Assembly (NCBI GenBank): GCA_016787725.1
Contig: JAEUTZ010000015.1
Location: 124,001-188,000 of the forward strand
Reading direction: 5' to 3'
DNA from: Cyclobacteriaceae bacterium
GTDB lineage: Bacteria; Bacteroidota; Bacteroidia; Cytophagales; Cyclobacteriaceae
DNA: 64,000 nt
Positions 1 through 64,000 of the stretch are shown piece after piece. How positions within the stretch are numbered: position 1 is the stretch's first letter; every line of letters starts with the position of its first letter. The position numbers and the translations under genes are program-made. The notes beneath the pieces are model-generated. The model saw only the letters and a program-made list of their open reading frames with translations, ran no database searches and was not told where the DNA came from.

Positions 1-1
1 A

Positions 2-547
2 CGCCACGTAAAAGTGGCCAGCATCGTATTGGAAAAAGCAAAACGGATGACTGAGTGCGGTCATGATGTGGTTATCCTGTTGGATTCCATCACCCGCCTG
101 GCGCGTGCCTACAACACCGTAGTTCCCTCTTCCGGAAAAATCCTTTCTGGTGGTGTGGATGCCAACGCCTTGCACAAGCCAAAGCGTTTCTTCGGTGCAG
201 CCCGTAAAATTGAAAATGGTGGTTCGTTAACCATTATTGCCACTGCCCTGATTGATACCGGCTCCAAAATGGACGAAGTAATTTTTGAGGAGTTTAAGGG
301 CACCGGTAACATGGAATTGCAGCTGGATCGCAAACTTTCGAATCGCAGAATTTATCCTTCTATTGATGTGCCGGCATCGGGTACCAGACGGGAAGATCTG
401 TTGATGAAAGAAGAGGAGTTACAACGCGTTTGGATCCTCCGCAAGTTTATGGCTGACATGAATTCGATTGAAGCGATGGAGTTCCTGCAAAGCAAGATGA
501 AAGGCACCCGCAATAACGAAGAGTTTTTGACTTCGATGAACGGGTAA
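2..547 (+). CDS. rho: Transcription termination factor Rho, C-terminal part (5' end outside window)
   Basis: This is the last 181 residues of Rho, the hexameric RNA-dependent ATPase that ends transcription. The frame is already open at base 2 ([14 protein letters not shown]), so the real start lies left of the window and the GTG at 14 is internal. Visible landmarks are the Walker B strand ([18 protein letters not shown]), the Q-loop region ([17 protein letters not shown]), the PKRFFGAAR segment that contributes to the R loop, and the conserved GTGNMEL region near the subunit interface. The end, [10 protein letters not shown], sits where Rho normally ends. A Rho-independent hairpin follows about 30 bp downstream. 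Identification is secure; only completeness is unknown. Confidence 0.97.
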
Positions 548-576
548 TTCGATTCGCAATATCAAAACTGTCAGGT

Positions 577-609
577 AGCCAATGATTTTCTCATTGGCTA
601 TTTTTTTTC
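577..609 (+). terminator. Intrinsic terminator after rho
   Basis: Perfect 9-bp stem AGCCAATGA / TCATTGGCT (577-585 and 591-599) with a 5-nt loop, followed by A and eight T. It lies just after the rho stop codon and before the convergent helicase gene. Confidence 0.85.
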
Positions 610-621
610 AGCCAGCCGAAT

Positions 622-1872
622 CTAATTTTTCTTCTCGTGAAACGCGCCCTTAAACTCGGGGTCTTCGTAACGCTTTTGACGATCAATCTCCCGGGCCATA
701 GCCTGTGCCTCTTCGTAGGATGTTTCAGCCATCGGTATCTCCCGGGGTAATTTCCGAACTGGAATTTTCTCACGTATTATTTTCTCAATCCGCTCGATGT
801 GATACTTCTCCGCATCGGTTACCAGGGTGATGGCTTTGCCATCCTGTAGCGCCCGGCCCGTACGACCCGTACGATGGACATAGTCTTCATACTGAATCGG
901 CACATCGAAATTAATGACATGCGAAACGTTGGTTACATCAATACCGCGGGAAGCCACATCGGTGGAAACCAGTACCCGCAGCTTCCCCTCTTTAAATTCG
1001 TTCATCGCGTTGATGCGCGTGTTCTGACCCTTATTGGAATGAATAACTTTGACCGGCCCGAGTTTTTTGCGATCCAAAAATCTGTAGATTTGATTGGCCA
1101 TTTCTTTGGTGCGTGTAAATATCATTACCCGGTTCAGTTGCGTATCCTTTGTGAACAAGTGTTCCAGAAAATTGATTTTTGTAACAGCATTGGGTACATG
1201 ATATAGTTCCTGTGCAACTTTTACCGCCACGGTTGCCTGCGGGGTAATTTCAATCCGTACTGAAAAATCAAGAAATTCCTGCGCCAACCGCTCCACCTTT
1301 TCCGGGAAAGTGGCCGAGAACAATACGTTCTGCCGTTTGGCAGGAATTACTTCAAATATCTTCCGGAGCTGGGGCATGAAACCCATATCCATCATCCGAT
1401 CAGCTTCATCCAATACCAGGGTTTTAATTTGCTTTACGGTCAACTCGTTCCGTTGATACAGTTCTAAAAACCGACCTGGTGTGGCGATCAGCAAATCAAG
1501 TCCTGCCTGAATCCGTTCAATTTGTGCTTTAGGTCCAACACCCCCATAGATTTCAACTACCCGCAGATCGGTATACTTCGCGAGCGCACGGGTTTGTCCG
1601 GCCACTTGCACCACCAGTTCTTTGGTAGGAACAAGCACCAAAGCCCGGGCATCATTTCCTTGCGCATACCTGATTTTTAGTAGCACCGGCAACAGGTAGG
1701 CTGCGGTTTTACCGGTCCCGGTTTGCGCAATTCCAATAACGTGCTGCCCACCGGTTATTAACGGAATACACTTCTGCTGAATCTCCGTGGGATGTTGAAA
1801 GCCTGCATCCTTCACTGCATCCAGCAACTGTTTGTTCAATTTAAAATCATTCCAGTCGGCAGCGCTGTTCAT
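622..1872 (-). CDS. DEAD-box ATP-dependent RNA helicase, RhlE type
   Basis: 416-residue helicase core with almost no C-terminal tail. In order: Q motif (GFQHPTEIQ, 24-32), Walker A AQTGTGKT (49-56), PTKEL (82-86), TPGR (131-134), DEAD (155-158), SAT (186-188), the STDVASRGID segment (303-312) and motif VI HRTGRTGR (333-340). All catalytic motifs are intact, so it should unwind RNA with ATP in the cytoplasm; RhlE-type proteins act in ribosome assembly, RNA decay and cold adaptation. ATG start at 1872. The start is only 32 bp from the divergent dihydroorotase gene, so the two promoters must overlap. Which paralogue of the RhlE family it is cannot be told. Confidence 0.93.
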   Translation of the reverse strand: MNSAADWNDFKLNKQLLDAVKDAGFQHPTEIQQKCIPLITGGQHVIGIAQTGTGKTAAYLLPVLLKIRYAQGNDARALVLVPTKELVVQVAGQTRALAKYTDLRVVEIYGGVGPKAQIERIQAGLDLLIATPGRFLELYQRNELTVKQIKTLVLDEADRMMDMGFMPQLRKIFEVIPAKRQNVLFSATFPEKVERLAQEFLDFSVRIEITPQATVAVKVAQELYHVPNAVTKINFLEHLFTKDTQLNRVMIFTRTKEMANQIYRFLDRKKLGPVKVIHSNKGQNTRINAMNEFKEGKLRVLVSTDVASRGIDVTNVSHVINFDVPIQYEDYVHRTGRTGRALQDGKAITLVTDAEKYHIERIEKIIREKIPVRKLPREIPMAETSYEEAQAMAREIDRQKRYEDPEFKGAFHEKKN

Positions 1873-1904
1873 TAACCTTTATCTTTACACAACTTTACAA
1901 GGTA

Positions 1905-3242
1905 ATGAACTCCACGGTAATCACGAATGCGAAAATTGTTAATGAAGGGAAGGTTGTTGAAGGCGATGTGTTAATAAAAAACCAGCGAATAGAAAAGGTA
2001 GGAGGTTCGATTGCTGCTGGTCATGCTAAAGTAGTCGATGCCCGCGGACAATTTTTATTGCCAGGCGTAATTGATGATCAGGTGCATTTTCGTGAACCTG
2101 GCCTTACACACAAAGCCACCATTTACACCGAGGCGAAGGCAGCTGTTGCCGGAGGGGTTACCAGTTTTATGGAAATGCCGAATACGATTCCGCCTGCATT
2201 TACGCAGCGCCTGTTGGAAGACAAATATCAGATTGCCGCACAAACTTCACTGGCAAACTACACATTCTTCATGGGCGCTGCCAATGATAATCTGGAAGAA
2301 GCATTGAGGACGGACATCAGGAAAGTATGCGGGCTGAAAATTTTTATGGGATCCTCCACCGGCAGCCTTTTGGTTGATAATCCAGTCGTATTGGAGGGCT
2401 TTTTTTCAACGTTCCCGGCATTGATTGCCACCCATTGCGAAGATGAACCAACCATCCGGAAGAACACAGCCGATTTCAAAGCGAAGTACGGTGAGGATAT
2501 GAGCGTGATGTATCATCCGCAGATCCGGAGCGAAGAAGCTTGTTTCAAATCCTCTTCTTTCGCCATTGAGTTGGCTAAGAAACATGGCACCCGGTTACAC
2601 ATTTTGCATATCTCGACCGCCCGGGAGACCTTCCTGTTCAACAACTCCATCCCGCTGGAACAAAAAAAGATAACTGCAGAAGCTTGTGTCCATCATCTTT
2701 GGTTCAATGATCAGGATTATAATCGTCTGGGCATGCTGATCAAATGGAATCCCGCCATTAAAACTGCTCACGATCAACAAGAAATCCTGAAAGCTGTTCT
2801 GGACGACCGGATCGATGTGATTGCTACGGATCATGCACCGCATACATGGGAAGAAAAACAAAACAACTATTTCCAGGCCCCGTCTGGCGGACCCTTAATT
2901 CAACACAGTCTGGTGGCCATGATGGAATTTTTTCACCAGAAAAAAATCTCGCTTGAAAAACTGGTACAAAAGATGGCCCATAATCCGGCCATTTTATTTC
3001 AAATTGAAAATCGCGGGTTTATTCGGGAAGGATATTTTGCTGACCTGGTGTTGGTGGATGGTAACCGCCCCTGGCAAGTGAGTAAGCAAAACATTCTGGC
3101 GAAATGCGGTTGGTCGCCATTTGAAGGAACCACCTTCCAATCAACGGTAACACATACCTGGGTTTCGGGGCATCTGGCGTATCAACTTGGAGCTTTCAAT
3201 GAAGGCAAACGCGGTGAACGGTTAACATTCAGCAGGAAATAA
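1905..3242 (+). CDS. pyrC: Dihydroorotase (class I, Bacteroidota type)
   Basis: 445-residue amidohydrolase that closes carbamoyl-aspartate to dihydroorotate in pyrimidine synthesis. Family landmarks: PGVIDDQVHFREPG (53-66), MEMPNT (89-94), GLKIFMGSSTG (143-153), ATHCED with H177, LHILHIST with H235, and IATDHAPH with D309. The usual HxH metal pair appears as Q59-V60-H61. From memory this Gln is also found in other Bacteroidota dihydroorotases such as that of Porphyromonas gingivalis, so it is a lineage trait rather than a defect. The protein differs from allantoinase and hydantoinase in its EACVHHLWF and SGGPLIQHSL segments. ATG start at 1905, 32 bp from the divergent helicase. Confidence 0.93.
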   Translation: MNSTVITNAKIVNEGKVVEGDVLIKNQRIEKVGGSIAAGHAKVVDARGQFLLPGVIDDQVHFREPGLTHKATIYTEAKAAVAGGVTSFMEMPNTIPPAFTQRLLEDKYQIAAQTSLANYTFFMGAANDNLEEALRTDIRKVCGLKIFMGSSTGSLLVDNPVVLEGFFSTFPALIATHCEDEPTIRKNTADFKAKYGEDMSVMYHPQIRSEEACFKSSSFAIELAKKHGTRLHILHISTARETFLFNNSIPLEQKKITAEACVHHLWFNDQDYNRLGMLIKWNPAIKTAHDQQEILKAVLDDRIDVIATDHAPHTWEEKQNNYFQAPSGGPLIQHSLVAMMEFFHQKKISLEKLVQKMAHNPAILFQIENRGFIREGYFADLVLVDGNRPWQVSKQNILAKCGWSPFEGTTFQSTVTHTWVSGHLAYQLGAFNEGKRGERLTFSRK

Positions 3243-3262
3243 AAAAAGCCTCAATTTGAGGC
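3241..3262 (-). terminator. Terminator of the tRNA-His transcript
   Basis: Read on the minus strand: GCCTC / GAGGC stem (extendable by two A-T pairs) with a short AT loop, then seven T. It directly follows the tRNA 3' end and overlaps the stop of the convergent dihydroorotase gene. Confidence 0.7.
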
Positions 3263-3269
3263 CATTTTG

Positions 3270-3344
3270 GGTGAAAGACGGGGCTCGAACCCGCGACCCC
3301 CAGAATCACAATCTGGTGCTCTAACCAACTGAGCTACATTCACC
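3270..3344 (-). tRNA. tRNA-His (GTG anticodon)
   Basis: Full cloverleaf on the minus strand: acceptor GTGAATG / CTTTCAC, D stem GCTC/GAGC, anticodon stem CCAGA/TCTGG around loop TTGTGAT, and T arm GCGGG-TTCGAGC-CCCGT. An extra 5' G (position -1, base 3344) faces C73 (base 3270), the identity mark of bacterial tRNA-His. CCA is not encoded after C73. One acceptor pair is a U6-U67 mismatch. This is the only tRNA in the window. Confidence 0.97.
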
Positions 3345-3350
3345 GTAAGT

Positions 3351-3370
3351 CTTTCGATCATTTTCGAAAG
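3351..3370 (-). other. Leader hairpin just upstream of tRNA-His
   Basis: CTTTCGA / TCGAAAG 7-bp stem with a 6-nt loop, located between the predicted transcription start and the mature tRNA 5' end. It should be removed by RNase P; whether it has a role in processing is unknown. Confidence 0.5.
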
Positions 3371-3376
3371 GGAGTG

Positions 3377-3406
3377 CAAATTTAGCCGACCCCTTTGAAA
3401 ATACAA
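3377..3406 (-). promoter_or_regulatory. Promoter of tRNA-His
   Basis: Minus-strand TAAATTTG (3384-3377) matches the Bacteroidota TAnnTTTG element exactly, and TTG (3406-3404) lies 19 bp upstream. Expected start of transcription is near 3370, at the base of the leader hairpin. Confidence 0.72.
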
Positions 3407-3536
3407 ATATGAATTTAACACCTTGTGCTTACCCATCATCCTGCATCTCCCCATCGAGATTTAGTGCACGGTATTCCGGCCGTGAATTTTTATTTCATAC
3501 CATGGATTAACCTTCCTTTTTATATAAGTTTAACTG

Positions 3537-3791
3537 ATGATTAGCTGGCGACATCTCAATAATCTGCCATTGGAAAAGAAAATCAGCATGGTGTATGAGC
3601 ATGCTGCTTTTGTGATGGCCATTCGGTATTACAATTACAAAATAAATCTCTACCTACTCGGTCAAGATTATATCGAGGTCTTCGTGAACCATAAATACGC
3701 TTCAATCGATCGTATTACACTGCTGGATCCACATCACAGCAGAATGAAATTTTACTCAGATCAGATTAAGATTGCCCTTCCGGTAAAATAA
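3537..3791 (+). CDS. Small conserved-looking protein of unknown function
   Basis: 84-residue protein (MISWRHLNNLPLEKKISM...), ATG start at 3537. It is not recognised. It has no signal peptide or membrane segment. The pattern of alternating hydrophobic residues with aromatic positions (YYNYKINLYLLGQDYIEVFV) suggests a small alpha/beta fold. It stands alone between tRNA-His and the zinc-ribbon membrane protein, both on the other strand. Evidence for coding is a clean ATG, protein-like composition, lack of any competing gene and a hairpin just after the stop. A near-match to TAnnTTTG (TAAGTTTA, 3525-3532) is only 4 bp before the ATG and so is not convincing as its promoter. Confidence 0.7.
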   Translation: MISWRHLNNLPLEKKISMVYEHAAFVMAIRYYNYKINLYLLGQDYIEVFVNHKYASIDRITLLDPHHSRMKFYSDQIKIALPVK

Positions 3792-3819
3792 AAAACCCTG
3801 ATCTGTGAAGACCAGGGTT
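3787..3819 (-). terminator. Terminator of the zinc-ribbon membrane protein gene
   Basis: AACCCTG / CAGGGTT (3794-3800 and 3813-3819), extended by inner pairs, followed on the minus strand by TTTTTTATTTT. It may also end the convergent small gene, but the T run is on the minus side. Confidence 0.75.
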
Positions 3820-3841
3820 CCCTACTAAACTCTTTTAAATA

Positions 3842-4594
3842 TTAAGCAGTTGCTGTTGTGGAAGATTCCTCCAACTTAACAGATGCTTTCAGCGATACTG
3901 TTTTACGCGCTTTGTAACCACAATAACTGCAAACGTAGTGCTTCATTAATTCACCTTCTTCCGTTGCCGTTGGTTGTCTGATAATCTCTTCCCGATTCAC
4001 CTTGAAAGTCTGATAATTACACTCCGGACACTGAATCGCATGCAGGTGACCCGCATACTTCTCAATTTGCTTGTACCCGGTCTCTTCGTCCAGCCAAACA
4101 TCGTAATCAACTGAATACACATTCTCTTCTGCAATCATCCCTTCGTCCAAATGGGCATCTTCTTCTTCCTCACTGAGCAACTTCATAGGCTTGCCCGACT
4201 TCGGAGAAATCCGGGGTTTGTACCGCAATACCTTGAGGCGTCTTTCTATGAAGAAAGGATAATAGAATTTCAACAGATTTTGCAGGACCATGGCTACTAA
4301 GATCCCCAGCATGGTAGTGGTAAAAACACGCACAAATACCCATAGGGTTGTTAGTTCTACCACATTGGCATTTCCAAAAAAGCAACCTCCGACCACCAAA
4401 ATAATGGTGGCTATCCAAAGCACCCTTATTTCGTGCCGATTGATAAAATCGTACTTGTTTTTGCTTCCTCCAGTTGAATTCAATTTCACGATATAACCAA
4501 GGACAACCAGAATACCGATCGCCCAGCATGCCAAAGCCAGGTTTAGCGCCAGGCTATTCCATGCGTCATATTTGTGAGGGTCTATTTCTTCCAT
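3842..4594 (-). CDS. Inner-membrane protein with cytoplasmic C-terminal zinc ribbon, unknown function
   Basis: 250 residues, ATG start. Three hydrophobic helices (about 16-37, 58-75 and 84-108) are followed by a basic segment (IERRLKVLRYKPRISPKSGK) and an acidic stretch (SEEEEDAHLDEG). A C-terminal module then carries two CxxC knuckles 30 residues apart (C189-C192 in CPECNYQTF, C222-C225 in CSYCGYKA). This is the pattern of a zinc ribbon, which usually binds protein or nucleic acid. I do not recognise the family. Standing alone with its own promoter and terminator, it gives no operon clue. The ribbon is probably cytoplasmic because of the positive charge after helix 3. Confidence 0.85.
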   Translation of the reverse strand: MEEIDPHKYDAWNSLALNLALACWAIGILVVLGYIVKLNSTGGSKNKYDFINRHEIRVLWIATIILVVGGCFFGNANVVELTTLWVFVRVFTTTMLGILVAMVLQNLLKFYYPFFIERRLKVLRYKPRISPKSGKPMKLLSEEEEDAHLDEGMIAEENVYSVDYDVWLDEETGYKQIEKYAGHLHAIQCPECNYQTFKVNREEIIRQPTATEEGELMKHYVCSYCGYKARKTVSLKASVKLEESSTTATA

Positions 4595-4671
4595 GTGCTT
4601 ATAATTTTATTGGGTTTAATCAGCTGTTCGGAGAATAGGTAACAATGTCCTTAAAAAAAATCCTTAGCTTC

Positions 4672-4679
4672 CAAATATA
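4672..4679 (-). promoter_or_regulatory. Probable -7 element for the zinc-ribbon membrane protein
   Basis: Exact TAnnTTTG match (TATATTTG on the minus strand), 77 bp before the ATG. There is no clear TTG at the right distance, so the call rests on the one box. Confidence 0.4.
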
Positions 4680-4827
4680 GGCAATAAACCACAATTTAGT
4701 AGGGATTCAGAAAATTTTCAAGGGGCTGCAAACCTTAAATGACTTAAAAAACCCGCATCCCCTGTGGTAGTCAGGAATTAAAACGGACATGCCTCAACGG
4801 CAGTCTATAGAATCTGATCTCTATTTG

Positions 4828-6762
4828 TTATTGAATTACCTTGAGTGATGGAGATGGTTCCAACATCAGTTCAATCGTGTGCGCGATTCCTTCTGGATCA
4901 AAGCCACACTCACGGTGGAGTTCAAGTTGCTCCCCATGTTCGATTATTTCATCGGGTATTCCCAAGCGCACAACCTTGGCCTGATACCCGTGGTCGACCA
5001 TAAACTCAAGCACCGCACTGCCAACGCCTCCCTGCAAGCACCCATCCTCAACGGTAAGCACCTTTTTAAAGGAAGAGAAAACATCATGCAGCAATTCAGC
5101 ATCCAAGGGCTTGGCAAAGCGCAAGTCATAATGTGCCGGATAAATTCCCTTTTTAGCCAAGGCCGCACAGGCCTCAACTGCATAGTTGCCTATATGCCCC
5201 AGCGAGAGAATAGCGACCTGTTCGCCTGAACGGATCATCCGTCCTTTGCCAATCTCAATTTTCTCAAACGGAGTGCGCCAGTTGGGCATAACACCTTGTC
5301 CGCGTGGGTATCGGATAGTAAAGGCTTTCTGTGTGCGGGGAAGTTGTGCCGTGTACATCAAATTTCTAAGCTCCTGCTCATTCATTGGTGCGGCCACAAT
5401 CATGTTTGGAATGCACCGGAAATAAGCAATGTCATAGGCGCCATGGTGAGTAGGTCCATCTGCCCCTGCGAAGCCGGCCCGGTCAAGACAGAAGTTCACA
5501 GGTAAATTCTGAATGCACACATCGTGGATTACCTGGTCGTAGGCCCGCTGCATGAAAGAGCTGTAAATGTTACAGAACGGTACGAGTCCCTGGGTGGCCA
5601 GTCCGGCCGAGAAAGTTACCGCATGTTGTTCTGCTATCCCCACATCCAGGGCCCGATGCGGCATTTCCTTCATCATAATGTTCAAGGAAGAACCGGACGG
5701 CATAGCAGGTGTAATCCCAATAATCTTTTCATTTTTCCTGGCCAGTTCTACCAAGGTGTGTCCAAACACATCCTGGTATTTCGGAGCTTGGGGAACATCA
5801 TAAACCTTCTTATGAATTTCCCCGGAAATTTTATCGAATGTACCCGGGGCATGCCAGGTGGTGGCGTTTCCCTTTTCCGAGGGGCCATAGCCTTTGCCTT
5901 TCACCGTAACACAATGTAAAATCTTAGGGCCTTTGATCTCCTTGAGGTCATTCAAAACTGCCACCAGGTGATCAACATCATGGCCATCAACCGGGCCAAA
6001 ATAACGCAGGTTAAGCGATTCAAAAAGATTACTCTGACTCAGAAGGGTTGACTTAATACCCGTTTCCAATTTGGAGACAATCTCCTGGGCATTTTTACCA
6101 AAATGCGAAAGCTTCCCTAACAAATTCCAAACGTCATCCTTAAGCCGGTTATAGGTTTTAGAAGTAGTAATATCGGTGAGGTAATCCTTTAATGCGCCCA
6201 CGTTGGGATCAATGGACATGCAATTATCATTGAGGATGATCAGAACATTCGTATCGGATACGCCTGCGTGATTCAACCCTTCAAAGGCAATGCCTCCGGT
6301 TAAGGCACCATCGCCTATCACCGCTATATGCTGCTTGTCTGTAAGTCCTAAGTACTTGGAGGCGGAAGCCATCCCCAAAGCCGCAGAAACCGAAGTGGAG
6401 GAATGGCCTACTCCAAATGTGTCGTACTCACTTTCCATTCGCTTCGGAAAGCCTGAAATACCCTTATAGACCCGATTGGTGTGAAATACATCCCTGCGAC
6501 CGGTTAGAATCTTATGCCCATAGGCCTGATGACCCACATCCCACACGAGTTGATCATAGGGCGTATTAAACACATAGTGTAATGCTACGGTAAGTTCAAC
6601 CACCCCCAAACTGGCCCCAAAATGCCCACCATAAACAGAAACATTGTCTATGATAAAATGCCGCAATTCATCACACAGCTGAACCAATTGTATCTGATCC
6701 AGCTTTTTGAGATCTGCAGGGCTATTGATTTGAGCCAATAACTTTCCAGGGGTAATGAGCAT
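4828..6762 (-). CDS. dxs: 1-deoxy-D-xylulose-5-phosphate synthase
   Basis: 644-residue thiamine-diphosphate transketolase that condenses pyruvate and glyceraldehyde-3-phosphate in the first step of the MEP isoprenoid pathway; DXP also feeds thiamine and often pyridoxal synthesis. Landmarks: GGHFGASLG with H47, WDVGHQAYGHKILTGRRD (74-91), the ThDP/Mg motif beginning GDGALTGG (150-157) and ending NDN (178-180), then the Pyr domain DVGIAEQHAV with the catalytic Glu, and DRAGFAGADGPTHHG. The length fits the family (620-650). ATG start at 6762 (MLITPGKLLAQI). No other MEP gene is nearby, so this is a single-gene unit. Confidence 0.97.
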   Translation of the reverse strand: MLITPGKLLAQINSPADLKKLDQIQLVQLCDELRHFIIDNVSVYGGHFGASLGVVELTVALHYVFNTPYDQLVWDVGHQAYGHKILTGRRDVFHTNRVYKGISGFPKRMESEYDTFGVGHSSTSVSAALGMASASKYLGLTDKQHIAVIGDGALTGGIAFEGLNHAGVSDTNVLIILNDNCMSIDPNVGALKDYLTDITTSKTYNRLKDDVWNLLGKLSHFGKNAQEIVSKLETGIKSTLLSQSNLFESLNLRYFGPVDGHDVDHLVAVLNDLKEIKGPKILHCVTVKGKGYGPSEKGNATTWHAPGTFDKISGEIHKKVYDVPQAPKYQDVFGHTLVELARKNEKIIGITPAMPSGSSLNIMMKEMPHRALDVGIAEQHAVTFSAGLATQGLVPFCNIYSSFMQRAYDQVIHDVCIQNLPVNFCLDRAGFAGADGPTHHGAYDIAYFRCIPNMIVAAPMNEQELRNLMYTAQLPRTQKAFTIRYPRGQGVMPNWRTPFEKIEIGKGRMIRSGEQVAILSLGHIGNYAVEACAALAKKGIYPAHYDLRFAKPLDAELLHDVFSSFKKVLTVEDGCLQGGVGSAVLEFMVDHGYQAKVVRLGIPDEIIEHGEQLELHRECGFDPEGIAHTIELMLEPSPSLKVIQ

Positions 6763-6793
6763 CTTTTCTGTTTTTAAGGGGATAATCCTTAAA

Positions 6794-6801
6794 CAAAGCT
6801 A
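6794..6801 (-). promoter_or_regulatory. Candidate -7 element of dxs
   Basis: Minus-strand TAGCTTTG, exact TAnnTTTG, about 31 bp before the dxs ATG. A second exact match, TACCTTTG, lies at 6841-6834. Either or both may be used; neither has a well-placed TTG. Confidence 0.4.
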
Positions 6802-6914
6802 AAAGGTAACTGTTCAAGCCGTTTTCTAGAAAGCAAAGGTAAGAATAATCGCGGGTGGAACATTTTGTGTTTAGTTTGAGGATAATTTCTAGCCAAAATC
6901 CTGCGAATCCTGAC

Positions 6915-6922
6915 TATTTTTG
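6915..6922 (+). promoter_or_regulatory. Candidate -7 element of scpA
   Basis: TATTTTTG, exact TAnnTTTG, 16 bp before the scpA ATG. This would give a very short untranslated leader. No TTG at the expected spacing. Confidence 0.4.
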
Positions 6923-6938
6923 ACCTTGCAATTAAGGT

Positions 6939-7709
6939 ATGGAGCAGGAACAATTTGAGATTCGATTACCCCTATTTGAAGGTCCCTTTGACCTTCTTTT
7001 ATTCTTTATAGAACGCGATGAATTGGACATCAATGATATTCCGATCTCCAAAATCACGGGTGACTTCCTGGAGTACATCCGCAGGCTGGAAACCCTGAAT
7101 GTAGAGGTAGCCAGCGAATTCATTCTGGTAGCTGCTACGCTGATGCGGATCAAGTCCAAAATGCTGCTTCCACGGCCACAATTGGATGAGCAGGGGAATG
7201 AGATTGACCCGCGTGAGGAGTTGGTGAAACACTTACTCGAGTACAAAAAGTACAAATCTGTGGTAGATCAGTTCCATAAAATGGAAGAAACGGAACTGCA
7301 GAAAGAAAAACGGGGCAACCTGCTGAAGGAATTGAGGGCCCTTGCCGAAAGTACCAACGTGGAGGCGGAACTACAGGATGTGGATCTCTTTAAACTATTG
7401 ACGGTTTTTGAAAAAGTACTGAAACGGGCTGAAGAAGAGAAAAACAAGCCCGTTCATCAGGTCATCCAGTATCCCTTTACCATTGAAGGCCAGAAAGAGT
7501 TTATTCTGAGTGAGGTAACTGTAAAACCGCGGGTGGCCTTTACCGAACTGTTTGAAAAAGCACCTACGCGCATTGCGCTGATCTTTAACTTTTTGGCGAT
7601 CCTCGAAATGCTGGCCAATGGTATGCTAAGCATTCAGGTTGGCGAGGGGTACAATAACTTTTGGGTTATGCGGCCTGAACTCAACCCGGCCTCGGTAAGC
7701 CTGAATTAG
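6939..7709 (+). CDS. scpA: Segregation and condensation protein A
   Basis: 256-residue kleisin of the SMC-ScpAB chromosome condensation complex. The N-terminal segment (FEIRLPLFEGPFDLLLFFIE, residues 5-24) is the ScpA signature that contacts the SMC neck. The following DELDINDIPISKITGDFLEY and LVAATLMRIKSKMLLPR are also typical. The C-terminal part (FLAILEMLANGMLSIQ) matches the winged-helix domain that contacts the SMC head. Length is normal. ATG start 6939. scpB is not next to it; the next gene is a convergent deformylase-like gene 10 bp away. Confidence 0.94.
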   Translation: MEQEQFEIRLPLFEGPFDLLLFFIERDELDINDIPISKITGDFLEYIRRLETLNVEVASEFILVAATLMRIKSKMLLPRPQLDEQGNEIDPREELVKHLLEYKKYKSVVDQFHKMEETELQKEKRGNLLKELRALAESTNVEAELQDVDLFKLLTVFEKVLKRAEEEKNKPVHQVIQYPFTIEGQKEFILSEVTVKPRVAFTELFEKAPTRIALIFNFLAILEMLANGMLSIQVGEGYNNFWVMRPELNPASVSLN

Positions 7710-7719
7710 GCAATTAATT

Positions 7720-8211
7720 CTATGGGGTGGGTCTCCACTTGAATGATCGCCCGTCAATCGCGCGCATGGTACATAAGATTCCTTCCAGATGGTCGTATTC
7801 ATGCTGAAGTAGTTCGGAAAGATCACCTTTAACCGTCCACTCCCGCGTTTGCCAGTCCATATCCTGATAGGAAATGGTTAGCTCCTTGTGTCGCTTCACT
7901 TTCACCAACAAATTTGGAAAGCACATGCAATCGTCCCACACGTCAAACAATTCCTCGCTCAAGTAGGTGAACCGGGGGTTAATAAAAACAAGGGGCCTAT
8001 CGATATTCATATAGATCACCCGCTTCATAATGCCCAGCTGGGGAGCCGCAATGGCGCGACCGAAGTGATATTTTGCCCGGATTTCTTCCATGACATTATG
8101 CAAATCCGCAACCCAGGAAGGTACTAAAGGAAGTTCGGTTTGAACTACAGGCTCCGAAACCTGGTAAAGTTTAGGGTTTCCCAGCAATAAAAGATCCTCT
8201 AACTTTTTCAT
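7720..8211 (-). CDS. Peptide-deformylase-like protein with altered motifs
   Basis: 163 residues with the deformylase fold signature. Motif III is intact (QHEYDH, H137-E138-H141). Motif I, normally GxGxAAPQ, reads GRAIAAPQ (51-58) with Ala at the second Gly. Motif II, normally EGCLS, reads DDCMC (93-97): the metal-binding Cys95 is kept, but E, G, L and S are all changed. The three metal ligands (C95, H137, H141) and the general base E138 are therefore present, while the substrate pocket differs. It may be a secondary deformylase or a paralogue with another substrate. The gene starts 28 bp after the TolC-like gene in the same direction and could be read with the efflux operon. A canonical def is presumably elsewhere. 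Confidence 0.8.
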   Translation of the reverse strand: MKKLEDLLLLGNPKLYQVSEPVVQTELPLVPSWVADLHNVMEEIRAKYHFGRAIAAPQLGIMKRVIYMNIDRPLVFINPRFTYLSEELFDVWDDCMCFPNLLVKVKRHKELTISYQDMDWQTREWTVKGDLSELLQHEYDHLEGILCTMRAIDGRSFKWRPTP

Positions 8212-8239
8212 CGGATCACAGGCGAGAAATTTGAATCAT

Positions 8240-9652
8240 CTACGGCCGGGGATTATCCACCAGACCACCGGTTAGGCGCACCAGATCCACCTGACTGGAA
8301 ATGCGAGCAAAAATAGCCAGGTAGGTCTCGAGTGCCGCCTGCTGGTAGTTATCCTGCACGATACGAAGGTCGATGGCACTTAGTGCCCCGTTTTTATAGC
8401 GCTCATCAGCTAAGGTTAGATTGAGTTCAGCAGCCTGCAAGCGTACTTGCGCAATTTGTACCAACTGCTGCCGAAGGTTATACAGATCAAAGCTGGCCAA
8501 TAAGTCATTTTCTAAGGAGAGTTTAAGTTGATCGGTTGAGAGCTGAGCCATCGTTTCCTGGATCCTTGCATTCTCTACAGCCCTTCGGATTTGGCCTCCA
8601 TTGAAAATTGTAAACCGCAATCCAAAGTTTGCATAGGCTCCATAGCTGTTACCAGTCTGTGTCATGCGGGTTAATGCAGTTTCATTTACATTATTATAAA
8701 CCGGGAAACCAAGGTCGCCATTGACATACCCTACTGTGGTTTGTATCACATTGCCAGTGGGCGCCCGGAAATTTGCATTGAGGCGATCCAAACTCCCGGT
8801 GGCGCCAACATTTAATGTGATGGTGGGAGAATAATTAGACTCCGCTAATCGCGTTGCATTTCTGAATAGCTCCTGACTGAGGTACTGATTTTTTAAGTTC
8901 GTATTTGAACTTGTCATTTTGTCGCGCAAATCTTCGTAGCGAAAACTCTCACTTTCAAAAGGGATCGGGTCGGTAAGCCGGTACGTCTTATTAATGTTTT
9001 CACTCATGAGAAGATTCAGATTCCGGATCGAGTTTTTCAGGAATATTTCCTGTTGCAAGACGCTGGCCGAATCGGTGAGGTAGTTATTTTGTTCCTGAAG
9101 TACATCAAACGTTATGGCGCCCCCCAACTCTTTTCTCAGCTTGATATAATCATATCGTTCCTTCGAAAACTCTTTGTTCTTGATCAACACGTTTAATTGT
9201 TCCTGCTGCAACAGCACCTGATAATATCCGAGGATAATTGCCTGAATAATGTTTTCCATAACAAAGCGCGCATTGCCCCCGCTTAACTCTTCCAGGTTTT
9301 CCAAACGAGCTTTACTCAGTCGAACAAAAAATCCATCAAATAATGTGAATTGAGCATCTAACTGACCGTTAATGTTATCCGAAACGTTTTTACCGGCTAC
9401 TGCAAAAGGGTTTGCGGGCTTACGCTGCACAACACTGTTGGGTTGCCCCCCCGTTAGGTTGATGGTTGGAAACATCCCAGCCTGACCCCAGTTATTGTTG
9501 TTCCTGGCAATATCAACATTCAACTTTTCGATTCGCACATCGAAGTTATTCTGTAGCCCAATCTGAATAGCCCGCGCCAAGCTCAAGGTGTCCTGAGATT
9601 GGGCAACAATACTGCTTGCAAGTAAAATGATTAGGACGAGATACCGATTCAT
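8240..9652 (-). CDS. TolC-family outer-membrane efflux channel
   Basis: 470 residues with a Sec signal (MNRYLVLIILLASSIVAQ) and the two-fold repeat of TolC/OEP proteins: long Gln- and Asn-rich helices flanking short strands, with SLARAIQIGLQNNFDVRIEK near the start and LADERYKNGALSAIDLRIVQ in the second repeat. It forms the outer-membrane duct of the tripartite pump encoded just upstream (RND pump and adaptor, same strand, 18 bp gap). Substrates are unknown. Confidence 0.92.
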   Translation of the reverse strand: MNRYLVLIILLASSIVAQSQDTLSLARAIQIGLQNNFDVRIEKLNVDIARNNNNWGQAGMFPTINLTGGQPNSVVQRKPANPFAVAGKNVSDNINGQLDAQFTLFDGFFVRLSKARLENLEELSGGNARFVMENIIQAIILGYYQVLLQQEQLNVLIKNKEFSKERYDYIKLRKELGGAITFDVLQEQNNYLTDSASVLQQEIFLKNSIRNLNLLMSENINKTYRLTDPIPFESESFRYEDLRDKMTSSNTNLKNQYLSQELFRNATRLAESNYSPTITLNVGATGSLDRLNANFRAPTGNVIQTTVGYVNGDLGFPVYNNVNETALTRMTQTGNSYGAYANFGLRFTIFNGGQIRRAVENARIQETMAQLSTDQLKLSLENDLLASFDLYNLRQQLVQIAQVRLQAAELNLTLADERYKNGALSAIDLRIVQDNYQQAALETYLAIFARISSQVDLVRLTGGLVDNPRP

Positions 9653-9670
9653 ACAAAAACGTAATTGGAC

Positions 9671-12600
9671 TTAATGGGTGGATACGTTTGCCTCTTTACT
9701 GCTCACATAAGAATAGATAGCCGGAATAACATAAAGCGTAAGGACCGTGGCGAATGCCATGCCGCCAATAACCGCTATCCCCATGGACACCCGGCTTTCG
9801 GAGCCCGCGCCCAATGCCAATGCAATGGGGAGAATTCCCAGAATGGTAGAAAGGCTCGTCATGATAATCGGTCGAAAACGAGACTCGGCCGCTTCGCTAA
9901 CGGCTTCCAGCAATTTCTTGCCTTGTTCCTTCCGTTGATTCGCAAACTCCACAATCAAGATTCCATTCTTCGTCACCAACCCTATCAACATGATGATTCC
10001 GATTTGACTAAAAATGTTGAGAGTTTGACCGAAATACCACAATGAAATCAATGCCCCTGCCAATGCTAAAGGTACCGTAAACATGATGATGAGTGGATCT
10101 TTAAAACTTTCAAACTGGCCTGCCAAGATCAAATAGATAATGGCCAAGGCGATCAGGAAAGCAACATAGATGCTGCTAGAACTTTCAGAAAATTCTCGTG
10201 AAGCGCCATCCAGGCTGGTGGTGTAACTTTCATTCAATACCTCATCTGCTATTCGTTCCATCTCCTCAATTCCCTCTCCCAAGGCAACACCATTCGCAAG
10301 TTGAGCACTTACTTTCGCTGACGAATATCTATTGAACCGATAGAGTTGAGGCGGGCTGCTCAGTTCCTCAAACGTAACAAGGTTGTCCATCTGGATCAGC
10401 TCACCCCGTCTGTTCTTCACATACAGGGTCTTCAAATCAAGGGGCTCATTCCGGTCGGCACGTTCTACCTGCCCGATAATCTGATATTGCTTTCCGTCCA
10501 TGATGAAGTTGCCAAACCTCGAGCCACTGAGTCCCAATTGCAACGTTTGTGCGATGTCTAAAACATTTACCCCCAGGTTGCGGGCCTTGTCACGGTCAAT
10601 GGTAATGTTGATTTCAGGCTTGTTGAATTTCAAATCCAAATCCACAAAGGCAAACTTCGGGCTTGCATTGGCCTTTTCCATAAATGCAGGAAGTACTTCC
10701 TTAAGCTTTTCCATCTCTCCTGCCTGGATTACAAACTGGAGTGGGAACCCGCCTCTTCGATCGCCAATCGTTTGAGCCTGGTTAATAAAGGTTCGTACGC
10801 CCGAATATTTGCGGGCTTTTTTTGTTACATCATCAACAATTTGCTGTTGGGTTCTCGCTCGCTCCTTTGGATCCTTTAGAATCACCCGTACGAATCCGGA
10901 ATTAACCCCGCTGCCACCGAATCCAGGAGCCGTAACACTTACCATGCCGGCTACTTCCGGTACTGCTTCGGCAACAAAACCAGTCAGTTCCTGCACATAC
11001 TTATCCATGTACTCAAACGTGGCTCCTTCCTGGGCCTGGGCCTGCAAGCGGAACTCGCTGCGATCTTCCAACGGGGCCAACTCAGAAGGCATTGTTGTTC
11101 CTAAAAAGTAAATCAACCCACCGGAAGCAGCGATGATGACAAAAGCCAGCCACCTGCGCTGCATGAACCCCGCCAAAGAGGCACTGTAAAATTCGGTAAG
11201 GCGATTAAAGAACGGCTCTGTAACACGGTACAACCAAGGTTGAATTTCCCTGCGCTTCAGGATCTTAGCGCTCATCATGGGCGTAAGGGTTAACGATACA
11301 AAGGCTGAGATGGCCACAGAACTGGCTACCACCAATCCAAATTCACGGAACAACCGTCCTGTTAATCCCTGAAGGAAAATAACTGGTAAGAATACAGCCA
11401 CTACGGATACGGTCGTTGAAATAACGGCAAAGTAAATTTCGGTGGATCCTTTTTTGGCCGCCTCCACGGGGTCTTCACCTTCCTCCACTTTTACATAAAT
11501 GTTTTCCAACACAACGATGGCATCGTCCACCACAAGTCCAATCGCTAATACAATCCCAAGCAGGGTAAGCACATTGATTGTGAAGCCGAGAAGATACATG
11601 ACAAAAAACGCCCCGATCAAGGAGATTGGGATTGTGGCGATTGGAATAACCGTAGTACGCCAATCACGCAGAAATAAAAAGATAATCGCCAATACCAGAC
11701 AGAAAGCAATGATGATGGTTTCCTCTACTTCGGCAATGGAAGCCCGAATGTAATCGGTGGAGTCGAAACTCATTTTATAGGTAACATCAGGAGGAAGATC
11801 ACGCTCAATCTGTGCTAATTTCTGATAGAGTCGCTCCGAAATCTCAATGTTATTTGCCCCGGGCTGGGCTACAATGGCGATCGCGCAACCGGGTACACCA
11901 TCTCGTCTTAATATAGTACGATCGTTTTCAGCGCCCAATCGGGCATACCCCACATCGCTAAATCGAACAATGTTATCCCCATCTTCTTTAATGATCAGAT
12001 TATTGAAATCCTCTTCGGTCGTTAAACGACCCATGGTGCGAACCGTTAGTTCAGTGTTGGATCCTTCCACCCGGCCGGAAGGAAGTTCTACATTTTCGCG
12101 ATTCACTGCTTGCAACACATCGGAAGGAGCTAGCTTCAGTGAAGCCAGCTTAATGGGATCCATCCACAAGCGCATGGAGTACCTGCGCTGTCCCCAAATG
12201 CCCACAGAACTTACTCCTGGAATGGTCTGAATCCGCTCTTTAAAATACAGTTCAGCAATGCGTGAAACTTCCAGTAAGTCTCGCTTATCACTTCCTATGG
12301 TCAGGAAGATGATCGGGCTGGAGTCCGCATCCGCCTTTTCCACCCGGGGAGGGTCCACATCCGGTGGCAATCGGTTTAAGGCGCCTGAAACCTTATCGCG
12401 TACATCGTTGGCTGCGGTTTCCAGATCAACGCCTAATTCAAATTCAACAGTAATGTTACTCCGGCCTTCACGGCTTACGGAGGTTATTGTTCGCACGCCT
12501 GGCACCCCGTTAACTGCTTCTTCCAGGGGTTCGGTGATTTGTGATTCAATTACGTCTGAATTGGCCCCTACATACGTAGTTGATACTGTAACTACTGGTG

Positions 12601-12727
12601 GATCCACGCTCGGAAACTCGCGCACACCCAAAAAGGAAAATCCGATAACGCCAAATAGAATAATGACTAACGACATTACAATGGCTAATACCGGTCGGTT
12701 AATGCTGGTAATGGATAAGCTTGCCAT
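9671..12727 (-). CDS. RND-family efflux pump (HAE1/AcrB-like)
   Basis: 1018-residue inner-membrane proton-driven exporter with 12 helices and two large periplasmic loops. The N-terminal helix contains RPVLAIVMSLVIILFGVIGF. The proton relay Asp pair is present in GLVVDDAIVV (D401, D402), as is the TM10 Lys in GLVTKNGILI (K920). The intact proton relay, together with homology to the hydrophobe/amphiphile group and absence of the heavy-metal (CusA) features, argues for drug or lipid-like substrates. It lies between adaptor and TolC genes (27 bp and 18 bp gaps), so all three parts of one pump are cotranscribed. Confidence 0.95.
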   Translation of the reverse strand: MASLSITSINRPVLAIVMSLVIILFGVIGFSFLGVREFPSVDPPVVTVSTTYVGANSDVIESQITEPLEEAVNGVPGVRTITSVSREGRSNITVEFELGVDLETAANDVRDKVSGALNRLPPDVDPPRVEKADADSSPIIFLTIGSDKRDLLEVSRIAELYFKERIQTIPGVSSVGIWGQRRYSMRLWMDPIKLASLKLAPSDVLQAVNRENVELPSGRVEGSNTELTVRTMGRLTTEEDFNNLIIKEDGDNIVRFSDVGYARLGAENDRTILRRDGVPGCAIAIVAQPGANNIEISERLYQKLAQIERDLPPDVTYKMSFDSTDYIRASIAEVEETIIIAFCLVLAIIFLFLRDWRTTVIPIATIPISLIGAFFVMYLLGFTINVLTLLGIVLAIGLVVDDAIVVLENIYVKVEEGEDPVEAAKKGSTEIYFAVISTTVSVVAVFLPVIFLQGLTGRLFREFGLVVASSVAISAFVSLTLTPMMSAKILKRREIQPWLYRVTEPFFNRLTEFYSASLAGFMQRRWLAFVIIAASGGLIYFLGTTMPSELAPLEDRSEFRLQAQAQEGATFEYMDKYVQELTGFVAEAVPEVAGMVSVTAPGFGGSGVNSGFVRVILKDPKERARTQQQIVDDVTKKARKYSGVRTFINQAQTIGDRRGGFPLQFVIQAGEMEKLKEVLPAFMEKANASPKFAFVDLDLKFNKPEINITIDRDKARNLGVNVLDIAQTLQLGLSGSRFGNFIMDGKQYQIIGQVERADRNEPLDLKTLYVKNRRGELIQMDNLVTFEELSSPPQLYRFNRYSSAKVSAQLANGVALGEGIEEMERIADEVLNESYTTSLDGASREFSESSSSIYVAFLIALAIIYLILAGQFESFKDPLIIMFTVPLALAGALISLWYFGQTLNIFSQIGIIMLIGLVTKNGILIVEFANQRKEQGKKLLEAVSEAAESRFRPIIMTSLSTILGILPIALALGAGSESRVSMGIAVIGGMAFATVLTLYVIPAIYSYVSSKEANVSTH

Positions 12728-12754
12728 ATAAACTAATTAAATAGTCAAAATCAT

Positions 12755-13828
12755 TTAATCCAATTTTGCGATCTGAACATCCAAACCCTGCCGAAGCTGC
12801 AGGATTCCGGTTGTTAATAAAGTATCACCTGCCTTTAACCCCGAAATAACTTCCAATGAGTTTGCGGTACGGATACCGGTCTCAATAAATACTTCCTTAG
12901 CCTTACCATTCTCAAGAATGTAAACCTTCTTCCCGGCTTGCTCAGGAATGACGGCTTCGGTAGGAACCAGAATAGCATTGGGGATGGATTCCAAAATCAA
13001 TTCCACTTTTACAAACTGGCCCGGCAACAGGTTCCCCGCTTTGTTGTCGGCCAAGGCCCTGATCTTAAGCGTGCGGGTATCCGGATCGATTCGGGGCTCA
13101 ATGGCATATACTTCACCCTCATAAAGCTGCAAGTCGCTTTCAATGGTAAAGCGGATTTTTTTTCCTGGGGTGACTTGCGTGCTGTATCTGCCGGGAATAG
13201 CAAACTCAATTTTAGCAGGAGAGATATTATACAGCGTAGCGATTACTGTGCTGGGAGAGATGTATGCTCCTTCACTTACAAAACGCAAACCGATTATCCC
13301 CTCAAACGGTGCACGAATTCGGGTTTTCGATAATTGGGCTTGCAGCAAGCGGATGTCCGCCACCGTGGTATTCAATCGATTCAACGCATTGTCATATTCC
13401 TCCTGGCTAATCGCGTCTTTCTCCAGCAATTTGCGCTGCCGGAATTCGTTGTCTTCATTCAACTTTTGATTGTATTTCTGCTTTTCAAGCTGGGCTACAA
13501 TTTCATCATCATCCGTCTGAATCAAAAGATCTCCTTTGCGCACCTGATTACCTTCACGAAATAGAATAGCTGTTATTTTTCCAGAGACTTCGCTCTTTAT
13601 TTCCAGGGATTCATTTGGCAGTACCGATCCCGTTACATTCAATTTGTTATCGAGGAGAGTCGGTACAATCACAAGGGCATCCACCGAGAGTTTACCGCCC
13701 TGCCCGCCTCCTCCACCCTGGCCAGGCATCGTGACGGGTTGATCATCCTTAAATAGATTGAGTTTTGGCAGGGCAATTAAAAATATGACCACCACAACAA
13801 CGGCAATGGTAATAAGTCTCTTTTTCAT
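12755..13828 (-). CDS. RND efflux periplasmic adaptor (membrane fusion protein)
   Basis: 357 residues. An N-terminal membrane anchor (LITIAVVVVVIFLIALPKL) is followed by a Gly-rich linker (GQGGGGGQGGK), then a split lipoyl domain (SGKITAILFREGNQVRKGDL and RIRAPFEGIIGLRFVSEG) around an alpha-hairpin (about 100-150). The beta-barrel and membrane-proximal domains (IPEQAGKKVYILENGKAKEV) complete the MFP layout. It has no lipobox Cys, so it should be membrane-anchored by the helix. First gene of the three-gene pump operon; ATG at 13828. No TetR- or MarR-type regulator is next to it. Confidence 0.93.
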   Translation of the reverse strand: MKKRLITIAVVVVVIFLIALPKLNLFKDDQPVTMPGQGGGGGQGGKLSVDALVIVPTLLDNKLNVTGSVLPNESLEIKSEVSGKITAILFREGNQVRKGDLLIQTDDDEIVAQLEKQKYNQKLNEDNEFRQRKLLEKDAISQEEYDNALNRLNTTVADIRLLQAQLSKTRIRAPFEGIIGLRFVSEGAYISPSTVIATLYNISPAKIEFAIPGRYSTQVTPGKKIRFTIESDLQLYEGEVYAIEPRIDPDTRTLKIRALADNKAGNLLPGQFVKVELILESIPNAILVPTEAVIPEQAGKKVYILENGKAKEVFIETGIRTANSLEVISGLKAGDTLLTTGILQLRQGLDVQIAKLD

Positions 13829-13871
13829 GGGGAGTTCAGCAGTGTAAGGATGAAATGATGTAAACGTGTTT

Positions 13872-14474
13872 TTAGTTCGTTGAGTTAAGCCGCTCGTGTA
13901 ATTTCAAAACCTGAGGGATAACCAACTCCACTTCATCATTTCGGATAACAAAGTCAGCTTTGCTCTCTTTCACTAATTCCGGCAACTGGTTATTCATGAT
14001 CATCTCAATGTCAGTTTTTGAACGATGGCGATCCCGCGCCAGAACCCGTTTTATTCGCACCTCTACCGGGGCAGACACTACGATAATCTTGTCTAAGGAG
14101 CGGTACGATCCGGACTCGAAAAGCAGGGCCGCCTCCTTTAACACATATTTAACATTTCCCCGCGCGGCAACCCATTGCTTGTAATCTTCACCCACGCGGG
14201 GATGAACCAGTTCGTTCAATCGTTTGAGTTTCGCCTCGTCATTAAAAACCGTAGCGCTCAAATATTCACGATTCAGCACACCCCGCGCATCGTAAGACAA
14301 TGTTCCGAATTCTTTTTGGATCTGGCCGATCAATATTCCGTCAGTGGTCATTAACTTTTTCGCTCGGCTATCGGCATCGTATGCGGGCACACCCAATGCA
14401 TGAAAGATTTTACAGACCAGACTTTTACCCGTACCTATCCCGCCTGTAATTCCAATTTGAAGTGGTGTCTGCAT
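13872..14474 (-). CDS. coaE: Dephospho-CoA kinase
   Basis: Last enzyme of coenzyme A synthesis: it phosphorylates the ribose 3'-OH of dephospho-CoA with ATP. 200 residues from the ATG at 14474; the reading frame runs 12 bp further to a TTG, which I reject. P-loop GGIGTGKS (11-18), the YDADSRAKKL substrate segment, HPRVGEDYKQW, LLFESGSYRSLDKIIVV and the LID segment RVLARDRHRSKTDIE are all typical. It is downstream of the YbbR-like gene in the same direction, a pairing common in Bacteroidota. Confidence 0.95.
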   Translation of the reverse strand: MQTPLQIGITGGIGTGKSLVCKIFHALGVPAYDADSRAKKLMTTDGILIGQIQKEFGTLSYDARGVLNREYLSATVFNDEAKLKRLNELVHPRVGEDYKQWVAARGNVKYVLKEAALLFESGSYRSLDKIIVVSAPVEVRIKRVLARDRHRSKTDIEMIMNNQLPELVKESKADFVIRNDEVELVIPQVLKLHERLNSTN

Positions 14475-14565
14475 ATGCCTAAACAACAGCGTTCATACTG
14501 ATTCAATTCAATTTAGGAGTAGACAAGGCCAGAATCATGCTTATTCCTGTTCACGAGAACATGAA

Positions 14566-15510
14566 TCAAAATTTAATGGCAATCGAATCTACACTCAGCA
14601 ACTGGGCGTATTCCGGTAATCCCACGATTTCAGGAAGCAGGAACATTCCGCCTGCTCTGCCTTTACTTTCAACCCGCGCCTGAATTTGGCCTGCCCGCGA
14701 TTCAAAATCCGGGCGTAGATTTCTGGGAATCTGACAAACGATGGTCACGCTGTCGAGATTGACCAGCCGGCCCCGGGAGGGAACGCTGGTAACCTGAACC
14801 ACAATTTTTCGCTCCACCACTTCAACGGGTCCAACTTCAAACATGACCGTAACTACGGGTGGATTGCGCTTCAGGGACTCCCCATTGGGTATCGTCACTT
14901 CCAATTCTTCGCGATAGGAATTATCCAGAATTGATTTCGAAACCGGAATGAAAAAAGAATCCGGCAGTTGATGAAGTAATTTCCGCGGGCCCTCAATTTC
15001 AACTGAATCGGGCAGGATGACCACAGCACTGATTCGACCATACCCTTCAATGAAGGTAACCATGCTTAAATCAGGATACAGTTTGTACTGATGTGTGTCG
15101 CGCTCATCCAGTTGAAGATAAAGCGTATCCGTAACGACATGGTTAATTTGCAAACTCCCCAATTGATTGGAAAGCAACACAGGCAAGGTGCTTCCAACAA
15201 TCTTCTTTACCTCGGTGGGTCTTTCCAGCGGAATAACCACCTCGGATTGACGCAACCCCACACTCTTTCTAAATAGTTCCCAACCATTGCCCTTTACATT
15301 GAGCTTAACGTGATGGGGCAGCGTACCAATCGGTGCAAACTGTTCCTGATTGTACTCAAAGCGGAGCGGAAAGTTAATGTTTGTTGAGTACGTTTTATTG
15401 AATGCATTAAAGAGCCAAAAGACTGTGGCTGCAAAAAAGCATAACATTACCGCTCTCCAGTTGGTCCGGTTGAATTGAAAAAGATTAATGAAAACTTTAA
15501 ACAAGTTCAT
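14566..15510 (-). CDS. YbbR/CdaR-like domain protein
   Basis: 314 residues with one N-terminal membrane helix (about 19-36, RAVMLCFFAATVFWLFNAF) and an extracytoplasmic part of all-beta YbbR-like repeats. The repeat pattern is visible as paired strands around VKLNVKGNGWELF, ISAVVILPDSVEIEGP and VTVMFEVGPVEVVERK. In Firmicutes CdaR is a regulator of the diadenylate cyclase CdaA; in Bacteroidota the role is unproven. The place between yajC and coaE is the usual one for this protein in the phylum. ATG start at 15510. Confidence 0.85.
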   Translation of the reverse strand: MNLFKVFINLFQFNRTNWRAVMLCFFAATVFWLFNAFNKTYSTNINFPLRFEYNQEQFAPIGTLPHHVKLNVKGNGWELFRKSVGLRQSEVVIPLERPTEVKKIVGSTLPVLLSNQLGSLQINHVVTDTLYLQLDERDTHQYKLYPDLSMVTFIEGYGRISAVVILPDSVEIEGPRKLLHQLPDSFFIPVSKSILDNSYREELEVTIPNGESLKRNPPVVTVMFEVGPVEVVERKIVVQVTSVPSRGRLVNLDSVTIVCQIPRNLRPDFESRAGQIQARVESKGRAGGMFLLPEIVGLPEYAQLLSVDSIAIKF

Positions 15511-15563
15511 AAACTAACCGGAATTTTTGGGATTGCCTTGCAGCAACCCTCGTGGGTAATGAC

Positions 15564-15890
15564 CTACGCTGTGGTTGTCTTTTTACCGGCTACTGCTTTT
15601 GTTGACTCCATCGAAACAGAAGACTTTGAGAATTTAATCCGGCCTCCACGTTCAACTTCAATGATAAACGTGTCATCCTCAATTTCGGCAATGCGTCCAT
15701 GCATGCCCCCAATGGTCACTATGTAATCCCCTTTTTTTATTTCCTCCACAAACTTCTTTTGATCTTTCGCCTTCTTTTGTTGTGGGCGGATCATAAAGAA
15801 GTAGAATACCAGAATAATGGCGCCCATGAATATCAGCTGCATGGTCATTCCACTACCCGGTTGTGCTTGCAATAAGATTGAATACGTCAT
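15564..15890 (-). CDS. yajC: Preprotein translocase accessory subunit YajC
   Basis: 108 residues with one membrane helix (about 15-34, FMGAIILVFYFFMIRP) followed directly by the YajC signature IRPQQKKAKDQKKFVEEIKK and then a small beta domain (GDYIVTIGGMHGRIAEIEDD). It associates with SecDF in the inner membrane. The C-terminal tail (SVSMESTKAVAGKKTTTA) is Lys/Thr-rich. It lies 53 bp upstream of the YbbR-like gene, and a terminator separates it from the DUF1573 gene. Confidence 0.95.
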   Translation of the reverse strand: MTYSILLQAQPGSGMTMQLIFMGAIILVFYFFMIRPQQKKAKDQKKFVEEIKKGDYIVTIGGMHGRIAEIEDDTFIIEVERGGRIKFSKSSVSMESTKAVAGKKTTTA

Positions 15891-15930
15891 ATCATGTAAA
15901 ATTTTGGGCCGCTAAGTTACCCGAATAAAA

Positions 15931-15960
15931 GAAACATCCCAAACCACCTGGTTTGGGATG
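15931..15960 (-). terminator. Terminator between the DUF1573 gene and yajC
   Basis: Perfect 11-bp stem CATCCCAAACC / GGTTTGGGATG (15935-15945 and 15950-15960) with a 4-nt loop; on the minus strand TTTCTTTTATT follows. It splits the nusB-coaE neighbourhood into separate transcripts. Confidence 0.8.
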
Positions 15961-15985
15961 CTTTAATGAACTTGTTTAGTGTTGC

Positions 15986-16519
15986 TTACTTCACCGGACC
16001 ATTGGCTCCGTCTGCTTTGGGCGTAACCATGGCTTTGAAACGGAGCGTAGTTACTTTGGGCCAGGTATTGGCCGTAACGGTAATCGTCTTATTGTTGATT
16101 CCGGGTTTTCCACTGCTGTCAAACTCAGCTGTGATCTGGCCAGTTTCCCCAACGGGAATCGGCTCTTGCGACCAGGTTGGTACCGTACATCCACATGACG
16201 GCTGAGCACTTTGAATGATCAACGGTGCCTCACCTGTATTCTTCACTTTATAAACATAGGTCACTTTTTGGCCTTCGGTAATCGTTCCAAAATCATGTTC
16301 AATTTTTTCAAATTGTGCTACCGGAAGGGGGCCTTCAGGTTTTTCCTCCGAAACGGGAGTAGCGCTGGGTGTGGTTGAAGGCGTGGTGTTCTTATTGCCT
16401 TCGATCTGAGCCAGTCGGCTTTCCAGCTCGGCAATTCGCTTTTCAGCCGCCCGGTCGTTGCAACTCCCCAACACAACCACCAGCGCCACAGCTGTCAACA
16501 ATCTGAATGTGATTTTCAT
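15986..16519 (-). CDS. DUF1573-domain lipoprotein
   Basis: 177 residues. Lipoprotein signal with lipobox VLGSC (C20), a short coiled coil (RIAELESRLAQIEG), a Thr/Ser/Pro linker (about 44-64), then one DUF1573 immunoglobulin-like domain (HDFGTITEGQKVTYVYKVKN ... SCGCTVPTW ... TVTANT). DUF1573 resembles the ASH/MSP family of beta-sandwiches; its function is not known. The position near nusB and yajC is conserved in Bacteroidota. ATG at 16519 with a good promoter box upstream and a terminator downstream, so it is probably a one-gene transcript. Confidence 0.9.
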   Translation of the reverse strand: MKITFRLLTAVALVVVLGSCNDRAAEKRIAELESRLAQIEGNKNTTPSTTPSATPVSEEKPEGPLPVAQFEKIEHDFGTITEGQKVTYVYKVKNTGEAPLIIQSAQPSCGCTVPTWSQEPIPVGETGQITAEFDSSGKPGINNKTITVTANTWPKVTTLRFKAMVTPKADGANGPVK

Positions 16520-16556
16520 ATAGGTTACTTTTAGATTTAGTTCCTTAATTATCGTT

Positions 16557-16564
16557 CAAAACTA
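16557..16564 (-). promoter_or_regulatory. Probable -7 element of the DUF1573 gene
   Basis: Minus-strand TAGTTTTG, exact TAnnTTTG, 37 bp before the ATG. No TTG at 19-20 bp. Confidence 0.42.
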
Positions 16565-16612
16565 GAGGTGACCACCGAGATTTACCATCTTGTTTGCCGG
16601 ATTAACAATTCG

Positions 16613-16924
16613 TTAACTGTTCTTGTTCCCTCGAATTTGCTCCAGTAACTCGTCCACATCGTCCAATAAACGCTGGGCCTTATCCTGTGCTTCAGAAACT
16701 ACTTTTTGGCCTTGCGATTTGGCTTCGGTGGTTAAGGGGGTCTCCTTACCGGCAACCAAATCGGCCAGAAAATCTTCCAAAATCTTTTTGTACTTATCCA
16801 GTTGAAAGGAAAGTTTTTCGCGTGTATTTGATCCCTTATCTGGTGCATACAAGATTCCCAGCACCGCACCAACGGCTGCTCCGGCCAGAAAGGCCATCAG
16901 CGTATTACTTCCTTTTTTGCCCAT
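16613..16924 (-). CDS. YtxH-domain protein
   Basis: 103 residues. An N-terminal Gly/Ala-rich membrane helix (about 8-26, TLMAFLAGAAVGAVLGILYA) is followed by APDKGSNTREKL, the YtxH signature, and then an amphipathic helical tail ending in QRLLDDVDELLEQIRGNKNS. YtxH proteins are small stress-associated membrane proteins of unclear function. ATG at 16924, with an exact promoter box 20 bp upstream. Confidence 0.88.
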   Translation of the reverse strand: MGKKGSNTLMAFLAGAAVGAVLGILYAPDKGSNTREKLSFQLDKYKKILEDFLADLVAGKETPLTTEAKSQGQKVVSEAQDKAQRLLDDVDELLEQIRGNKNS

Positions 16925-16944
16925 AGCTAAGCGAGTTAGGACGT

Positions 16945-16952
16945 CAAAGATA
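16945..16952 (-). promoter_or_regulatory. Probable -7 element of the ytxH-like gene
   Basis: Minus-strand TATCTTTG, exact TAnnTTTG, 20 bp before the ATG at 16924. No TTG at the expected distance. Confidence 0.45.
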
Positions 16953-16976
16953 GTACATCAGTCCTTTTTTGAAAAG

Positions 16977-18101
16977 CTATTTGTTGTCAATCAACCCGCG
17001 ACCGCTTTTCTTGATCGCTCCTGAGTCCTTCATCGACTTGGCAATTACGTCCAAAATCCCATTTACAAACTGGCGACTTTTGGGGGTACTGTATTCCTTG
17101 GTAAGTTCAATGTATTCATTGATCGTAACCTTTACCGGGATGTTCGGAAAATGAATCATCTCGGCCAATGCCATTTCCAAAATCACTCGATCCGTTAATG
17201 GCAATCGATCGACCTCCCAGTTCTTGGTGTTTTGTGCAATCAGTTGCTTGTATTGTACTTCCAGATCCACCGTGTTTTTGAAAAGTTTACTGATGAACAG
17301 TTTATCGTCTTCCCAATCAAGGGAAAGTTTTTGCAAGGTTATCTGATCGGTATCAAACGATTTAATCGTCTTATCCACAAGGCTTCTGATGATGTCGCGG
17401 TCTTCCGCCCATCGAATGTCTTCCGCCTCAAAGAAATCATTTATGGGGCCTGCACCCAGAATCAGCTTACGCACGATATGTTTAATAAGATCCCGTTGAT
17501 GTACTTCATCCGGTTTTTTGGTGGCGATAAACTCCTGATAGTTGGTGTTTTCCTTGATTACTTCGCGAAACCAGGCGCGTACGGTATCTCTATGCTGCAC
17601 CCAAAAGCCGGATTTCAAAAGTTGAGTAGTAAGTTCCTTGTTAGTACGCAGGGCCGTAATCCAGAGGTGGTTAACAAAATGACTGTGGTTAACCTTTTTT
17701 TCAGCGGCAGCCAGTTCCGCAAACTCAAGCAACAACCCTAAGACATTGTAATAAAGTCCAGTAAGCTTTTCAATTTCCACCACCAGACTCTTGGAAAGAA
17801 AATTCTGGTCTTTCGTGACCTGCTTTTCAAATAAGTCCAGGGCTTCGGTAACAACCTTTTCAATTCTGGGATCGGGGCTTTCGGTTACCTCCTTGCCCTT
17901 AAATCTGCGTTCAAAAAGTTGAAGGGCAATCTTCTTCTGCTTACGGAGCAATTCCTTGTCCTGAGGCTCCATCGAATTCAAGTCCGGCTGAAATTTCTCA
18001 TCGATTAAATCCAATGCCAAAAGATGATTGGCTTCCCGGCACTGGCCAAAGGCGAAAAGGCTTTGCATGATCTTGATGCGGAGCGTGCGTCTGTTAAGCA
18101 T
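16977..18101 (-). CDS. nusB: Transcription antitermination factor NusB (long form)
   Basis: 374 residues from the ATG at 18101. The first segment, MLNRRTLRIKIMQSLFAF, is the usual NusB N-terminus, and the C-terminal segment (DRVILEMALAEMIHFPNIPV ... NEYIELTKEYSTPKSRQFVNGILD) is the classic NusB domain. About 200 residues between them (roughly 30-240) are extra relative to the 130-150-residue E. coli protein; a long NusB is usual in Bacteroidota. The frame is open 45 bp further upstream, but an exact promoter box (18127-18134) lies inside that stretch, which supports the 18101 start. NusB helps form the rRNA antitermination complex with NusE. Confidence 0.93.
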   Translation of the reverse strand: MLNRRTLRIKIMQSLFAFGQCREANHLLALDLIDEKFQPDLNSMEPQDKELLRKQKKIALQLFERRFKGKEVTESPDPRIEKVVTEALDLFEKQVTKDQNFLSKSLVVEIEKLTGLYYNVLGLLLEFAELAAAEKKVNHSHFVNHLWITALRTNKELTTQLLKSGFWVQHRDTVRAWFREVIKENTNYQEFIATKKPDEVHQRDLIKHIVRKLILGAGPINDFFEAEDIRWAEDRDIIRSLVDKTIKSFDTDQITLQKLSLDWEDDKLFISKLFKNTVDLEVQYKQLIAQNTKNWEVDRLPLTDRVILEMALAEMIHFPNIPVKVTINEYIELTKEYSTPKSRQFVNGILDVIAKSMKDSGAIKKSGRGLIDNK

Positions 18102-18126
18102 GAATGAAGAACGTTTTTTGTGGCCC

Positions 18127-18134
18127 CAAAAGTA
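18127..18134 (-). promoter_or_regulatory. Probable -7 element of nusB
   Basis: Minus-strand TACTTTTG, exact TAnnTTTG, 25 bp before the ATG at 18101 and just downstream of the terminator of the preceding gene. It decides against the longer open frame starting at 18146. Confidence 0.5.
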
Positions 18135-18153
18135 CGCAAGCCGCATAAAAGAA

Positions 18154-18181
18154 GAAAGCCCGAAATCTGCTCCGGGCTTTC
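18154..18181 (-). terminator. Terminator after the leucine-type dehydrogenase gene
   Basis: Perfect 9-bp stem GAAAGCCCG / CGGGCTTTC, followed on the minus strand by TTCTTTTA. It separates the dehydrogenase from nusB. Confidence 0.78.
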
Positions 18182-18193
18182 ATAGGATGAATA

Positions 18194-19297
18194 CTAATTC
18201 CTGCTTCTGAGGTTTCCTATTTCTCGGATTCGCTTTTCAGAAAGTTGGATCGCAGCTTCCTGGCTGCTGATTTTTTCCTGATCGGCAAACGCCAGAATTG
18301 ACAGACACGTGTCATAAATCTTTTCCGCCTGCTGGTAAGCGCGCTGGCGATTGTAATTCCCCAGGTATTCATTATAAACATTGATCAGTCCTCCGGCATT
18401 GATCAAAAAGTCAGGAGCAAAGACAATGCCCCGATCGGCCAACATGTAACCATGCTTCACCTCGTCTTTCAACTGGTTGTTGGCTGCTCCGGCAATCATG
18501 GCACATTTCAGGAGTGGAATTGTTTCATCATTTACGGTAGCCCCTAAGGCGCAGGGGGCGTAGATATCCAGATCGAGTGAATAAATTTCATCCTGGGGAA
18601 CCGGGATGGCACCGGTCTTATTCGCTAACGCATCCACCTTCGCCTGCGAAATGTCGGTGATAAAAACTCTGGCATTCTCTTTTATCAAATGCTCAACTAA
18701 GTGCATTCCAACCTGACCTACTCCCTGAACTCCGATGCGCTTTCCGGTAAGGTCATCCTTGCCAAACACTTTTTTGGCAGTGGCTTTCATCCCCAAATAA
18801 ACCCCATACGCAGTAACCGGAGAGGGATCTCCACCCCCACCCATGGATTCCGGTAAGCCAGTCACATATTTTGTCTCCATGGCAATGTATTCCATATCGC
18901 TGGTCTTCATGTTTACGTCTTCAGCGGTATAGTATTTGCCACCTAAGCTGTTCACAAATTTTCCAAACCTCCGCATGAAGGCCTCCGTTTTTACCCGGTT
19001 GGCATCGCCTATGATCACCGCTTTACCTCCACCCAGATTTAATCCGCTGATCGCAGCCTTAAACGTCATGCCGCGCGATAAGCGCAACACATCAGTCAAC
19101 GCTTCCTGTTCCGTGGCATAACTCCACATACGAGTACCCCCCAATGCCGGACCCAAGGTCGTATTGTGAATGGCAATGATGGCCCTGAGACCGGTTGCTT
19201 CATCGTGGCAAAAAACAACTTGTTCATGACCCCACTGCGTAACGGCTCCAAAGACTCCGGTGCTGGATTTTTCTAATTCTTTAATCTGCATGGACAT
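18194..19297 (-). CDS. Leucine dehydrogenase-type amino acid dehydrogenase
   Basis: NAD-dependent oxidative deamination of branched-chain amino acids is the likely reaction. 367 residues from the ATG at 19297 (a second ATG is at 19291; the open frame reaches a TTG at 19327). Landmarks: GGTRM (53-57), MTFKAAISGLNLGGGKAVI with catalytic-site Lys80 and Lys92, and the NAD Rossmann motif GVGQVG (192-197). The APCALGATVN and AGAANNQL segments are typical of Leu/Phe/Val dehydrogenases rather than the longer glutamate dehydrogenases. The specificity among Leu, Val and Phe is not provable by eye. Own promoter and terminator: a one-gene unit. Confidence 0.9.
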   Translation of the reverse strand: MSMQIKELEKSSTGVFGAVTQWGHEQVVFCHDEATGLRAIIAIHNTTLGPALGGTRMWSYATEQEALTDVLRLSRGMTFKAAISGLNLGGGKAVIIGDANRVKTEAFMRRFGKFVNSLGGKYYTAEDVNMKTSDMEYIAMETKYVTGLPESMGGGGDPSPVTAYGVYLGMKATAKKVFGKDDLTGKRIGVQGVGQVGMHLVEHLIKENARVFITDISQAKVDALANKTGAIPVPQDEIYSLDLDIYAPCALGATVNDETIPLLKCAMIAGAANNQLKDEVKHGYMLADRGIVFAPDFLINAGGLINVYNEYLGNYNRQRAYQQAEKIYDTCLSILAFADQEKISSQEAAIQLSEKRIREIGNLRSRN

Positions 19298-19364
19298 TTG
19301 TTTTAGTGGATTAACTACTTTTACCAACCTTGATTAAAGCCACAAGACTTAACCATTGGCGGCA

Positions 19365-19408
19365 CAAAATTATTTTAAAAACCCTTATTTTTCAACGATT
19401 CAATCGTT
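19365..19408 (-). promoter_or_regulatory. Promoter of the leucine-type dehydrogenase with a palindrome on the -33 element
   Basis: Minus-strand TAATTTTG (19372-19365) with TTG (19395-19393) exactly 20 bp upstream: a full Bacteroidota-type promoter. The palindrome AACGATT-C-AATCGTT (19394-19408) overlaps the TTG, which is where a repressor or activator site would sit. Which protein would bind is unknown. Confidence 0.6.
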
Positions 19409-19499
19409 TGCGATAACTAAAACAATAATCTTCCGTTTTATGAGGACCGGCCTAATTTTCTTCTCGTGAATTCTGCGCTGGCCAAACTAACTATGTTCG

Positions 19500-21287
19500 A
19501 TGAAGGAACTTAAGTATCTCAATAAATACCTGCTTAAATACAAATGGCACCTGATCCTGGGGTTGGTGTTCGTGATCATCTCCAACATTTTTCAGATCAT
19601 TCCGGCCCAAATGGTGCGGCATTCCATTGACCTGGTGGTCGATAATATTCGGGTTTATCGTTCTTTTAATGGCAGCACTTCGCAGGATAATTTTTTTGGA
19701 ATTTTTGCCCGGGGAATTCTCTTGTATGCAGTACTGATTCTTGTGATGGCCTTGCTGCGCGGGGTCTTTCTGTATTTCGTGCGACAAACGTTAATAGTTA
19801 TGAGCAGGCTTGTCGAGTACGATATAAAGAATGAAATCTTTGAGCACTACCAGAGTTTGCCGCTGAGCTTTTATCGGAGAAACAGTACGGGCGATTTGAT
19901 GAACCGCATCAGCGAAGATGTAGGCCGCGTACGAATGTACCTGGGTCCTTCCATCATGTACGGCCTGCAGCTGATTACGCTCTTTATCATGCTTATCCCC
20001 ATCATGTTTGCAATTAGTGCCAAGCTGACCTGGTATGCATTAATTCCGCTGCCGCTGCTTTCCATTAGTATATTCTATGTAAACAATATTATTGAGCATC
20101 GTTCCGAACAAATTCAGAAAAGTCAATCGCGGCTGAGTACGTTTGTACAAGAAGCCTTTTCGGGAATCCGTGTTTTAAAATCCTTTACCCGGGAGCATGA
20201 ATCGGTGCTTAATTTCACCAAAGAAACCGATGAATATAAACGACAGTCGCTGAAGTTAACGCGGGTGCAGGCCTTGTTTTTTCCTCTGATCATGGGATTG
20301 ATCGGATTGAGCACTGTGCTTACGGTATATGCCGGAAGTGTAGAAGTAATTAACGGAGCCCTCACCTTTGGTAACATTGCCGAGTTTATCATTTATGTAA
20401 ACTTATTGACCTGGCCGGTAACCTCACTGGGTTGGACCAGCAGCCTGGTACAACGGGCAGAAGCTTCGCAAAAGCGAATCAATGAATTTTTGAGGACCCG
20501 CACTGATATCCAATCAGAAAAAAATCTGGAACAAGAGCTTCAGGGAAAGGTTGAGTTTGATCGGGTGTCATTTACCTACCCGGATACCGGCATTCGGGCT
20601 TTGCGGAATGTGTCTTTCAAAATTCTACCGGGAGAGTCGTTGGCCATAATCGGAACTACCGGCTCCGGAAAAAGTACAGTCGCCAATTTGATTAGCCGAT
20701 TGTACGATGTTACCGAAGGAGAAATCCGGATTGACGATATCCCGATACGTCATTACAATTTGTTGTGTCTGCGCAGTCAAACCGGGGTTGTTCCGCAAGA
20801 TGTCTTTTTGTTCAGTGATACGATTTACAACAACATTGCTTTTGGTTTAACCCATCCGGAAGAAAATAAAATCTTACAGGCCGCCAGGGATGCCGATGTA
20901 TACAACAACATCATCGCATTCCCGCAAGGATTTAATACGCGCGTGGGTGAGCGAGGCATCACACTTTCAGGAGGGCAAAAGCAACGGGTTTCCATTGCCC
21001 GCGCAGTAGTTCGTGAACCAAAGATTCTGATTTTGGATGACGCCCTTTCTGCCGTAGACACCAAAACAGAAAACACGATTCTCAACAGCATGAAAAAAAT
21101 CATGCAAGGCCGAACCAGCATCATCATATCGCACCGGGTATCCTCGGCCAAACTGGCCAATAAGATTATTGTGCTGCACGATGGGCAAATCATTGAAGAA
21201 GGAACGCACGAGATGTTGTTGGCCAATAGTGGGGCGTACCGCGAATTGTTCGAAAAACAGATGCAGCTGGATGAGGTAGCGGAATGA
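19500..21287 (+). CDS. ABC exporter half-transporter with degenerate catalytic site (TM287/BmrC-like)
   Basis: 595 residues: six-helix export domain (about 15-310) and an ATPase domain. Walker A GTTGSGKST, signature LSGGQKQR, H-loop ISHRVS. After Walker B the catalytic Glu is replaced by Asp (LILDDALSAVD, D513-D514). That change, with an intact signature, is the mark of one half of heterodimeric exporters such as TM287/288 and BmrCD. The matching half (canonical Glu, variant signature LSVGQ) is at 22720-24492 on the other strand. Substrate unknown; these are usually multidrug or lipid exporters. ATG at 19500; it converges with the outer-membrane protein gene 3 bp after its stop. Confidence 0.93.
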   Translation: MKELKYLNKYLLKYKWHLILGLVFVIISNIFQIIPAQMVRHSIDLVVDNIRVYRSFNGSTSQDNFFGIFARGILLYAVLILVMALLRGVFLYFVRQTLIVMSRLVEYDIKNEIFEHYQSLPLSFYRRNSTGDLMNRISEDVGRVRMYLGPSIMYGLQLITLFIMLIPIMFAISAKLTWYALIPLPLLSISIFYVNNIIEHRSEQIQKSQSRLSTFVQEAFSGIRVLKSFTREHESVLNFTKETDEYKRQSLKLTRVQALFFPLIMGLIGLSTVLTVYAGSVEVINGALTFGNIAEFIIYVNLLTWPVTSLGWTSSLVQRAEASQKRINEFLRTRTDIQSEKNLEQELQGKVEFDRVSFTYPDTGIRALRNVSFKILPGESLAIIGTTGSGKSTVANLISRLYDVTEGEIRIDDIPIRHYNLLCLRSQTGVVPQDVFLFSDTIYNNIAFGLTHPEENKILQAARDADVYNNIIAFPQGFNTRVGERGITLSGGQKQRVSIARAVVREPKILILDDALSAVDTKTENTILNSMKKIMQGRTSIIISHRVSSAKLANKIIVLHDGQIIEEGTHEMLLANSGAYRELFEKQMQLDEVAE

Positions 21288-21289
21288 CC

Positions 21290-21868
21290 TTAAAAACTTA
21301 TTCGTACTCCCAGACATCCAAATCCGCGAGGCGTTAGCGGTCGGTCAGCGATCTCCAGCAGGAGACTTCCTTCACCAAACAGCGTAAGGGGTGCATCCTG
21401 AAAAGTGTATTCCAATCCTACTATTCCCTCCGGGCCGAAATCAAGATCATTCTTGATGTCTGTCCCTTGGATAAAAGGCGCATCCCGCTCCTGAAAGCGA
21501 TACTGCACCTTGGCCGATTTCAGCATTCCGCCAACCCCCCAATACCAATCCACTTTCCCGATCAGATTCTCCATCTGCACCGGATAGTGCAACAGATAAC
21601 GCGCCTGCAAATAAAGGGTGCTTTGAACTGTATGATTCTGATACCGGTATTCATCGTATTCCGGGTACTCATTAAATGAATTGATGTAATAGTTGTTGTG
21701 CCAATGAGCCGGAGCCGAACCCACCATAATTTCAAAGGCGCGGTCGCGGCTCACAAATTTCTTGTAGGTAACGCTCATGGGATCGCCCAACCGAACGCCC
21801 ACTGATTGCTTCTGAGAAAATGCTGAAAGCGAAACTAATACGAAAAGTAATATCCAGGAGTAGTTCAT
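21290..21868 (-). CDS. Predicted outer-membrane beta-barrel protein, paralogue of the next gene
   Basis: 192 residues from the ATG at 21868, chosen because it begins a clean signal peptide (MNYSWILLFVLVSLSAFSQ); the open frame runs 42 bp further. The mature part is alternating strands with aromatic girdle residues and ends in a strand finishing with Phe (CLGVRISF), the outer-membrane barrel signal. Shared with the neighbour at 21949-22656: VGVRLGDPMSVTYKKF versus IGMKLGDPFALTYKFY, the NxYYxNxF segment, and FGPEGIVGLEYTF versus YGPTGILGFEYSY. Function unknown. The two probably arose by tandem duplication and sit between two ABC exporter halves. Confidence 0.82.
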   Translation of the reverse strand: MNYSWILLFVLVSLSAFSQKQSVGVRLGDPMSVTYKKFVSRDRAFEIMVGSAPAHWHNNYYINSFNEYPEYDEYRYQNHTVQSTLYLQARYLLHYPVQMENLIGKVDWYWGVGGMLKSAKVQYRFQERDAPFIQGTDIKNDLDFGPEGIVGLEYTFQDAPLTLFGEGSLLLEIADRPLTPRGFGCLGVRISF

Positions 21869-21948
21869 AACACACTTTACTTCTTGCTCAAAAACGGAAC
21901 AAGACAGCAAATGTTATGTACTTATGAAAGCATTAAAAGAATTTTGCG

Positions 21949-22656
21949 TTAAAATACATACCGTAAGCCAACGCCTCCCTGAAATCGCTGATAGCCAGGA
22001 TCTAATAATACATCGGTAAACCATTCTATTTCGATGAATGCCGAAAGGGGAAGGGAGAAATAGGAATATTCAAAGCCCAGAATTCCTGTCGGGCCATAAG
22101 TAAAACGACTCTCTTCGAATTTCCCAAATCGACTTTCAAAGGCACCGTCTTCATACAAGTAGTCATACGTGAGTGTAGTACTTCGCCATTGCCATCCTAA
22201 ACCTGCATAGAGTTGCAATCCCTTAGAAATCTTTTCCGCGTTCCACTGATAAAGAAATTTCGCTTCTAAAAACCAGTCGGTGGTCGTCTTGTGGGCAAGG
22301 TATTGAATTGATTCAGCGCCTTCAAGGGTATCGGGCAGGTACGTCTGAAATGCGTTGCGATAATATTCATTGTAAAGTCCGCTGGCCGCTTTGCCACCAT
22401 CCACAGCGAACGACCAATGTTTGTTCGGATAGAACTTGTACGTCAAGGCAAAGGGATCTCCTAATTTCATTCCTATGCCTTGATAGGGATATTGACTGGT
22501 CTCAAAAATCGGGCACATGATGCGTGCTTTACTGCGTGTTACGTTGGGTTGCCGAAATGTGCTGCTTTTCGGGCTCTTTCGCACCTGTCCATGCGTTATT
22601 GAAGTGCTTCCGAGAAACGCCAACAGAAAAAATAAAGCCAATTCCTTGAGACGCAT
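21949..22656 (-). CDS. Predicted outer-membrane beta-barrel protein, paralogue of the preceding gene
   Basis: 235 residues with a signal peptide (MRLKELALFFLLAFLGSTSITHGQ), a basic Ser-rich spacer (about 25-46), then a barrel-like domain of about 180 residues with the same LGDP...TYK, NEYYRNAF and GPTGILGFEY blocks as its neighbour and a terminal strand GVGLRYVF. Function unknown. An exact TAnnTTTG box lies 15 bp before the ATG, so the transcript leader is very short. The neighbour starts 80 bp after this stop and may be cotranscribed. Confidence 0.82.
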   Translation of the reverse strand: MRLKELALFFLLAFLGSTSITHGQVRKSPKSSTFRQPNVTRSKARIMCPIFETSQYPYQGIGMKLGDPFALTYKFYPNKHWSFAVDGGKAASGLYNEYYRNAFQTYLPDTLEGAESIQYLAHKTTTDWFLEAKFLYQWNAEKISKGLQLYAGLGWQWRSTTLTYDYLYEDGAFESRFGKFEESRFTYGPTGILGFEYSYFSLPLSAFIEIEWFTDVLLDPGYQRFQGGVGLRYVF

Positions 22657-22671
22657 TAGAGCAAATATAAC

Positions 22672-22679
22672 TCTTTTGC
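22672..22679 (-). promoter_or_regulatory. Probable -7 element of the outer-membrane paralogue pair
   Basis: Minus-strand TATATTTG, exact TAnnTTTG, 15 bp before the ATG at 22656. No TTG at the expected spacing. Confidence 0.4.
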
Positions 22680-22719
22680 GGACACTTGGGGGTGAGCCGA
22701 CATTTTACGGGGGTGAACG

Positions 22720-24492
22720 TCACACTACCTCTTTGTATTGCATTTTATGAAGTTGGGCATACAGACCTTCCTGTGCCAGCAACCATTCATGCGTACCCGT
22801 TTCCTTGATCTCCCCCTTCTCTAAAACGAGAATTTTACTGGCCTTTTGAATGGTGGAAAGTCTATGGGCGATAACAATGGACGTTCGGCCGGTCATCATC
22901 TTGGAAATTGCCTCTTGAATCATTTCCTCCGTCTCACTATCTACTGAGGAAGTAGCCTCGTCCAACACCAGAATTCTTGGGTCATACACCATTGCCCGAA
23001 TGAACGACAGTAATTGTCGCTGACCTACGGAAAGTGTTGACCCCCGCTCCATCACATTGTAATTCAGACCACCGGGTAGCCGGTCGATAAATTTGCGTGC
23101 CCCTACCAAATCGGCAGCATGCAAGATCATATCATCGGTCACCTCCGGATTACCGAGCGTAATGTTGTAACGGATTGTATCCGAGAACAGGAACACATCT
23201 TGCAGCACTACACCAATATTCTTACGCAAGGCAGCGAGGTCATACTCTTTTATATCCACCCCGTCTACGCGAATGGTGCCGCGATTGATTTCGTAAAATC
23301 GATTCAGCAAATTGATGATGGACGACTTACCTGCACCCGTGGCACCTACTAATGCGATCGTCTCGCCTTCCTTAATTTCGAGGGTGATGTTTTTAAGAAC
23401 ATAATCCACATCGTTATAGGCAAACCAAACATGATCAAACTGAACCGCCCCTTTTACCGAATTGGGTTTGTAACTGCCGTTGCTTACAACATCCGCTTGA
23501 TCATCCAACAGGTTAATGATTCGCGAAGAACTCACAATCCCCATTTGCAAGGTATTGTATCGGTCGGCAATCATCCGGATGGGGCGGAAGAACATTTGAA
23601 TATACATGATAAATGCAGTCAGCGTTCCGATGGTAATGCCGGTTTGTTCCTGATTGATGACCCCTTTGGCACCATACCAAACCAACAAGCCAATTCCCAT
23701 CGCGGCTATAATTTCTGCTACCGGAAAATAAACCGAGTAATACAAAACTGACTGGAGGTTGGCATCGCGATGCTCTTTATTGATCTCCTGAAATTTTTCA
23801 AACTCCCGCTTTTCACTACCAAACATTTGCACGATGTTCATTCCGGTTAAGTGCTCTTGAACAAATGAATTCAGGTTGGCAACCGCATTCCGCACGTCAT
23901 TAAATGCCACTTTAATTTTCTCTTTAAAAATGTAGGTGGAGAGCAACATCAACGGAATGGTGGATAAGCTTACCAGGGCTAACCGCCAATCGGTGATAAA
24001 CATGAAAATTAGAATGAAAACGATCTGTAATAAATCACCAGCCATGGCGGCAAGCCCTTCGCTAAATACATCGGCCAGGGTTTCTACATCGGAAATCGTA
24101 CGGGTTACCAACCGGCCGATAGGAGTTTTATCAAAAAACTTTAACCGCAGTTTAACGATATGTTCATACAATTGAATTCGAATATCTCGAATCACATATT
24201 GGCCGATTCGGCCTGAAATGTAAGTGTGAACGTACTGCACGCCAGATTGAATCGCCAGCAAGGCCAGAATCAGAATCATGATATAAACCATGTCCCAATA
24301 CTTTCCATACGCTACGTGCGCATCCAGGGTGTACTGAATGAGCATCGGCCGCAAGGGCGTCAGCAATCCCAACAACACCGTAAGCAGCACCAAAAAATAA
24401 AACCGGCCTTTATAGGGTCGAATGAATTTCATAATCCGCCCCAGCACTTTCCAGTCAATAATGTTGCCGCTGCTTACTTTCTCTTTTTCCAT
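22720..24492 (-). CDS. ABC exporter half-transporter with canonical catalytic Glu (TM288/BmrD-like)
   Basis: 590 residues: six-helix export domain and an ATPase domain with Walker A GATGAGKSS, Walker B with catalytic Glu (LVLDEATSSVD, E512) and H-loop IAHRLS. The signature is LSVGQRQLLSF instead of LSGGQ, a variant seen in the partner subunit of degenerate-site exporters. Together with the gene at 19500-21287 it fits a heterodimer with one active and one inactive ATP site. It starts 27 bp after truA and probably belongs to the thiolase-truA-ABC transcript. Substrate unknown. Confidence 0.93.
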   Translation of the reverse strand: MEKEKVSSGNIIDWKVLGRIMKFIRPYKGRFYFLVLLTVLLGLLTPLRPMLIQYTLDAHVAYGKYWDMVYIMILILALLAIQSGVQYVHTYISGRIGQYVIRDIRIQLYEHIVKLRLKFFDKTPIGRLVTRTISDVETLADVFSEGLAAMAGDLLQIVFILIFMFITDWRLALVSLSTIPLMLLSTYIFKEKIKVAFNDVRNAVANLNSFVQEHLTGMNIVQMFGSEKREFEKFQEINKEHRDANLQSVLYYSVYFPVAEIIAAMGIGLLVWYGAKGVINQEQTGITIGTLTAFIMYIQMFFRPIRMIADRYNTLQMGIVSSSRIINLLDDQADVVSNGSYKPNSVKGAVQFDHVWFAYNDVDYVLKNITLEIKEGETIALVGATGAGKSSIINLLNRFYEINRGTIRVDGVDIKEYDLAALRKNIGVVLQDVFLFSDTIRYNITLGNPEVTDDMILHAADLVGARKFIDRLPGGLNYNVMERGSTLSVGQRQLLSFIRAMVYDPRILVLDEATSSVDSETEEMIQEAISKMMTGRTSIVIAHRLSTIQKASKILVLEKGEIKETGTHEWLLAQEGLYAQLHKMQYKEVV

Positions 24493-24519
24493 GAACCGGG
24501 GCGTGAATTAAGCGACAGA

Positions 24520-25266
24520 TTATAAGAAGATTGATTTTGGATACTTGACATGAACCAGGTATAAGGCATCGGCCGGAACATTCATGCCGGCCTGTTTACG
24601 ATCTTTACTTCTTAAAACTTCTTGAAACTGTTTCAGATTGATCTTTTTTGAACCCACATTTAAAAGTGTACCGACAATCGATCGCACCATACCCCGCAAA
24701 AACCGGTTGGCGGTAATCGTAAAAACGAGCCTGTCTCCCCTTTGATTCCATTTTGCCGATTTAATGTTGCAAATAAAATGATTTACATCGGTGTTTACCT
24801 TGCTGAAGCATTGAAAGTCATGCTCCCCCAGCAATAACGCGGTAGCTCGCTCCATGGTTACCAGATCCAACTCGCGAAAGAAATAATACGCCCGGCCCAC
24901 TAAAATAGGGTCCTTCTCACGGGTAATGTGGTATTCATAGGTTCTATCGAGGGCATCGTACCGGGCGCTGGCGTCCGGTTTAACCGGCCGAATCGAACGA
25001 ATGGCAATGAAGCGAGGTAAAATAGAATTAAGCTTCGGAATCCACTCCGCTTCATTGAGCGTACGTTCGATATCCGCATGGAAAAACTGCTGCACACAAT
25101 GAACCCCCGTATCGGTGCGGCCACTTCCGGTAATATTGATTTTCTTTCTGAACACTTTGGTTAGGCAATCTTCAACCACCTGCTGCACGCTGACAGCGTT
25201 GGGCTGGTTTTGCCAACCGTGGTATGGAGTACCATTATAGGTTATTTCGAAAAAGTATCTCATCAT
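24520..25266 (-). CDS. truA: tRNA pseudouridine synthase A
   Basis: 248 residues; isomerises uridines 38-40 in the anticodon arm of tRNAs. Catalytic motif GSGRTDTGVHC with D52, plus RYDALDRTYEYHI and FLRGMVRSIVGTLLNVG near the C-terminus. ATG at 25266, with a second in-frame ATG next to it at 25263. A 9-bp perfect hairpin covers the space between the thiolase stop and this start codon and may limit translation. Downstream gene is the ABC half-transporter 27 bp away. Confidence 0.95.
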   Translation of the reverse strand: MMRYFFEITYNGTPYHGWQNQPNAVSVQQVVEDCLTKVFRKKINITGSGRTDTGVHCVQQFFHADIERTLNEAEWIPKLNSILPRFIAIRSIRPVKPDASARYDALDRTYEYHITREKDPILVGRAYYFFRELDLVTMERATALLLGEHDFQCFSKVNTDVNHFICNIKSAKWNQRGDRLVFTITANRFLRGMVRSIVGTLLNVGSKKINLKQFQEVLRSKDRKQAGMNVPADALYLVHVKYPKSIFL

Positions 25267-25286
25267 AATTGTCTATTGACAATTAT
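25265..25286 (-). promoter_or_regulatory. Hairpin overlapping the truA start codon
   Basis: Perfect 9-bp arms ATAATTGTC / GACAATTAT (25265-25273 and 25278-25286) with a TATT loop. The minus-strand stem ends inside the first ATG of truA and begins at the thiolase stop codon. There is no T run after it, so it is not a normal terminator. It could couple or restrain truA translation. Confidence 0.5.
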
Positions 25287-26485
25287 CCATTTGGATTCTC
25301 GTAAATAACCGCAGCTCCTTGCCCAACGCCTATACACATGGTTGCCAATCCGTATTTTACGTTTCGTTTCTGCATTTCATGAATCAGCGTGGCACTGATA
25401 CGAACTCCGCTGCAACCAAGAGGATGACCAATCGCAATTGCACCCCCATTTACGTTGACAAGGTCCGGGTTAAGATCCAGATCGCGAATACAGGCGATTG
25501 ACTGAGCCGCAAAAGCTTCATTCAATTCAATCAAGCCAATGTCGGATATTTTTATACCGGCACGTTGTACGGCCTTCTTTACGGCCGGTACCGGACCTAC
25601 ACCCATGTAGGCAGGATCCACCCCGGCCACCGCCATTGCCACAACCCGTGCAAGAGGTTTTTGACTCAGGCTTTTCAATACCTCCTCATTTACCACCAGG
25701 GCGGCCGCTGCACCATCGTTAATACCCGATGAATTTCCAGCCGTAACTGTTCCCTTCTCTTTAAATGCCGGCTTTAACAAAGCCAACTTCTCCATCGAGG
25801 TTTCGCGTGGATACTCATCCTTCGTAAACTCATATGAAACTTTGACTTTACTTACGAGTACAGGAATTAACTCCTCCTGAAAGCGATTTAACGTTCGGGC
25901 TGCAGAATATTTTTGTTGAGATGCTAATCCAAAACGATCTTGTTCCTCGCGTGTTATTTTCCACTTCGCTGCAACATTCTCAGCTGTTTCGCCCATGGAA
26001 TAGGGATGATACAATTGAGAAAGTTTGGAATTAACAAACCGCCAGCCGATGGTTGTATCGTACACTTCTGCTTTGCGTGAAAAAGGTTCCTCTGCCTTGG
26101 CCATGACAAACGGAGCCCGGCTCATACTTTCTACCCCTCCGGCAATGTAACACACACCGTCTCCGTGTACGATTCCACGCGATGCATCCATGATGGCTTG
26201 CAACCCCGAGGCGCACAGCCGGTTAACGGTAACACCCCCCACCTCTTTCGGTAAGCCCGCCAACAACAAGGCCATGCGCGCCACATTGCGGTTATCTTCG
26301 CCTGCCTGGTTGGCTGCACCAAATACCACATCCTCAATCAGGGTTGTGTCCACGGTTGGATTGCGCTCCATCAATTTTTTGATGACCAGGGCCGCCAGAT
26401 CATCAGGCCGGACCGAAGCTAGGGTACCCCCGAATTTCCCCACCGGTGTCCGTAGGATGTCCAGAATGTATGCGGATTTTGTCAT
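25283..26485 (-). CDS. Acetyl-CoA C-acetyltransferase / 3-ketoacyl-CoA thiolase
   Basis: 400-residue thiolase. Acyl-accepting Cys91 (VNRLCASGLQA), GGVESMSRAPF, the HPLGCSG block with H354 (GGAIAIGHPLG), and the second catalytic Cys384 (MCIGVGQG) are all present. The reaction is either thiolytic cleavage of 3-ketoacyl-CoA or condensation of two acetyl-CoA; no beta-oxidation partner (FadB-like) is adjacent, so direction and chain length are open. ATG at 26485; first gene of a likely thiolase-truA-ABC unit and divergent from the DUF4293 gene. Confidence 0.94.
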   Translation of the reverse strand: MTKSAYILDILRTPVGKFGGTLASVRPDDLAALVIKKLMERNPTVDTTLIEDVVFGAANQAGEDNRNVARMALLLAGLPKEVGGVTVNRLCASGLQAIMDASRGIVHGDGVCYIAGGVESMSRAPFVMAKAEEPFSRKAEVYDTTIGWRFVNSKLSQLYHPYSMGETAENVAAKWKITREEQDRFGLASQQKYSAARTLNRFQEELIPVLVSKVKVSYEFTKDEYPRETSMEKLALLKPAFKEKGTVTAGNSSGINDGAAAALVVNEEVLKSLSQKPLARVVAMAVAGVDPAYMGVGPVPAVKKAVQRAGIKISDIGLIELNEAFAAQSIACIRDLDLNPDLVNVNGGAIAIGHPLGCSGVRISATLIHEMQKRNVKYGLATMCIGVGQGAAVIYENPNG

Positions 26486-26516
26486 AAAATTTAATGATGC
26501 CCTACCTCTGATTTAG

Positions 26517-26524
26517 TAGTTTTG
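26517..26524 (+). promoter_or_regulatory. Probable -7 element of the DUF4293 gene
   Basis: TAGTTTTG, exact TAnnTTTG, 24 bp before the ATG at 26549, in the 63-bp gap to the divergent thiolase. Confidence 0.42.
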
Positions 26525-26548
26525 CGGGCAAGTTAACGCAACCTGACT

Positions 26549-27016
26549 ATGTGGCAAAGGATACAAACCGTGTTTCTGATTTTCGTGGTGATTAGCATGG
26601 TGTTGAGCCTCTTTTTACCCATCTGGAAGTTTGCTGAAGCAGATGGTGTTAAGGAATATCAATTATATCCGTTGCATTTTACCACCATCGATAACGGTCA
26701 ACGAATCACCACCTATTTTCCATACTCCATTACAGCCATATTAATGGTGGCTGCAGCCACACTCGCGGTCATGGAAATTCGCAGGTATGACAACCGGATG
26801 ACTCAAATTAAACTGGGCACTTTAAATTCACTTCTTCTTGCAGGCGTCATGATTTGTGTGGTCCTCTTCTACAACAACGCAACCAAAGAATTCGGGTACG
26901 GACGGTATGGGTTAAGTTTATGGATTCCCTTTATCGGTGTGGCCTGCAACTGGCTGGCCATCCGGTTTATACGCAGAGATGAAAAGCTGGTACGCGACTC
27001 TGACCGGATCCGATAA
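26549..27016 (+). CDS. DUF4293 family membrane protein
   Basis: 155 residues with four membrane helices (about 7-27, 58-77, 89-108 and 121-140). The start MWQRIQTVFL and the segment LFLPIWKF after helix 1 are typical of DUF4293, a family limited to Bacteroidota with no known function. The tail is basic (IRRDEKLVRDSDRIR), placing the C-terminus in the cytoplasm. Followed 46 bp later by the thiol peroxidase gene in the same direction. Confidence 0.85.
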   Translation: MWQRIQTVFLIFVVISMVLSLFLPIWKFAEADGVKEYQLYPLHFTTIDNGQRITTYFPYSITAILMVAAATLAVMEIRRYDNRMTQIKLGTLNSLLLAGVMICVVLFYNNATKEFGYGRYGLSLWIPFIGVACNWLAIRFIRRDEKLVRDSDRIR

Positions 27017-27062
27017 CCTTTTCATTGACTTATTGTTTTATTACAAATCAATATCACGCGAT

Positions 27063-27560
27063 ATGGCACTTACTAAACTTGGACCGGCCGATGCGAATAC
27101 GGTGGGCAATCTTCCGGCTGTCGGGTCATCGGCTCCTGATTTTACATTAACAGCCAATTCAATGAAGGATGTTCACCTGCGCGATTTTGCGGGCAAAAAC
27201 ATTGTGCTTAATATTTTCCCCAGCGTGGATACGGGCGTGTGTTCTACCTCGGTCCGGGAATTTAACAAGCGGGTTGCCTCGGTGGATAACACTGTTGTAC
27301 TCTGCATTTCCAAAGATCTGCCCTTTGCCCAGAAAAGATTTTGCGGAGCCGAAGGAATCGATCGGGCCATTACCCTCTCTGATTTTCGCAATCGTGGATT
27401 TGGCAGCGCCTATGGCGTGGAGTTACTGGACAGCGGCTTTGCCGGTTTATTTGCCCGGGCGGTGGTGGTGATTGATCCGAAAGGAAAAGTTATATACACC
27501 GAACTGGTTCCAACCATTGGTCAGGAACCGAACTATGAGGATGCACTGAAAGCAATCTAA
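27063..27560 (+). CDS. tpx: Thiol peroxidase (Tpx, atypical 2-Cys peroxiredoxin)
   Basis: 165 residues from the ATG at 27063; the frame is open further upstream but that part overlaps the DUF4293 gene and has no Tpx character. It reduces hydrogen and alkyl peroxides using thioredoxin. Peroxidatic Cys60 in DTGVCSTSVREFN and resolving Cys94 in KRFCGAEG are both present with normal Tpx spacing. PSVDTGVC and RAVVVIDPKGKVIYTELVP are family blocks. The length is that of the family. An intrinsic terminator follows at 27603. Confidence 0.96.
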   Translation: MALTKLGPADANTVGNLPAVGSSAPDFTLTANSMKDVHLRDFAGKNIVLNIFPSVDTGVCSTSVREFNKRVASVDNTVVLCISKDLPFAQKRFCGAEGIDRAITLSDFRNRGFGSAYGVELLDSGFAGLFARAVVVIDPKGKVIYTELVPTIGQEPNYEDALKAI

Positions 27561-27602
27561 CCCATATCTTTTCTTTACCGCCAGGCATTAATTGAAATTA
27601 GG

Positions 27603-27625
27603 ACCCTTCGAATCGAAGGGTTTTT
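27603..27625 (+). terminator. Terminator after tpx
   Basis: ACCCTTCG / CGAAGGGT perfect 8-bp stem, 3-nt loop, then TTTT (the stem's last T makes five). It lies inside the upstream open part of the next reading frame, which supports the 27673 start for that gene. Confidence 0.82.
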
Positions 27626-27672
27626 CATTTCCTTACTTTTTCAATTACCTTTTGAAATCTAAATCCAAGCCC

Positions 27673-28941
27673 ATGAGAAAGTTCACCGTACTTTTCGCAT
27701 GCCTCATTCTTTCCGTTGGCGTTTTTGCACAAAATCAGGGCCGCTATTATATAACAGCCGACCGGGTGTTTGATGGTGAAACCATGCACGAAGGTTGGGC
27801 GGTAGTGGTGGAAGGCAACAAGATTATTGCCGTTGGCCCTAAAAACCAGGTGCGAGAACCAGTCGGATCAACCCAGTTAAATTTCTCTAATTCCACACTT
27901 ACTCCGGGATTAATTGAGGGGCATTCCCATTTACTCTTATATCCCTACAACATTACAGATTGGGATACCCAGGTTTTAAAAGAAACTGACGCCTATCGAA
28001 CTGCCCGTGCCACCGTGCATGCCCGCAATACCTTGATGGCCGGGTTTACAACCGCCCGCGATTTAGGCACAGAAGGTGCTGGCTATTCCGATGTGGCTCT
28101 AAAACGCGCAATTGATGAAGGCATCATTCCGGGTCCACGCTTGCTGGTGGCCGGCAGGGCTATTGTTTCCACAGGCTCTTACGGGCCGAAAGGGTATGAC
28201 CACGATCAGCAAATCATGCTGGGAGCAGAAGCCGCTGATGGCGATGATTTAATACGCGTTGTGCGCAATCAGATTGGCAAAGGCGCTGATTTTATTAAGA
28301 TTTATGCGGACTACCGATGGGGTATGCAAGGCGAAGATCAACCGTCATTCACACTGGATGAACTAAAACTAATCAATGAAGTTACACGCAGCAGCGGGCG
28401 GGTGATGGTGTGCCATGCCAAATCGAAAGAAGCAATCAAGCGGGCGGTGCTGGCCGGTGCCGAAACCATTGAGCATGGCGATTTCATTGATTTGGAAATT
28501 GGTAAATTGATGAAAGCTCATAATGTGACCTTCATTCCTACACTGGCTGCCGTTGATGTAATCTCACAATACCGGGGGTGGAAAAAAGGAGTCTCACCAG
28601 AACCTGCCAACGTGACCAACAAAAAGAAAAGTTTTAAAGAAGCGTTGGCTTCCGGGGTTACCATTGGTATGGGGGGCGATGTGGGTGTGTTTCCTCACGG
28701 AAACAATGTGTTGGAAATGGAATTGATGGTTGAATACGGGATGAACCCTTTTGAAGTATTGAAAGCCGCAACCAGTGTAAATGCCCGGGCTTTTCATTTG
28801 GAGAACCAGGTAGGCTTCATTAAAGAGGGCTTGAAGGCTGATCTGGTTGTCGTTAGCGGTGACCCTTCCAAAAATATTTCAGATGTGCGGAATGTAAAAT
28901 TTGTAATGAAGGACGGTGTGGTTTATCGAAATGAGAAATAG
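27673..28941 (+). CDS. Secreted amidohydrolase (imidazolonepropionase-like)
   Basis: 422 residues from the ATG at 27673, chosen for its signal peptide (MRKFTVLFACLILSVGVFAQ) and because a terminator lies in the upstream extension. Metal-dependent hydrolase landmarks: GHSHLLLY with H84 and H86, GADFIKIYAD (candidate carboxylated Lys), VCHAKS and TIEHGD (two more His), and the final Asp in GMGGDVGVF. The family includes Xaa-Pro dipeptidases and other cyclic-amide hydrolases acting in the periplasm; the substrate cannot be read from sequence. It is followed 48 bp later by the Hyi-like gene. Confidence 0.9.
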   Translation: MRKFTVLFACLILSVGVFAQNQGRYYITADRVFDGETMHEGWAVVVEGNKIIAVGPKNQVREPVGSTQLNFSNSTLTPGLIEGHSHLLLYPYNITDWDTQVLKETDAYRTARATVHARNTLMAGFTTARDLGTEGAGYSDVALKRAIDEGIIPGPRLLVAGRAIVSTGSYGPKGYDHDQQIMLGAEAADGDDLIRVVRNQIGKGADFIKIYADYRWGMQGEDQPSFTLDELKLINEVTRSSGRVMVCHAKSKEAIKRAVLAGAETIEHGDFIDLEIGKLMKAHNVTFIPTLAAVDVISQYRGWKKGVSPEPANVTNKKKSFKEALASGVTIGMGGDVGVFPHGNNVLEMELMVEYGMNPFEVLKAATSVNARAFHLENQVGFIKEGLKADLVVVSGDPSKNISDVRNVKFVMKDGVVYRNEK

Positions 28942-28989
28942 AAAACGTACCTTGAAGTAGTCTTTTTTGATTACTTAAATAACAATGTG

Positions 28990-29853
28990 ATGAACCGTAA
29001 ACAAGCATTAAAAGCGCTTGCAGCTTCTGCTGCCAGTGCCGTTGCAATACCCCAACTTGCGAAAGGTATGGATGTTCTTTCAAGCGAATTGAAAACCAAA
29101 ATCAATCATTCGGTATGCCAATGGTGTTATGGCTCGATTCCGCTCGAAGAATTTGCCCGGGCTGCCAAAGAGATCGGCTTGAAATCGATTGAATTACTGG
29201 GGCCGGATCAATGGGCAGTGGTTCAAAAACACGGGCTTACCTGCGCGATGGCGTATGTTACTGACCTGGGGTTGAACAAAGGATTTAATGATCCTTCCCT
29301 GCACGGAAAATTCCTGAAAGACTTCTCCACCAACATCCCCAAAGCAGCCGATGCCGGATTGAAGAGCGTAATTTGTTTTAGCGGCAATGCCAATGGGTTG
29401 AGTTACGAACAAGGCTTGGAAAATTGTGCCATTGGGCTAGCTCCTGTTTTAAAAGTAGCTGAGAAGTACAATGTCTTGGTTCAAATGGAACTCCTCAATA
29501 GCAAGGTAGACCATAAGGACTACCAATGCGACCATACCGAGTGGGGTGTTAAACTTTGCGAAAAACTAGGTTCTCCCAATTTTAAACTTCTGTATGATAT
29601 CTATCACATGCAGATCATGGAGGGCGATGTAATTGCCACCATCCGAAAACATCAAAAATACATTGGCCATTATCATACGGGGGGGGTGCCCGGCAGAAAT
29701 GAAATAGACGAAACGCAAGAACTTTACTACCCGGCCATAATGAAAGCGATTGTAGAAACTGGGTTTAACGGGTTTGTTGCCCAGGAATTTATCCCAAAAC
29801 GGCCGGATAAGCTGGCGTCCCTGAAACAGGGTGTAGGGATTTGTGATGTATAG
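28990..29853 (+). CDS. Exported sugar isomerase-like TIM-barrel protein (hydroxypyruvate isomerase family)
   Basis: 287 residues from the ATG at 28990 (a GTG lies just before it). An N-terminal segment MNRKQALKALAASAASAVAI looks like a signal peptide with a single Arg, not a twin-arginine motif. The barrel belongs to the xylose isomerase-like/AP-endonuclease 2 superfamily: QMELLNSKVDHKDYQCDHT, YDIYHMQIMEGD and HTGGVPGRNEID are the Hyi-type metal and substrate blocks. Enzymes of this family interconvert hydroxypyruvate and tartronate semialdehyde, but exported Bacteroidota members may act on other sugars. No pathway partner is next to it apart from the amidohydrolase. Confidence 0.85.
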   Translation: MNRKQALKALAASAASAVAIPQLAKGMDVLSSELKTKINHSVCQWCYGSIPLEEFARAAKEIGLKSIELLGPDQWAVVQKHGLTCAMAYVTDLGLNKGFNDPSLHGKFLKDFSTNIPKAADAGLKSVICFSGNANGLSYEQGLENCAIGLAPVLKVAEKYNVLVQMELLNSKVDHKDYQCDHTEWGVKLCEKLGSPNFKLLYDIYHMQIMEGDVIATIRKHQKYIGHYHTGGVPGRNEIDETQELYYPAIMKAIVETGFNGFVAQEFIPKRPDKLASLKQGVGICDV

Positions 29854-29938
29854 TACGCTTTGATCCCGATTAATGGGAAGAGTTGTAAAATAAAGGATCC
29901 CTTCCGCACGTCTATTCATACGGCAGTGTTAATTTCTA

Positions 29939-30586
29939 ATGAATAAAATAAAAGTGATTATCACCGGAGCAACCGGAATGGTAGGCGAAGGTGTTTTATT
30001 GCATTGTCTCCAGACCGAATCCGTTGCGGAAGTGTTGATGCTCAACCGCAGACCCTTTGGAGTTAGGCACCCAAAGTTGAAAGAACTTATCGTTCCCAAT
30101 TTTCTGGAAATCGAAAGGTATAAGGACTCATTAATCGGCTACGATGCTTGTTTCTTTTGTGCCGGAATAAGTTCTGTAGGAATGAGCGAAGCAGATTATA
30201 CCCGCATTACCTATGAAACTACCCTTGCTGTAGCCGCTCTTCTGGCTCGATTGAATGAGACCATGGTATTCAATTATGTATCCGGAGCGCTTACGGATGC
30301 GAAAGGGAAGCAGATGTGGCAACGCGTTAAAGGTCGTACTGAAAATGAATTAATGCAGCTCCCATTCCGGGGTCAGTATAATTTCAGACCTGGTGTTATG
30401 ACGCCTGTCGGTGGTCAGAAAAATGTGCGGTGGTTTTTTAAACCCTTTATCTGGATTTTCCGGACTTTATCTCCATCTCAGACGCTCTCTCTGCACGAGG
30501 TAGGTGAAGCGATGGTGCACGCGGTTACCCGCGGTTACCATAAGCAAGTGCTAGAGATCAGCGATGTCCGCCAGTTAGCAAAATAA
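29939..30586 (+). CDS. NAD(P)-binding Rossmann-fold protein (atypical SDR)
   Basis: 215 residues. The nucleotide-binding motif GATGMVG (10-16) stands at the N-terminus, followed by VLMLNRRP (basic residues after strand 2, suggesting NADP) and a YDACFFCAGISSVGMSE loop. The Ser-Tyr-Lys triad of classical SDRs is not in its usual place, so an atypical SDR (NAD-dependent epimerase-like or a flavin-reductase-like binding protein) is most likely. Substrate unknown. ATG at 29939; converges with the Asp-ladder gene 12 bp after its stop. Confidence 0.85.
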   Translation: MNKIKVIITGATGMVGEGVLLHCLQTESVAEVLMLNRRPFGVRHPKLKELIVPNFLEIERYKDSLIGYDACFFCAGISSVGMSEADYTRITYETTLAVAALLARLNETMVFNYVSGALTDAKGKQMWQRVKGRTENELMQLPFRGQYNFRPGVMTPVGGQKNVRWFFKPFIWIFRTLSPSQTLSLHEVGEAMVHAVTRGYHKQVLEISDVRQLAK

Positions 30587-30598
30587 TTCCGGATATAT

Positions 30599-31465
30599 TT
30601 ATCGCGATAAGCGAACCCGGGCATCATCTGCCCGAATGTTGAATCGGGCAGTACCCTGTGCGGCTGTTGTTAATCTTGTACGGCTTTCCGATTGTTCAAT
30701 AATCTCAAAACCACCTTCGGTACTTACGCGGGCATCATCATGACGGATATCAAACCGACCGCCACCCCCAAGGATTTTCAAAGCAATCAAACCATCCTGG
30801 GCATCAATGGTATAATCTCCATTTTCAGCCAATGAAGTTTCTACCATAAAATCACCATCATCTATTTGCGCCCGGATCGTTGAAAAATTTGCATTTTTTA
30901 CTTCAACATCGGCATCATCGGCATCCACTTCCAATAAACCCTGGCCACGATCCATGCGCAAGTCGCCATCATCCAATTTCACCATGAAACTATTACCCAT
31001 GCAACCGGTCAGTTCAATGTCTGCGTCATCGAGATCAAGTTCGATTGAACCGTGAACCGATTTAATGAAATAGTCCCCATCATCCCCATCGATTCTCAGA
31101 CTCACGCCTTCGGGTATCTCCAGATTGATGGTATATTTCTCATTGTAATAGCCAATGATTCCCACCGTTGATCTGCGGGTTTGCTCACGAATGGTGAGAT
31201 TCCCTTCCCGCTCGGAAACATCAACTTGAAATTCTTCCTCCCCGAAAACCAATCCCTTGGAATTTACCTCACGATCAATTTTTACACGAGCCGTGGTGCG
31301 AGCAGACCCCACAATAAAAACTTTCGCATCGGAAGCCTCGAGCTCAAGAATACCGACTGGACTTATTTTGTACTCCTTATCAAGGTGATAGTCGCCAATT
31401 TTTGTGGATTGGGCGGATGCAGTCAATCCGGTGAAAAGAACTGCTACGGATAAAATTGATTTCAT
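30599..31465 (-). CDS. Exported beta-solenoid protein with an Asp ladder (DUF4097-like)
   Basis: 288 residues from the ATG at 31465, which begins a signal peptide (MKSILSVAVLFTGLTASAQS); the open frame reaches further upstream. The mature part is a repeat: DDGD or DDAD at residues 128, 146, 165, 183 and 202, a weaker DAQD at 221, then DDAR at 243 and 280, spaced 18, 19, 18, 19, 19, 22 and 37. Each core is flanked by strands of alternating hydrophobic residues. This fits a right-handed beta-helix in which acidic turns stack into a ladder, as in DUF4097/adhesin-like proteins, and could bind calcium. Function unknown; no operon partner. Confidence 0.85.
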   Translation of the reverse strand: MKSILSVAVLFTGLTASAQSTKIGDYHLDKEYKISPVGILELEASDAKVFIVGSARTTARVKIDREVNSKGLVFGEEEFQVDVSEREGNLTIREQTRRSTVGIIGYYNEKYTINLEIPEGVSLRIDGDDGDYFIKSVHGSIELDLDDADIELTGCMGNSFMVKLDDGDLRMDRGQGLLEVDADDADVEVKNANFSTIRAQIDDGDFMVETSLAENGDYTIDAQDGLIALKILGGGGRFDIRHDDARVSTEGGFEIIEQSESRTRLTTAAQGTARFNIRADDARVRLSR

Positions 31466-31541
31466 GCGAATCAGGGTTTGCCTGGTAAGACGCACAGTGA
31501 GCACAAAAGGTTGCAGTACGCCTGCAAGTACCCGTTGAAGA

Positions 31542-32432
31542 TTAATTTACAGGTTGTACCAGGTTTTCCGGCCGCTTGTGTTTCCAGCGCTTATGGCTCC
31601 AGAGCCAATACTCAGGCTTGGCAATAATATCCAATTCCAGCAAATGGTTGATACGTCTGGTGATCTCCCCGTACCCGGTCTTTTGCGGCTCTTCCATTGC
31701 TTCGATAAACTCGTACGTATAATACCCACGCTTTACTTTGTTTATCCGCAAATACAAGACAGGAAAATTAAATTCCTTGGCATACTTCTCTGCACCGAAA
31801 ATCATAGCCGTGTCCTGATTCAGAAATGTACCCCAATAACAGTTGTGGGATTTACTGGGCCATTGGTCGATCCCAAAAATTATAGCCCGCAGTCCTTCCC
31901 CTGATTCAAATTCCTGCTTTGCAACCTTGGTTGATACCATTCTCAACCCGTACTGACTGCGGGAAGCCCGCATTTTGGCATCAAAGAATTCATTCTTAAG
32001 GGTTCGATAAAGGGCAACCGCCTTATGCTTTATTTCCGAGTCAATCGCTACTGCAAAGAGCTCCCAATTGTTATAATGACCTCCGGCAATGATTACACTT
32101 TGTCCGCTGTCGTGAAAACGATCGCAAAATTCAGGGTTCAATAATTTCATCCGCTGCTTCACTTCCTGTTCGGAAATCGTGAAGACTTTGATACTTTCCA
32201 CCATTAAATCACAGAAATGACGATAGAAGCCTTGCGCAATTTGTTCATGCTCAGCTGGTAATCTTTCGGGAAAGGAATTGACTATATTCTGAAATACTAC
32301 TTGCTTCCGATAGCCAACTACCTTATACATCAATACATATAATCCATCCGACAGGAGATACAAGACCGGATATGGCAAATAGGAAATGGGAAGGAGGAGC
32401 CCATAAAAGAAAAGCAGGTTAAGAATTCGCAT
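31542..32432 (-). CDS. LpxL/HtrB-like lipid A acyltransferase family protein, copy 1
   Basis: 296 residues with a hydrophobic N-terminus (about 4-36). Catalytic HX4E motif GHYNNWE (H119, E124), then RTLKNEFFDAKMRASRSQYG and DQWPSKSHNCYWGTFLNQDT, typical of the lysophospholipid/lipid A late acyltransferases in Bacteroidota. It should transfer an acyl chain from acyl-ACP to lipid A or to another envelope amino- or glycolipid. It follows a paralogue at 32524-33426 in the same direction with 91 bp between them. The shared blocks (GYRKxVVxxNIxNSFP, FYRHxCDL, KVFTISE) and identical HX4E position show a tandem duplication. Confidence 0.88.
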   Translation of the reverse strand: MRILNLLFFYGLLLPISYLPYPVLYLLSDGLYVLMYKVVGYRKQVVFQNIVNSFPERLPAEHEQIAQGFYRHFCDLMVESIKVFTISEQEVKQRMKLLNPEFCDRFHDSGQSVIIAGGHYNNWELFAVAIDSEIKHKAVALYRTLKNEFFDAKMRASRSQYGLRMVSTKVAKQEFESGEGLRAIIFGIDQWPSKSHNCYWGTFLNQDTAMIFGAEKYAKEFNFPVLYLRINKVKRGYYTYEFIEAMEEPQKTGYGEITRRINHLLELDIIAKPEYWLWSHKRWKHKRPENLVQPVN

Positions 32433-32523
32433 TGCTAATAGTCAATTCGCATGATCCCTAATTTCTGGCAAACAAGTTCCTGAATTAAAAAATACTCGGA
32501 AGCAGGCTTTACTCATTTCTCGA

Positions 32524-33426
32524 CTATTCACGGGCCGTGCCTTGATGCGTTAAAACTTGATCAACCGGTCGTTTGTATTTCCACCGCTTATGACTCCATA
32601 GCCAATATTGGGGTGTTTTTAAGATGTCTTGCTCAAGCAAATCGTTAACGCGTTGGGTGATGTAGCCATATTCTGATTGAGGAGCTTCAATTACTTCTGT
32701 AAACTCATAGGTATAGTGCCCCCGTTTTACCTTATTAATTCGTCCATAGATCACTGGATAGTTATAGGCCTTGCTGTACTTTTCCACTCCAAAATTCATT
32801 GCGGTATCCTGATTAAGAAAAGTACCCCAATAACATTTTTTAGGATTTACTGGTGATTGATCGAAAGCGAAGACGATTGCCCGCAACCCCTCGCCTTTAT
32901 TAAATTCTTCCCAGGTTTGCCGGGTGGGGATCATCTTCAATCCATATCGACTCCGGGATTCTCGCATTTTTGCATCAAAGAATTTATTGGTAAAAGGTCT
33001 ATACAAAGCTATCGGCTGGTGTTTGATGGATTTGGCTATACTTACCGCTGTTAACTCCCAATTATTTAAATGACCCAATGCCATAATAACACTACGTCCC
33101 TGATCATAATACCGATCGATAAATTCAGGATTGATAAATTTGAAATGAAGACTCAATTCCTTTTCAGAAATCGTAAAAACCTTAATGTTCTCAACCGTCA
33201 AGTCACACAAATGACGGTAGAAATCACTCATCAATTGTATATGTTCTTCATTCGACTTGTGAGGGAATGAATTAGTAATGTTTCGTATTACCACACTCTT
33301 CCTATAGCCTAGTGCTTTATAAAGGATAAAATATAAACAATCAGAAATTACGTACAATACTCTAAACGGAAGTCGTGAGATCGGAATTAATGCTCCGTAG
33401 AAAAATATAAGATTCAACAGCTTCAT
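32524..33426 (-). CDS. LpxL/HtrB-like lipid A acyltransferase family protein, copy 2
   Basis: 300 residues, co-linear with the previous gene. HX4E motif GHLNNWE (H119, E124), RPFTNKFFDAKMRESRSRYG and DQSPVNPKKCYWGTFLNQDT. The N-terminal helix region and most motif spacing are the same as in copy 1, but surface residues differ, so the two may use different acyl chains or acceptors. It starts 7 bp downstream of the purine nucleoside phosphorylase stop and probably shares that transcript. Confidence 0.88.
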   Translation of the reverse strand: MKLLNLIFFYGALIPISRLPFRVLYVISDCLYFILYKALGYRKSVVIRNITNSFPHKSNEEHIQLMSDFYRHLCDLTVENIKVFTISEKELSLHFKFINPEFIDRYYDQGRSVIMALGHLNNWELTAVSIAKSIKHQPIALYRPFTNKFFDAKMRESRSRYGLKMIPTRQTWEEFNKGEGLRAIVFAFDQSPVNPKKCYWGTFLNQDTAMNFGVEKYSKAYNYPVIYGRINKVKRGHYTYEFTEVIEAPQSEYGYITQRVNDLLEQDILKTPQYWLWSHKRWKYKRPVDQVLTHQGTARE

Positions 33427-33433
33427 GATCTGA

Positions 33434-34249
33434 TCACAAAGATGCGATTAGTTCTACATACAATTCCGTGAGCTTGCCTTCGGTTTTCCCTGCAGTTTCG
33501 ATGATGTCCTTGATTACCACCGGCTTCAGGTTGTCAGGATCACAGTCGTCTGTCAGTACAGAAATAGCGCAACATGGCAGCCCCATGTGGTTAGCTACCA
33601 ATACTTCCGGTATGGTGCTCATTCCCACAGCATCGGCCCCAATCCGATCCAGAAACCGGTACTCGGCCCGGGTCTCGAGGTTGGGACCCATGACAGCCAC
33701 ATATACTCCTTTGTTGAGTTTAATCTTTTTTGCCTTCGCTATTCTGATTAAATGATCATTCAGTTTTTTTGAGTACGGTTGGCTCATATCAGGAAAACGG
33801 GGACCAAATACTTCGAAGTTGGGTCCTCTTAATGGATTATCGGGCAACAAATTGATGTGATCATCCAACAACATCAACTGCCCTTTGCTCCACTTCCGGT
33901 TTAGATTGCCGGCTGCATTAGAGATCAACAAATAGCGTATGCCCAGCAATTTCATTACCCGTACCGGCAAAGTGATCTGCTGCATGGAATATCCCTCATA
34001 ATAATGAAAACGCCCTTGCATGGCCAGAACCTTTTTGCCTTTCACATCCCCGTAGATTAACTTCCCTTTATGAAATTCAACCGTAGAAATCGGAAAATGG
34101 GGAATTGAATTATAGTTAATGACGATTTGGTTCTTGATTTTCTCAACAAACTTGTTGCCCAACCCGGTTCCCAGGATCACTCCCACTTCTGGTTTGATGA
34201 TCCCATGCTTCTTCAGGTAATCGGTGGCCTCTTTAATATGTTCAATCAT
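33434..34249 (-). CDS. Purine-nucleoside phosphorylase, trimeric class
   Basis: 271 residues; cleaves inosine and guanosine with phosphate in purine salvage. Landmarks: GVILGTGLG at the N-terminus (phosphate site), MQGRFHYYEGYS, ISNAAGNLN, GVYVAVMGPNLETRAEYRFL and GADAVGMSTIPEVLVANHMG, all typical of the trimeric PunA/DeoD-II type rather than hexameric DeoD. ATG at 34249. A terminator hairpin lies 7 bp upstream of the start, so expression depends on a promoter in a very small space or on read-through. Confidence 0.95.
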   Translation of the reverse strand: MIEHIKEATDYLKKHGIIKPEVGVILGTGLGNKFVEKIKNQIVINYNSIPHFPISTVEFHKGKLIYGDVKGKKVLAMQGRFHYYEGYSMQQITLPVRVMKLLGIRYLLISNAAGNLNRKWSKGQLMLLDDHINLLPDNPLRGPNFEVFGPRFPDMSQPYSKKLNDHLIRIAKAKKIKLNKGVYVAVMGPNLETRAEYRFLDRIGADAVGMSTIPEVLVANHMGLPCCAISVLTDDCDPDNLKPVVIKDIIETAGKTEGKLTELYVELIASL

Positions 34250-34255
34250 GGTACA

Positions 34256-34282
34256 GAAAAATCACATGAAGTTAAATGTGAT
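34256..34282 (-). terminator. Terminator-like hairpin between the creatininase-family gene and the phosphorylase gene
   Basis: ATCACAT / ATGTGAT perfect 7-bp stem (34261-34267 and 34276-34282), 8-nt loop, followed on the minus strand by TTTTT. It sits only 6 bp from the phosphorylase ATG and could work as an attenuator rather than a full stop. Confidence 0.65.
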
Positions 34283-34297
34283 GCGTTTTAAGCAATT

Positions 34298-35059
34298 TTA
34301 GATGTATACGTCTTGCTTTGGAGTTTTGGCCACTTCTAAAAAAAACTGGGCAACTTTTTGGGTAACAGCTTTGAAGTATTTTTCTCCCTTTTCGGAAGTA
34401 GCCTGACGCGGATCGCCCACGCCTGTATCATTGGTTACTTGTGTCCACTTGCGTTCAGCCCAGGCCCAACCCTCTTGCATAGCTTTGAATCTAAATTTCT
34501 TTGCCTTTCCATCACCTGCTTCACTAAGCGGCCGCACCAGGGTTGGTCGCAAATACATAATCACACTGGTTTCCATTTCTCCAGCATGATCATCCTTGTT
34601 CACAAAGTACTCTTTTTGATCTACACTCTTATACCAATCGCAGGAACATAAAAACATGGCTGGAAATTTCAAGCCCAATTCCCGAATCATGGTTTTAAAG
34701 TCATTGCCACCATGACTGTTCAAGATAATCAACTTGTGAATCCCCTGCCGGTGCAATACTTCTACTATATCCCGCAGCACTGCAAATTGGGTAGACGGAT
34801 TCATATTCATATCCAACAACACATCAAACTGCCCGGTGTTTACCCCAAAAGGAATGGCCGGAAGCACAATCACTTTCGCTCCCTGCTCCCACGCCAGCCG
34901 TCCGCCTTCCGCAGCAATCTCTTCAGCCTCCATGATGTCGGTTCCGTACGGTAAATGATAATTATGGGCTTCGCACGCTCCCCACGGAAGGACTGCTACT
35001 TCAAACGAAGAGTCCTTGATGGTCTTCCAATTGTTTTCTGCAAGAATGTAAGGACGCAT
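34298..35059 (-). CDS. Creatininase-family metal-dependent amidohydrolase
   Basis: 253 residues. The signature LPWGACEAHNYHLPYGTDI (metal residues E30, H32, D41 by family pattern) and NSHGGND match the creatininase family, which includes creatinine amidohydrolases and FAPy and mycofactocin-type enzymes. Later DHAGEMETSVIMYLRP carries the remaining metal Glu/His block. Reaction uncertain: no creatine, pterin or riboflavin gene is nearby. ATG at 35059; 9 bp after the transglycosylase stop in the same direction. Confidence 0.88.
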   Translation of the reverse strand: MRPYILAENNWKTIKDSSFEVAVLPWGACEAHNYHLPYGTDIMEAEEIAAEGGRLAWEQGAKVIVLPAIPFGVNTGQFDVLLDMNMNPSTQFAVLRDIVEVLHRQGIHKLIILNSHGGNDFKTMIRELGLKFPAMFLCSCDWYKSVDQKEYFVNKDDHAGEMETSVIMYLRPTLVRPLSEAGDGKAKKFRFKAMQEGWAWAERKWTQVTNDTGVGDPRQATSEKGEKYFKAVTQKVAQFFLEVAKTPKQDVYI

Positions 35060-35068
35060 ATAACTTTA

Positions 35069-35998
35069 TTAAGATGGTAAAGCGATCTGATACGATTTCC
35101 CCTTTTTCACGGTAAGTCGATTTTGTCGCAACCAGGGATTATGTCTTTTCAGAATTTTATAATTGCTGCCTTGCTCCTTGGCAAAAGTGACAAGGTCAGG
35201 AATTGTTTCACTCACCTCAATATGACGCAAGGGCTCAGGATGATAGAGATGCTCCGCCTTGAGTTTAAACCCGTACTTATCCGGGTGTTCAAAAATTTCT
35301 TTTATCGCCAGTATGCGAAACACATACCGGGCCGTTTCATCATTTAAATGGGCATCGTAATAATTATCCACCTGCTGATCTTCCAGGTCGCTGCGGATAC
35401 CCGCAACGCCCCGGTTATAGGAAGCTGCCACCAACGTCCAGTTGCCGAATTTTTCATACGCCTTTCTGAGATACTTGCAGGCCGCTTCAGTCGACTTAAT
35501 GGGATCGTACCGTTGATCTACTTCCCTTGAAATCTCCAGGCCTAACTCCTTTCCTGAAGCTTCCCGGATTTGCCAATACCCCACTGCTTCTTTTGGTGAA
35601 ACCCCATTCATCAAACCACTTTCTATTAAGGGCAAGTACTTAAAGTCTTCGGGAATATCATGAGCCTTCAGGATTTCCGTGATCCGTGGAAGCCAGCGGT
35701 TCGCACGCTTCAATAAAAATAACGTACTGCTTTGCAGGTAGATGTTAACCTGCAACTCACGATCCAATCGCTCCATAACATCCGGTACCTGCAGGGGAGC
35801 AGGTTCACCCGCAAAGGAAATCTGCTCGGGCAAGTCGTAAGAAATTGCGACAAAAGGTTGCGCGGATTCCCGGATGGGGATGGGCTCCAAAGCTGGCTCC
35901 GATTCTTTCGTGCTGGTTCGGGCGGATTGGTCGAACAAAACATAAACAAGCAACAAGCCAATTGAAATCGGTGCCAGTAAATTTAAAAACCGCTGCAT
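35069..35998 (-). CDS. Membrane-anchored lytic transglycosylase (MltD-like)
   Basis: 309 residues. An N-terminal membrane anchor (about 5-22) and a linker are followed by the SLT domain: PLIESGL with catalytic Glu126, AVGYWQI, YDPIKSTEAACKYL and AASYNRG. A C-terminal LysM-like tail (HIEVSETIPDLVTFAKEQG ... LKRHNPWLRQNRLTVKKG) should bind peptidoglycan. It cleaves the glycan chain of murein in the periplasm to give 1,6-anhydro ends. ATG at 35998, immediately after the LOG-family stop. It is the start of a probable transcript with the creatininase-family gene. Confidence 0.9.
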   Translation of the reverse strand: MQRFLNLLAPISIGLLLVYVLFDQSARTSTKESEPALEPIPIRESAQPFVAISYDLPEQISFAGEPAPLQVPDVMERLDRELQVNIYLQSSTLFLLKRANRWLPRITEILKAHDIPEDFKYLPLIESGLMNGVSPKEAVGYWQIREASGKELGLEISREVDQRYDPIKSTEAACKYLRKAYEKFGNWTLVAASYNRGVAGIRSDLEDQQVDNYYDAHLNDETARYVFRILAIKEIFEHPDKYGFKLKAEHLYHPEPLRHIEVSETIPDLVTFAKEQGSNYKILKRHNPWLRQNRLTVKKGKSYQIALPS

Positions 35999-36000
35999 TG

Positions 36001-36756
36001 CTAAAAGTTTGGCGACAACAAATAGCGGGCGTAAAATTCGTCTATTACTTTAACGGCATCCTGGGGTGTGTCTACCAGATTAAAAAGTTCAAGGTCCTCT
36101 TCACTGATCATTCCCTCCGGAACCAACACCTTTTTTACCCACTCTACCCACCCGGCCCAGAACTTTTTTCCTACCAATACAATCGGGAAACGACCGATTT
36201 TTTTTGTTTGAATAAGCGTAAGCGCTTCCGTCAATTCATCCATCGTACCGAATCCACCCGGCATAATAATGAACCCTTGCGAATACTTGACAAACATCAC
36301 TTTCCTTACAAAGAAGTAATCAAAGGTGATCAACTTATCAGAATCAATAAAGGGGTTGCCCTTTTGTTCAAACGGAAGAAAAATGTTTAGTCCCACCGAT
36401 TTACCGCCCGCCCGTTTCGCACCTTTATTACCGGCCTCCATAATACCCGGGCCTCCCCCCGTTACCACGCCATAGCCATGGTTCACCAATTCGGCTGCTA
36501 TGTCCTCTGCGATTTTATAATACGGGTGGGTTGCCTTTACACGTGCTGATCCAAAAATGGTGACACAAGGACCAATTTTCGCAAGCTTTTCAAAACCTTC
36601 TACAAACTCGCTCATTACCTTGAAAATCATCCACGAGTCGGAACTTTTGATTTCGGCCCAATCTTTATCTTTAAATGCTTTGCGAATGCGATGTTCGTCT
36701 TCCAACACCTGATCAATCTCTTCGGTTGACTTTTTCTTTTTAACCTTAGATGCCAT
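36001..36756 (-). CDS. LOG-family Rossmann-fold protein (TIGR00730)
   Basis: 251 residues from the ATG at 36756; the open frame runs to a TTG at 36771, which I reject. Family motifs GGGPGIMEAGNKGA and PGGFGTMDELTE are present. LOG proteins hydrolyse cytokinin nucleotide monophosphates to the free base in plants and in some bacteria; many bacterial members are general nucleotide 5'-monophosphate phosphoribohydrolases. The N-terminus is Lys-rich (MASKVKKKKS). The start is 34 bp from the divergent GH130-like gene, and it is followed 2 bp later by the transglycosylase start. Confidence 0.92.
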   Translation of the reverse strand: MASKVKKKKSTEEIDQVLEDEHRIRKAFKDKDWAEIKSSDSWMIFKVMSEFVEGFEKLAKIGPCVTIFGSARVKATHPYYKIAEDIAAELVNHGYGVVTGGGPGIMEAGNKGAKRAGGKSVGLNIFLPFEQKGNPFIDSDKLITFDYFFVRKVMFVKYSQGFIIMPGGFGTMDELTEALTLIQTKKIGRFPIVLVGKKFWAGWVEWVKKVLVPEGMISEEDLELFNLVDTPQDAVKVIDEFYARYLLSPNF

Positions 36757-36790
36757 ACCTTTCTTCTTCAAAATTTTTTCAAGTTACTAA

Positions 36791-37930
36791 ATGAATTGTA
36801 ATTCCATGATGAGTCGGGCACGGACCGTGGTAGCATCGCTGACAAGCCTATTGATCGGTCTGACTTCCTGCGGTGTTCCGGACGAAAAAGGTGCTTTTGA
36901 TAACGACAGCACATGGGCCCTGCTGCCCTTTAATAAACTGAACGAGGTGAACCCCATCTTACAGGCAAGTGATGGCGTTTTTATATGCCCGATATTAAAG
37001 CAAGAAGTAAAATGGGAGGAAAAAGATGTGTTCAATCCTGCTGCCATTGTACGCAATGGGGCCATCTATCTTTTCTATCGGGCCGAAGATACGATTGGGA
37101 AGCATGCCGGCACTTCGCGTATTGGTTTGGCCATTGGTGCCGATGGGATTCATTTTACGCGTATGCGTGAACCTGTCTTATACCCGGCTGAAGATTTTAT
37201 GAAAGTATATGAATGGGAAGGCGGAATTGAAGATCCGCGCATCGTAGAAAGTGAAATGGGAACTTACATAATGACCTATACGGCATACGATGGAAAGACC
37301 GCCCGCTTATGTCTGGCCTCTTCCACTGACTTACTGAACTGGACGAAACATGGTCTGGTGCTGAAAAATCAATTTGTCGATCAGTGGAGCAAATCAGGCG
37401 CTATTGTTACTCGGCAACAGGGCAATAAAGTGATCGCAGAAAAAATAAATGGTAAATACTGGATGTACTTTGGTGATACGGACTTATTCGTTGCGGCTTC
37501 CGACAATCTGATTGAGTGGGAGCCGATCTTGGATGAGAATGGAAACCTGAAATCAGTGTTAGCACCACGACCGGGCATGTTTGACAGTCGCCTGGTGGAG
37601 AGCGGGCCCTTTGCCCTCCGCACAGAACATGGCATTTTACTTTTGTACAACGGAATGAATAAGGATGTGGATGGCGACCCGGGATTACCTCCGGGAGCCT
37701 ATTGCTCGGGACAGGCCTTGTTTGATTCGAATGATCCAACCCAGTTAATCGACCGAATGAACAATTACTTTCTCAAGCCGGATCAACCTTATGAAATCGA
37801 AGGACAGGTGAACCAGGTTTGTTTTATTGAAGGCCTGGTACCCTTTAATGGCCAATGGTTTCTATACTATGGAACTGCCGATTCAAAGATTGGTGTGGCA
37901 GTAATGAGCAATGTGCCCGATGCGCTTTAG
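36791..37930 (+). CDS. GH130-like glycoside phosphorylase/hydrolase lipoprotein
   Basis: 379 residues from the first ATG (36791; in-frame ATGs at 36806 and 36809 are also possible). Lipobox LTSC with Cys27 sends it to the membrane or cell surface. The fold is a five-bladed beta-propeller typical of GH130: DVFNPAAIVRNGAIYLFYRA, GGIEDPRI with the Asp proposed as the catalytic acid (D148), SGAIVT, GPFALRTEHGILLLYNG and WFLYYGTAD. Family members split mannosides, by phosphate or water. No susCD pair or other sugar enzyme is near, so it is not in a typical polysaccharide locus. The stop overlaps the convergent epimerase stop by 4 bp. Confidence 0.87.
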   Translation: MNCNSMMSRARTVVASLTSLLIGLTSCGVPDEKGAFDNDSTWALLPFNKLNEVNPILQASDGVFICPILKQEVKWEEKDVFNPAAIVRNGAIYLFYRAEDTIGKHAGTSRIGLAIGADGIHFTRMREPVLYPAEDFMKVYEWEGGIEDPRIVESEMGTYIMTYTAYDGKTARLCLASSTDLLNWTKHGLVLKNQFVDQWSKSGAIVTRQQGNKVIAEKINGKYWMYFGDTDLFVAASDNLIEWEPILDENGNLKSVLAPRPGMFDSRLVESGPFALRTEHGILLLYNGMNKDVDGDPGLPPGAYCSGQALFDSNDPTQLIDRMNNYFLKPDQPYEIEGQVNQVCFIEGLVPFNGQWFLYYGTADSKIGVAVMSNVPDAL

Positions 37931-38847
37931 GTTTTTTCGGTTTTGGATAACAACACCTTCAACGCCTCTTCCAGATTCGGATAGTTGAATTCAACTCCTG
38001 CTTGTTTAATTTTATCTGCTGAAATTTTACTGCCGTTAAGCACCATGCCCGCCATTTCTCCTATCAGCAACTTCAATACAAAGCCTGGGATGTTTGGCAA
38101 CCAAAGCGGACGTCTGATAGCTCTCGCAATCATGCGCGTCAATACCTGATTGGATATCCAGTGGCCGGAGACTGCATTGTATGCGCCTTTCATGGCATCA
38201 TTCTCCACAGCCTTAATGAACATGTTGCAAAGATCATCCAGGTGAATCCACGAAAGGTACTGTTGCCCTGTTCCTAACGGTGCCCCAACGCCCCAACGTA
38301 TGGGCTTAGCCATCTCCACCAACGCCCCGCCTTTCGCACTCAGGACAATTCCAATGCGAAGCTTCACCACACGGATATTGAGTAATGTGATTTTATCTAC
38401 TTCGCGCTCCCATTGTTGTGTAACCTGCGCCAGAAAATCAGCGCCTGGACTGGCTTCTTCATCCAGGACTTCGTCTCCCATTCCAAATCCATAATAACCA
38501 ATCGCTGATGCTGAAATTACCGCTTTGACCGAATGACGTGATGTTGTCAAATAGTGGCATAATAATGCAGAGGACTTGATACGGCTCTCCAGAATTTCCT
38601 GTTTGCGGGCGTGGGTCCATCGCCTATCGGCAACCCCTGCGCCCGCCAAATGAATGATGGCGTCTATTCCCTCCAACGCCTGTGGATCTAATGTCCCTTT
38701 GTCCAGATCCCATGTAAACGTTGGGACGTTGCCTGCCCGCTTTGAGCGACCAAGGTGAGAAACCTGGTAGCCTTTTTGCAAGAGGAGGTCTGTCAGGCGC
38801 GTGCCCACCAGGCCCGTAGCCCCGGTGATTAATACTTTTTTGGTCAT
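37927..38847 (-). CDS. TIGR01777-family epimerase
   Basis: 306 residues. NAD(P)-binding GATGLVG (8-14), then VSHLGRSK, IIHLAGAGVADRRWT and the C-terminal DUF1731 block (LPNIPGFVLKLLIGEMAGMV ... GVEFNYPNLEEAL). The family is related to NAD-dependent epimerases and to the cell-division inhibitor SulA-like annotations, but its real substrate is not known. ATG at 38847. Tail-to-tail overlap with the GH130-like gene; head-to-head with the coiled-coil protein gene 29 bp away. Confidence 0.9.
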   Translation of the reverse strand: MTKKVLITGATGLVGTRLTDLLLQKGYQVSHLGRSKRAGNVPTFTWDLDKGTLDPQALEGIDAIIHLAGAGVADRRWTHARKQEILESRIKSSALLCHYLTTSRHSVKAVISASAIGYYGFGMGDEVLDEEASPGADFLAQVTQQWEREVDKITLLNIRVVKLRIGIVLSAKGGALVEMAKPIRWGVGAPLGTGQQYLSWIHLDDLCNMFIKAVENDAMKGAYNAVSGHWISNQVLTRMIARAIRRPLWLPNIPGFVLKLLIGEMAGMVLNGSKISADKIKQAGVEFNYPNLEEALKVLLSKTEKT

Positions 38848-38853
38848 TATTAG

Positions 38854-38861
38854 TAGCTTTG
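38854..38861 (+). promoter_or_regulatory. Probable -7 element of the exported coiled-coil protein gene
   Basis: TAGCTTTG, exact TAnnTTTG, 15 bp before the ATG at 38877. It lies in the 29-bp gap to the divergent epimerase gene, so the two promoters must be nearly back to back. Confidence 0.42.
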
Positions 38862-38876
38862 AAACATCATAACATC

Positions 38877-39575
38877 ATGAACATGAATAAGTTTTTTCTT
38901 TTGATGCTCCTGGGGTTGACTGGTGGCCCGGCCTTGAGTCAAACCGTTACTGTAAATAAACAAAATGAAAAAGTAAAGAGTGAAACTATTGAAGTATTTG
39001 CTACCGAACTGGAGGGCAAAAAAGCAGATATTGAAAATGCCTGGGTTCGTTTTTTAAAGGATATGGGGAAGTTGAAACAAATCGGTAATCCGATGTCGGT
39101 TAGTGAACCGGTCATCAATGGAACCGTCTTTAGCAAAGGCGTGGTGTATGCCGACAGCAAAGGGGATGAAAAAAAGACTACCGTTTGGGCGGGAATCAAT
39201 CCCACAGAATGGGATGAAAAAGATCAAACCTATGCCAAACGCGAATTGCAAAAGTTGGTGTACCAGTTTGGCGTTACTTTTTACCGCGATCAGGTTCAGA
39301 AAGAAATCGATGAGACGCAACAAGCGCTGGATGCCGTTGAAAAACAACAGCAGCGCATGGTAAATCAAAATAAAGATTTAACGCTGAAGCTAAGCAACAA
39401 CGAACAGGAAAGGATTCAACTGGAAAAAACCCTGGAGAACAATAAACTCGAAAATGCTGCACTGATCATTCGATTAAATAATAATAAAAAGGCGCAGGAC
39501 TCTCTGGTGAACGTCAATGTTCAGATCAAAAAAGTGATGGAAACTCAAAAAGAAAAATTGAGGAAGATCAATTAA
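38877..39575 (+). CDS. Exported protein with C-terminal coiled coil, unknown function
   Basis: 232 residues from the ATG at 38877 (a TTG is open upstream, and an ATG at 38883 is also possible). Signal peptide MNMNKFFLLMLLGLTGGPALSQ, a compact domain (about 25-130, with WVRFLKDMGKLKQIGNPM and KKTTVWAGINPTEWD), and a long coiled coil (about 135-232) rich in Gln, Glu, Asn and Lys with regular leucine spacing. It is not recognised. The stop is directly abutted by the convergent lipoprotein gene. Confidence 0.82.
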   Translation: MNMNKFFLLMLLGLTGGPALSQTVTVNKQNEKVKSETIEVFATELEGKKADIENAWVRFLKDMGKLKQIGNPMSVSEPVINGTVFSKGVVYADSKGDEKKTTVWAGINPTEWDEKDQTYAKRELQKLVYQFGVTFYRDQVQKEIDETQQALDAVEKQQQRMVNQNKDLTLKLSNNEQERIQLEKTLENNKLENAALIIRLNNNKKAQDSLVNVNVQIKKVMETQKEKLRKIN

Positions 39576-40124
39576 CTACTTTGTTCGCCATTGCCTTGTT
39601 GCCTTATCAAAGAAAGTATACTCATCCGGAAACTCAATGTACTCCACACCGTTAGAGTATTTCGTTTCATAGGGTTTCAGCGATTCACCCCGAACCAACT
39701 TATCAAAGAGTATCATTTCGCGTTTAGCCAGCGTATCGGGAACCATCTTCCAGGTACGGAATACCTCCTCGTAATCCGTAACCTTATCTTCCTTCAAAAT
39801 AAACTTTCCTCCGGTAGCCACACGCTTATCGACCAGGCTGGGAGCCCTGCGGCTTACGAGGAAGTAGTGAGACGTTCCATCCTTGTAGTAGGCGTCAAAT
39901 TTGTGCAGACGAGCCTGCTCCTGGTAAAATGAATCATAGGCCGTATAAAAGCGCTCATCAAAGCTTAATCCTTCTGGAGCGCGGCCGAGATAACGGATTA
40001 TTTTCCCCATCATTTCATCCTGCTGTTGCGGGGTGAGGTAGGCGCTAACCTCATAATTATTTTTAGAACTGCACGCGCCAGCAAGTAGCAGTACTGCAAT
40101 TATTCCAGCCGATCGTTGCTTCAT
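39576..40124 (-). CDS. Lipoprotein of unknown function
   Basis: 181 residues from the ATG at 40124, chosen because it begins a lipoprotein signal with lipobox LAGAC (MKQRSAGIIAVLLLAGACSS); the open frame runs 60 bp further and overlaps a terminator. The mature part is mixed alpha/beta with many aromatic residues and no cysteine besides the lipidated one. I do not recognise a family. The upstream hairpin terminator of the next gene separates it from that transcript. Confidence 0.82.
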   Translation of the reverse strand: MKQRSAGIIAVLLLAGACSSKNNYEVSAYLTPQQQDEMMGKIIRYLGRAPEGLSFDERFYTAYDSFYQEQARLHKFDAYYKDGTSHYFLVSRRAPSLVDKRVATGGKFILKEDKVTDYEEVFRTWKMVPDTLAKREMILFDKLVRGESLKPYETKYSNGVEYIEFPDEYTFFDKATRQWRTK

Positions 40125-40130
40125 CTTGTA

Positions 40131-40166
40131 AAAATAGGAAGACCCGTCTTTCGACAGGTCTTCCAT
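40131..40166 (-). terminator. Terminator after the surface lipoprotein gene
   Basis: GGAAGACC / GGTCTTCC 8-bp stem (40137-40144 and 40157-40164), followed on the minus strand by TATTTTTAC. It lies 27 bp after the stop of the gene ending at 40193. Confidence 0.82.
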
Positions 40167-40192
40167 CCTAAAAATAAACCCCAAATAATTTC

Positions 40193-41974
40193 TTAATAGG
40201 CCGCGTTCAAAGGTTGGAACTCAGCCCAGCCATCCGTCCAGTCCGTGGCACCAAAGGCACCGCGGAATGTACCGGTGGTATTAAAGAAACTGTTTCCTGT
40301 AAACTTGCCATCACTGAAGCTGGCCCCTGAATTTAAGTTATTGGCTCCTGCCACGCCTGTCACTAAAGCAAAGTTAGGATTCGATGAATAGCTTGAAGAG
40401 GTCTGAGCACCCCAGAACAAGGATGCCGATACACCCAGATCCGTATACGTGGTTGCAGCGGTCACGTTATTAAATGTAGTGTTGCCATTATTCGTCCAAT
40501 AAGCAGCAATGGCAGTTGCATCTCCTCCGGATAACCCGGTTGCAAACAACGCATCTGAAGCCGTAGTTGTACTGCCCGTACCCGCGGTGGAAGGGATACC
40601 CAATACGTTATTAGAATGTTTGCCGGCACCATTTGTCAGGTTTGTAAGCGTACCGGCATCATCAATCCGAAGCCCGACACGGTACCCGGCAAAGAAGGAA
40701 TTAAAGATGGAAATCGCGGACCTTCTGCGAATATGAAGTGCATTCTGATAATTTCCTGAAATGCTGCGGCTCTGAATATCACGAGGACCTAATACTGTAA
40801 TGTTAGAGAAGATACCACGCGTACATCCACTCGATGTTGTATCATCGCACAACCCAACAATAGCATTTCCATTAGCCTGGTTGTCACTTTCAAAAGCATT
40901 TGACCCTGACTGATCCGCGAAGAAAGGATTGCGCACCACCAACCCAAACTGGACATTGCCTCCCCAGCCGAAATCCGTATCAAAGTCATCATCCCAGGTA
41001 GATAAGGAAACCAAATACTTGCCATTCACAGTGCCGCCAAACCACTCAAAGCCATCATCGCCACCGAAGGAAACTTGTACGTACTCAATGGTGGTTCCAT
41101 TTCCAACACCCCCCATGGTAAGACTGTTGGTTTCATTGTTCGGTGTTAACTCAATACCCGCATATTCAATACGCACATATTTCAACGAACCCGAGTTTTC
41201 ATTTGCGTTGGTAGCAGGTGTTCCGCCATCGGCTGCAACCGTACCAAAATTTTGCGTGGGCGTAATCCCCTCAATAGCAGGTTTGGCAGTTTGATTTACA
41301 AATGCATTCCCTAACATCACGATTCCACCCCAATCACCCCGATCTCTTTCACCAACCGCCTGAGCAGAGGTAAACACAATCGGATTGGCGGCCGTTCCTT
41401 CAGCGATCAGCTTTCCACCGGGCTGTACTATCAAGGTAGCCTTCGTTGCCTTGTCACCTTTGATAATCGTTCCGGCAGGTACCGTTAACGTAACTCCGCT
41501 GGGAATGAATACCTGTCCTTTCAGCAAGTAAGGCTTGCTAGCGTCCAGGGTTTGGGTTGCAAGCGTTCCTTGTAAGCTAATGACCGGGTCACCCACGGTA
41601 ATAACAAAGTTTGAAATGGCTGAAGGGAAATTCTTGGCATCGATTACCTGAAAGGAAACAACGATTTTTGAACCAATCACGGCATTTTCGGGAATGGTAT
41701 ATTCAAAAGGAATCGGAGTATTCAGGTCTGTGGTAGTAAGATCCTGGGTATCAAATTCCGTTCCGTCAGCATAAATAACAAGATCTATGGCCCCGTTAGG
41801 AGCTGTTATGGTTAGGTTGGCAGTAACAACACCACCGGGAATATTCTGAGCTGCAGTAGGATCTACGGCCACTGTTGGGGCAGCCCCTATTTCATCATCG
41901 TCCTCACAGCTTTGGAACACCAAAAGCGATGCTATTGCGAGGAAAAACGCAAATAGTTTAAGTGTTTTCTTCAT
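40193..41974 (-). CDS. Probable surface lipoprotein with beta-helix domain, partner of the TonB receptor
   Basis: 593 residues from the ATG at 41974. Lipobox FQSC with C23 is followed at once by EDDDE, the acidic export signal that in Bacteroidota sends lipoproteins to the outer leaflet. An Ig-like region (about 40-140) is followed by a pectate-lyase-like right-handed beta-helix (about 140-420, with GVTLTVPAGTIIKGDKATK and DRGDWGGIVMLGNAFVN), then GGDDGFEWFGGTV and a C-terminal region. It is downstream of the TonB receptor, but a terminator lies between and it has its own promoter. Such pairs suggest capture of a ligand at the cell surface; ligand unknown. Confidence 0.85.
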   Translation of the reverse strand: MKKTLKLFAFFLAIASLLVFQSCEDDDEIGAAPTVAVDPTAAQNIPGGVVTANLTITAPNGAIDLVIYADGTEFDTQDLTTTDLNTPIPFEYTIPENAVIGSKIVVSFQVIDAKNFPSAISNFVITVGDPVISLQGTLATQTLDASKPYLLKGQVFIPSGVTLTVPAGTIIKGDKATKATLIVQPGGKLIAEGTAANPIVFTSAQAVGERDRGDWGGIVMLGNAFVNQTAKPAIEGITPTQNFGTVAADGGTPATNANENSGSLKYVRIEYAGIELTPNNETNSLTMGGVGNGTTIEYVQVSFGGDDGFEWFGGTVNGKYLVSLSTWDDDFDTDFGWGGNVQFGLVVRNPFFADQSGSNAFESDNQANGNAIVGLCDDTTSSGCTRGIFSNITVLGPRDIQSRSISGNYQNALHIRRRSAISIFNSFFAGYRVGLRIDDAGTLTNLTNGAGKHSNNVLGIPSTAGTGSTTTASDALFATGLSGGDATAIAAYWTNNGNTTFNNVTAATTYTDLGVSASLFWGAQTSSSYSSNPNFALVTGVAGANNLNSGASFSDGKFTGNSFFNTTGTFRGAFGATDWTDGWAEFQPLNAAY

Positions 41975-41998
41975 GGTTTCAATTTTTAGTTTCGGGAC

Positions 41999-42028
41999 CA
42001 AAATTAGGTCAGTCATTTCCCGTATCAA
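41999..42028 (-). promoter_or_regulatory. Promoter of the surface lipoprotein gene
   Basis: Minus-strand TAATTTTG (42006-41999), exact TAnnTTTG, with TTG (42028-42026) 19 bp upstream. It gives a leader of about 20 nt. Separate expression from the TonB receptor gene is therefore likely. Confidence 0.6.
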
Positions 42029-42091
42029 TTAGGGGTGGTTTAACAATTCATTACCTCAGTGTTAAGGTCTTCATGTTATGTTAACAAAAGT

Positions 42092-42119
42092 AAAAAACCC
42101 GTTTGGCAACGGGCTTTTT
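42092..42119 (-). terminator. Terminator after the TonB receptor gene
   Basis: CCCGTT / AACGGG 6-bp stem (42098-42103 and 42108-42113) with TGGC loop, flanked by T runs on both strands. In the minus direction TTTTTT follows directly. It lies 20 bp after the receptor stop. Confidence 0.85.
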
Positions 42120-42138
42120 AATCACAAAGTCAGCAATA

Positions 42139-44970
42139 TTAATTCGCTGGCTGAAATTTCCAGGACAATCCTACTGAAAACTGGGTGCCCACGGTGTAAC
42201 GCTGGATTAAGGCTTCCTGATCCACCTTAATTATATTATCGTTGTTATTGTCCTGATACAACCGGTAGGCTGCGTTCAATACGTTTTGAATGTTGAGTTT
42301 GGTTTCAAAACGCTTATTCCAGGTTTTTGCAATTTGGAAATCGACTGAATGGCGGGGCAGTTCCCACCAGGATGGAAATATCTTATCACCCACTGAGAAA
42401 ATTCTTGGGCCAAATACATTGTATGCTGCATTTACTGAAAAGCCGGCTTCTTCATCAAAGTAATAGAGTCCAAGATTGATGATATAAGGGGACTGGCCTT
42501 GCAGGGGTCGGTTTTGAATTTGGTTGGTAGCGTTTGTTCCGATATCCACATTACTTTCAATGTAGGCAGCATTTACATTCACGGAAGTATTTCTCAGAAG
42601 TTTGGATACACCCAAACTGGCCAGCGACTTTCTAAATTCCAACTCAATGCCCCAGGAAGTAGCTCCTACAGCATTGTCATAATAGAGTTGTGGATTCTCC
42701 GTAGTAATTTCAAGATAGGTCTCAATCGGGTCTTTAAATCGCTTGTAGAATCCGCCTACACTCAATAGCTCTCCGGGGTTCGGATACATTTCCCAACGCA
42801 AATCGATATTATCGATAAAGGCTGTCTTCAAGTCAGGATTACCAATCAAGGCGGCCTCATACTCAAATTGATAATAAAGGAAGGGAGCTAATTCCCGGAA
42901 CTCAGGCCGGTTGACTGTACGGCCATAAGCAGCCCGGATCAGCGAGCGATCGGTAAGATTATACGCAGCGTTGACAGATGGAAGGGCAGCGAAAATTGGA
43001 TTCTCAATGTTGATCAACCCCGTGTTGGTACGAGCATCGATCGTTTGTATGTTATACTCTCCCCGGAAGCCGGCTGTCAAGTCTACTTTCCCAAAGGGGA
43101 CAGACCCGCTAATGTACCCTGCAGTCAATAGGTTGGTTCCTTCGTATGAATCCTGTGGTTGTGTTCCTTCCTCGATAACAAATCCATCGCTGCGTTTAAT
43201 ATTTTCAGGAGCAAAGATCTGATCTAACGGAAGACGGATCAGCTCTTGTCCAATCGCCTGATCGAAATCGGCTGTGTTAGGATATTGATAGTTGATATAG
43301 CGAGCATTGAACTCACGGGTTTTATATTCTGCATAATACCCGGCTTTAATCAAAGGCGCCTTTTCATTTTCAGATTTAAACTTCTGCTCGAAATTCAAGC
43401 CATTTGAATATCCGATGTCTTGTAAATCCGACCAGAAACGACCGGTTTCAAAGACGTTACCGGCAGCAGGCAATTGCATGGTATAGGGTTCTTCGGTGCC
43501 TGCAAATGCTTTATCGCGATAGGTTCTGAACCTGCGGTAGTCCGGCTCATTCCGATTGATATAATTTAATCCAACTACCCAGTTCAGATTTGACATTGCC
43601 CCCAATTCATGTTTGCCTTCCAACTGACCGGAGTAAATAGAACGGCTTAGATAGTGGTAAGCATAGTTGGTACGATCAAAATTAGGGTTTTGGATTTTGT
43701 CATCACCAATACGCAGGGTGGTTTCATGTTCTCCCAGCTGAACAAATAAGTTTTTAAATTCAAAATGATTGCGATCATTAAGATCGATTAACCAATTGTG
43801 CATTAAATTAATCCGCACATCGTTGCTATAAAAATTATCGTTGTATTCAAAACGCTTCGTTGCAGAGACATCATCAAATTCATTGTACCGTAAAAATTCT
43901 GATTCGTAATGGGTATAGGAGTTGGAATATGCTACCGAAGTGAGGTTGTTGAATTTCACCCGGCCGATGTTAAAATTCCTGGCCAGCGCGAAGTTGAATC
44001 CCATATCCAAGGGTGCCTGCCGGGTATTGTAATCAAAATTGTTGGTTAATGATTTGCCCGCACGCTCACGTAAACTGGAGTTCTTCGCGGATGAAATCAA
44101 CTGAGGGGTGGTCGGGAAATTTTCAGGGATGGCGCGGAACCCATTATCGAATCCTAAAAAATCAGTGTCACTGCCTTGTGAAGACAGATGATCCTGAAAT
44201 GTCGTATTCGTACGATACCCGAAGCCAATGCCAAAGCTGGTAAAGGGTTCATAGGTGGGCTGTTTGGTAACCAGTTGAATTACACCCCCTGCAAAATCTC
44301 CGGGTAACTCTGCCGCACCGGATTTATAGATCAACATTTGATCAATGGCCCCAGCGGGTACCATATCAAATGAAAACGACCTTCTGTCGATTTCTGTGCT
44401 GGGAGCAATCGATCCATTGATCATCACCTGGTTGTACCGCTCAGGTACGCCCCGAACAATCACAAACCGATTATCCACAATCGTTACCCCCGGAACACGT
44501 TGGGCAATCTGGGCAACATCGCGATCTGGCAACTTGCTGATTTGCTGTGAGGAGATTCCACTCACAACCAACTTGCTTTCACGAATTGACTTTAGCAGAT
44601 TAAAATCCGTTGCAATTTCCTTCCGGGCAATGACAATGACTTCTTCCAATTCGGCTACATCCTCAGCCAAGGGAATCTCCAAGGTTGTTTTCTTGCCCCC
44701 TTCCACAACCACATCGTTAACAATGTTTGTTTTGTAGGTAACTGAAGAAATAACCAGCGTATAGGTACCGGGTTTTACGTTCGGAATCAAAAATAGGCCG
44801 TCCAGGTCCGTGGCAGCGCCTACGGTTGTGCCTTCAATCACCACATTGGCGCCAATGATTGCCTCCTGTGTTTTTACATCGATTACCTTCCCAGTAATGG
44901 TGCCGTTCTGGGCCCAGGCGAAGGTTGCCAGGCACATAAAGAAAAGGAGAACATAGTATTTACGGATCAT
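42139..44970 (-). CDS. TonB-dependent outer-membrane receptor
   Basis: 943 residues. Signal peptide (MIRKYYVLLFFMCLATFAWA), an N-terminal carboxypeptidase-regulatory-like beta domain (about 22-105, GTITGKVIDVKTQEAIIGAN), then the plug domain with LPDRDVAQIAQRVPGVTIVD and GDFAGGVIQLVTK, and a 22-stranded barrel with the last strand VGLSWKFQPAN. No SusD-type gene follows; instead the gene after it encodes a beta-helix surface lipoprotein. Ligand cannot be read. The upstream region (44971-45250) is shared with the divergent arsenic operon. ATG at 44970. Confidence 0.94.
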   Translation of the reverse strand: MIRKYYVLLFFMCLATFAWAQNGTITGKVIDVKTQEAIIGANVVIEGTTVGAATDLDGLFLIPNVKPGTYTLVISSVTYKTNIVNDVVVEGGKKTTLEIPLAEDVAELEEVIVIARKEIATDFNLLKSIRESKLVVSGISSQQISKLPDRDVAQIAQRVPGVTIVDNRFVIVRGVPERYNQVMINGSIAPSTEIDRRSFSFDMVPAGAIDQMLIYKSGAAELPGDFAGGVIQLVTKQPTYEPFTSFGIGFGYRTNTTFQDHLSSQGSDTDFLGFDNGFRAIPENFPTTPQLISSAKNSSLRERAGKSLTNNFDYNTRQAPLDMGFNFALARNFNIGRVKFNNLTSVAYSNSYTHYESEFLRYNEFDDVSATKRFEYNDNFYSNDVRINLMHNWLIDLNDRNHFEFKNLFVQLGEHETTLRIGDDKIQNPNFDRTNYAYHYLSRSIYSGQLEGKHELGAMSNLNWVVGLNYINRNEPDYRRFRTYRDKAFAGTEEPYTMQLPAAGNVFETGRFWSDLQDIGYSNGLNFEQKFKSENEKAPLIKAGYYAEYKTREFNARYINYQYPNTADFDQAIGQELIRLPLDQIFAPENIKRSDGFVIEEGTQPQDSYEGTNLLTAGYISGSVPFGKVDLTAGFRGEYNIQTIDARTNTGLINIENPIFAALPSVNAAYNLTDRSLIRAAYGRTVNRPEFRELAPFLYYQFEYEAALIGNPDLKTAFIDNIDLRWEMYPNPGELLSVGGFYKRFKDPIETYLEITTENPQLYYDNAVGATSWGIELEFRKSLASLGVSKLLRNTSVNVNAAYIESNVDIGTNATNQIQNRPLQGQSPYIINLGLYYFDEEAGFSVNAAYNVFGPRIFSVGDKIFPSWWELPRHSVDFQIAKTWNKRFETKLNIQNVLNAAYRLYQDNNNDNIIKVDQEALIQRYTVGTQFSVGLSWKFQPAN

Positions 44971-45045
44971 GCTGGATTATTTCCCGCAAAGGTCACTCCG
45001 CTATATTATCCGTTTGGGTAGGGTATGTTACGGAATTGTTAAAGC

Positions 45046-45076
45046 CCAAAAGAAAAAGCTGCCTGAGCTCGCTCAG
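45046..45076 (-). terminator. Terminator-like hairpin upstream of the TonB receptor gene
   Basis: CTGAG / CTCAG stem (45063-45067 and 45072-45076) with loop CTCG; on the minus strand GCAGCTTTTTCTTTT follows. There is no gene upstream of it on this strand, so it may be a remnant of a lost gene or an attenuator in the receptor leader. The stem is short. Confidence 0.35.
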
Positions 45077-45092
45077 AATCTGTGTTTAAGTC

Positions 45093-45108
45093 ATCGTAAT
45101 ATTTCGAT
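45093..45108. promoter_or_regulatory. Candidate operator copy 1 upstream of the arsenic operon
   Basis: ATCGTAATATTTCGAT, a palindrome with one mismatch. The 20-mer including AAAT downstream differs in one base from the copy at 45217-45236. The sequence style fits ArsR/SmtB-family operators, but the binding protein is not in the window. Confidence 0.55.
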
Positions 45109-45130
45109 AAATCAAATGAAAATGAGGCCC

Positions 45131-45142
45131 TTATCCGGATAA
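45131..45142. promoter_or_regulatory. Perfect 12-bp palindrome between the two candidate operators
   Basis: TTATCCGGATAA is a perfect palindrome lying between the two ATCGTAATAT-type repeats. It differs in sequence from them. Function unknown; it may be a site for a second regulator. Confidence 0.3.
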
Positions 45143-45216
45143 TCCAAATAACATTGGGATAAAAGTGAGTTAAAGAAAGTAAGATTTGCTTAACATTCAT
45201 GTGGGTAGCCAATACC

Positions 45217-45232
45217 ATCGTAATATTACGAT
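45217..45232. promoter_or_regulatory. Candidate operator copy 2 at the arsenic operon promoter
   Basis: ATCGTAATATTACGAT is a perfect 16-bp palindrome placed just upstream of the TACTTTTG box (45240-45247) and 18 bp before the ATG of the ArsC-like gene. Binding here would block the promoter. Confidence 0.65.
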
Positions 45233-45239
45233 AAATAGC

Positions 45240-45247
45240 TACTTTTG
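45240..45247 (+). promoter_or_regulatory. Probable -7 element of the arsenic operon
   Basis: TACTTTTG, exact TAnnTTTG, ending only 3 bp before the ATG at 45251. The predicted transcription start is then at or next to the start codon, so the message may be leaderless. No TTG at 19-20 bp; the operator occupies that area. Confidence 0.45.
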
Positions 45248-45250
45248 AGT

Positions 45251-45877
45251 ATGGAAAATCAGGTATACCCGGAACTGACTCAGCGCTTCGAGCGATTTAC
45301 GAACGACTTTCACAACATCCCAACTGAACGCAAAGGCGTGCTCCATGAGATCTCAACATACATTACAGAGAAACTCCAAAAAAATGAACTTGTCCGGTTG
45401 AATTTTATTTGCACACACAACTCGCGCAGGAGCCATATTTCGCAATTGTGGGCCCAGGCCTGTGCTGCCTATTATCAAATTAATTCGGTTCATTGCTATT
45501 CCGGAGGCACCGAAGCCACGGCCTTTAATCCGCGTGCGGTAAACGCCATGCGCGAAGCCGGCTTCAAAATCATTCCCACCGACCAGTCGGGCAACCCCCG
45601 GTATGAAGTCAGGTTTTCGAACTTCCATCCGGCCCTTATCGCATTCTCAAAAGTCTATAGCGATCCCTTTAATCCTGCTTCTCATTTTGCAGCCATCATG
45701 ACTTGCTCGCAGGCTGATGAAAACTGTCCGCTCGTGATCGGTGCCGAAAATAGAATTTCTCTGCCTTTCAACGATCCAAAAGATTTCGATGGTACCCCCA
45801 TGGAAGCTGAGAAATACCGGGAACGTGTTCTGGAGATCGGAACGGAAATCAGTTATGCTTTTTCGATGGTTGTTTAA
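45251..45877 (+). CDS. ArsC-like arsenate reductase (low-molecular-weight phosphatase fold)
   Basis: 208 residues from the ATG at 45251 (a TTG lies two codons upstream). The PTP loop CTHNSRRSH gives CX5R with Cys54 and Arg60. Two further cysteines, C152 and C159 in TCSQADENCP, match the redox pair of thioredoxin-linked ArsC, so the enzyme has the three-Cys set for reducing arsenate to arsenite. PKDFDGT near the C-terminus is the usual Asp loop. Annotations of this Bacteroidota type often read protein-tyrosine-phosphatase. It is followed 11 bp later by the arsenite exporter gene. No arsR is adjacent. Confidence 0.9.
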   Translation: MENQVYPELTQRFERFTNDFHNIPTERKGVLHEISTYITEKLQKNELVRLNFICTHNSRRSHISQLWAQACAAYYQINSVHCYSGGTEATAFNPRAVNAMREAGFKIIPTDQSGNPRYEVRFSNFHPALIAFSKVYSDPFNPASHFAAIMTCSQADENCPLVIGAENRISLPFNDPKDFDGTPMEAEKYRERVLEIGTEISYAFSMVV

Positions 45878-45888
45878 CACACTGAAAA

Positions 45889-46938
45889 ATGAGTAAGCAA
45901 AAGAGACTTGGATTTTTAGATCGCTACCTCACGCTCTGGATTTTTGTGGCGATGCTCATAGGCGTTGGCATTGGAAATTTCCTTCCGGTTGAGGAATTGA
46001 TGCAGCCTTTTCAATATGGAACTACCAACCTATTAATTGCCACCGGACTCATCATTATGATGTTTCCGCCCCTGGCGAAAGTGCGTTATGAGCATCTTGG
46101 TAAAGTATTTACAAATGTAAAAGTCATCAGCTTGTCGTTGCTATTGAATTGGATCGTTGGTCCGATCCTTATGTTTGGATTGGCCATTATTTTTCTGCGC
46201 GACAAACCCGATTATATGATTGGGCTAATTCTTATTGGAATCGCGCGCTGCATTGCCATGGTGCTGGTGTGGAATGATCTGGCAAAGGGCGATAAAGAAT
46301 ATGCTGCCGGTTTAGTGGCATTGAATAGCATTTTCCAGGTCTTATTTTACAGTCTGTTTGCGTGGCTATTCATCACCGTATTACCGCCCTACTTTGGAGT
46401 CGAAGGATCGGTGGTGGCAGTAAGCATGGGTGATGTTGCCAAGAGTGTCTTTCTTTATTTGGGCGTTCCTTTCATCGCAGGTTTTCTCACCCGTTACTTT
46501 TTCAAAAAAACCAAAGGCGAAGAATGGTATCTTAAAAATGTGATCCCAAAAATTAGTCCGCTGACGTTGATTGCGCTGCTTTTCACCATTGTGATTATGT
46601 TCAGTTTTAAAGGAAAGATGATTGTGGATATCCCATTGGACATCGTTCGCATTGCTATTCCCCTGGTCATTTACTTCCTCATGATGTTTGTGCTCAGCTT
46701 TATTCTATCAAAAGAACTGGGAGCCAATTATGAAGAAAATGCTTCGGTATCGTTTACGGCTACCGGCAATAACTTTGAATTAGCGATAGCCGTAGCCGTT
46801 GGTGTTTTTGGAATAAATTCCGGGCAAGCCTTTGCCGGTGTGGTTGGGCCATTGATTGAAGTGCCCGCGTTGATTTTGCTTGTGAATCTTGCCTTCTGGT
46901 TTCAGAAGAGATTATACCCTAAACAAGTGCCTCTTTAA
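45889..46938 (+). CDS. ACR3-family arsenite efflux transporter
   Basis: 349 residues with ten predicted membrane helices. Landmarks include the conserved Cys in [17 protein letters not shown] (C121), [20 protein letters not shown] and [15 protein letters not shown]. It exports arsenite (and often antimonite) driven by the proton gradient, completing the reduce-and-export pair with the upstream ArsC-like protein. ATG at 45889, 11 bp after the first gene. The stop is 6 bp from the convergent moxR stop. Confidence 0.95.
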
Positions 46939-46944
46939 TTGGTT

Positions 46945-47934
46945 TTACTTCGTAATTGGCACTTTGGTAAGCAACGCTTTGATAATGTCTTTGGTGCGCA
47001 CATTATCAGCCTCTGCCTCATAGTTAAGAATGATGCGGTGGTTCATTACATCCAACGCTACTTCTTTGATGTCTTCCGGTAGCACATAATCGCGACTATC
47101 CATAAAGGCAACCGCCTTGGCAGCCAGGTTCATGTTGATACTCGCCCGGGGCGATGCGCCAAACTGGATGTATTGTGCTTCGTGATCCAATTTATACTCT
47201 CTCGGTTTACGGGTGGCGGTTACCAATTCAATGATGTATCGCTCCAACGATTCTGATATTTTTACTTTGTTTACCTCTTCGCGGATCGCAAAAATATCTT
47301 CCTTGGTAAGCACCGGGTTAACTTCAAAGCTAAACTGCATGTTGGAAATCCTGCGCATGATTTCAAGCTCATGATCCTTCGTGGGATAATCGACAAACAC
47401 CTTCATCATAAAACGGTCAATCTGGGCTTCCGGCAGCGGATAAGTACCTTCATTCTCAACGGGGTTCTGGGTAGCCATTACCAAAAATGGTTTGTCCAGT
47501 TTAAACGTTGTTTCTCCGATGGTCACTTGCTTCTCCTGCATGGCTTCCAACAATGCGGATTGCACTTTTGCAGGTGAGCGGTTAATCTCATCCGCCAATA
47601 CAATGTTGGCAAAAATGGGCCCTTTCTTCACTTCAAACTTTCCCTCCTTCTGATTGTAGATCATGGTACCCACCAGATCGGCCGGCAACAAATCGGGTGT
47701 AAACTGAATGCGTGCGAAATCGAGGTGTAAAACCCGGGCTACCGTACTAATGGTTAATGTCTTTGCCAGGCCAGGCACCCCTTCCAGTAAAATATGACCA
47801 TTAGTGAATAGTCCAACCAACAGGCGGTTTACCATGTACTCCTGCCCAACCACGACTTTGGCCACCTCGGAATAAACCTGCTTTACCTTTAGTTGATGTT
47901 CTTTCTGAATCTCCGTTGCTTCTGCAAATGCCAT
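46945..47934 (-). CDS. MoxR-family AAA+ ATPase
   Basis: 329 residues. Walker A GVPGLAKT (52-59), Walker B ADEINRSPAK (D115, E116), sensor-1 ATQNPVENEG and GASPRASINM (sensor 2). MoxR proteins act as chaperones that insert cofactors or assemble complexes together with von Willebrand-domain partners; the usual DUF58 and VWA genes are not adjacent here, because the gene upstream on this strand is a SemiSWEET. ATG at 47934. Confidence 0.92.
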   Translation of the reverse strand: MAFAEATEIQKEHQLKVKQVYSEVAKVVVGQEYMVNRLLVGLFTNGHILLEGVPGLAKTLTISTVARVLHLDFARIQFTPDLLPADLVGTMIYNQKEGKFEVKKGPIFANIVLADEINRSPAKVQSALLEAMQEKQVTIGETTFKLDKPFLVMATQNPVENEGTYPLPEAQIDRFMMKVFVDYPTKDHELEIMRRISNMQFSFEVNPVLTKEDIFAIREEVNKVKISESLERYIIELVTATRKPREYKLDHEAQYIQFGASPRASINMNLAAKAVAFMDSRDYVLPEDIKEVALDVMNHRIILNYEAEADNVRTKDIIKALLTKVPITK

Positions 47935-48047
47935 AGTCTATCTGTCCTTTTTAAAATCAAAACGCAATATTAACCAATTGGTAGTAAAGTTTTTTGTGGA
48001 ATCCGGATCACCCCTTTACCTGCGGCTACAGGGTTGTTTTAGAGGCG

Positions 48048-48305
48048 TTACTTTTTAAACGTTAGCTTAAAATAAATTAACATCAGGCTTAGCAGGCCAA
48101 TGATGCTGTTGGCAATAATCACCGGCCAAAGCACTAAAGCAACAGCATAAATCAACCAAACTACGGTACTCGTCAAAACAATGAACAGCATGGTGAGGCT
48201 GAGGTCGCCCGCACTTTTTGTCTGCCAGGTTTTGTAAACCTGCGGGATGAACGTAATACTGGTTAAAAAACTTCCAAAATAGCCGATCAGGTCGATGTAA
48301 TTCAT
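48048..48305 (-). CDS. SemiSWEET-type small sugar transporter
   Basis: 85 residues from the ATG at 48305 (the frame is open a little further). Three membrane helices with the PQ-loop motif FIPQVYKTWQTKS (P21-Q22) at the end of helix 1. SemiSWEETs work as dimers and let small sugars pass down a gradient. Size and motif are typical. It is an isolated gene between moxR and the exonuclease/GIY-YIG gene, on the same strand as both. Confidence 0.9.
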   Translation of the reverse strand: MNYIDLIGYFGSFLTSITFIPQVYKTWQTKSAGDLSLTMLFIVLTSTVVWLIYAVALVLWPVIIANSIIGLLSLMLIYFKLTFKK

Positions 48306-48394
48306 GAGATAACAGTAAGGCAACGAAAGTACAAGAAGGAAAGGTATAACTCAAGTAGACTCTGCTAAGGACTCGCTGTTGGGTTCGGCTACCA

Positions 48395-49768
48395 TTAATT
48401 AAACAGCAATAACTCCACACCCCGGGGATTTGCCAGATAGGAATTTACAATATTTTGCACCACCCGATTGTCCTTCGAGGGTTTAATGAAATTACGGGCT
48501 GATTCCAGGTTAGAGATCGACTCCGTCTCATCAAAAAAACCAAACCCCAGGTAGTTTCCATTTTCAACAAGCACCACCGATTTTTCTTCTGGCCTTCGTC
48601 CTTTCCCAACCAGAGCAACCGTTTGACCTGCTTCAAAAAATGAGTCAATAGCCTTTTGGACCCGCTTGTTATACTTCTTTACTTTCTCTACACCCTGACA
48701 AGCCCCCTTGCAAGTTCCCGATTGATGACTGAAGCATAACCCTTTCGCAATTTGCAACCCGCTTAACTTGGGGCACAAGTCATTGGCTTTGACTTTCTCC
48801 CACATAAAATTCCAAGCATCGCCCTTGGATGTAAACGTAATCAAGGGTCGTGCTCCTTTGGTAACTATATTGATTCCAAACCGCAGATACCCGTTGCGGT
48901 CTTCATAATCATACACGCCCCACTCTTCGACTTTGTATTTTTGTGCCAGATTATACTTGGGCCATAATCTCCGTATTTCCTGCGACTCCAGAATTAAAGC
49001 GATCAGCTCATTGCCGGTAAGTTCATAACTGATGTGATGTATTTCGTTGCGGATGTTGGAGCGATTCCATTCGCGCGCTTCGCCTGTGAAGTGACCCGCA
49101 ATTCGCTTTTTGATGTTAATGGCTTTACCAACATAAATAACCGTTCCCCGCACATCATGAAAATAATACACCCCGGCTCGTGCTGGCAGCTTGTCAAATT
49201 CTTCTTTTGGCAGATTCGGAGGCAGTATGGTTTCACCCGAATTTCTGCGCAACGCTTTTGCAATTACACCGGCCTGATCGCGCTTCATCAGCACGTCAAA
49301 GATCTTCGCGGTGGCCAGGGCATCGCCACCGGCCCGGTGTCGGTCGGGAATTTTTATTCCCAGGCTCTCTGCCAGTCTACCCAGGCTATAAGAATGAAGA
49401 CCCGGAATGATTTTGCGGCTGAGGCGCACCGTACATAATTTTTTTGTATTCCAAGTAATACCCACTTCTTCGAATTCCTTTTTCAAAAAACTATAATCAA
49501 AGTGGGCATTGTGGGCTACAAAGACGCGATCCTTCAGCCAATCATAAATTTCTTTCGCGAGGTCCTCAAAGGCAGGGGCTTCTTGCACCATTTGAGACGT
49601 AATGCCTGTTAACCCGGTGATGAAGCTTGGAATTTTACGACCCGGGTTAACCAGCGTATGAAATTGATCCGTGATTTGAAGGCCATCGTAATGATAAATG
49701 GCGATTTCCGTTACGCGATGGTTTTCTGCATAGCCGCCCGTGGTCTCAATATCAACAATGGCATACAT
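48395..49768 (-). CDS. DnaQ-type exonuclease fused to GIY-YIG nuclease
   Basis: 457 residues. N-terminal DEDDh 3'-5' exonuclease with D6, E8 (DIETTGG), D91 (HNAHFDYSF), H144 and D149 (HRAGGDALATAKI). A linker is followed by a GIY-YIG domain (about 195-275, RAGVYYFHDVRGTVIYVGKA) and a C-terminal region with a Cys-containing segment (SGTCKGACQG). The order is the same as in a Bacteroidota family related to UvrC-N/Cho-type excision nucleases. It may trim and nick damaged or branched DNA; substrate not known. ATG at 49768. Confidence 0.9.
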   Translation of the reverse strand: MYAIVDIETTGGYAENHRVTEIAIYHYDGLQITDQFHTLVNPGRKIPSFITGLTGITSQMVQEAPAFEDLAKEIYDWLKDRVFVAHNAHFDYSFLKKEFEEVGITWNTKKLCTVRLSRKIIPGLHSYSLGRLAESLGIKIPDRHRAGGDALATAKIFDVLMKRDQAGVIAKALRRNSGETILPPNLPKEEFDKLPARAGVYYFHDVRGTVIYVGKAINIKKRIAGHFTGEAREWNRSNIRNEIHHISYELTGNELIALILESQEIRRLWPKYNLAQKYKVEEWGVYDYEDRNGYLRFGINIVTKGARPLITFTSKGDAWNFMWEKVKANDLCPKLSGLQIAKGLCFSHQSGTCKGACQGVEKVKKYNKRVQKAIDSFFEAGQTVALVGKGRRPEEKSVVLVENGNYLGFGFFDETESISNLESARNFIKPSKDNRVVQNIVNSYLANPRGVELLLFN

Positions 49769-49823
49769 GTGGATGACGAAGGTAGGCTTTGCAATGGTGA
49801 GTTAAAAGTGCAAATTTGAAATT

Positions 49824-50174
49824 ATGAACGGACTGGTTCGCTTTTTATTGAATGGCCTCGCGGTACTGCTCACCGGCTATCTGCTGCAATCCGGTGTGCA
49901 TGTTGAACATTATGGATATGCCCTTTTAGTGGTGATTGTGTTGGCCATAGTAAATGCGATTGTAAAACCCATCCTGGTCATTTTTACTATTCCGATTACC
50001 GTGGTTACCCTGGGCTTGTTTTTAATGGTTATCAATGCCGGTATGATTCTACTCGTAGACTATTTTGTGGCCGGCTTTGAAGTGGATGGGTTCTGGTGGG
50101 CCCTGGGTTTTAGCATTATCTTATCCATTTTCAACAGCATGATCACTGATTTTACCAAGGAGAAGAGGAATTAG
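49824..50174 (+). CDS. Phage-holin-family IV (PF04020-like) small membrane protein
   Basis: 116 residues with four membrane helices and short loops. VVIVLAIVNAIVKPILVIFT and ITVVTLGLFLMVINAGMILL are the family blocks. Despite the name, members are widespread chromosomal proteins and nothing near suggests a prophage. ATG at 49824. Convergent with the MscS-type gene, with 25 bp between stops. Confidence 0.88.
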   Translation: MNGLVRFLLNGLAVLLTGYLLQSGVHVEHYGYALLVVIVLAIVNAIVKPILVIFTIPITVVTLGLFLMVINAGMILLVDYFVAGFEVDGFWWALGFSIILSIFNSMITDFTKEKRN

Positions 50175-50199
50175 ACGCACCCCTCCGGATTTACAGAAT

Positions 50200-51246
50200 T
50201 TATTTATTCACAAATACCGTCTGGGTGGGGTAGGCAAATTCAATCCCCGCTTCGGCAAAGGCTTTGAAAATCTTCAGGTTGATCTCCTGTTGCACATTCA
50301 TGTACGGCAGATAGTCGGAAGATTCAATAAAGTATACCACTTCGTAGTCGAGACTATAAGGACCGAATTTTGCGAAGTGCGCCCGATCAAACGTTGCCAA
50401 CGCTTGCTCTTTAATAATCTGCTCAATCATGCCTGGAATTTTTTCCAAAAGTTCAGCTTTCGTATTATAAACTACTCCAATAGAGAACACAATCCGCCTC
50501 CGATCCATTCGCTTATAATTATGAATGCGCGATTTGGTAAGATCACTATTCGAAAATGCTAGTTGCTCCCCACCGATGCTGACCAAACGGGTTGTTTTTA
50601 TTCCAATGTGCTCCACCGTTCCCTTCTTATCATCCACGATAATGAAATCGCCAACTTCAAAAGGACGGTCAAAGAAAATCACAAAGTAATTGAATAGGTC
50701 GCCCAGAATATTTTGGGCAGCCAATGCGATGGCGATACCACCAATCCCTAATCCGGCAATGATGGTGGTAACGTTGTAACCTAGATTATCAAACAAAAAC
50801 AATAAGCCCACCGCCCAGATGATCACATTCACGATCAACATGATGCCATTAAGTTGTTTGAGTTTCTCCTGACCACCTTCCTGCTGTCCGATAAACGACT
50901 CCAACGTAAGGCGGATGAAAGAAGAGATCATCCTGATTACATAGATGGTGACTACCACAATCATGGCATTGTCGAGATACCCATCCACCTTCTCGGAAAA
51001 AGTGAGGTAGCTCAAGCCGAAATAGATCGCTACAAAAATCAGTATGGGCAACCCAAACTTCTCGATCCCGGCAATGAGGTAGTCATCCAGTTTGGTCTCT
51101 GTTCTCTGTGTCAATTTCTTGATCTGATGAAGCATCCGACTTCTGAATAACCTCACCAATAAAATACTGCCGATTATAATGGCCAGTGCAATAATGTAAT
51201 GCAGTACAGTATTCCCATACCACTCTTTTGCTAAGATCTCTTCCAT
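50200..51246 (-). CDS. Mechanosensitive ion channel of the MscS family
   Basis: 348 residues. N-terminal helix (about 15-34), two further helices (about 60-110), the pore helix region (GIGGIAIALAAQNILGDLFN) and the cytoplasmic beta domain (FDRPFEVGDFIIVDDKKGTV ... EHIGIKTTRLVSIGGEQLAF), which is the MscS signature. The channel opens under membrane tension on osmotic downshift. ATG at 51246. Single gene. Confidence 0.94.
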   Translation of the reverse strand: MEEILAKEWYGNTVLHYIIALAIIIGSILLVRLFRSRMLHQIKKLTQRTETKLDDYLIAGIEKFGLPILIFVAIYFGLSYLTFSEKVDGYLDNAMIVVVTIYVIRMISSFIRLTLESFIGQQEGGQEKLKQLNGIMLIVNVIIWAVGLLFLFDNLGYNVTTIIAGLGIGGIAIALAAQNILGDLFNYFVIFFDRPFEVGDFIIVDDKKGTVEHIGIKTTRLVSIGGEQLAFSNSDLTKSRIHNYKRMDRRRIVFSIGVVYNTKAELLEKIPGMIEQIIKEQALATFDRAHFAKFGPYSLDYEVVYFIESSDYLPYMNVQQEINLKIFKAFAEAGIEFAYPTQTVFVNK

Positions 51247-51393
51247 ATCCGTCTCATTTATAGTCGCAAATTAAACCTCTCGTATGGAATTACGAACATT
51301 TCAACCACCCCTTAAAAAATAGTTGTACCCTTAAAACAATTTTCGACTTTCAAACGCCACCTTTTCCTAATCTTCAAATTCAATTCTAAATGC

Positions 51394-53748
51394 ATGAAAA
51401 AGATTATCCTGCTGATTCTGATTAGTCACACCCTGATTGGCCAATCACTCGCTCCGCTCACAATCGAAAAAATAATGCGCGACCCTAAATGGATAGGCGT
51501 TGCGCCCTCCGACCTGAATTGGTCCGATGATAGCAAGCAGCTCTATTTTAATTGGAATCCTGAAAACAATCCTGGCGATTCACTCTACGGTATTTCTCTA
51601 ACCAATCGGGCCCCTCAAAAAATACAACCGGCCGCGCGAAGAGCGCTAGCTTCTTTCTCAGGATCGTATAATAGATCATTCACCAAAAAAGTCTTTGAAC
51701 GGGGCGGGGATCTCTTTCTGCTTGACATTCCTTCCGGAAAAATCAGTCAGATTACAAATACTGTAGATCGCGAATCCAATGCCAGCTTTACCGACAACGA
51801 CCGAACTATTGTTTTCACAGCCAACACCAATTTATTCAAGTGGGACATGACCACCGGCATGGTTGCCCAGTTGACCGACTTTAAACGTGGCGCGAAACGG
51901 CCGGAGGCCAAAAGCAATGACCAGGAAAAGTGGCTGAAAACTGATCAGTTGGCATACTTTGAAGTGCTTAAAAAACGCAATGATATCCGCACGGCCACCG
52001 AGAAAAACCGAAAAGGAGATTTGACCAAGCGACCGAAAGAGGTTTATCTGGATGACAAGAACATAAACAACCTGCAACTGAGCCCGGATGGCAATTACAT
52101 CACTTACCAATTAGTTAAGAGCGGAAACGCAAAGAGTACCATCGTCCCCAATTATGTAACCGAGTCCGGTTTCACAGAAGATATTCCGGCCCGTACTAAA
52201 GTGGGTGGTGTACAAAATACAACCGAGCTTTTCATTTATGACTTGAAGCAGGACAGCATTATGGCAGTAAAGACCGATGATCTTCCCGGCATCTTCGATA
52301 CGCCAGAATACAAAAAAGATTATCCGGCCAAATCAACAAAAGATGCAAAAGAGAAAAAACCTGAGCCACGGGCGGTGACGTATTCCGGATTGATTTGGTC
52401 GGGCGATGGCAAAAACAATGTGATGGTGCTGCGCGCGCAAGACAACAAAGACCGTTGGATTGTATCTCTCGATCTCACAACCCGAAAGTTCAACCTGATT
52501 GACCGGCAACATGACGAAGCCTGGATTGGTGGACCAGGTACCGGTGGATTTTTTGGAGGGGCTACCATTGGCTGGCTGGCTGACCATAAATCAGTATGGT
52601 TTCAATCGGAAGAGAGCGGATATTCTCATTTATATGTAGCCGACATCACCACCGGTAAAAAACAAGCGCTTACCTCCGGCAAGTATGAGGTACAGTCGGT
52701 TGCGCTTTCGCGCGATAAAAAGTTTTTTTACATAACAACCAATGAGGTGCATCCGGGTGAAAAGCATTTTTATAAACTTTTCGTCAACGGAGGTAGGGCC
52801 GAAAAGCTAACCACGTTAACAGGAGCCCATGAAGTTTCTCTATCACCCGATGAGAAATGGCTTGCCTATCGTTACTCCTACAGCAACAAGCCCTGGGAAC
52901 TATACATACAGGAGAACAAGGCCGGAGCCAAACCGCAACAACTTACCGCCTCTTTGTCTTCAGAATTTAAATCCTACAATTGGCGCGATCCGGAAGTCAC
53001 TACTTTCAAGGCACGCGATGGCGCAGATGTTTACGCGCGCATTTATCGGCCCGAAACGCCCAATGGTGCAGCCGTGATTTTTGTTCATGGTGCCGGGTAT
53101 CTTCAAAATGCCCATAAATGGTGGAGCAGCTATTTCCGCGAATACATGTTTCATAACCTATTGGCTGATCAAGGGTATACGGTGTTAGACATGGACTATC
53201 GCGCCAGCGCAGGGTATGGCCGCGATTGGCGCACCGGCATTTATCGCTTCATGGGCGGAAAAGATTTGACCGACAACGTAGATGGTGCAAAGTGGCTGAC
53301 TGAAAAATATAGCATCGATCCAAAGCGGATCGGAATTTATGGTGGCTCGTACGGTGGTTTTATCACCTTGATGGGCATGTTTACGACACCCGATGTGTTT
53401 GCAGCCGGTGCCGCCCTGAGACCTGTAACCGATTGGGCTCAATACAACCATCCGTATACCGCCAACATCTTGAATGTGCCCTATGCCGATAGTGTGGCGT
53501 ATGCTAAAAGTTCTCCTCTTTACCATGCCGAAGGATTGAAAGGCCACCTGTTAATCTGCCACGGCATGGTTGATGTAAATGTTCATTTTCAGGATGCCGT
53601 AAAACTAACGCAGCGCCTGATTGAACTGGGAAAAGACAATTGGGAATTGGCTGTATACCCAATAGAAGACCACGGCTTTGTTGAACCCAGCAGTTGGACC
53701 GATGAGTATAAACGGATTCTTAAGCTGTTTGAAACGCATTTAAAGTAG
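51394..53748 (+). CDS. Secreted S9-family prolyl oligopeptidase-like peptidase
   Basis: 784 residues with a signal peptide (MKKIILLILISHTLIGQS). The N-terminal part (about 30-510) is a beta-propeller with WD-like blocks such as LTTLTGAHEVSLSPDEKWLA, and the C-terminal part is an alpha/beta hydrolase. Catalytic triad S652 in GGSYGG, D727 in MVDVNVH and H760 in EDHGFVEP. It should cut peptides in the periplasm, often after Pro or Ala. A 46-bp gap leads to the next gene in the same direction. ATG at 51394; a second ATG at 51390 is in another frame. Confidence 0.94.
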   Translation: MKKIILLILISHTLIGQSLAPLTIEKIMRDPKWIGVAPSDLNWSDDSKQLYFNWNPENNPGDSLYGISLTNRAPQKIQPAARRALASFSGSYNRSFTKKVFERGGDLFLLDIPSGKISQITNTVDRESNASFTDNDRTIVFTANTNLFKWDMTTGMVAQLTDFKRGAKRPEAKSNDQEKWLKTDQLAYFEVLKKRNDIRTATEKNRKGDLTKRPKEVYLDDKNINNLQLSPDGNYITYQLVKSGNAKSTIVPNYVTESGFTEDIPARTKVGGVQNTTELFIYDLKQDSIMAVKTDDLPGIFDTPEYKKDYPAKSTKDAKEKKPEPRAVTYSGLIWSGDGKNNVMVLRAQDNKDRWIVSLDLTTRKFNLIDRQHDEAWIGGPGTGGFFGGATIGWLADHKSVWFQSEESGYSHLYVADITTGKKQALTSGKYEVQSVALSRDKKFFYITTNEVHPGEKHFYKLFVNGGRAEKLTTLTGAHEVSLSPDEKWLAYRYSYSNKPWELYIQENKAGAKPQQLTASLSSEFKSYNWRDPEVTTFKARDGADVYARIYRPETPNGAAVIFVHGAGYLQNAHKWWSSYFREYMFHNLLADQGYTVLDMDYRASAGYGRDWRTGIYRFMGGKDLTDNVDGAKWLTEKYSIDPKRIGIYGGSYGGFITLMGMFTTPDVFAAGAALRPVTDWAQYNHPYTANILNVPYADSVAYAKSSPLYHAEGLKGHLLICHGMVDVNVHFQDAVKLTQRLIELGKDNWELAVYPIEDHGFVEPSSWTDEYKRILKLFETHLK

Positions 53749-53794
53749 TATGTGGATATTCATACATAAATCCTGCTATCTTCGTTCTTGACTT

Positions 53795-54337
53795 ATGAAA
53801 ACTACAGCGGGCATTCTCGTTCTATTGGTAAGCTTTAATCTGGCCCACGCGCAAGTGATTGGTACTATGTTTCCCATGATGGAGGCAGAAACTGTGGAAG
53901 ACAAAAAAGTGACCCTTCCCGGAGACACCAAAGGCAAGTACACGTTGCTCGGCTTAGCCTATTCAAAAAAATCAGAAGATGAGTTGAATACCTGGTTCAG
54001 TCCCGTGTTCAATAAATTCGTTCGCAAAACAACCGGTTTAATGGCAGGCATGGGCTATGATGTAAATGTGTTCTTTGTACCCATGTTTACGGGGGTGAAT
54101 GCTGCCGCTACGGGAACTGCAAAAAAGAAAGCCCTTAAAAATATAGACCCTCAACTGCTGCCGTATATCTTATTCTATAAAGGTGAACTCAAGCCCTATA
54201 AGGAAGCGCTCGATTTTGAAAAGAAAGACATCCCCTACTTTTTCGTATTAGACCCGGAAGGCAAAATTGTATATGCTACCTCAGGCCGATTTACAGAAGA
54301 CAAACTGGATGAAGTGGAAGACTCCATTGAAGACTGA
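53795..54337 (+). CDS. Exported thioredoxin-fold-like protein, unknown function
   Basis: 180 residues with a signal peptide (MKTTAGILVLLVSFNLAHAQ). The order of strands and helices (KYTLLGLAYSKKSEDELNTW, then FVRKTTGLMAGMGYDVNVFF and PYFFVLDPEGKIVYATSGRF) resembles a thioredoxin-like fold such as the ATP10 or AhpC/TSA superfamily, but no CxxC is present and the protein has no Cys at all, so it cannot be a redox enzyme of the usual kind. The family is not certain. Confidence 0.75.
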   Translation: MKTTAGILVLLVSFNLAHAQVIGTMFPMMEAETVEDKKVTLPGDTKGKYTLLGLAYSKKSEDELNTWFSPVFNKFVRKTTGLMAGMGYDVNVFFVPMFTGVNAAATGTAKKKALKNIDPQLLPYILFYKGELKPYKEALDFEKKDIPYFFVLDPEGKIVYATSGRFTEDKLDEVEDSIED

Positions 54338-54426
54338 GTCATTTTCTTAATCTCCCTTTTTAGCGGGTCATAGAACTTAGGTTGTTCATCTACGATCAAT
54401 CCATTACCTTCAATAAAAGAATTTCT

Positions 54427-54912
54427 ATGGCTTCAAAAGAAACCACATTTATCACGCTCTTTCGAACCCAGGTATTGCCAAAAGTTGAAATTATCAGCTT
54501 GCTGGTGATCCTCACCGGGTTGGTACTTTATCGAATGGAGGTTGCCGAACATCAGGACGTCCTGCTGGTTGGTTTTAGCACACTCGCAGGTTGTTATTTT
54601 CTAACCGGATTTATGATGGTCCCGCTTCCTGCTAAAAGTAAGACCAACTCATTCGCATTCACATTAAATAAGTTAATCTTCATCGCTGCGGCTGTAACGC
54701 TGATTGGGCTCCTTTTTATTCTACTCTCACTGGAGGGGGGGAGGGAAATGCTTCTGGTCGGTTGTGGTGGTCTGGCCATAAGCCTGGTTTCTGCCTCTGT
54801 TCTAATTGCGGTACAGAGTGACAATCTGATTATATTAAAAAGTGCATTCATACGGGGATTTTTACTATTGTTTCTGGGCATCTACTTTATTAAGGATTTA
54901 TCCATCCTTTAA
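54427..54912 (+). CDS. Integral membrane protein of unknown function
   Basis: 161 residues from the ATG at 54427; a longer open frame begins 45 bp upstream without protein-like character. About five membrane helices (20-40, 47-66, 80-101, 106-126 and 137-158). The start SKETTFITLFRTQVLPKVE is amphipathic. No family recognised. It is 9 bp upstream of the PrsW-type gene and belongs to the same run, so it may work with it. Confidence 0.78.
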   Translation: MASKETTFITLFRTQVLPKVEIISLLVILTGLVLYRMEVAEHQDVLLVGFSTLAGCYFLTGFMMVPLPAKSKTNSFAFTLNKLIFIAAAVTLIGLLFILLSLEGGREMLLVGCGGLAISLVSASVLIAVQSDNLIILKSAFIRGFLLLFLGIYFIKDLSIL

Positions 54913-54921
54913 TCGTACCGA

Positions 54922-55665
54922 ATGGAAATACTTATTCTGCTCGCCATTGCGTTAGCGCCCGGGGTTGCCATAGGGGTTTACATCTACTTAAAAGATCACC
55001 ATGAGCGTGAACCCCTGGGCCTTCTGCTCCGAAGTTTCCTTTTTGGTGTGTTGAGTATTTTCGTAACCCTGATTATCAGTCTGATCATTGAGCAATTTAT
55101 TACCATTGATGAAGCCAGCCTGAGTGAACAAGCAGTACATGCTTTTCTGATTGTCGCGTTGGTTGAAGAATTCAGCAAATTCATATTTGTTCGAGGCATT
55201 CTGTACAACAATAAACATTTCAATGAACCATTCGATGGCATCGTTTATTCGGTAATGGTCGGGATGGGGTTCGCCACCTTTGAAAATATTTTATACGCCA
55301 TCAATGGTGGATTTGGAACAGCGATCATGCGCATGTTTACAGCGGTGCCGGCTCACGCTGCCTTTGCCGTGTTAATGGGCTTTTACCTGGGCAAAGCAAA
55401 ATTTGAACACAAGAAATCCTACTATGCCCTTCATGCGCTGGCAGTAGCAACCCTATTTCACGGGGCCTATGATTACTGCCTGTTTATTTCGTGGGTGCCC
55501 GGCCTTGTTTTAGGCGCGCTTGTTTCTTTGATCCTTGGGATCTGGTTATCTAAAAAAGCGATTCGGATCCATCAAATAGCGTCCCCCTTTAATTTGAAAA
55601 ACACGCCTGAACCCAAAGCTGAATCGAATCCAACCACTGAAAATAACGCTTCCCCCTTACCCTGA
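54922..55665 (+). CDS. PrsW-family intramembrane metalloprotease
   Basis: 247 residues with about eight helices. Metalloprotease residues: EEFSK (E82-E83-K86), FATFEN (120-122 region with E121), PAHAAF (H145) and LFHGAYDY (H180). The motif set EExxK ... FxxxEN ... H is that of PrsW, which makes the first cut in some anti-sigma factors in Bacillus. The tail is Pro/Ser/Asn-rich and cytoplasmic. No anti-sigma factor gene is near. The next gene, a BLUF protein, starts 4 bp after the stop. Confidence 0.9.
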   Translation: MEILILLAIALAPGVAIGVYIYLKDHHEREPLGLLLRSFLFGVLSIFVTLIISLIIEQFITIDEASLSEQAVHAFLIVALVEEFSKFIFVRGILYNNKHFNEPFDGIVYSVMVGMGFATFENILYAINGGFGTAIMRMFTAVPAHAAFAVLMGFYLGKAKFEHKKSYYALHALAVATLFHGAYDYCLFISWVPGLVLGALVSLILGIWLSKKAIRIHQIASPFNLKNTPEPKAESNPTTENNASPLP

Positions 55666-55669
55666 TGCT

Positions 55670-56113
55670 ATGTATCACCTGGTTTATGTAAGCTATGCAA
55701 CCCGGTCATTATCCGATCAGGATTTGCTGAAGATCCTTCAAAGCAGCCGGGAAAATAACAAAGCCTTAGGGATTACCGGAATGCTGATTTATCTGCATGA
55801 ACGATTTATTCAGGCACTGGAAGGAAATGAGCAGAAGGTGCAAACCCTCTTGGAAAAGATTAAGGAGGACCCGATGCATAAAAAAGTCACGCTAATCCTG
55901 GAAGGCACTTCTCCGCACAGGCTGTTCAAAAACTGGTCGATGGGATTTAAAAATTTGTCTACTGCAGATTTTACTCAACTGAGCGGATTCACCGATATTG
56001 AAAATTTCTTTGCCAAGCCGGTTGCCTATTCCGAAGGCCATGCGGTGATGACTTTCTTACAATTGTTCTACAAGAAAAACTTTGTTGATCACCCGGAAGT
56101 AACCACTTATTAA
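55670..56113 (+). CDS. BLUF-domain blue-light photoreceptor
   Basis: 147 residues consisting of one BLUF domain (about 1-95) and a short C-terminal helical extension (to 147). All flavin-contact and switch residues are present: Tyr6 (LVYVS), Asn30 (ENNKALGITG), Gln48 (FIQALEG), Trp89 and Met91 (FKNWSMGF). FAD should bind and undergo the usual blue-light shift in the Tyr-Gln hydrogen bond. There is no EAL or GGDEF or other output domain, so the partner must be another protein. The gene lies 4 bp after the PrsW-type gene and 1 bp before a potassium channel gene. Confidence 0.95.
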   Translation: MYHLVYVSYATRSLSDQDLLKILQSSRENNKALGITGMLIYLHERFIQALEGNEQKVQTLLEKIKEDPMHKKVTLILEGTSPHRLFKNWSMGFKNLSTADFTQLSGFTDIENFFAKPVAYSEGHAVMTFLQLFYKKNFVDHPEVTTY

Positions 56114-56114
56114 T

Positions 56115-56879
56115 ATGCTACGAGAAGCTTTGACTAAAAAATTTGAACACGCAGAATTTCGTATGCGTGGCAAAGAACCTGGCCGCCTTGAAAATTTCAG
56201 CGATGCAATTTTTGCATTGGCCATTACCTTGTTGCTGATTTCGACTTCTCCTCCTACCAGTTTTGAGCAGGTAAGGCGTTTTGCTTATGAGCTATTTCCT
56301 TTCCTGGTGTGCATCACCCTGATCATGCTGATCTGGCACGAGCACTTTCAGTTTTTTCTACGCTACGGTTTAAGAAATAGCCGAATGCTTGTATTAAACA
56401 CGCTCTTTCTGGCGATTGTGTTGTTTTACGTATATCCTCTAAAATTCCTTACCAAAATCATAATCCTATTCCCCATTGGCCTGCTCGTCAATGATCAGGC
56501 TTTACTTAACGATTTAAGTGGGATGATCCGGGCGCAGGATATGGGTCAATTGATGATTATTTATGGCCTTGGAGCAACATTTGTTTTTACGGTCTTGATG
56601 CAAATGTATCGGTATGCTTTGAGTAAGGCCGATGAACTGGGATTAAATGAACTGGAGCGCTTCGATACAAAAGTCAGCATTCGCACCAACCTGTTAATGG
56701 CTTCTGTTCCACTGATGTCGGTCATTCTGTCAATCATTTTTATCAATAGTTGGGTGGCTGGACCGGCTTCGGGATTCATTTACTTTCTTTACACCCCCAT
56801 TATGTTTATTCACGGTAAACGGGCAGACCGGCAGCGTAGAGAACTAATTGCTTCAATCCAGTCCTCCACACCTGATTGA
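56115..56879 (+). CDS. TMEM175-family potassium channel (DUF1211)
   Basis: 254 residues. The selectivity signature RLENFSDAIFALAITLLL (R24, F28-S29-D30) begins helix 1, and about six helices make one repeat, as in bacterial TMEM175 tetramers. LIWHEHFQFFLRY in the second to third helix region is also typical. TMEM175 proteins conduct potassium without the classical TVGYG filter. The ATG is 1 bp after the BLUF stop (TAA, then T, then ATG), so the two are expected to be cotranscribed and translated together. Confidence 0.9.
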   Translation: MLREALTKKFEHAEFRMRGKEPGRLENFSDAIFALAITLLLISTSPPTSFEQVRRFAYELFPFLVCITLIMLIWHEHFQFFLRYGLRNSRMLVLNTLFLAIVLFYVYPLKFLTKIIILFPIGLLVNDQALLNDLSGMIRAQDMGQLMIIYGLGATFVFTVLMQMYRYALSKADELGLNELERFDTKVSIRTNLLMASVPLMSVILSIIFINSWVAGPASGFIYFLYTPIMFIHGKRADRQRRELIASIQSSTPD

Positions 56880-56880
56880 T

Positions 56881-59454
56881 TTATTCCTCCGCTCCACCAA
56901 ACCCACCCGATGAGATCAACCCGCCAAAGAAAACGGCATTAAACAACAGTTTGTTCGTACCATACCAATACCCCCGAAACGCAGGATCATCAATAAATAA
57001 AATGGCCCGCCCCTGACCCACCGCGCTTACCTGAAGAGAAACAGAATTTCTAATGCGCCCAAGATTGGTGGGATGAATATATCCACTCAATAAGGGATTG
57101 CCTGTATACTTAATCACAGTATTGAATGGACTTTTGCTTGCTTCAACAAAAACTGTGGTATTCCTATATACTGGGAGTTCACGATTTGTGTAGCCAAACC
57201 CCAGCGGATGAGTTATGTCCAGATTGGTCTGATAGATAGATCCCCCGATAGCCCGAGATCCTTGATAATCGCCAGCAGTTACATAGTCCATTCTCTTCAC
57301 TTCATTCTTTTCCTCCTCTTTTCGCAGCTGCTCTTCAATCAACTTGTTGTTAATAGCCCACGAGACAGCGTTCTTTACCAGCAGCAACGTGCCGCCCTGC
57401 TGCATCCACGTCTTGATTTTAGTCACGCCACTTTCGCCCAATACACTGTAGTTTCCTGAAACCATGATGAGCGTGTTATATTCACTGAGGCGTAGTTGGC
57501 CAAACTGTGTGGTGTTCACTTTGGTAATCGGCATTTTCAGTTTGGAATCGAGCAGAAACCAAACCGCACCCGCATCGGTTGCAGCAACCCCGTCACCCAC
57601 CAACATGGCTACCTTTGGCGGTTGTATCGTACGGATATGATTACTTCCCAAATCGATACCCTCCAGGTTAAATCCGGTATTCACTGCATGAATGTCCAAT
57701 CCCGTTGAAACTGAGGCTTCCTTCATCACTGAAAATAATTCATCCGATGACAGGCTTTGGTCAGCAACAGAAATGAGCAGAGTTCCATAACCAAACTTCC
57801 GATTGATTCCCTGGATGGAAGCCGAAAATGGTTTGAATGCAGTTTTTACAAAAACATTTTTCGAGAGCAGGAAATGCAAAGCCCGTGCAGCCTGATACTC
57901 ATTCCAGTCAATCAGGTAGGCGTAGGCGGCCTTCTCAAGTGGTGCCGGAATGGGCACCAGGCTTTCTGGAGTTACCCGACTGCCCATTGATACTTTTACA
58001 GTTGCCGTCAATGCATCGTGTGGCAAGCCGTACGCGAGCGCCATCGTCCAGGTTGAGGCATCATAAAAAACGCTATCGTGAAAGGAAGTTACTTTTTCAA
58101 ACAAACTGCGCACCATCCGGTATTGGATTTGATCCGTAGGAACGATAAAAGCTTTCCCTTTATCATATCGGGTTGCCCCTACCGATACATCCGCATTGAG
58201 TTGATAGGTTTCAATCCGGTGTTTCATCAATAAATCAGCAAATGCCCGCGTACGACTTTGATCTTTGCTTTCCCCAAACACATACGATTTGATGGCGGAT
58301 TTGCGGCCTTCCTCCAGTGCCGTCTTAAAATAATCCTGCTGATGTTTCAACAGCAACTCCCGGTTATCAACTCCTGCTTTTACAGTGGCGATGCTTGTGC
58401 GAACATGATTGCGGATGGTGAAGGCGAAGGTTACTTCCTTCGTTGAACTCTTTTGCACATGCCCACGCGAACTGGCTTGCTCGAATACCAATCCCAAACC
58501 ACCATGAATATCCGGATAGGTAGAACCATAACCTGGGTAAGAGTTATCAAAATTTTCTTTCGAAAAATAGAGCGAGCCAATGTCGTCCAGCGCCTTGGCA
58601 AAATATTTAGCGAACAGCGGATTCAGTACATCGTAGTTGGCGCGGGGTACTACTGGATTCTCAGAACCATAAGGCTTGGTGGGTTCAAAAAAATTGGTGG
58701 CATTCGTTCCCATTTCATGATAATCGGTACACACATTGGGCAACCACTGATGAAAGAATTCAACCCGATTACGGCTTTCCACATGGGCCAAGGGCAACCA
58801 GTCGCGGTTTAAATCAAACCAATAGTGATTGAAGCGGCCACCGGGCCAAACTTCGTTGTGCTCCCGATCCATTGGATCCGATACGGGCGGGAATCCTTTA
58901 TGCATATTGGCCCAGTTGCTATGACGATCGCGACCATCCGGATTGTAATTGGGGTCGATGTGAATAACAGCTTCCCGTAAAGTGCGTTCAGCTTCGGGGC
59001 CTTGCAATGCCACCAGGTAGTAGGCGGTTAGCATGGCAGCTTCACTGCTGCTGGGTTCATTGCCATGCACATTATAGCCGTGTGTGATAATGACAGGCAT
59101 GGTTTTCAGGTTCACCGATTGTTTCGGATCAGCCAGCTTAAGATGCTCTTTGCGGATTTCTTCAATTCGGGAATAATTGTCCGGGCTGGTAATGGTTAAC
59201 ACAACCTGTGGCCGGTGTTCGTTGGTATATCCGATAATCTGAAAATGTGCATTGGGTGAAACGCGGGCCAGCTCCTGAAAATACGAGACAATCCGATCAT
59301 GTCGTGTATGCCATTCCCCAATAGGGTACCCCAAAAATTGTTCGGGTGAAGGAATCGCTGGATCGAAGCTAACCCCCGAAGGAAAAAAATAACTGTTTTG
59401 TGAGAAGAGGGTGTTTGAAATTGCGAATGCTAATACAAGGAGAAGATTTTTCAT
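56881..59454 (-). CDS. Secreted M14-family zinc carboxypeptidase-like protein
   Basis: 857 residues from the ATG at 59454, which begins a signal peptide (MKNLLLVLAFAISNTLFSQ); the open frame runs 33 bp more. Zinc ligands H130 and E133 (HGNEPSS) and H246 (CTDYHEMG), substrate Arg in DLNRDW (R217) and candidate catalytic Glu325 (GLVFEQASSRG) are present. About 500 residues after the peptidase domain form an extra region, probably including a class I glutamine-amidotransferase-like fold (VAMLVGDGVAATDAGAVWFL). It likely removes C-terminal residues from peptides at the surface or in the periplasm. Convergent with the TMEM175 gene. Confidence 0.88.
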   Translation of the reverse strand: MKNLLLVLAFAISNTLFSQNSYFFPSGVSFDPAIPSPEQFLGYPIGEWHTRHDRIVSYFQELARVSPNAHFQIIGYTNEHRPQVVLTITSPDNYSRIEEIRKEHLKLADPKQSVNLKTMPVIITHGYNVHGNEPSSSEAAMLTAYYLVALQGPEAERTLREAVIHIDPNYNPDGRDRHSNWANMHKGFPPVSDPMDREHNEVWPGGRFNHYWFDLNRDWLPLAHVESRNRVEFFHQWLPNVCTDYHEMGTNATNFFEPTKPYGSENPVVPRANYDVLNPLFAKYFAKALDDIGSLYFSKENFDNSYPGYGSTYPDIHGGLGLVFEQASSRGHVQKSSTKEVTFAFTIRNHVRTSIATVKAGVDNRELLLKHQQDYFKTALEEGRKSAIKSYVFGESKDQSRTRAFADLLMKHRIETYQLNADVSVGATRYDKGKAFIVPTDQIQYRMVRSLFEKVTSFHDSVFYDASTWTMALAYGLPHDALTATVKVSMGSRVTPESLVPIPAPLEKAAYAYLIDWNEYQAARALHFLLSKNVFVKTAFKPFSASIQGINRKFGYGTLLISVADQSLSSDELFSVMKEASVSTGLDIHAVNTGFNLEGIDLGSNHIRTIQPPKVAMLVGDGVAATDAGAVWFLLDSKLKMPITKVNTTQFGQLRLSEYNTLIMVSGNYSVLGESGVTKIKTWMQQGGTLLLVKNAVSWAINNKLIEEQLRKEEEKNEVKRMDYVTAGDYQGSRAIGGSIYQTNLDITHPLGFGYTNRELPVYRNTTVFVEASKSPFNTVIKYTGNPLLSGYIHPTNLGRIRNSVSLQVSAVGQGRAILFIDDPAFRGYWYGTNKLLFNAVFFGGLISSGGFGGAEE

Positions 59455-59532
59455 AGGGTCAACTTTTAACCCTGAAAAATTACTCAATCAGAAAATTGGG
59501 ATTGGGAATTTGTGATGAAAGGTTAACGATTG

Positions 59533-62500
59533 CTAAAAACCATCGTCCTCTTCCTTCTTCTTTTCCTTCTTCTTGGTTTCAGTGTTTCCGGAAGAAAGAT
59601 CATAAGGCGCCTCCAGTCTGTAATAAATCTGCCGGAATCGATTGATCCAGGCAAGGGTTTCGTCATCCGTACCGGGTATAAAGACGAGCTCTCCAAGTTT
59701 CGCCTTGCTGGCATTGGTTTTCTTGGTAACAACGTCATTGATGGCCGGTATTGATGAATGCACCATTAACCGGTTATCTTCCATGCCAAAATAAAACCAG
59801 GCTTCGGGTGAAGCTTTGATGAAGAGATGGAATACTGGTGCGCCATCCTCATTTTTCCGAATCTCCATAAATCCCTCAAAAGCGCCATTAATATCAGTGC
59901 GTCCTATATGACTAATGCCCAGCAATCCCTCGCTGTAAAAAGATTTATTTTCCTGCGACCATTTTAAATCCGCATTGGAAATGACTATCGGCTTTTGCAA
60001 CCCCTGCACCGTGGCCAAGGAAACATAACTTTGCAGTGACCGTTGCTCATAATCCTTTACCACTCGCTCTCCAACGATATCAGCAATTTTATACAACAAG
60101 TCGGTTGGGTCGCCCAGCCCGTCCTCTTCCACACCCTCATTCTGAATAACATTTAAAATAGTGGTGGCCATGAGTTGAAATACCGTAGGCGGCAGATTCA
60201 TATCCGCCATCACAAACGAGTTCATCTTAATCTCATCGGTCTCCAGATTGCCCGACCCCAACGCGGATGCCGTTAGGTTAAAGTCTTTGCTCCCTTTAAA
60301 AAAACTTACCGGCCCTTCAAATCGCACTTCTTGTTTGTCTTCATTGTACGCAAAAACTTTTCCCGAGAGTTTTTCGCCAGCCGACTTCGCCCGGTCTTCA
60401 ATCCTGAACTCTTTCGTTGTCTCATCGTAGAAAAGCGAGCCGGAAGGCAAGAAAAAGTCATCATCGCTGGGATCTTTTTTATCAAACACAAACGTGATAT
60501 ACAGACTATTGTCTTCCGCAAAATGCAGGCCGGCATCCGGTTTTCTACCTTCCTCTGTAACGGCATTGGTAAAGTCCAGGTAAATTTCCTTCTCATCCCC
60601 ACTTTGCGTGTACAACAACCAGGTGTTGTAGTCCTTGATTTTTTTTAGATCCATCTTCACGAACCCCTTCAATTGCAAGGCGGGTTTGGTCGCATACATG
60701 GTCATGTCTCCCTTATAAAAAATTCGGGGGGCTACCCGGATATTGGCAAGATCCGATACCGTTCCGTTTCCTACGGTTTGCAGGGAGGGGCCGGTTCCGC
60801 GTTGTCTTTTGTTTCGGGTCTCTTCCGTGATCGGTTCCAGGTGGAAGTCCGTCATTTTAATGGCAAACGTATCATTCACGGCATTAATGTACTGATAGGT
60901 AGCATAGCCGGTAAATTCCTTCCGCGAAACAATGTCCACCACGCCATCCGTCAGAATGTGATACCCATTCAGGGTATCCAATACAATGGTGGTGTTTTTA
61001 AGTTGACCGATTTTTGCATTCTCCAAAATCAATACCTCATTGTTTTCCGGAGTGATCTTGGCATCGGCAACGATGATGTACGGAATGCCGCTAACCTTCA
61101 ATTGCTGGGTTTTGATGTCATACTCCGCCTTCTCAGCATTAAAACTTAGCGAATCCAACTCTTTGCGGGTTGTATAGAAATAGGAATCCTCCAGCGGATC
61201 ATCCGGGGCTTTGCTCATTACGATCTTTTGGGTATTCAAATCCCACCGTGCTTCCGGAATGGACGTTTTGAATTGTGCGTAAGGAAAATCAATTGCCGCT
61301 TCACCCTCCACTTCGGGGCTGATGGTGGCTATATTTTTATCCAGATTGAAATTCAACTTAACATCGCTACCGGCCAATGCCGGTTTATCCGGATTTCCGG
61401 TCTTCACTTCAAAGCGCGCGTGCCGGGCTCCAAACTCTTTGGCGGAAAAATTCAGCTCTTTGGATCTTACTTCAGAACCCCGGGTGCTGAGTCGGCCGTC
61501 ACCTGCCACTCCGGTTTTTGAAACAATTAACTTACCATCCAGGGTTGCCGTAGTCTGGTAAAGACTGAATGGCTCCTTCAGATTCCTGATATTCATCTTG
61601 TCCCGCTTGGGTAGCCAGTTCAACTGATAATCGGTAAGTTTTACTTGCGGAAAATAAACGGCACCAAATTGCTTCTCATTTATTTCCCCAGTAGCACCAC
61701 GACCCACTACCGAATCGGGATAGAACACAAAATCTTTGGACTCCACCGTTGCGGCCAGATAATCGATTCTCCCAACCGCCCGGATCCCCGCGTTATCAAG
61801 CGACATCCCGCCATAGAGTTTCCCATCGCCCTGATACAAGGAATACCCGTTGGTTGGCACTGCGTGCGTAAATCCCAATGATTTATCAGGCATGGTATGC
61901 AATTTTTCCTTGAACGAGGGAAACATCCCGCTCGAAACGAAAGTCCCGTCAAAATTGATAGACCCTGGATCCGCATCATTCAAACTATCCAGCTTAAAAG
62001 GGGGCACGACAAAAAATACGGAACGGTCATAAGCGCCATTCAGTACCTCGCTACGATCGAAATAAATTACACCTCCGGCAGTGGCATCAAGACGTGGGTA
62101 GTTTGGATATTTAATTTTGCCAGACTTATTATCAGGCCGATTGATGAACAGCGTTCCTGATGTCTTGCCTGCCGAGGCTTGCAATCCCCCGGCCGCCTGC
62201 GCGGTGGAATCAGCCCCCACCATGGCATTGTTCACTCTTCTTCGGGTTCCATTCTTTTCCGTAACATAAAACCGGATTGAGTCGATGTGATTCATGTTAA
62301 TGAAAAAACTATCGTACTTCAGGGTGAAGTCGCGACCTGTGATTTCAAAATTACCGGCATTAATTGTTCCATTAAACTTAATATCCCTGTTTTGCAGGAA
62401 CGTAATCCGGCTACTGTCTGGTTTAATCACCACATTGAGCGAATCACTAACGTTGAATTCTTCTACACCATAGACATTCATGCGGCCTTCCGAAAAACTG

Positions 62501-63999
62501 ACAAAGGCATTGGCAATGGTGTCCGTCAAAGAATGGATCTTCATGTTATCGTAATCAGAGTTTCCTTTGGCGGCCTCCAAAAAATTCAACGACTTCTCTT
62601 TAACATGAATACGACCCGAGCGGGCATCGTAGTCAATCATCCCTTTTTGAGAAAGGAAGTCAGCCGCCATGCGAACTTGCTCCAGGCTGCGCTGCCCCTC
62701 CACGACTAAATCAAATACGTAAAAATCGTTGCTGCCAATTTCATTGGCATAATTCACCATCAACGCCAAAGGATGAAAATTGAACCCCTGTCCCCGCAGT
62801 TCCCGATACCCTTCCGGATCGTAAAAATCGTTTGACTCAATTACCATGGGGGAAACTTTTCCACTGCCATGCACCGAAAGTTTCATGCTATCCGATTTTA
62901 AATCCCAGTCAATGCGGTCTGCTGTAAACTCAATATCGAAGTAAGAGGAAGAGAAAGGTGCCTTTCGCAGCTGGCTTTTCTCCTTGTTAAGAATCATTTT
63001 CTGATTTCGGTAATCGTACCGCATTTCCATGGCCGGATGTACAATGGAATCATTTTGCTGATAAATGGAGATGCGAGCCCGCGAAGAAACGATTATGGAA
63101 TCTTTAAAACCGAAGGATTCCGCTATCGCTTTAAACCGCTTATCAGTTTCACCACTAATCTCAATCATTGCCTGACTGCCGTTAGCGGAGTTACTGTTTA
63201 ACATACGGCCTTGAAGGCCCAGGCCACCCGTATATTTCAATCGGTCATCGCCAAGGCCTAAAAGATTAATGTTGGTCTCATACGATCGGAACCGTGGATA
63301 AATGGCCGCTTCCGGGGTTTTATGATTAATGCTTCGGAATTCGAAAATGCCCGGCACCAACCCCGACACCTTTCCGATATAACGAAGCTTGCCTTGCTCC
63401 GCCTTGATATAAGGCTGTGTGGTTTTAAAATTGTATTTATTGAAATCATAATACACGGAATCCGCAGATAACCCTGTGTTCGACCAATCAAAGCGGCCAC
63501 CTTCACCAACAAAAAGTTTATCACGCAAAGAAAAAGTCCCCTTTGTGTTTTTCAGAAATACTGAATCATAAGGGGTCTTAAAATGCAACGTTGCTTTATC
63601 AAATTTTAATACAGGTCCGAATAGTTCCGGTTGGAAAATAGGTTGTTGCCACATCGGTGCATTATACATGGATGTATCAACAGGCTGCTCCTCGTAGGAA
63701 ACCTGAACCGTGTCGGGAATAATTACGGGTTCCAGGTAGTCAAACTGATACGAATCATCCAATACCTGAAGTTGAAAAGCCGGCACAAACTGAAGGGAGT
63801 GGTGTTCAAAAAAATCACGGCTCTGCTGAAGAAAATAATTGACTTGGGTAACATTTTCTTTTTCAATGACTTTGCCGGCCACCGATAAAAAACTAGTTAT
63901 CCGGGAAGGATCTGCATTTTCGATGGTAACGGCCGCGGCTATGGCCCCATAATAATTCACCAGATGCGGCCGCACTTTATAACTCTTTTTTTTCATCAT
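59533..63999 (-). CDS. Very large protein of unknown function, N-terminal part outside window
   Basis: At least 1488 residues; the frame is open to the right edge, where two ATGs sit at 63999 and 63996. The first residues (MMKKKSYKVRPHLVNYYGAI) do not look like a signal peptide, so the true start probably lies beyond the edge. Most of the protein is a regular array of short strands with VYFPQVKLTDY-, GTFSLRDKLFVGEGG- and VYYDFNKYNFKTTQ-like repeats, suggesting a very long beta structure, possibly of the OstA/LptD-like or AsmA-like envelope type, but this is not shown. The C-terminal tail is Lys/Glu-rich (TETKKKEKKKEEDDGF). Function unknown. Confidence 0.8.
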   Translation of the reverse strand: MMKKKSYKVRPHLVNYYGAIAAAVTIENADPSRITSFLSVAGKVIEKENVTQVNYFLQQSRDFFEHHSLQFVPAFQLQVLDDSYQFDYLEPVIIPDTVQVSYEEQPVDTSMYNAPMWQQPIFQPELFGPVLKFDKATLHFKTPYDSVFLKNTKGTFSLRDKLFVGEGGRFDWSNTGLSADSVYYDFNKYNFKTTQPYIKAEQGKLRYIGKVSGLVPGIFEFRSINHKTPEAAIYPRFRSYETNINLLGLGDDRLKYTGGLGLQGRMLNSNSANGSQAMIEISGETDKRFKAIAESFGFKDSIIVSSRARISIYQQNDSIVHPAMEMRYDYRNQKMILNKEKSQLRKAPFSSSYFDIEFTADRIDWDLKSDSMKLSVHGSGKVSPMVIESNDFYDPEGYRELRGQGFNFHPLALMVNYANEIGSNDFYVFDLVVEGQRSLEQVRMAADFLSQKGMIDYDARSGRIHVKEKSLNFLEAAKGNSDYDNMKIHSLTDTIANAFVSFSEGRMNVYGVEEFNVSDSLNVVIKPDSSRITFLQNRDIKFNGTINAGNFEITGRDFTLKYDSFFINMNHIDSIRFYVTEKNGTRRRVNNAMVGADSTAQAAGGLQASAGKTSGTLFINRPDNKSGKIKYPNYPRLDATAGGVIYFDRSEVLNGAYDRSVFFVVPPFKLDSLNDADPGSINFDGTFVSSGMFPSFKEKLHTMPDKSLGFTHAVPTNGYSLYQGDGKLYGGMSLDNAGIRAVGRIDYLAATVESKDFVFYPDSVVGRGATGEINEKQFGAVYFPQVKLTDYQLNWLPKRDKMNIRNLKEPFSLYQTTATLDGKLIVSKTGVAGDGRLSTRGSEVRSKELNFSAKEFGARHARFEVKTGNPDKPALAGSDVKLNFNLDKNIATISPEVEGEAAIDFPYAQFKTSIPEARWDLNTQKIVMSKAPDDPLEDSYFYTTRKELDSLSFNAEKAEYDIKTQQLKVSGIPYIIVADAKITPENNEVLILENAKIGQLKNTTIVLDTLNGYHILTDGVVDIVSRKEFTGYATYQYINAVNDTFAIKMTDFHLEPITEETRNKRQRGTGPSLQTVGNGTVSDLANIRVAPRIFYKGDMTMYATKPALQLKGFVKMDLKKIKDYNTWLLYTQSGDEKEIYLDFTNAVTEEGRKPDAGLHFAEDNSLYITFVFDKKDPSDDDFFLPSGSLFYDETTKEFRIEDRAKSAGEKLSGKVFAYNEDKQEVRFEGPVSFFKGSKDFNLTASALGSGNLETDEIKMNSFVMADMNLPPTVFQLMATTILNVIQNEGVEEDGLGDPTDLLYKIADIVGERVVKDYEQRSLQSYVSLATVQGLQKPIVISNADLKWSQENKSFYSEGLLGISHIGRTDINGAFEGFMEIRKNEDGAPVFHLFIKASPEAWFYFGMEDNRLMVHSSIPAINDVVTKKTNASKAKLGELVFIPGTDDETLAWINRFRQIYYRLEAPYDLSSGNTETKKKEKKKEEDDGF

Positions 64000-64000
64000 T

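Follow-up and report, generated by a model that had tools for sequence, protein, structure and literature searches.

In the window, the 64,000-nucleotide stretch of DNA that was analysed, the gene for a short BLUF photoreceptor follows the gene for a PrsW-type intramembrane protease and precedes the gene for a TMEM175 channel. Within a group of mostly uncultured Bacteroidota, the PrsW-BLUF pair was found to be kept in two lineages, and no significant link was found between BLUF and the channel. Our tentative reading, to which we give a probability of roughly 40%, is that BLUF serves as a light-dependent regulator of the PrsW-type protease or of its pathway, TMEM175 being an optional third member. 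Light control of proteolysis is our best guess because the protease is the most constant neighbour of BLUF and because the setting of PrsW in B. subtilis is regulated intramembrane proteolysis. A light-gated channel as the main reading was set back because the presence of BLUF and that of TMEM175 were unassociated.

The gene run and its proteins

The three genes had been described from sequence as lying on one strand, 4 bp and 1 bp apart, and this was borne out by the ORF coordinates, with Pfam naming all three. According to the ORF calls they form one tight run on the + strand. The features of this region are as follows:

53795..54337, + strand: ATP10-like protein, the match being weak (21.8 bits, below the cut-off of 22.3)
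54427..54912, + strand: membrane protein of five helices, one hairpin of which is GldL_N-like; in part of the genus it is the block's upstream member
54922..55665, + strand: PrsW-family intramembrane protease (247 aa ORF; Pfam PF13367, NCBIfam, 29-row alignment)
55670..56113, + strand: short (PixD-type) BLUF putative photoreceptor (147 aa ORF; Pfam PF04940, switch residues, model)
56115..56879, + strand: predicted TMEM175 channel, MtTMEM175 type (254 aa ORF; Pfam PF06736, match to MtTMEM175)
56881..59487, - strand: M14 zinc carboxypeptidase, convergent, marking the block boundary and found in the same place in several relatives

The PrsW protein scored 137.3 bits against PF13367 (Pfam cut-off 23.5), and E82 E83, K86, E121 N122, H145, H180 and D184 were invariant in a 29-row alignment; E82, E83, E121, H145 and H180 are presumably the catalytic positions. 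Against NF033739, the NCBIfam equivalog for PrsW sensu stricto, it scored 172.9 bits, below the cut-off of 225, and the protease is therefore named PrsW-type and not PrsW itself. B. subtilis PrsW is a site-1 protease that cuts the anti-sigma factor RsiW under envelope stress (excerpt of PMC3498285). The window protein is like it in belonging to the PF13367 family and in its invariant motif positions. It is unlike it in its NF033739 score, and RsiW, through which the B. subtilis enzyme serves the envelope-stress response (PMC3498285, same excerpt), has no known counterpart as a substrate here.

The BLUF protein scored 106.2 bits against PF04940 (Pfam cut-off 25). The sequence-only reading had presented it as a stand-alone BLUF protein with all five switch residues and no output domain, and this description was verified: Y6, N30, Q48, W89 and M91 are all in place, the Tyr/Gln/Asn and Trp/Met switch is complete, and the protein of 147 aa has a conserved C-terminal helix (FLxLFYxKN) and no output domain. 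The predicted structure (pLDDT 84.4) has helices at residues 98-105, 110-115 and 125-135, the C-terminal part being less certain. Both the best fold matches and the best sequence matches were PixD structures, and the fold match spanned the length of the protein. On sequence and model, the window BLUF is thus a short PixD-type putative photoreceptor. The earlier implication that a stand-alone BLUF is odd needs correction, since stand-alone proteins are the commonest BLUF kind; short proteins make up most of the family, and only a few have a known downstream partner (as far as the consulted part of PMC4844311 goes). Like PixD (Slr1694 / Tll0078), the cyanobacterial short BLUF, the window protein is stand-alone and has C-terminal helices. 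PixD signals via its C-terminal helices through light-dependent binding of a separate partner, the response-regulator-like PixE, in phototaxis (excerpt of PMC5899715), whereas the window BLUF has as neighbours a protease, a GldL-like protein and a channel.

The assignment of the third gene to the TMEM175 family, also made from sequence, stands. Its product scored 45.8 bits against PF06736 (Pfam cut-off 25) and matched MtTMEM175 (6hd8) with an E-value of 4.3e-52 over residues 14-245, nearly the whole length. The window protein has R24, F28 S29 D30, L35 and T38, and RxxxFSD is the TMEM175 channel motif. MtTMEM175, a K+ channel of Marivirga tractuosa, was studied by electrophysiology, Thr38 being the selectivity residue and Leu35 the proposed gate (excerpt of PMC7176437), and the window protein retains the residues aligned with both. 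It is, as judged from sequence, a close relative of MtTMEM175 and a predicted K+ channel. In the excerpt of PMC7176437, MtTMEM175 stands without a photoreceptor partner, whereas the window TMEM175 adjoins BLUF. In B. subtilis, the LOV photoreceptor YtvA and YugO are linked to hyperpolarisation by blue light, said to act via the sigma-B stress response (excerpt of PMC12627116). The window run would similarly join blue light and a bacterial K+ channel, whereas its sensor is a BLUF protein.

Of 69 channel rows, among which some species appear twice, 65 cover this position, and T38 was retained in 55 of them. In channels that follow PrsW with no BLUF, the Thr38-aligned residue was Ala in L181-L183 and Gly in L195, L200 and L208 (here and below, L and G with a number denote a locus and a genome, respectively); K+ selectivity is much reduced in the T38A mutant of MtTMEM175 (excerpt of PMC7176437).

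Upstream of the protease gene, the frame from the ATG at 54427 ends at 54912, 9 bp short of PrsW, and encodes 161 aa. The protein has five helices and gave no whole-fold match at an E-value of 0.001 or better. It had been called unknown, but it does have relatives: in its family, 15 of 16 proteins matched Pfam GldL_N at E-values up to 1, the best being 2.6e-11, while the window copy reached only 0.062, under the cut-off. The family profile matched PDB GldL chains (E 3.3e-6), and the second hairpin is the part that matches these type IX secretion motor components. On visual inspection the first hairpin seemed to resemble it, which would amount to a tandem arrangement of two hairpins. The genes directly on either side do not include a GldM. 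The suggestion that this gene belongs to the run holds in so far as the same block is seen in part of the genus; the gene also varies, however, with 5 changes on a 50-row PrsW tree. In 55 of 80 loci (best 80 of 255 PrsW relatives), a member of the ATP10-like family directly preceded PrsW.

Gene order in the genus and among PrsW loci

For the genus, represented by 63 genomes, the gene families were located on fetched loci by means of profiles derived from the window proteins. Matches to BLUF, PF06736 and PrsW were found in 25 (24 over the cut-off), 39 and 46 genomes, respectively. The 46 PrsW-bearing genomes comprised 11 with PrsW-BLUF-TMEM175, 10 with PrsW-BLUF, 10 with PrsW-TMEM175 and 15 with neither neighbour, counts that include a split BLUF (L110), two decayed ones (L112 and L114) and one lacking its first residues in the called frame (L107), a broken (L156) and a split (L119) channel, a split (L127) and a broken (L164) PrsW and, among the 15, two genomes in which the contig ends within approximately 200 bp after PrsW (G123 and G158). 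From the named collection we used the best 80 of the 255 relatives detected with a PrsW profile; they are largely species of the genus plus neighbours. Here BLUF adjoined PrsW in 23 loci, with the channel in 10 and without it in 13; TMEM175 only was present in 18 and neither gene in 39. These figures include decayed BLUF copies in L187 and L190, a split one in L203 and, among the 39, two loci (L185 and L221) that end right after PrsW.

Restriction of the adjacency to a single genome had been named beforehand as speaking against it; the ordered triple was found in 11 of 63 genus genomes and in 10 of 80 PrsW loci (best 80 of 255; largely the same species). In both samples the order was always PrsW-BLUF-TMEM175 wherever all three were side by side. 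Both BLUF and TMEM175 are apparently being lost in places, since decayed or split copies (BLUF in L112, L113, L114 and L110; TMEM175 in L156 and L119) adjoin relatives with intact ones, and some of these copies may be assembly errors. Where a frame was missing, no tblastn trace of TMEM175 or BLUF was found at an E-value of 1e-3 in the loci searched.

BLUF presence is associated with PrsW and not with the channel

In the 63 genus genomes, PrsW was present in 24 of the 25 with BLUF (Fisher p=0.001) and in 22 of 23 after two genomes with another BLUF type were dropped (p=0.0025), and long-type TMEM175 occurred with PrsW in 22 of 24 cases (p=0.0096), kinship being ignored in each of these tests and many of the genomes being incomplete. 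BLUF and long-type TMEM175 occurred together in only 12 of the 25 BLUF genomes (table 12/13/12/26, p=0.29, kinship likewise ignored), and the corresponding counts for BLUF and the channel in the best 80 of 255 PrsW loci (10/13/18/39) gave p=0.44. An intact BLUF stood beside PrsW in four genomes with zero PF06736 match (G122, G164, G171 and G173), and other genomes, such as G139, G151, G118 and G141, have the channel next to PrsW and lack a BLUF match.

On PrsW trees of 50 and 81 rows, BLUF changed 7 and 8 times and the channel 14 and 15 times, respectively. In the 50-row tree, 6 independent pairs differed in BLUF, and the channel differed the same way in 2.0 and the opposite way in 2.0. In the 81-row tree, the corresponding values for 4 independent pairs were 1.2 and 0.3, which was not significant, and among 8 independent pairs that differed in the channel, BLUF was unchanged in 7.1. 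Neither tree gave a significant link between BLUF and the channel in either direction. The mutual dependence in presence expected of a light-gated BLUF-TMEM175 module was therefore not seen. The coupling of BLUF to the channel that had been suggested from sequence thus keeps the support of an adjacency conserved in the genus, but each gene is kept beside PrsW without the other, and their presence is not associated. The option of a coupling between BLUF and PrsW, also raised there, fared better as far as co-occurrence and conservation of the pair in a second lineage go, the light coupling itself being what we infer.

All five switch residues were present in 19 of 23 distinct rows of PrsW-adjacent BLUF, the other 4 being decayed, split or short in the called frame. 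For BLUF pairs without a channel, dN/dS was 0.27 (L099-L102) and pN/pS was 0.20 (L092-L096, with silent sites saturated), from few pairs. Judged from these sequences, BLUF without the channel seems to be still under purifying selection. In a 58-row BLUF tree, all 25 PrsW-adjacent rows fell in one 36-row group (support 95/66), together with 11 solo rows. Solo copies of the window BLUF's subfamily were found in L089, L098, L101, L111, L113 and L167, and in one genome (G175) a BLUF of this subfamily was present with no PrsW match.

The PrsW-BLUF pair in a second lineage and in wider samples

Five loci of a second lineage, from Chryseotalea sanaruensis and four MAGs, keep PrsW-BLUF with no channel adjoining; the C. 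sanaruensis pair is carried by a named strain, Ys. In this lineage the pair has a DPP-IV-like S9 peptidase downstream and a divergent pseudouridine synthase upstream. When these 5 loci were compared with 19 other PrsW-BLUF loci over approximately six genes on each side, 80 of the 95 comparisons shared only PrsW and BLUF. Five of the remaining comparisons also shared the S9 peptidase, 5 also shared the pseudouridine synthase, and 5 shared PrsW alone, L187 having a decayed BLUF. The upstream neighbour varies in the first lineage as well, being the GldL-like gene in 7 of 19 loci and a pantothenate kinase in 9 of 19. A distant link between BLUF and the channel in the second lineage is possible because at least two of its genomes carry a long-type TMEM175 elsewhere, approximately 30 kb (G033) and 93 kb (G104) from BLUF.

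Of 20 long-type channels inspected from other genera of the family, only that of G065 adjoins PrsW, and none adjoins BLUF; G065 has PrsW and BLUF separated by one gene. Adjacent PrsW-BLUF was found only in this family in a sample of 292 genomes of the order, among the matches listed. Among 335 genomes sampled across the phylum, PrsW and BLUF were both present in 9, and the two genes are adjacent only in two of these, both of the window's genus.

Proposed mechanism and alternatives

The core of the proposed system would be the PrsW-type intramembrane protease with the PixD-type BLUF as its regulatory neighbour. Photon capture would change the shape of the BLUF C-terminal helices. In one light state BLUF would be bound, either to the protease on its cytoplasmic side or to a protein of the pathway, and in the other state it would be released. 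The analogy with PixD suggests that such a soluble sensor would hold its partner differently when lit. Blue light would in this way tune how a membrane protein, most probably a regulator, is cleaved. TMEM175, the optional third gene of the run, may be a downstream effector or a substrate, BLUF being kept without the channel. Co-transcription, physical contact, light control of cleavage and any substrate are parts of this scheme that we infer. The protease itself has no need of BLUF, because no BLUF adjoins PrsW in 57 of 80 loci (best 80 of 255; two end less than 200 bp after PrsW). Counting against light control of the protease are the solo BLUF copies, the BLUF of G175 in a genome without PrsW, the decayed (L112 and L114) and split (L110) BLUF genes and the rarity of the adjacency across the phylum.

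Nearly as likely as a light-controlled protease is that the genes are mere neighbours or share a transcript with no functional coupling, small genes coming and going in a syntenic stretch while the partner of BLUF lies elsewhere. The downstream genes f4, f8 and f20 are common to many genus loci; some of the conservation is therefore no more than ordinary synteny, and the BLUF-channel adjacency in the genus may be plain synteny for the same reason. The 8 BLUF and 15 TMEM175 changes on the 81-row PrsW tree and the solo copies within the window BLUF's own subfamily are also in keeping with an absence of coupling. It is less easily reconciled with a PrsW-BLUF pair that outlives nearly all of its neighbours between two lineages, or with the strong co-occurrence of BLUF and PrsW.

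Two schemes give the channel a larger part. In one, which we regard as improbable, blue light acts directly on the channel, BLUF binding TMEM175 and altering K+ conductance and membrane potential. BLUF and TMEM175 are immediately adjacent in 11 of 63 genus genomes and in 11 of the 12 that hold both; the pore residues of the MtTMEM175 type are kept, no BLUF-linked channel being among the rows with an altered T38 or L35; and blue light shifts bacterial membrane potential via K+ channels in other species (excerpt of PMC12627116). Against this stand the unassociated presence of the two genes in both the 63 genomes and the best 80 of 255 loci, the constancy of BLUF in approximately 7 of 8 tree-independent pairs that differ in the channel, and the intact BLUF in genomes without any PF06736 match. 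Moreover, outside the genus, no BLUF was found beside TMEM175 among the matches listed for the family sample (118 genomes), the closest being approximately 30 kb away. In the other scheme, which we hold to be quite improbable, the three proteins form one chain: light, sensed by BLUF, governs the protease, which in turn processes or controls the channel. It would account for the constant order of the three genes wherever they adjoin and for the recurrence of PrsW-TMEM175 with RNase G or another gene downstream, the two genes overlapping by 4 bp in 5 of 10 BLUF-less genus loci. However, BLUF and TMEM175 are each dispensable in nature, and we know of no cleavage site or interaction.

A more far-reaching form of the light-controlled protease, and a rather unlikely one, would be a natural blue-light-controlled intramembrane protease: a PrsW-family enzyme to which a soluble PixD-like sensor binds, thereby turning regulated intramembrane proteolysis on or off. 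In some species TMEM175 would have been added to the system, and light would then affect membrane potential as well. In open-licence full texts, subscription journals being mostly outside this corpus, no text was found that treats BLUF and PrsW together, and BLUF and TMEM175 occurred together only in one unrelated text. A search there for blue light with intramembrane proteolysis, an anti-sigma factor and a photoreceptor gave no result. The parts are already known, and the BLUF-PrsW pairing is new to us. An intramembrane protease is a new class of conserved BLUF neighbour and a concrete partner candidate. If light control of the protease is correct, we know of no earlier case of a light input into PrsW-type proteolysis, and the pair would be a possible optogenetic tool.

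Further observations

The source genome (4.2 Mb, 27 contigs) had one BLUF match and one PrsW match. In the named collection, the closest relatives were for the most part MAGs with the titles Cyclobacteriaceae, Flammeovirgaceae, Cytophagales or Bacteroidetes bacterium. A second, shorter TMEM175 (212-aa frame, 109 bits) was found on another contig of the source genome (G000:C18:77715-77981). A sigma-70 scan gave 3 promoter-like and 2 terminator-like sites, the shuffle means being higher (6.5 and 3.1, respectively), and a Bacteroidota-type promoter pattern had 1 match in the window, outside the block, compared to 2.79 expected. An anti-phage defence system was dropped as a candidate after PADLOC models gave zero matches to 4 proteins at an E-value of 0.01.

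In one genome without a PrsW or BLUF match (G127, locus L116), TMEM175 follows the ATP10-like gene directly, with PrsW, BLUF and the GldL-like gene missing between them. The solo BLUF genes of L101 and L113 lie, as judged by eye, between an Rnf-like electron-transport operon and a 2-oxoacid oxidoreductase-like pair.
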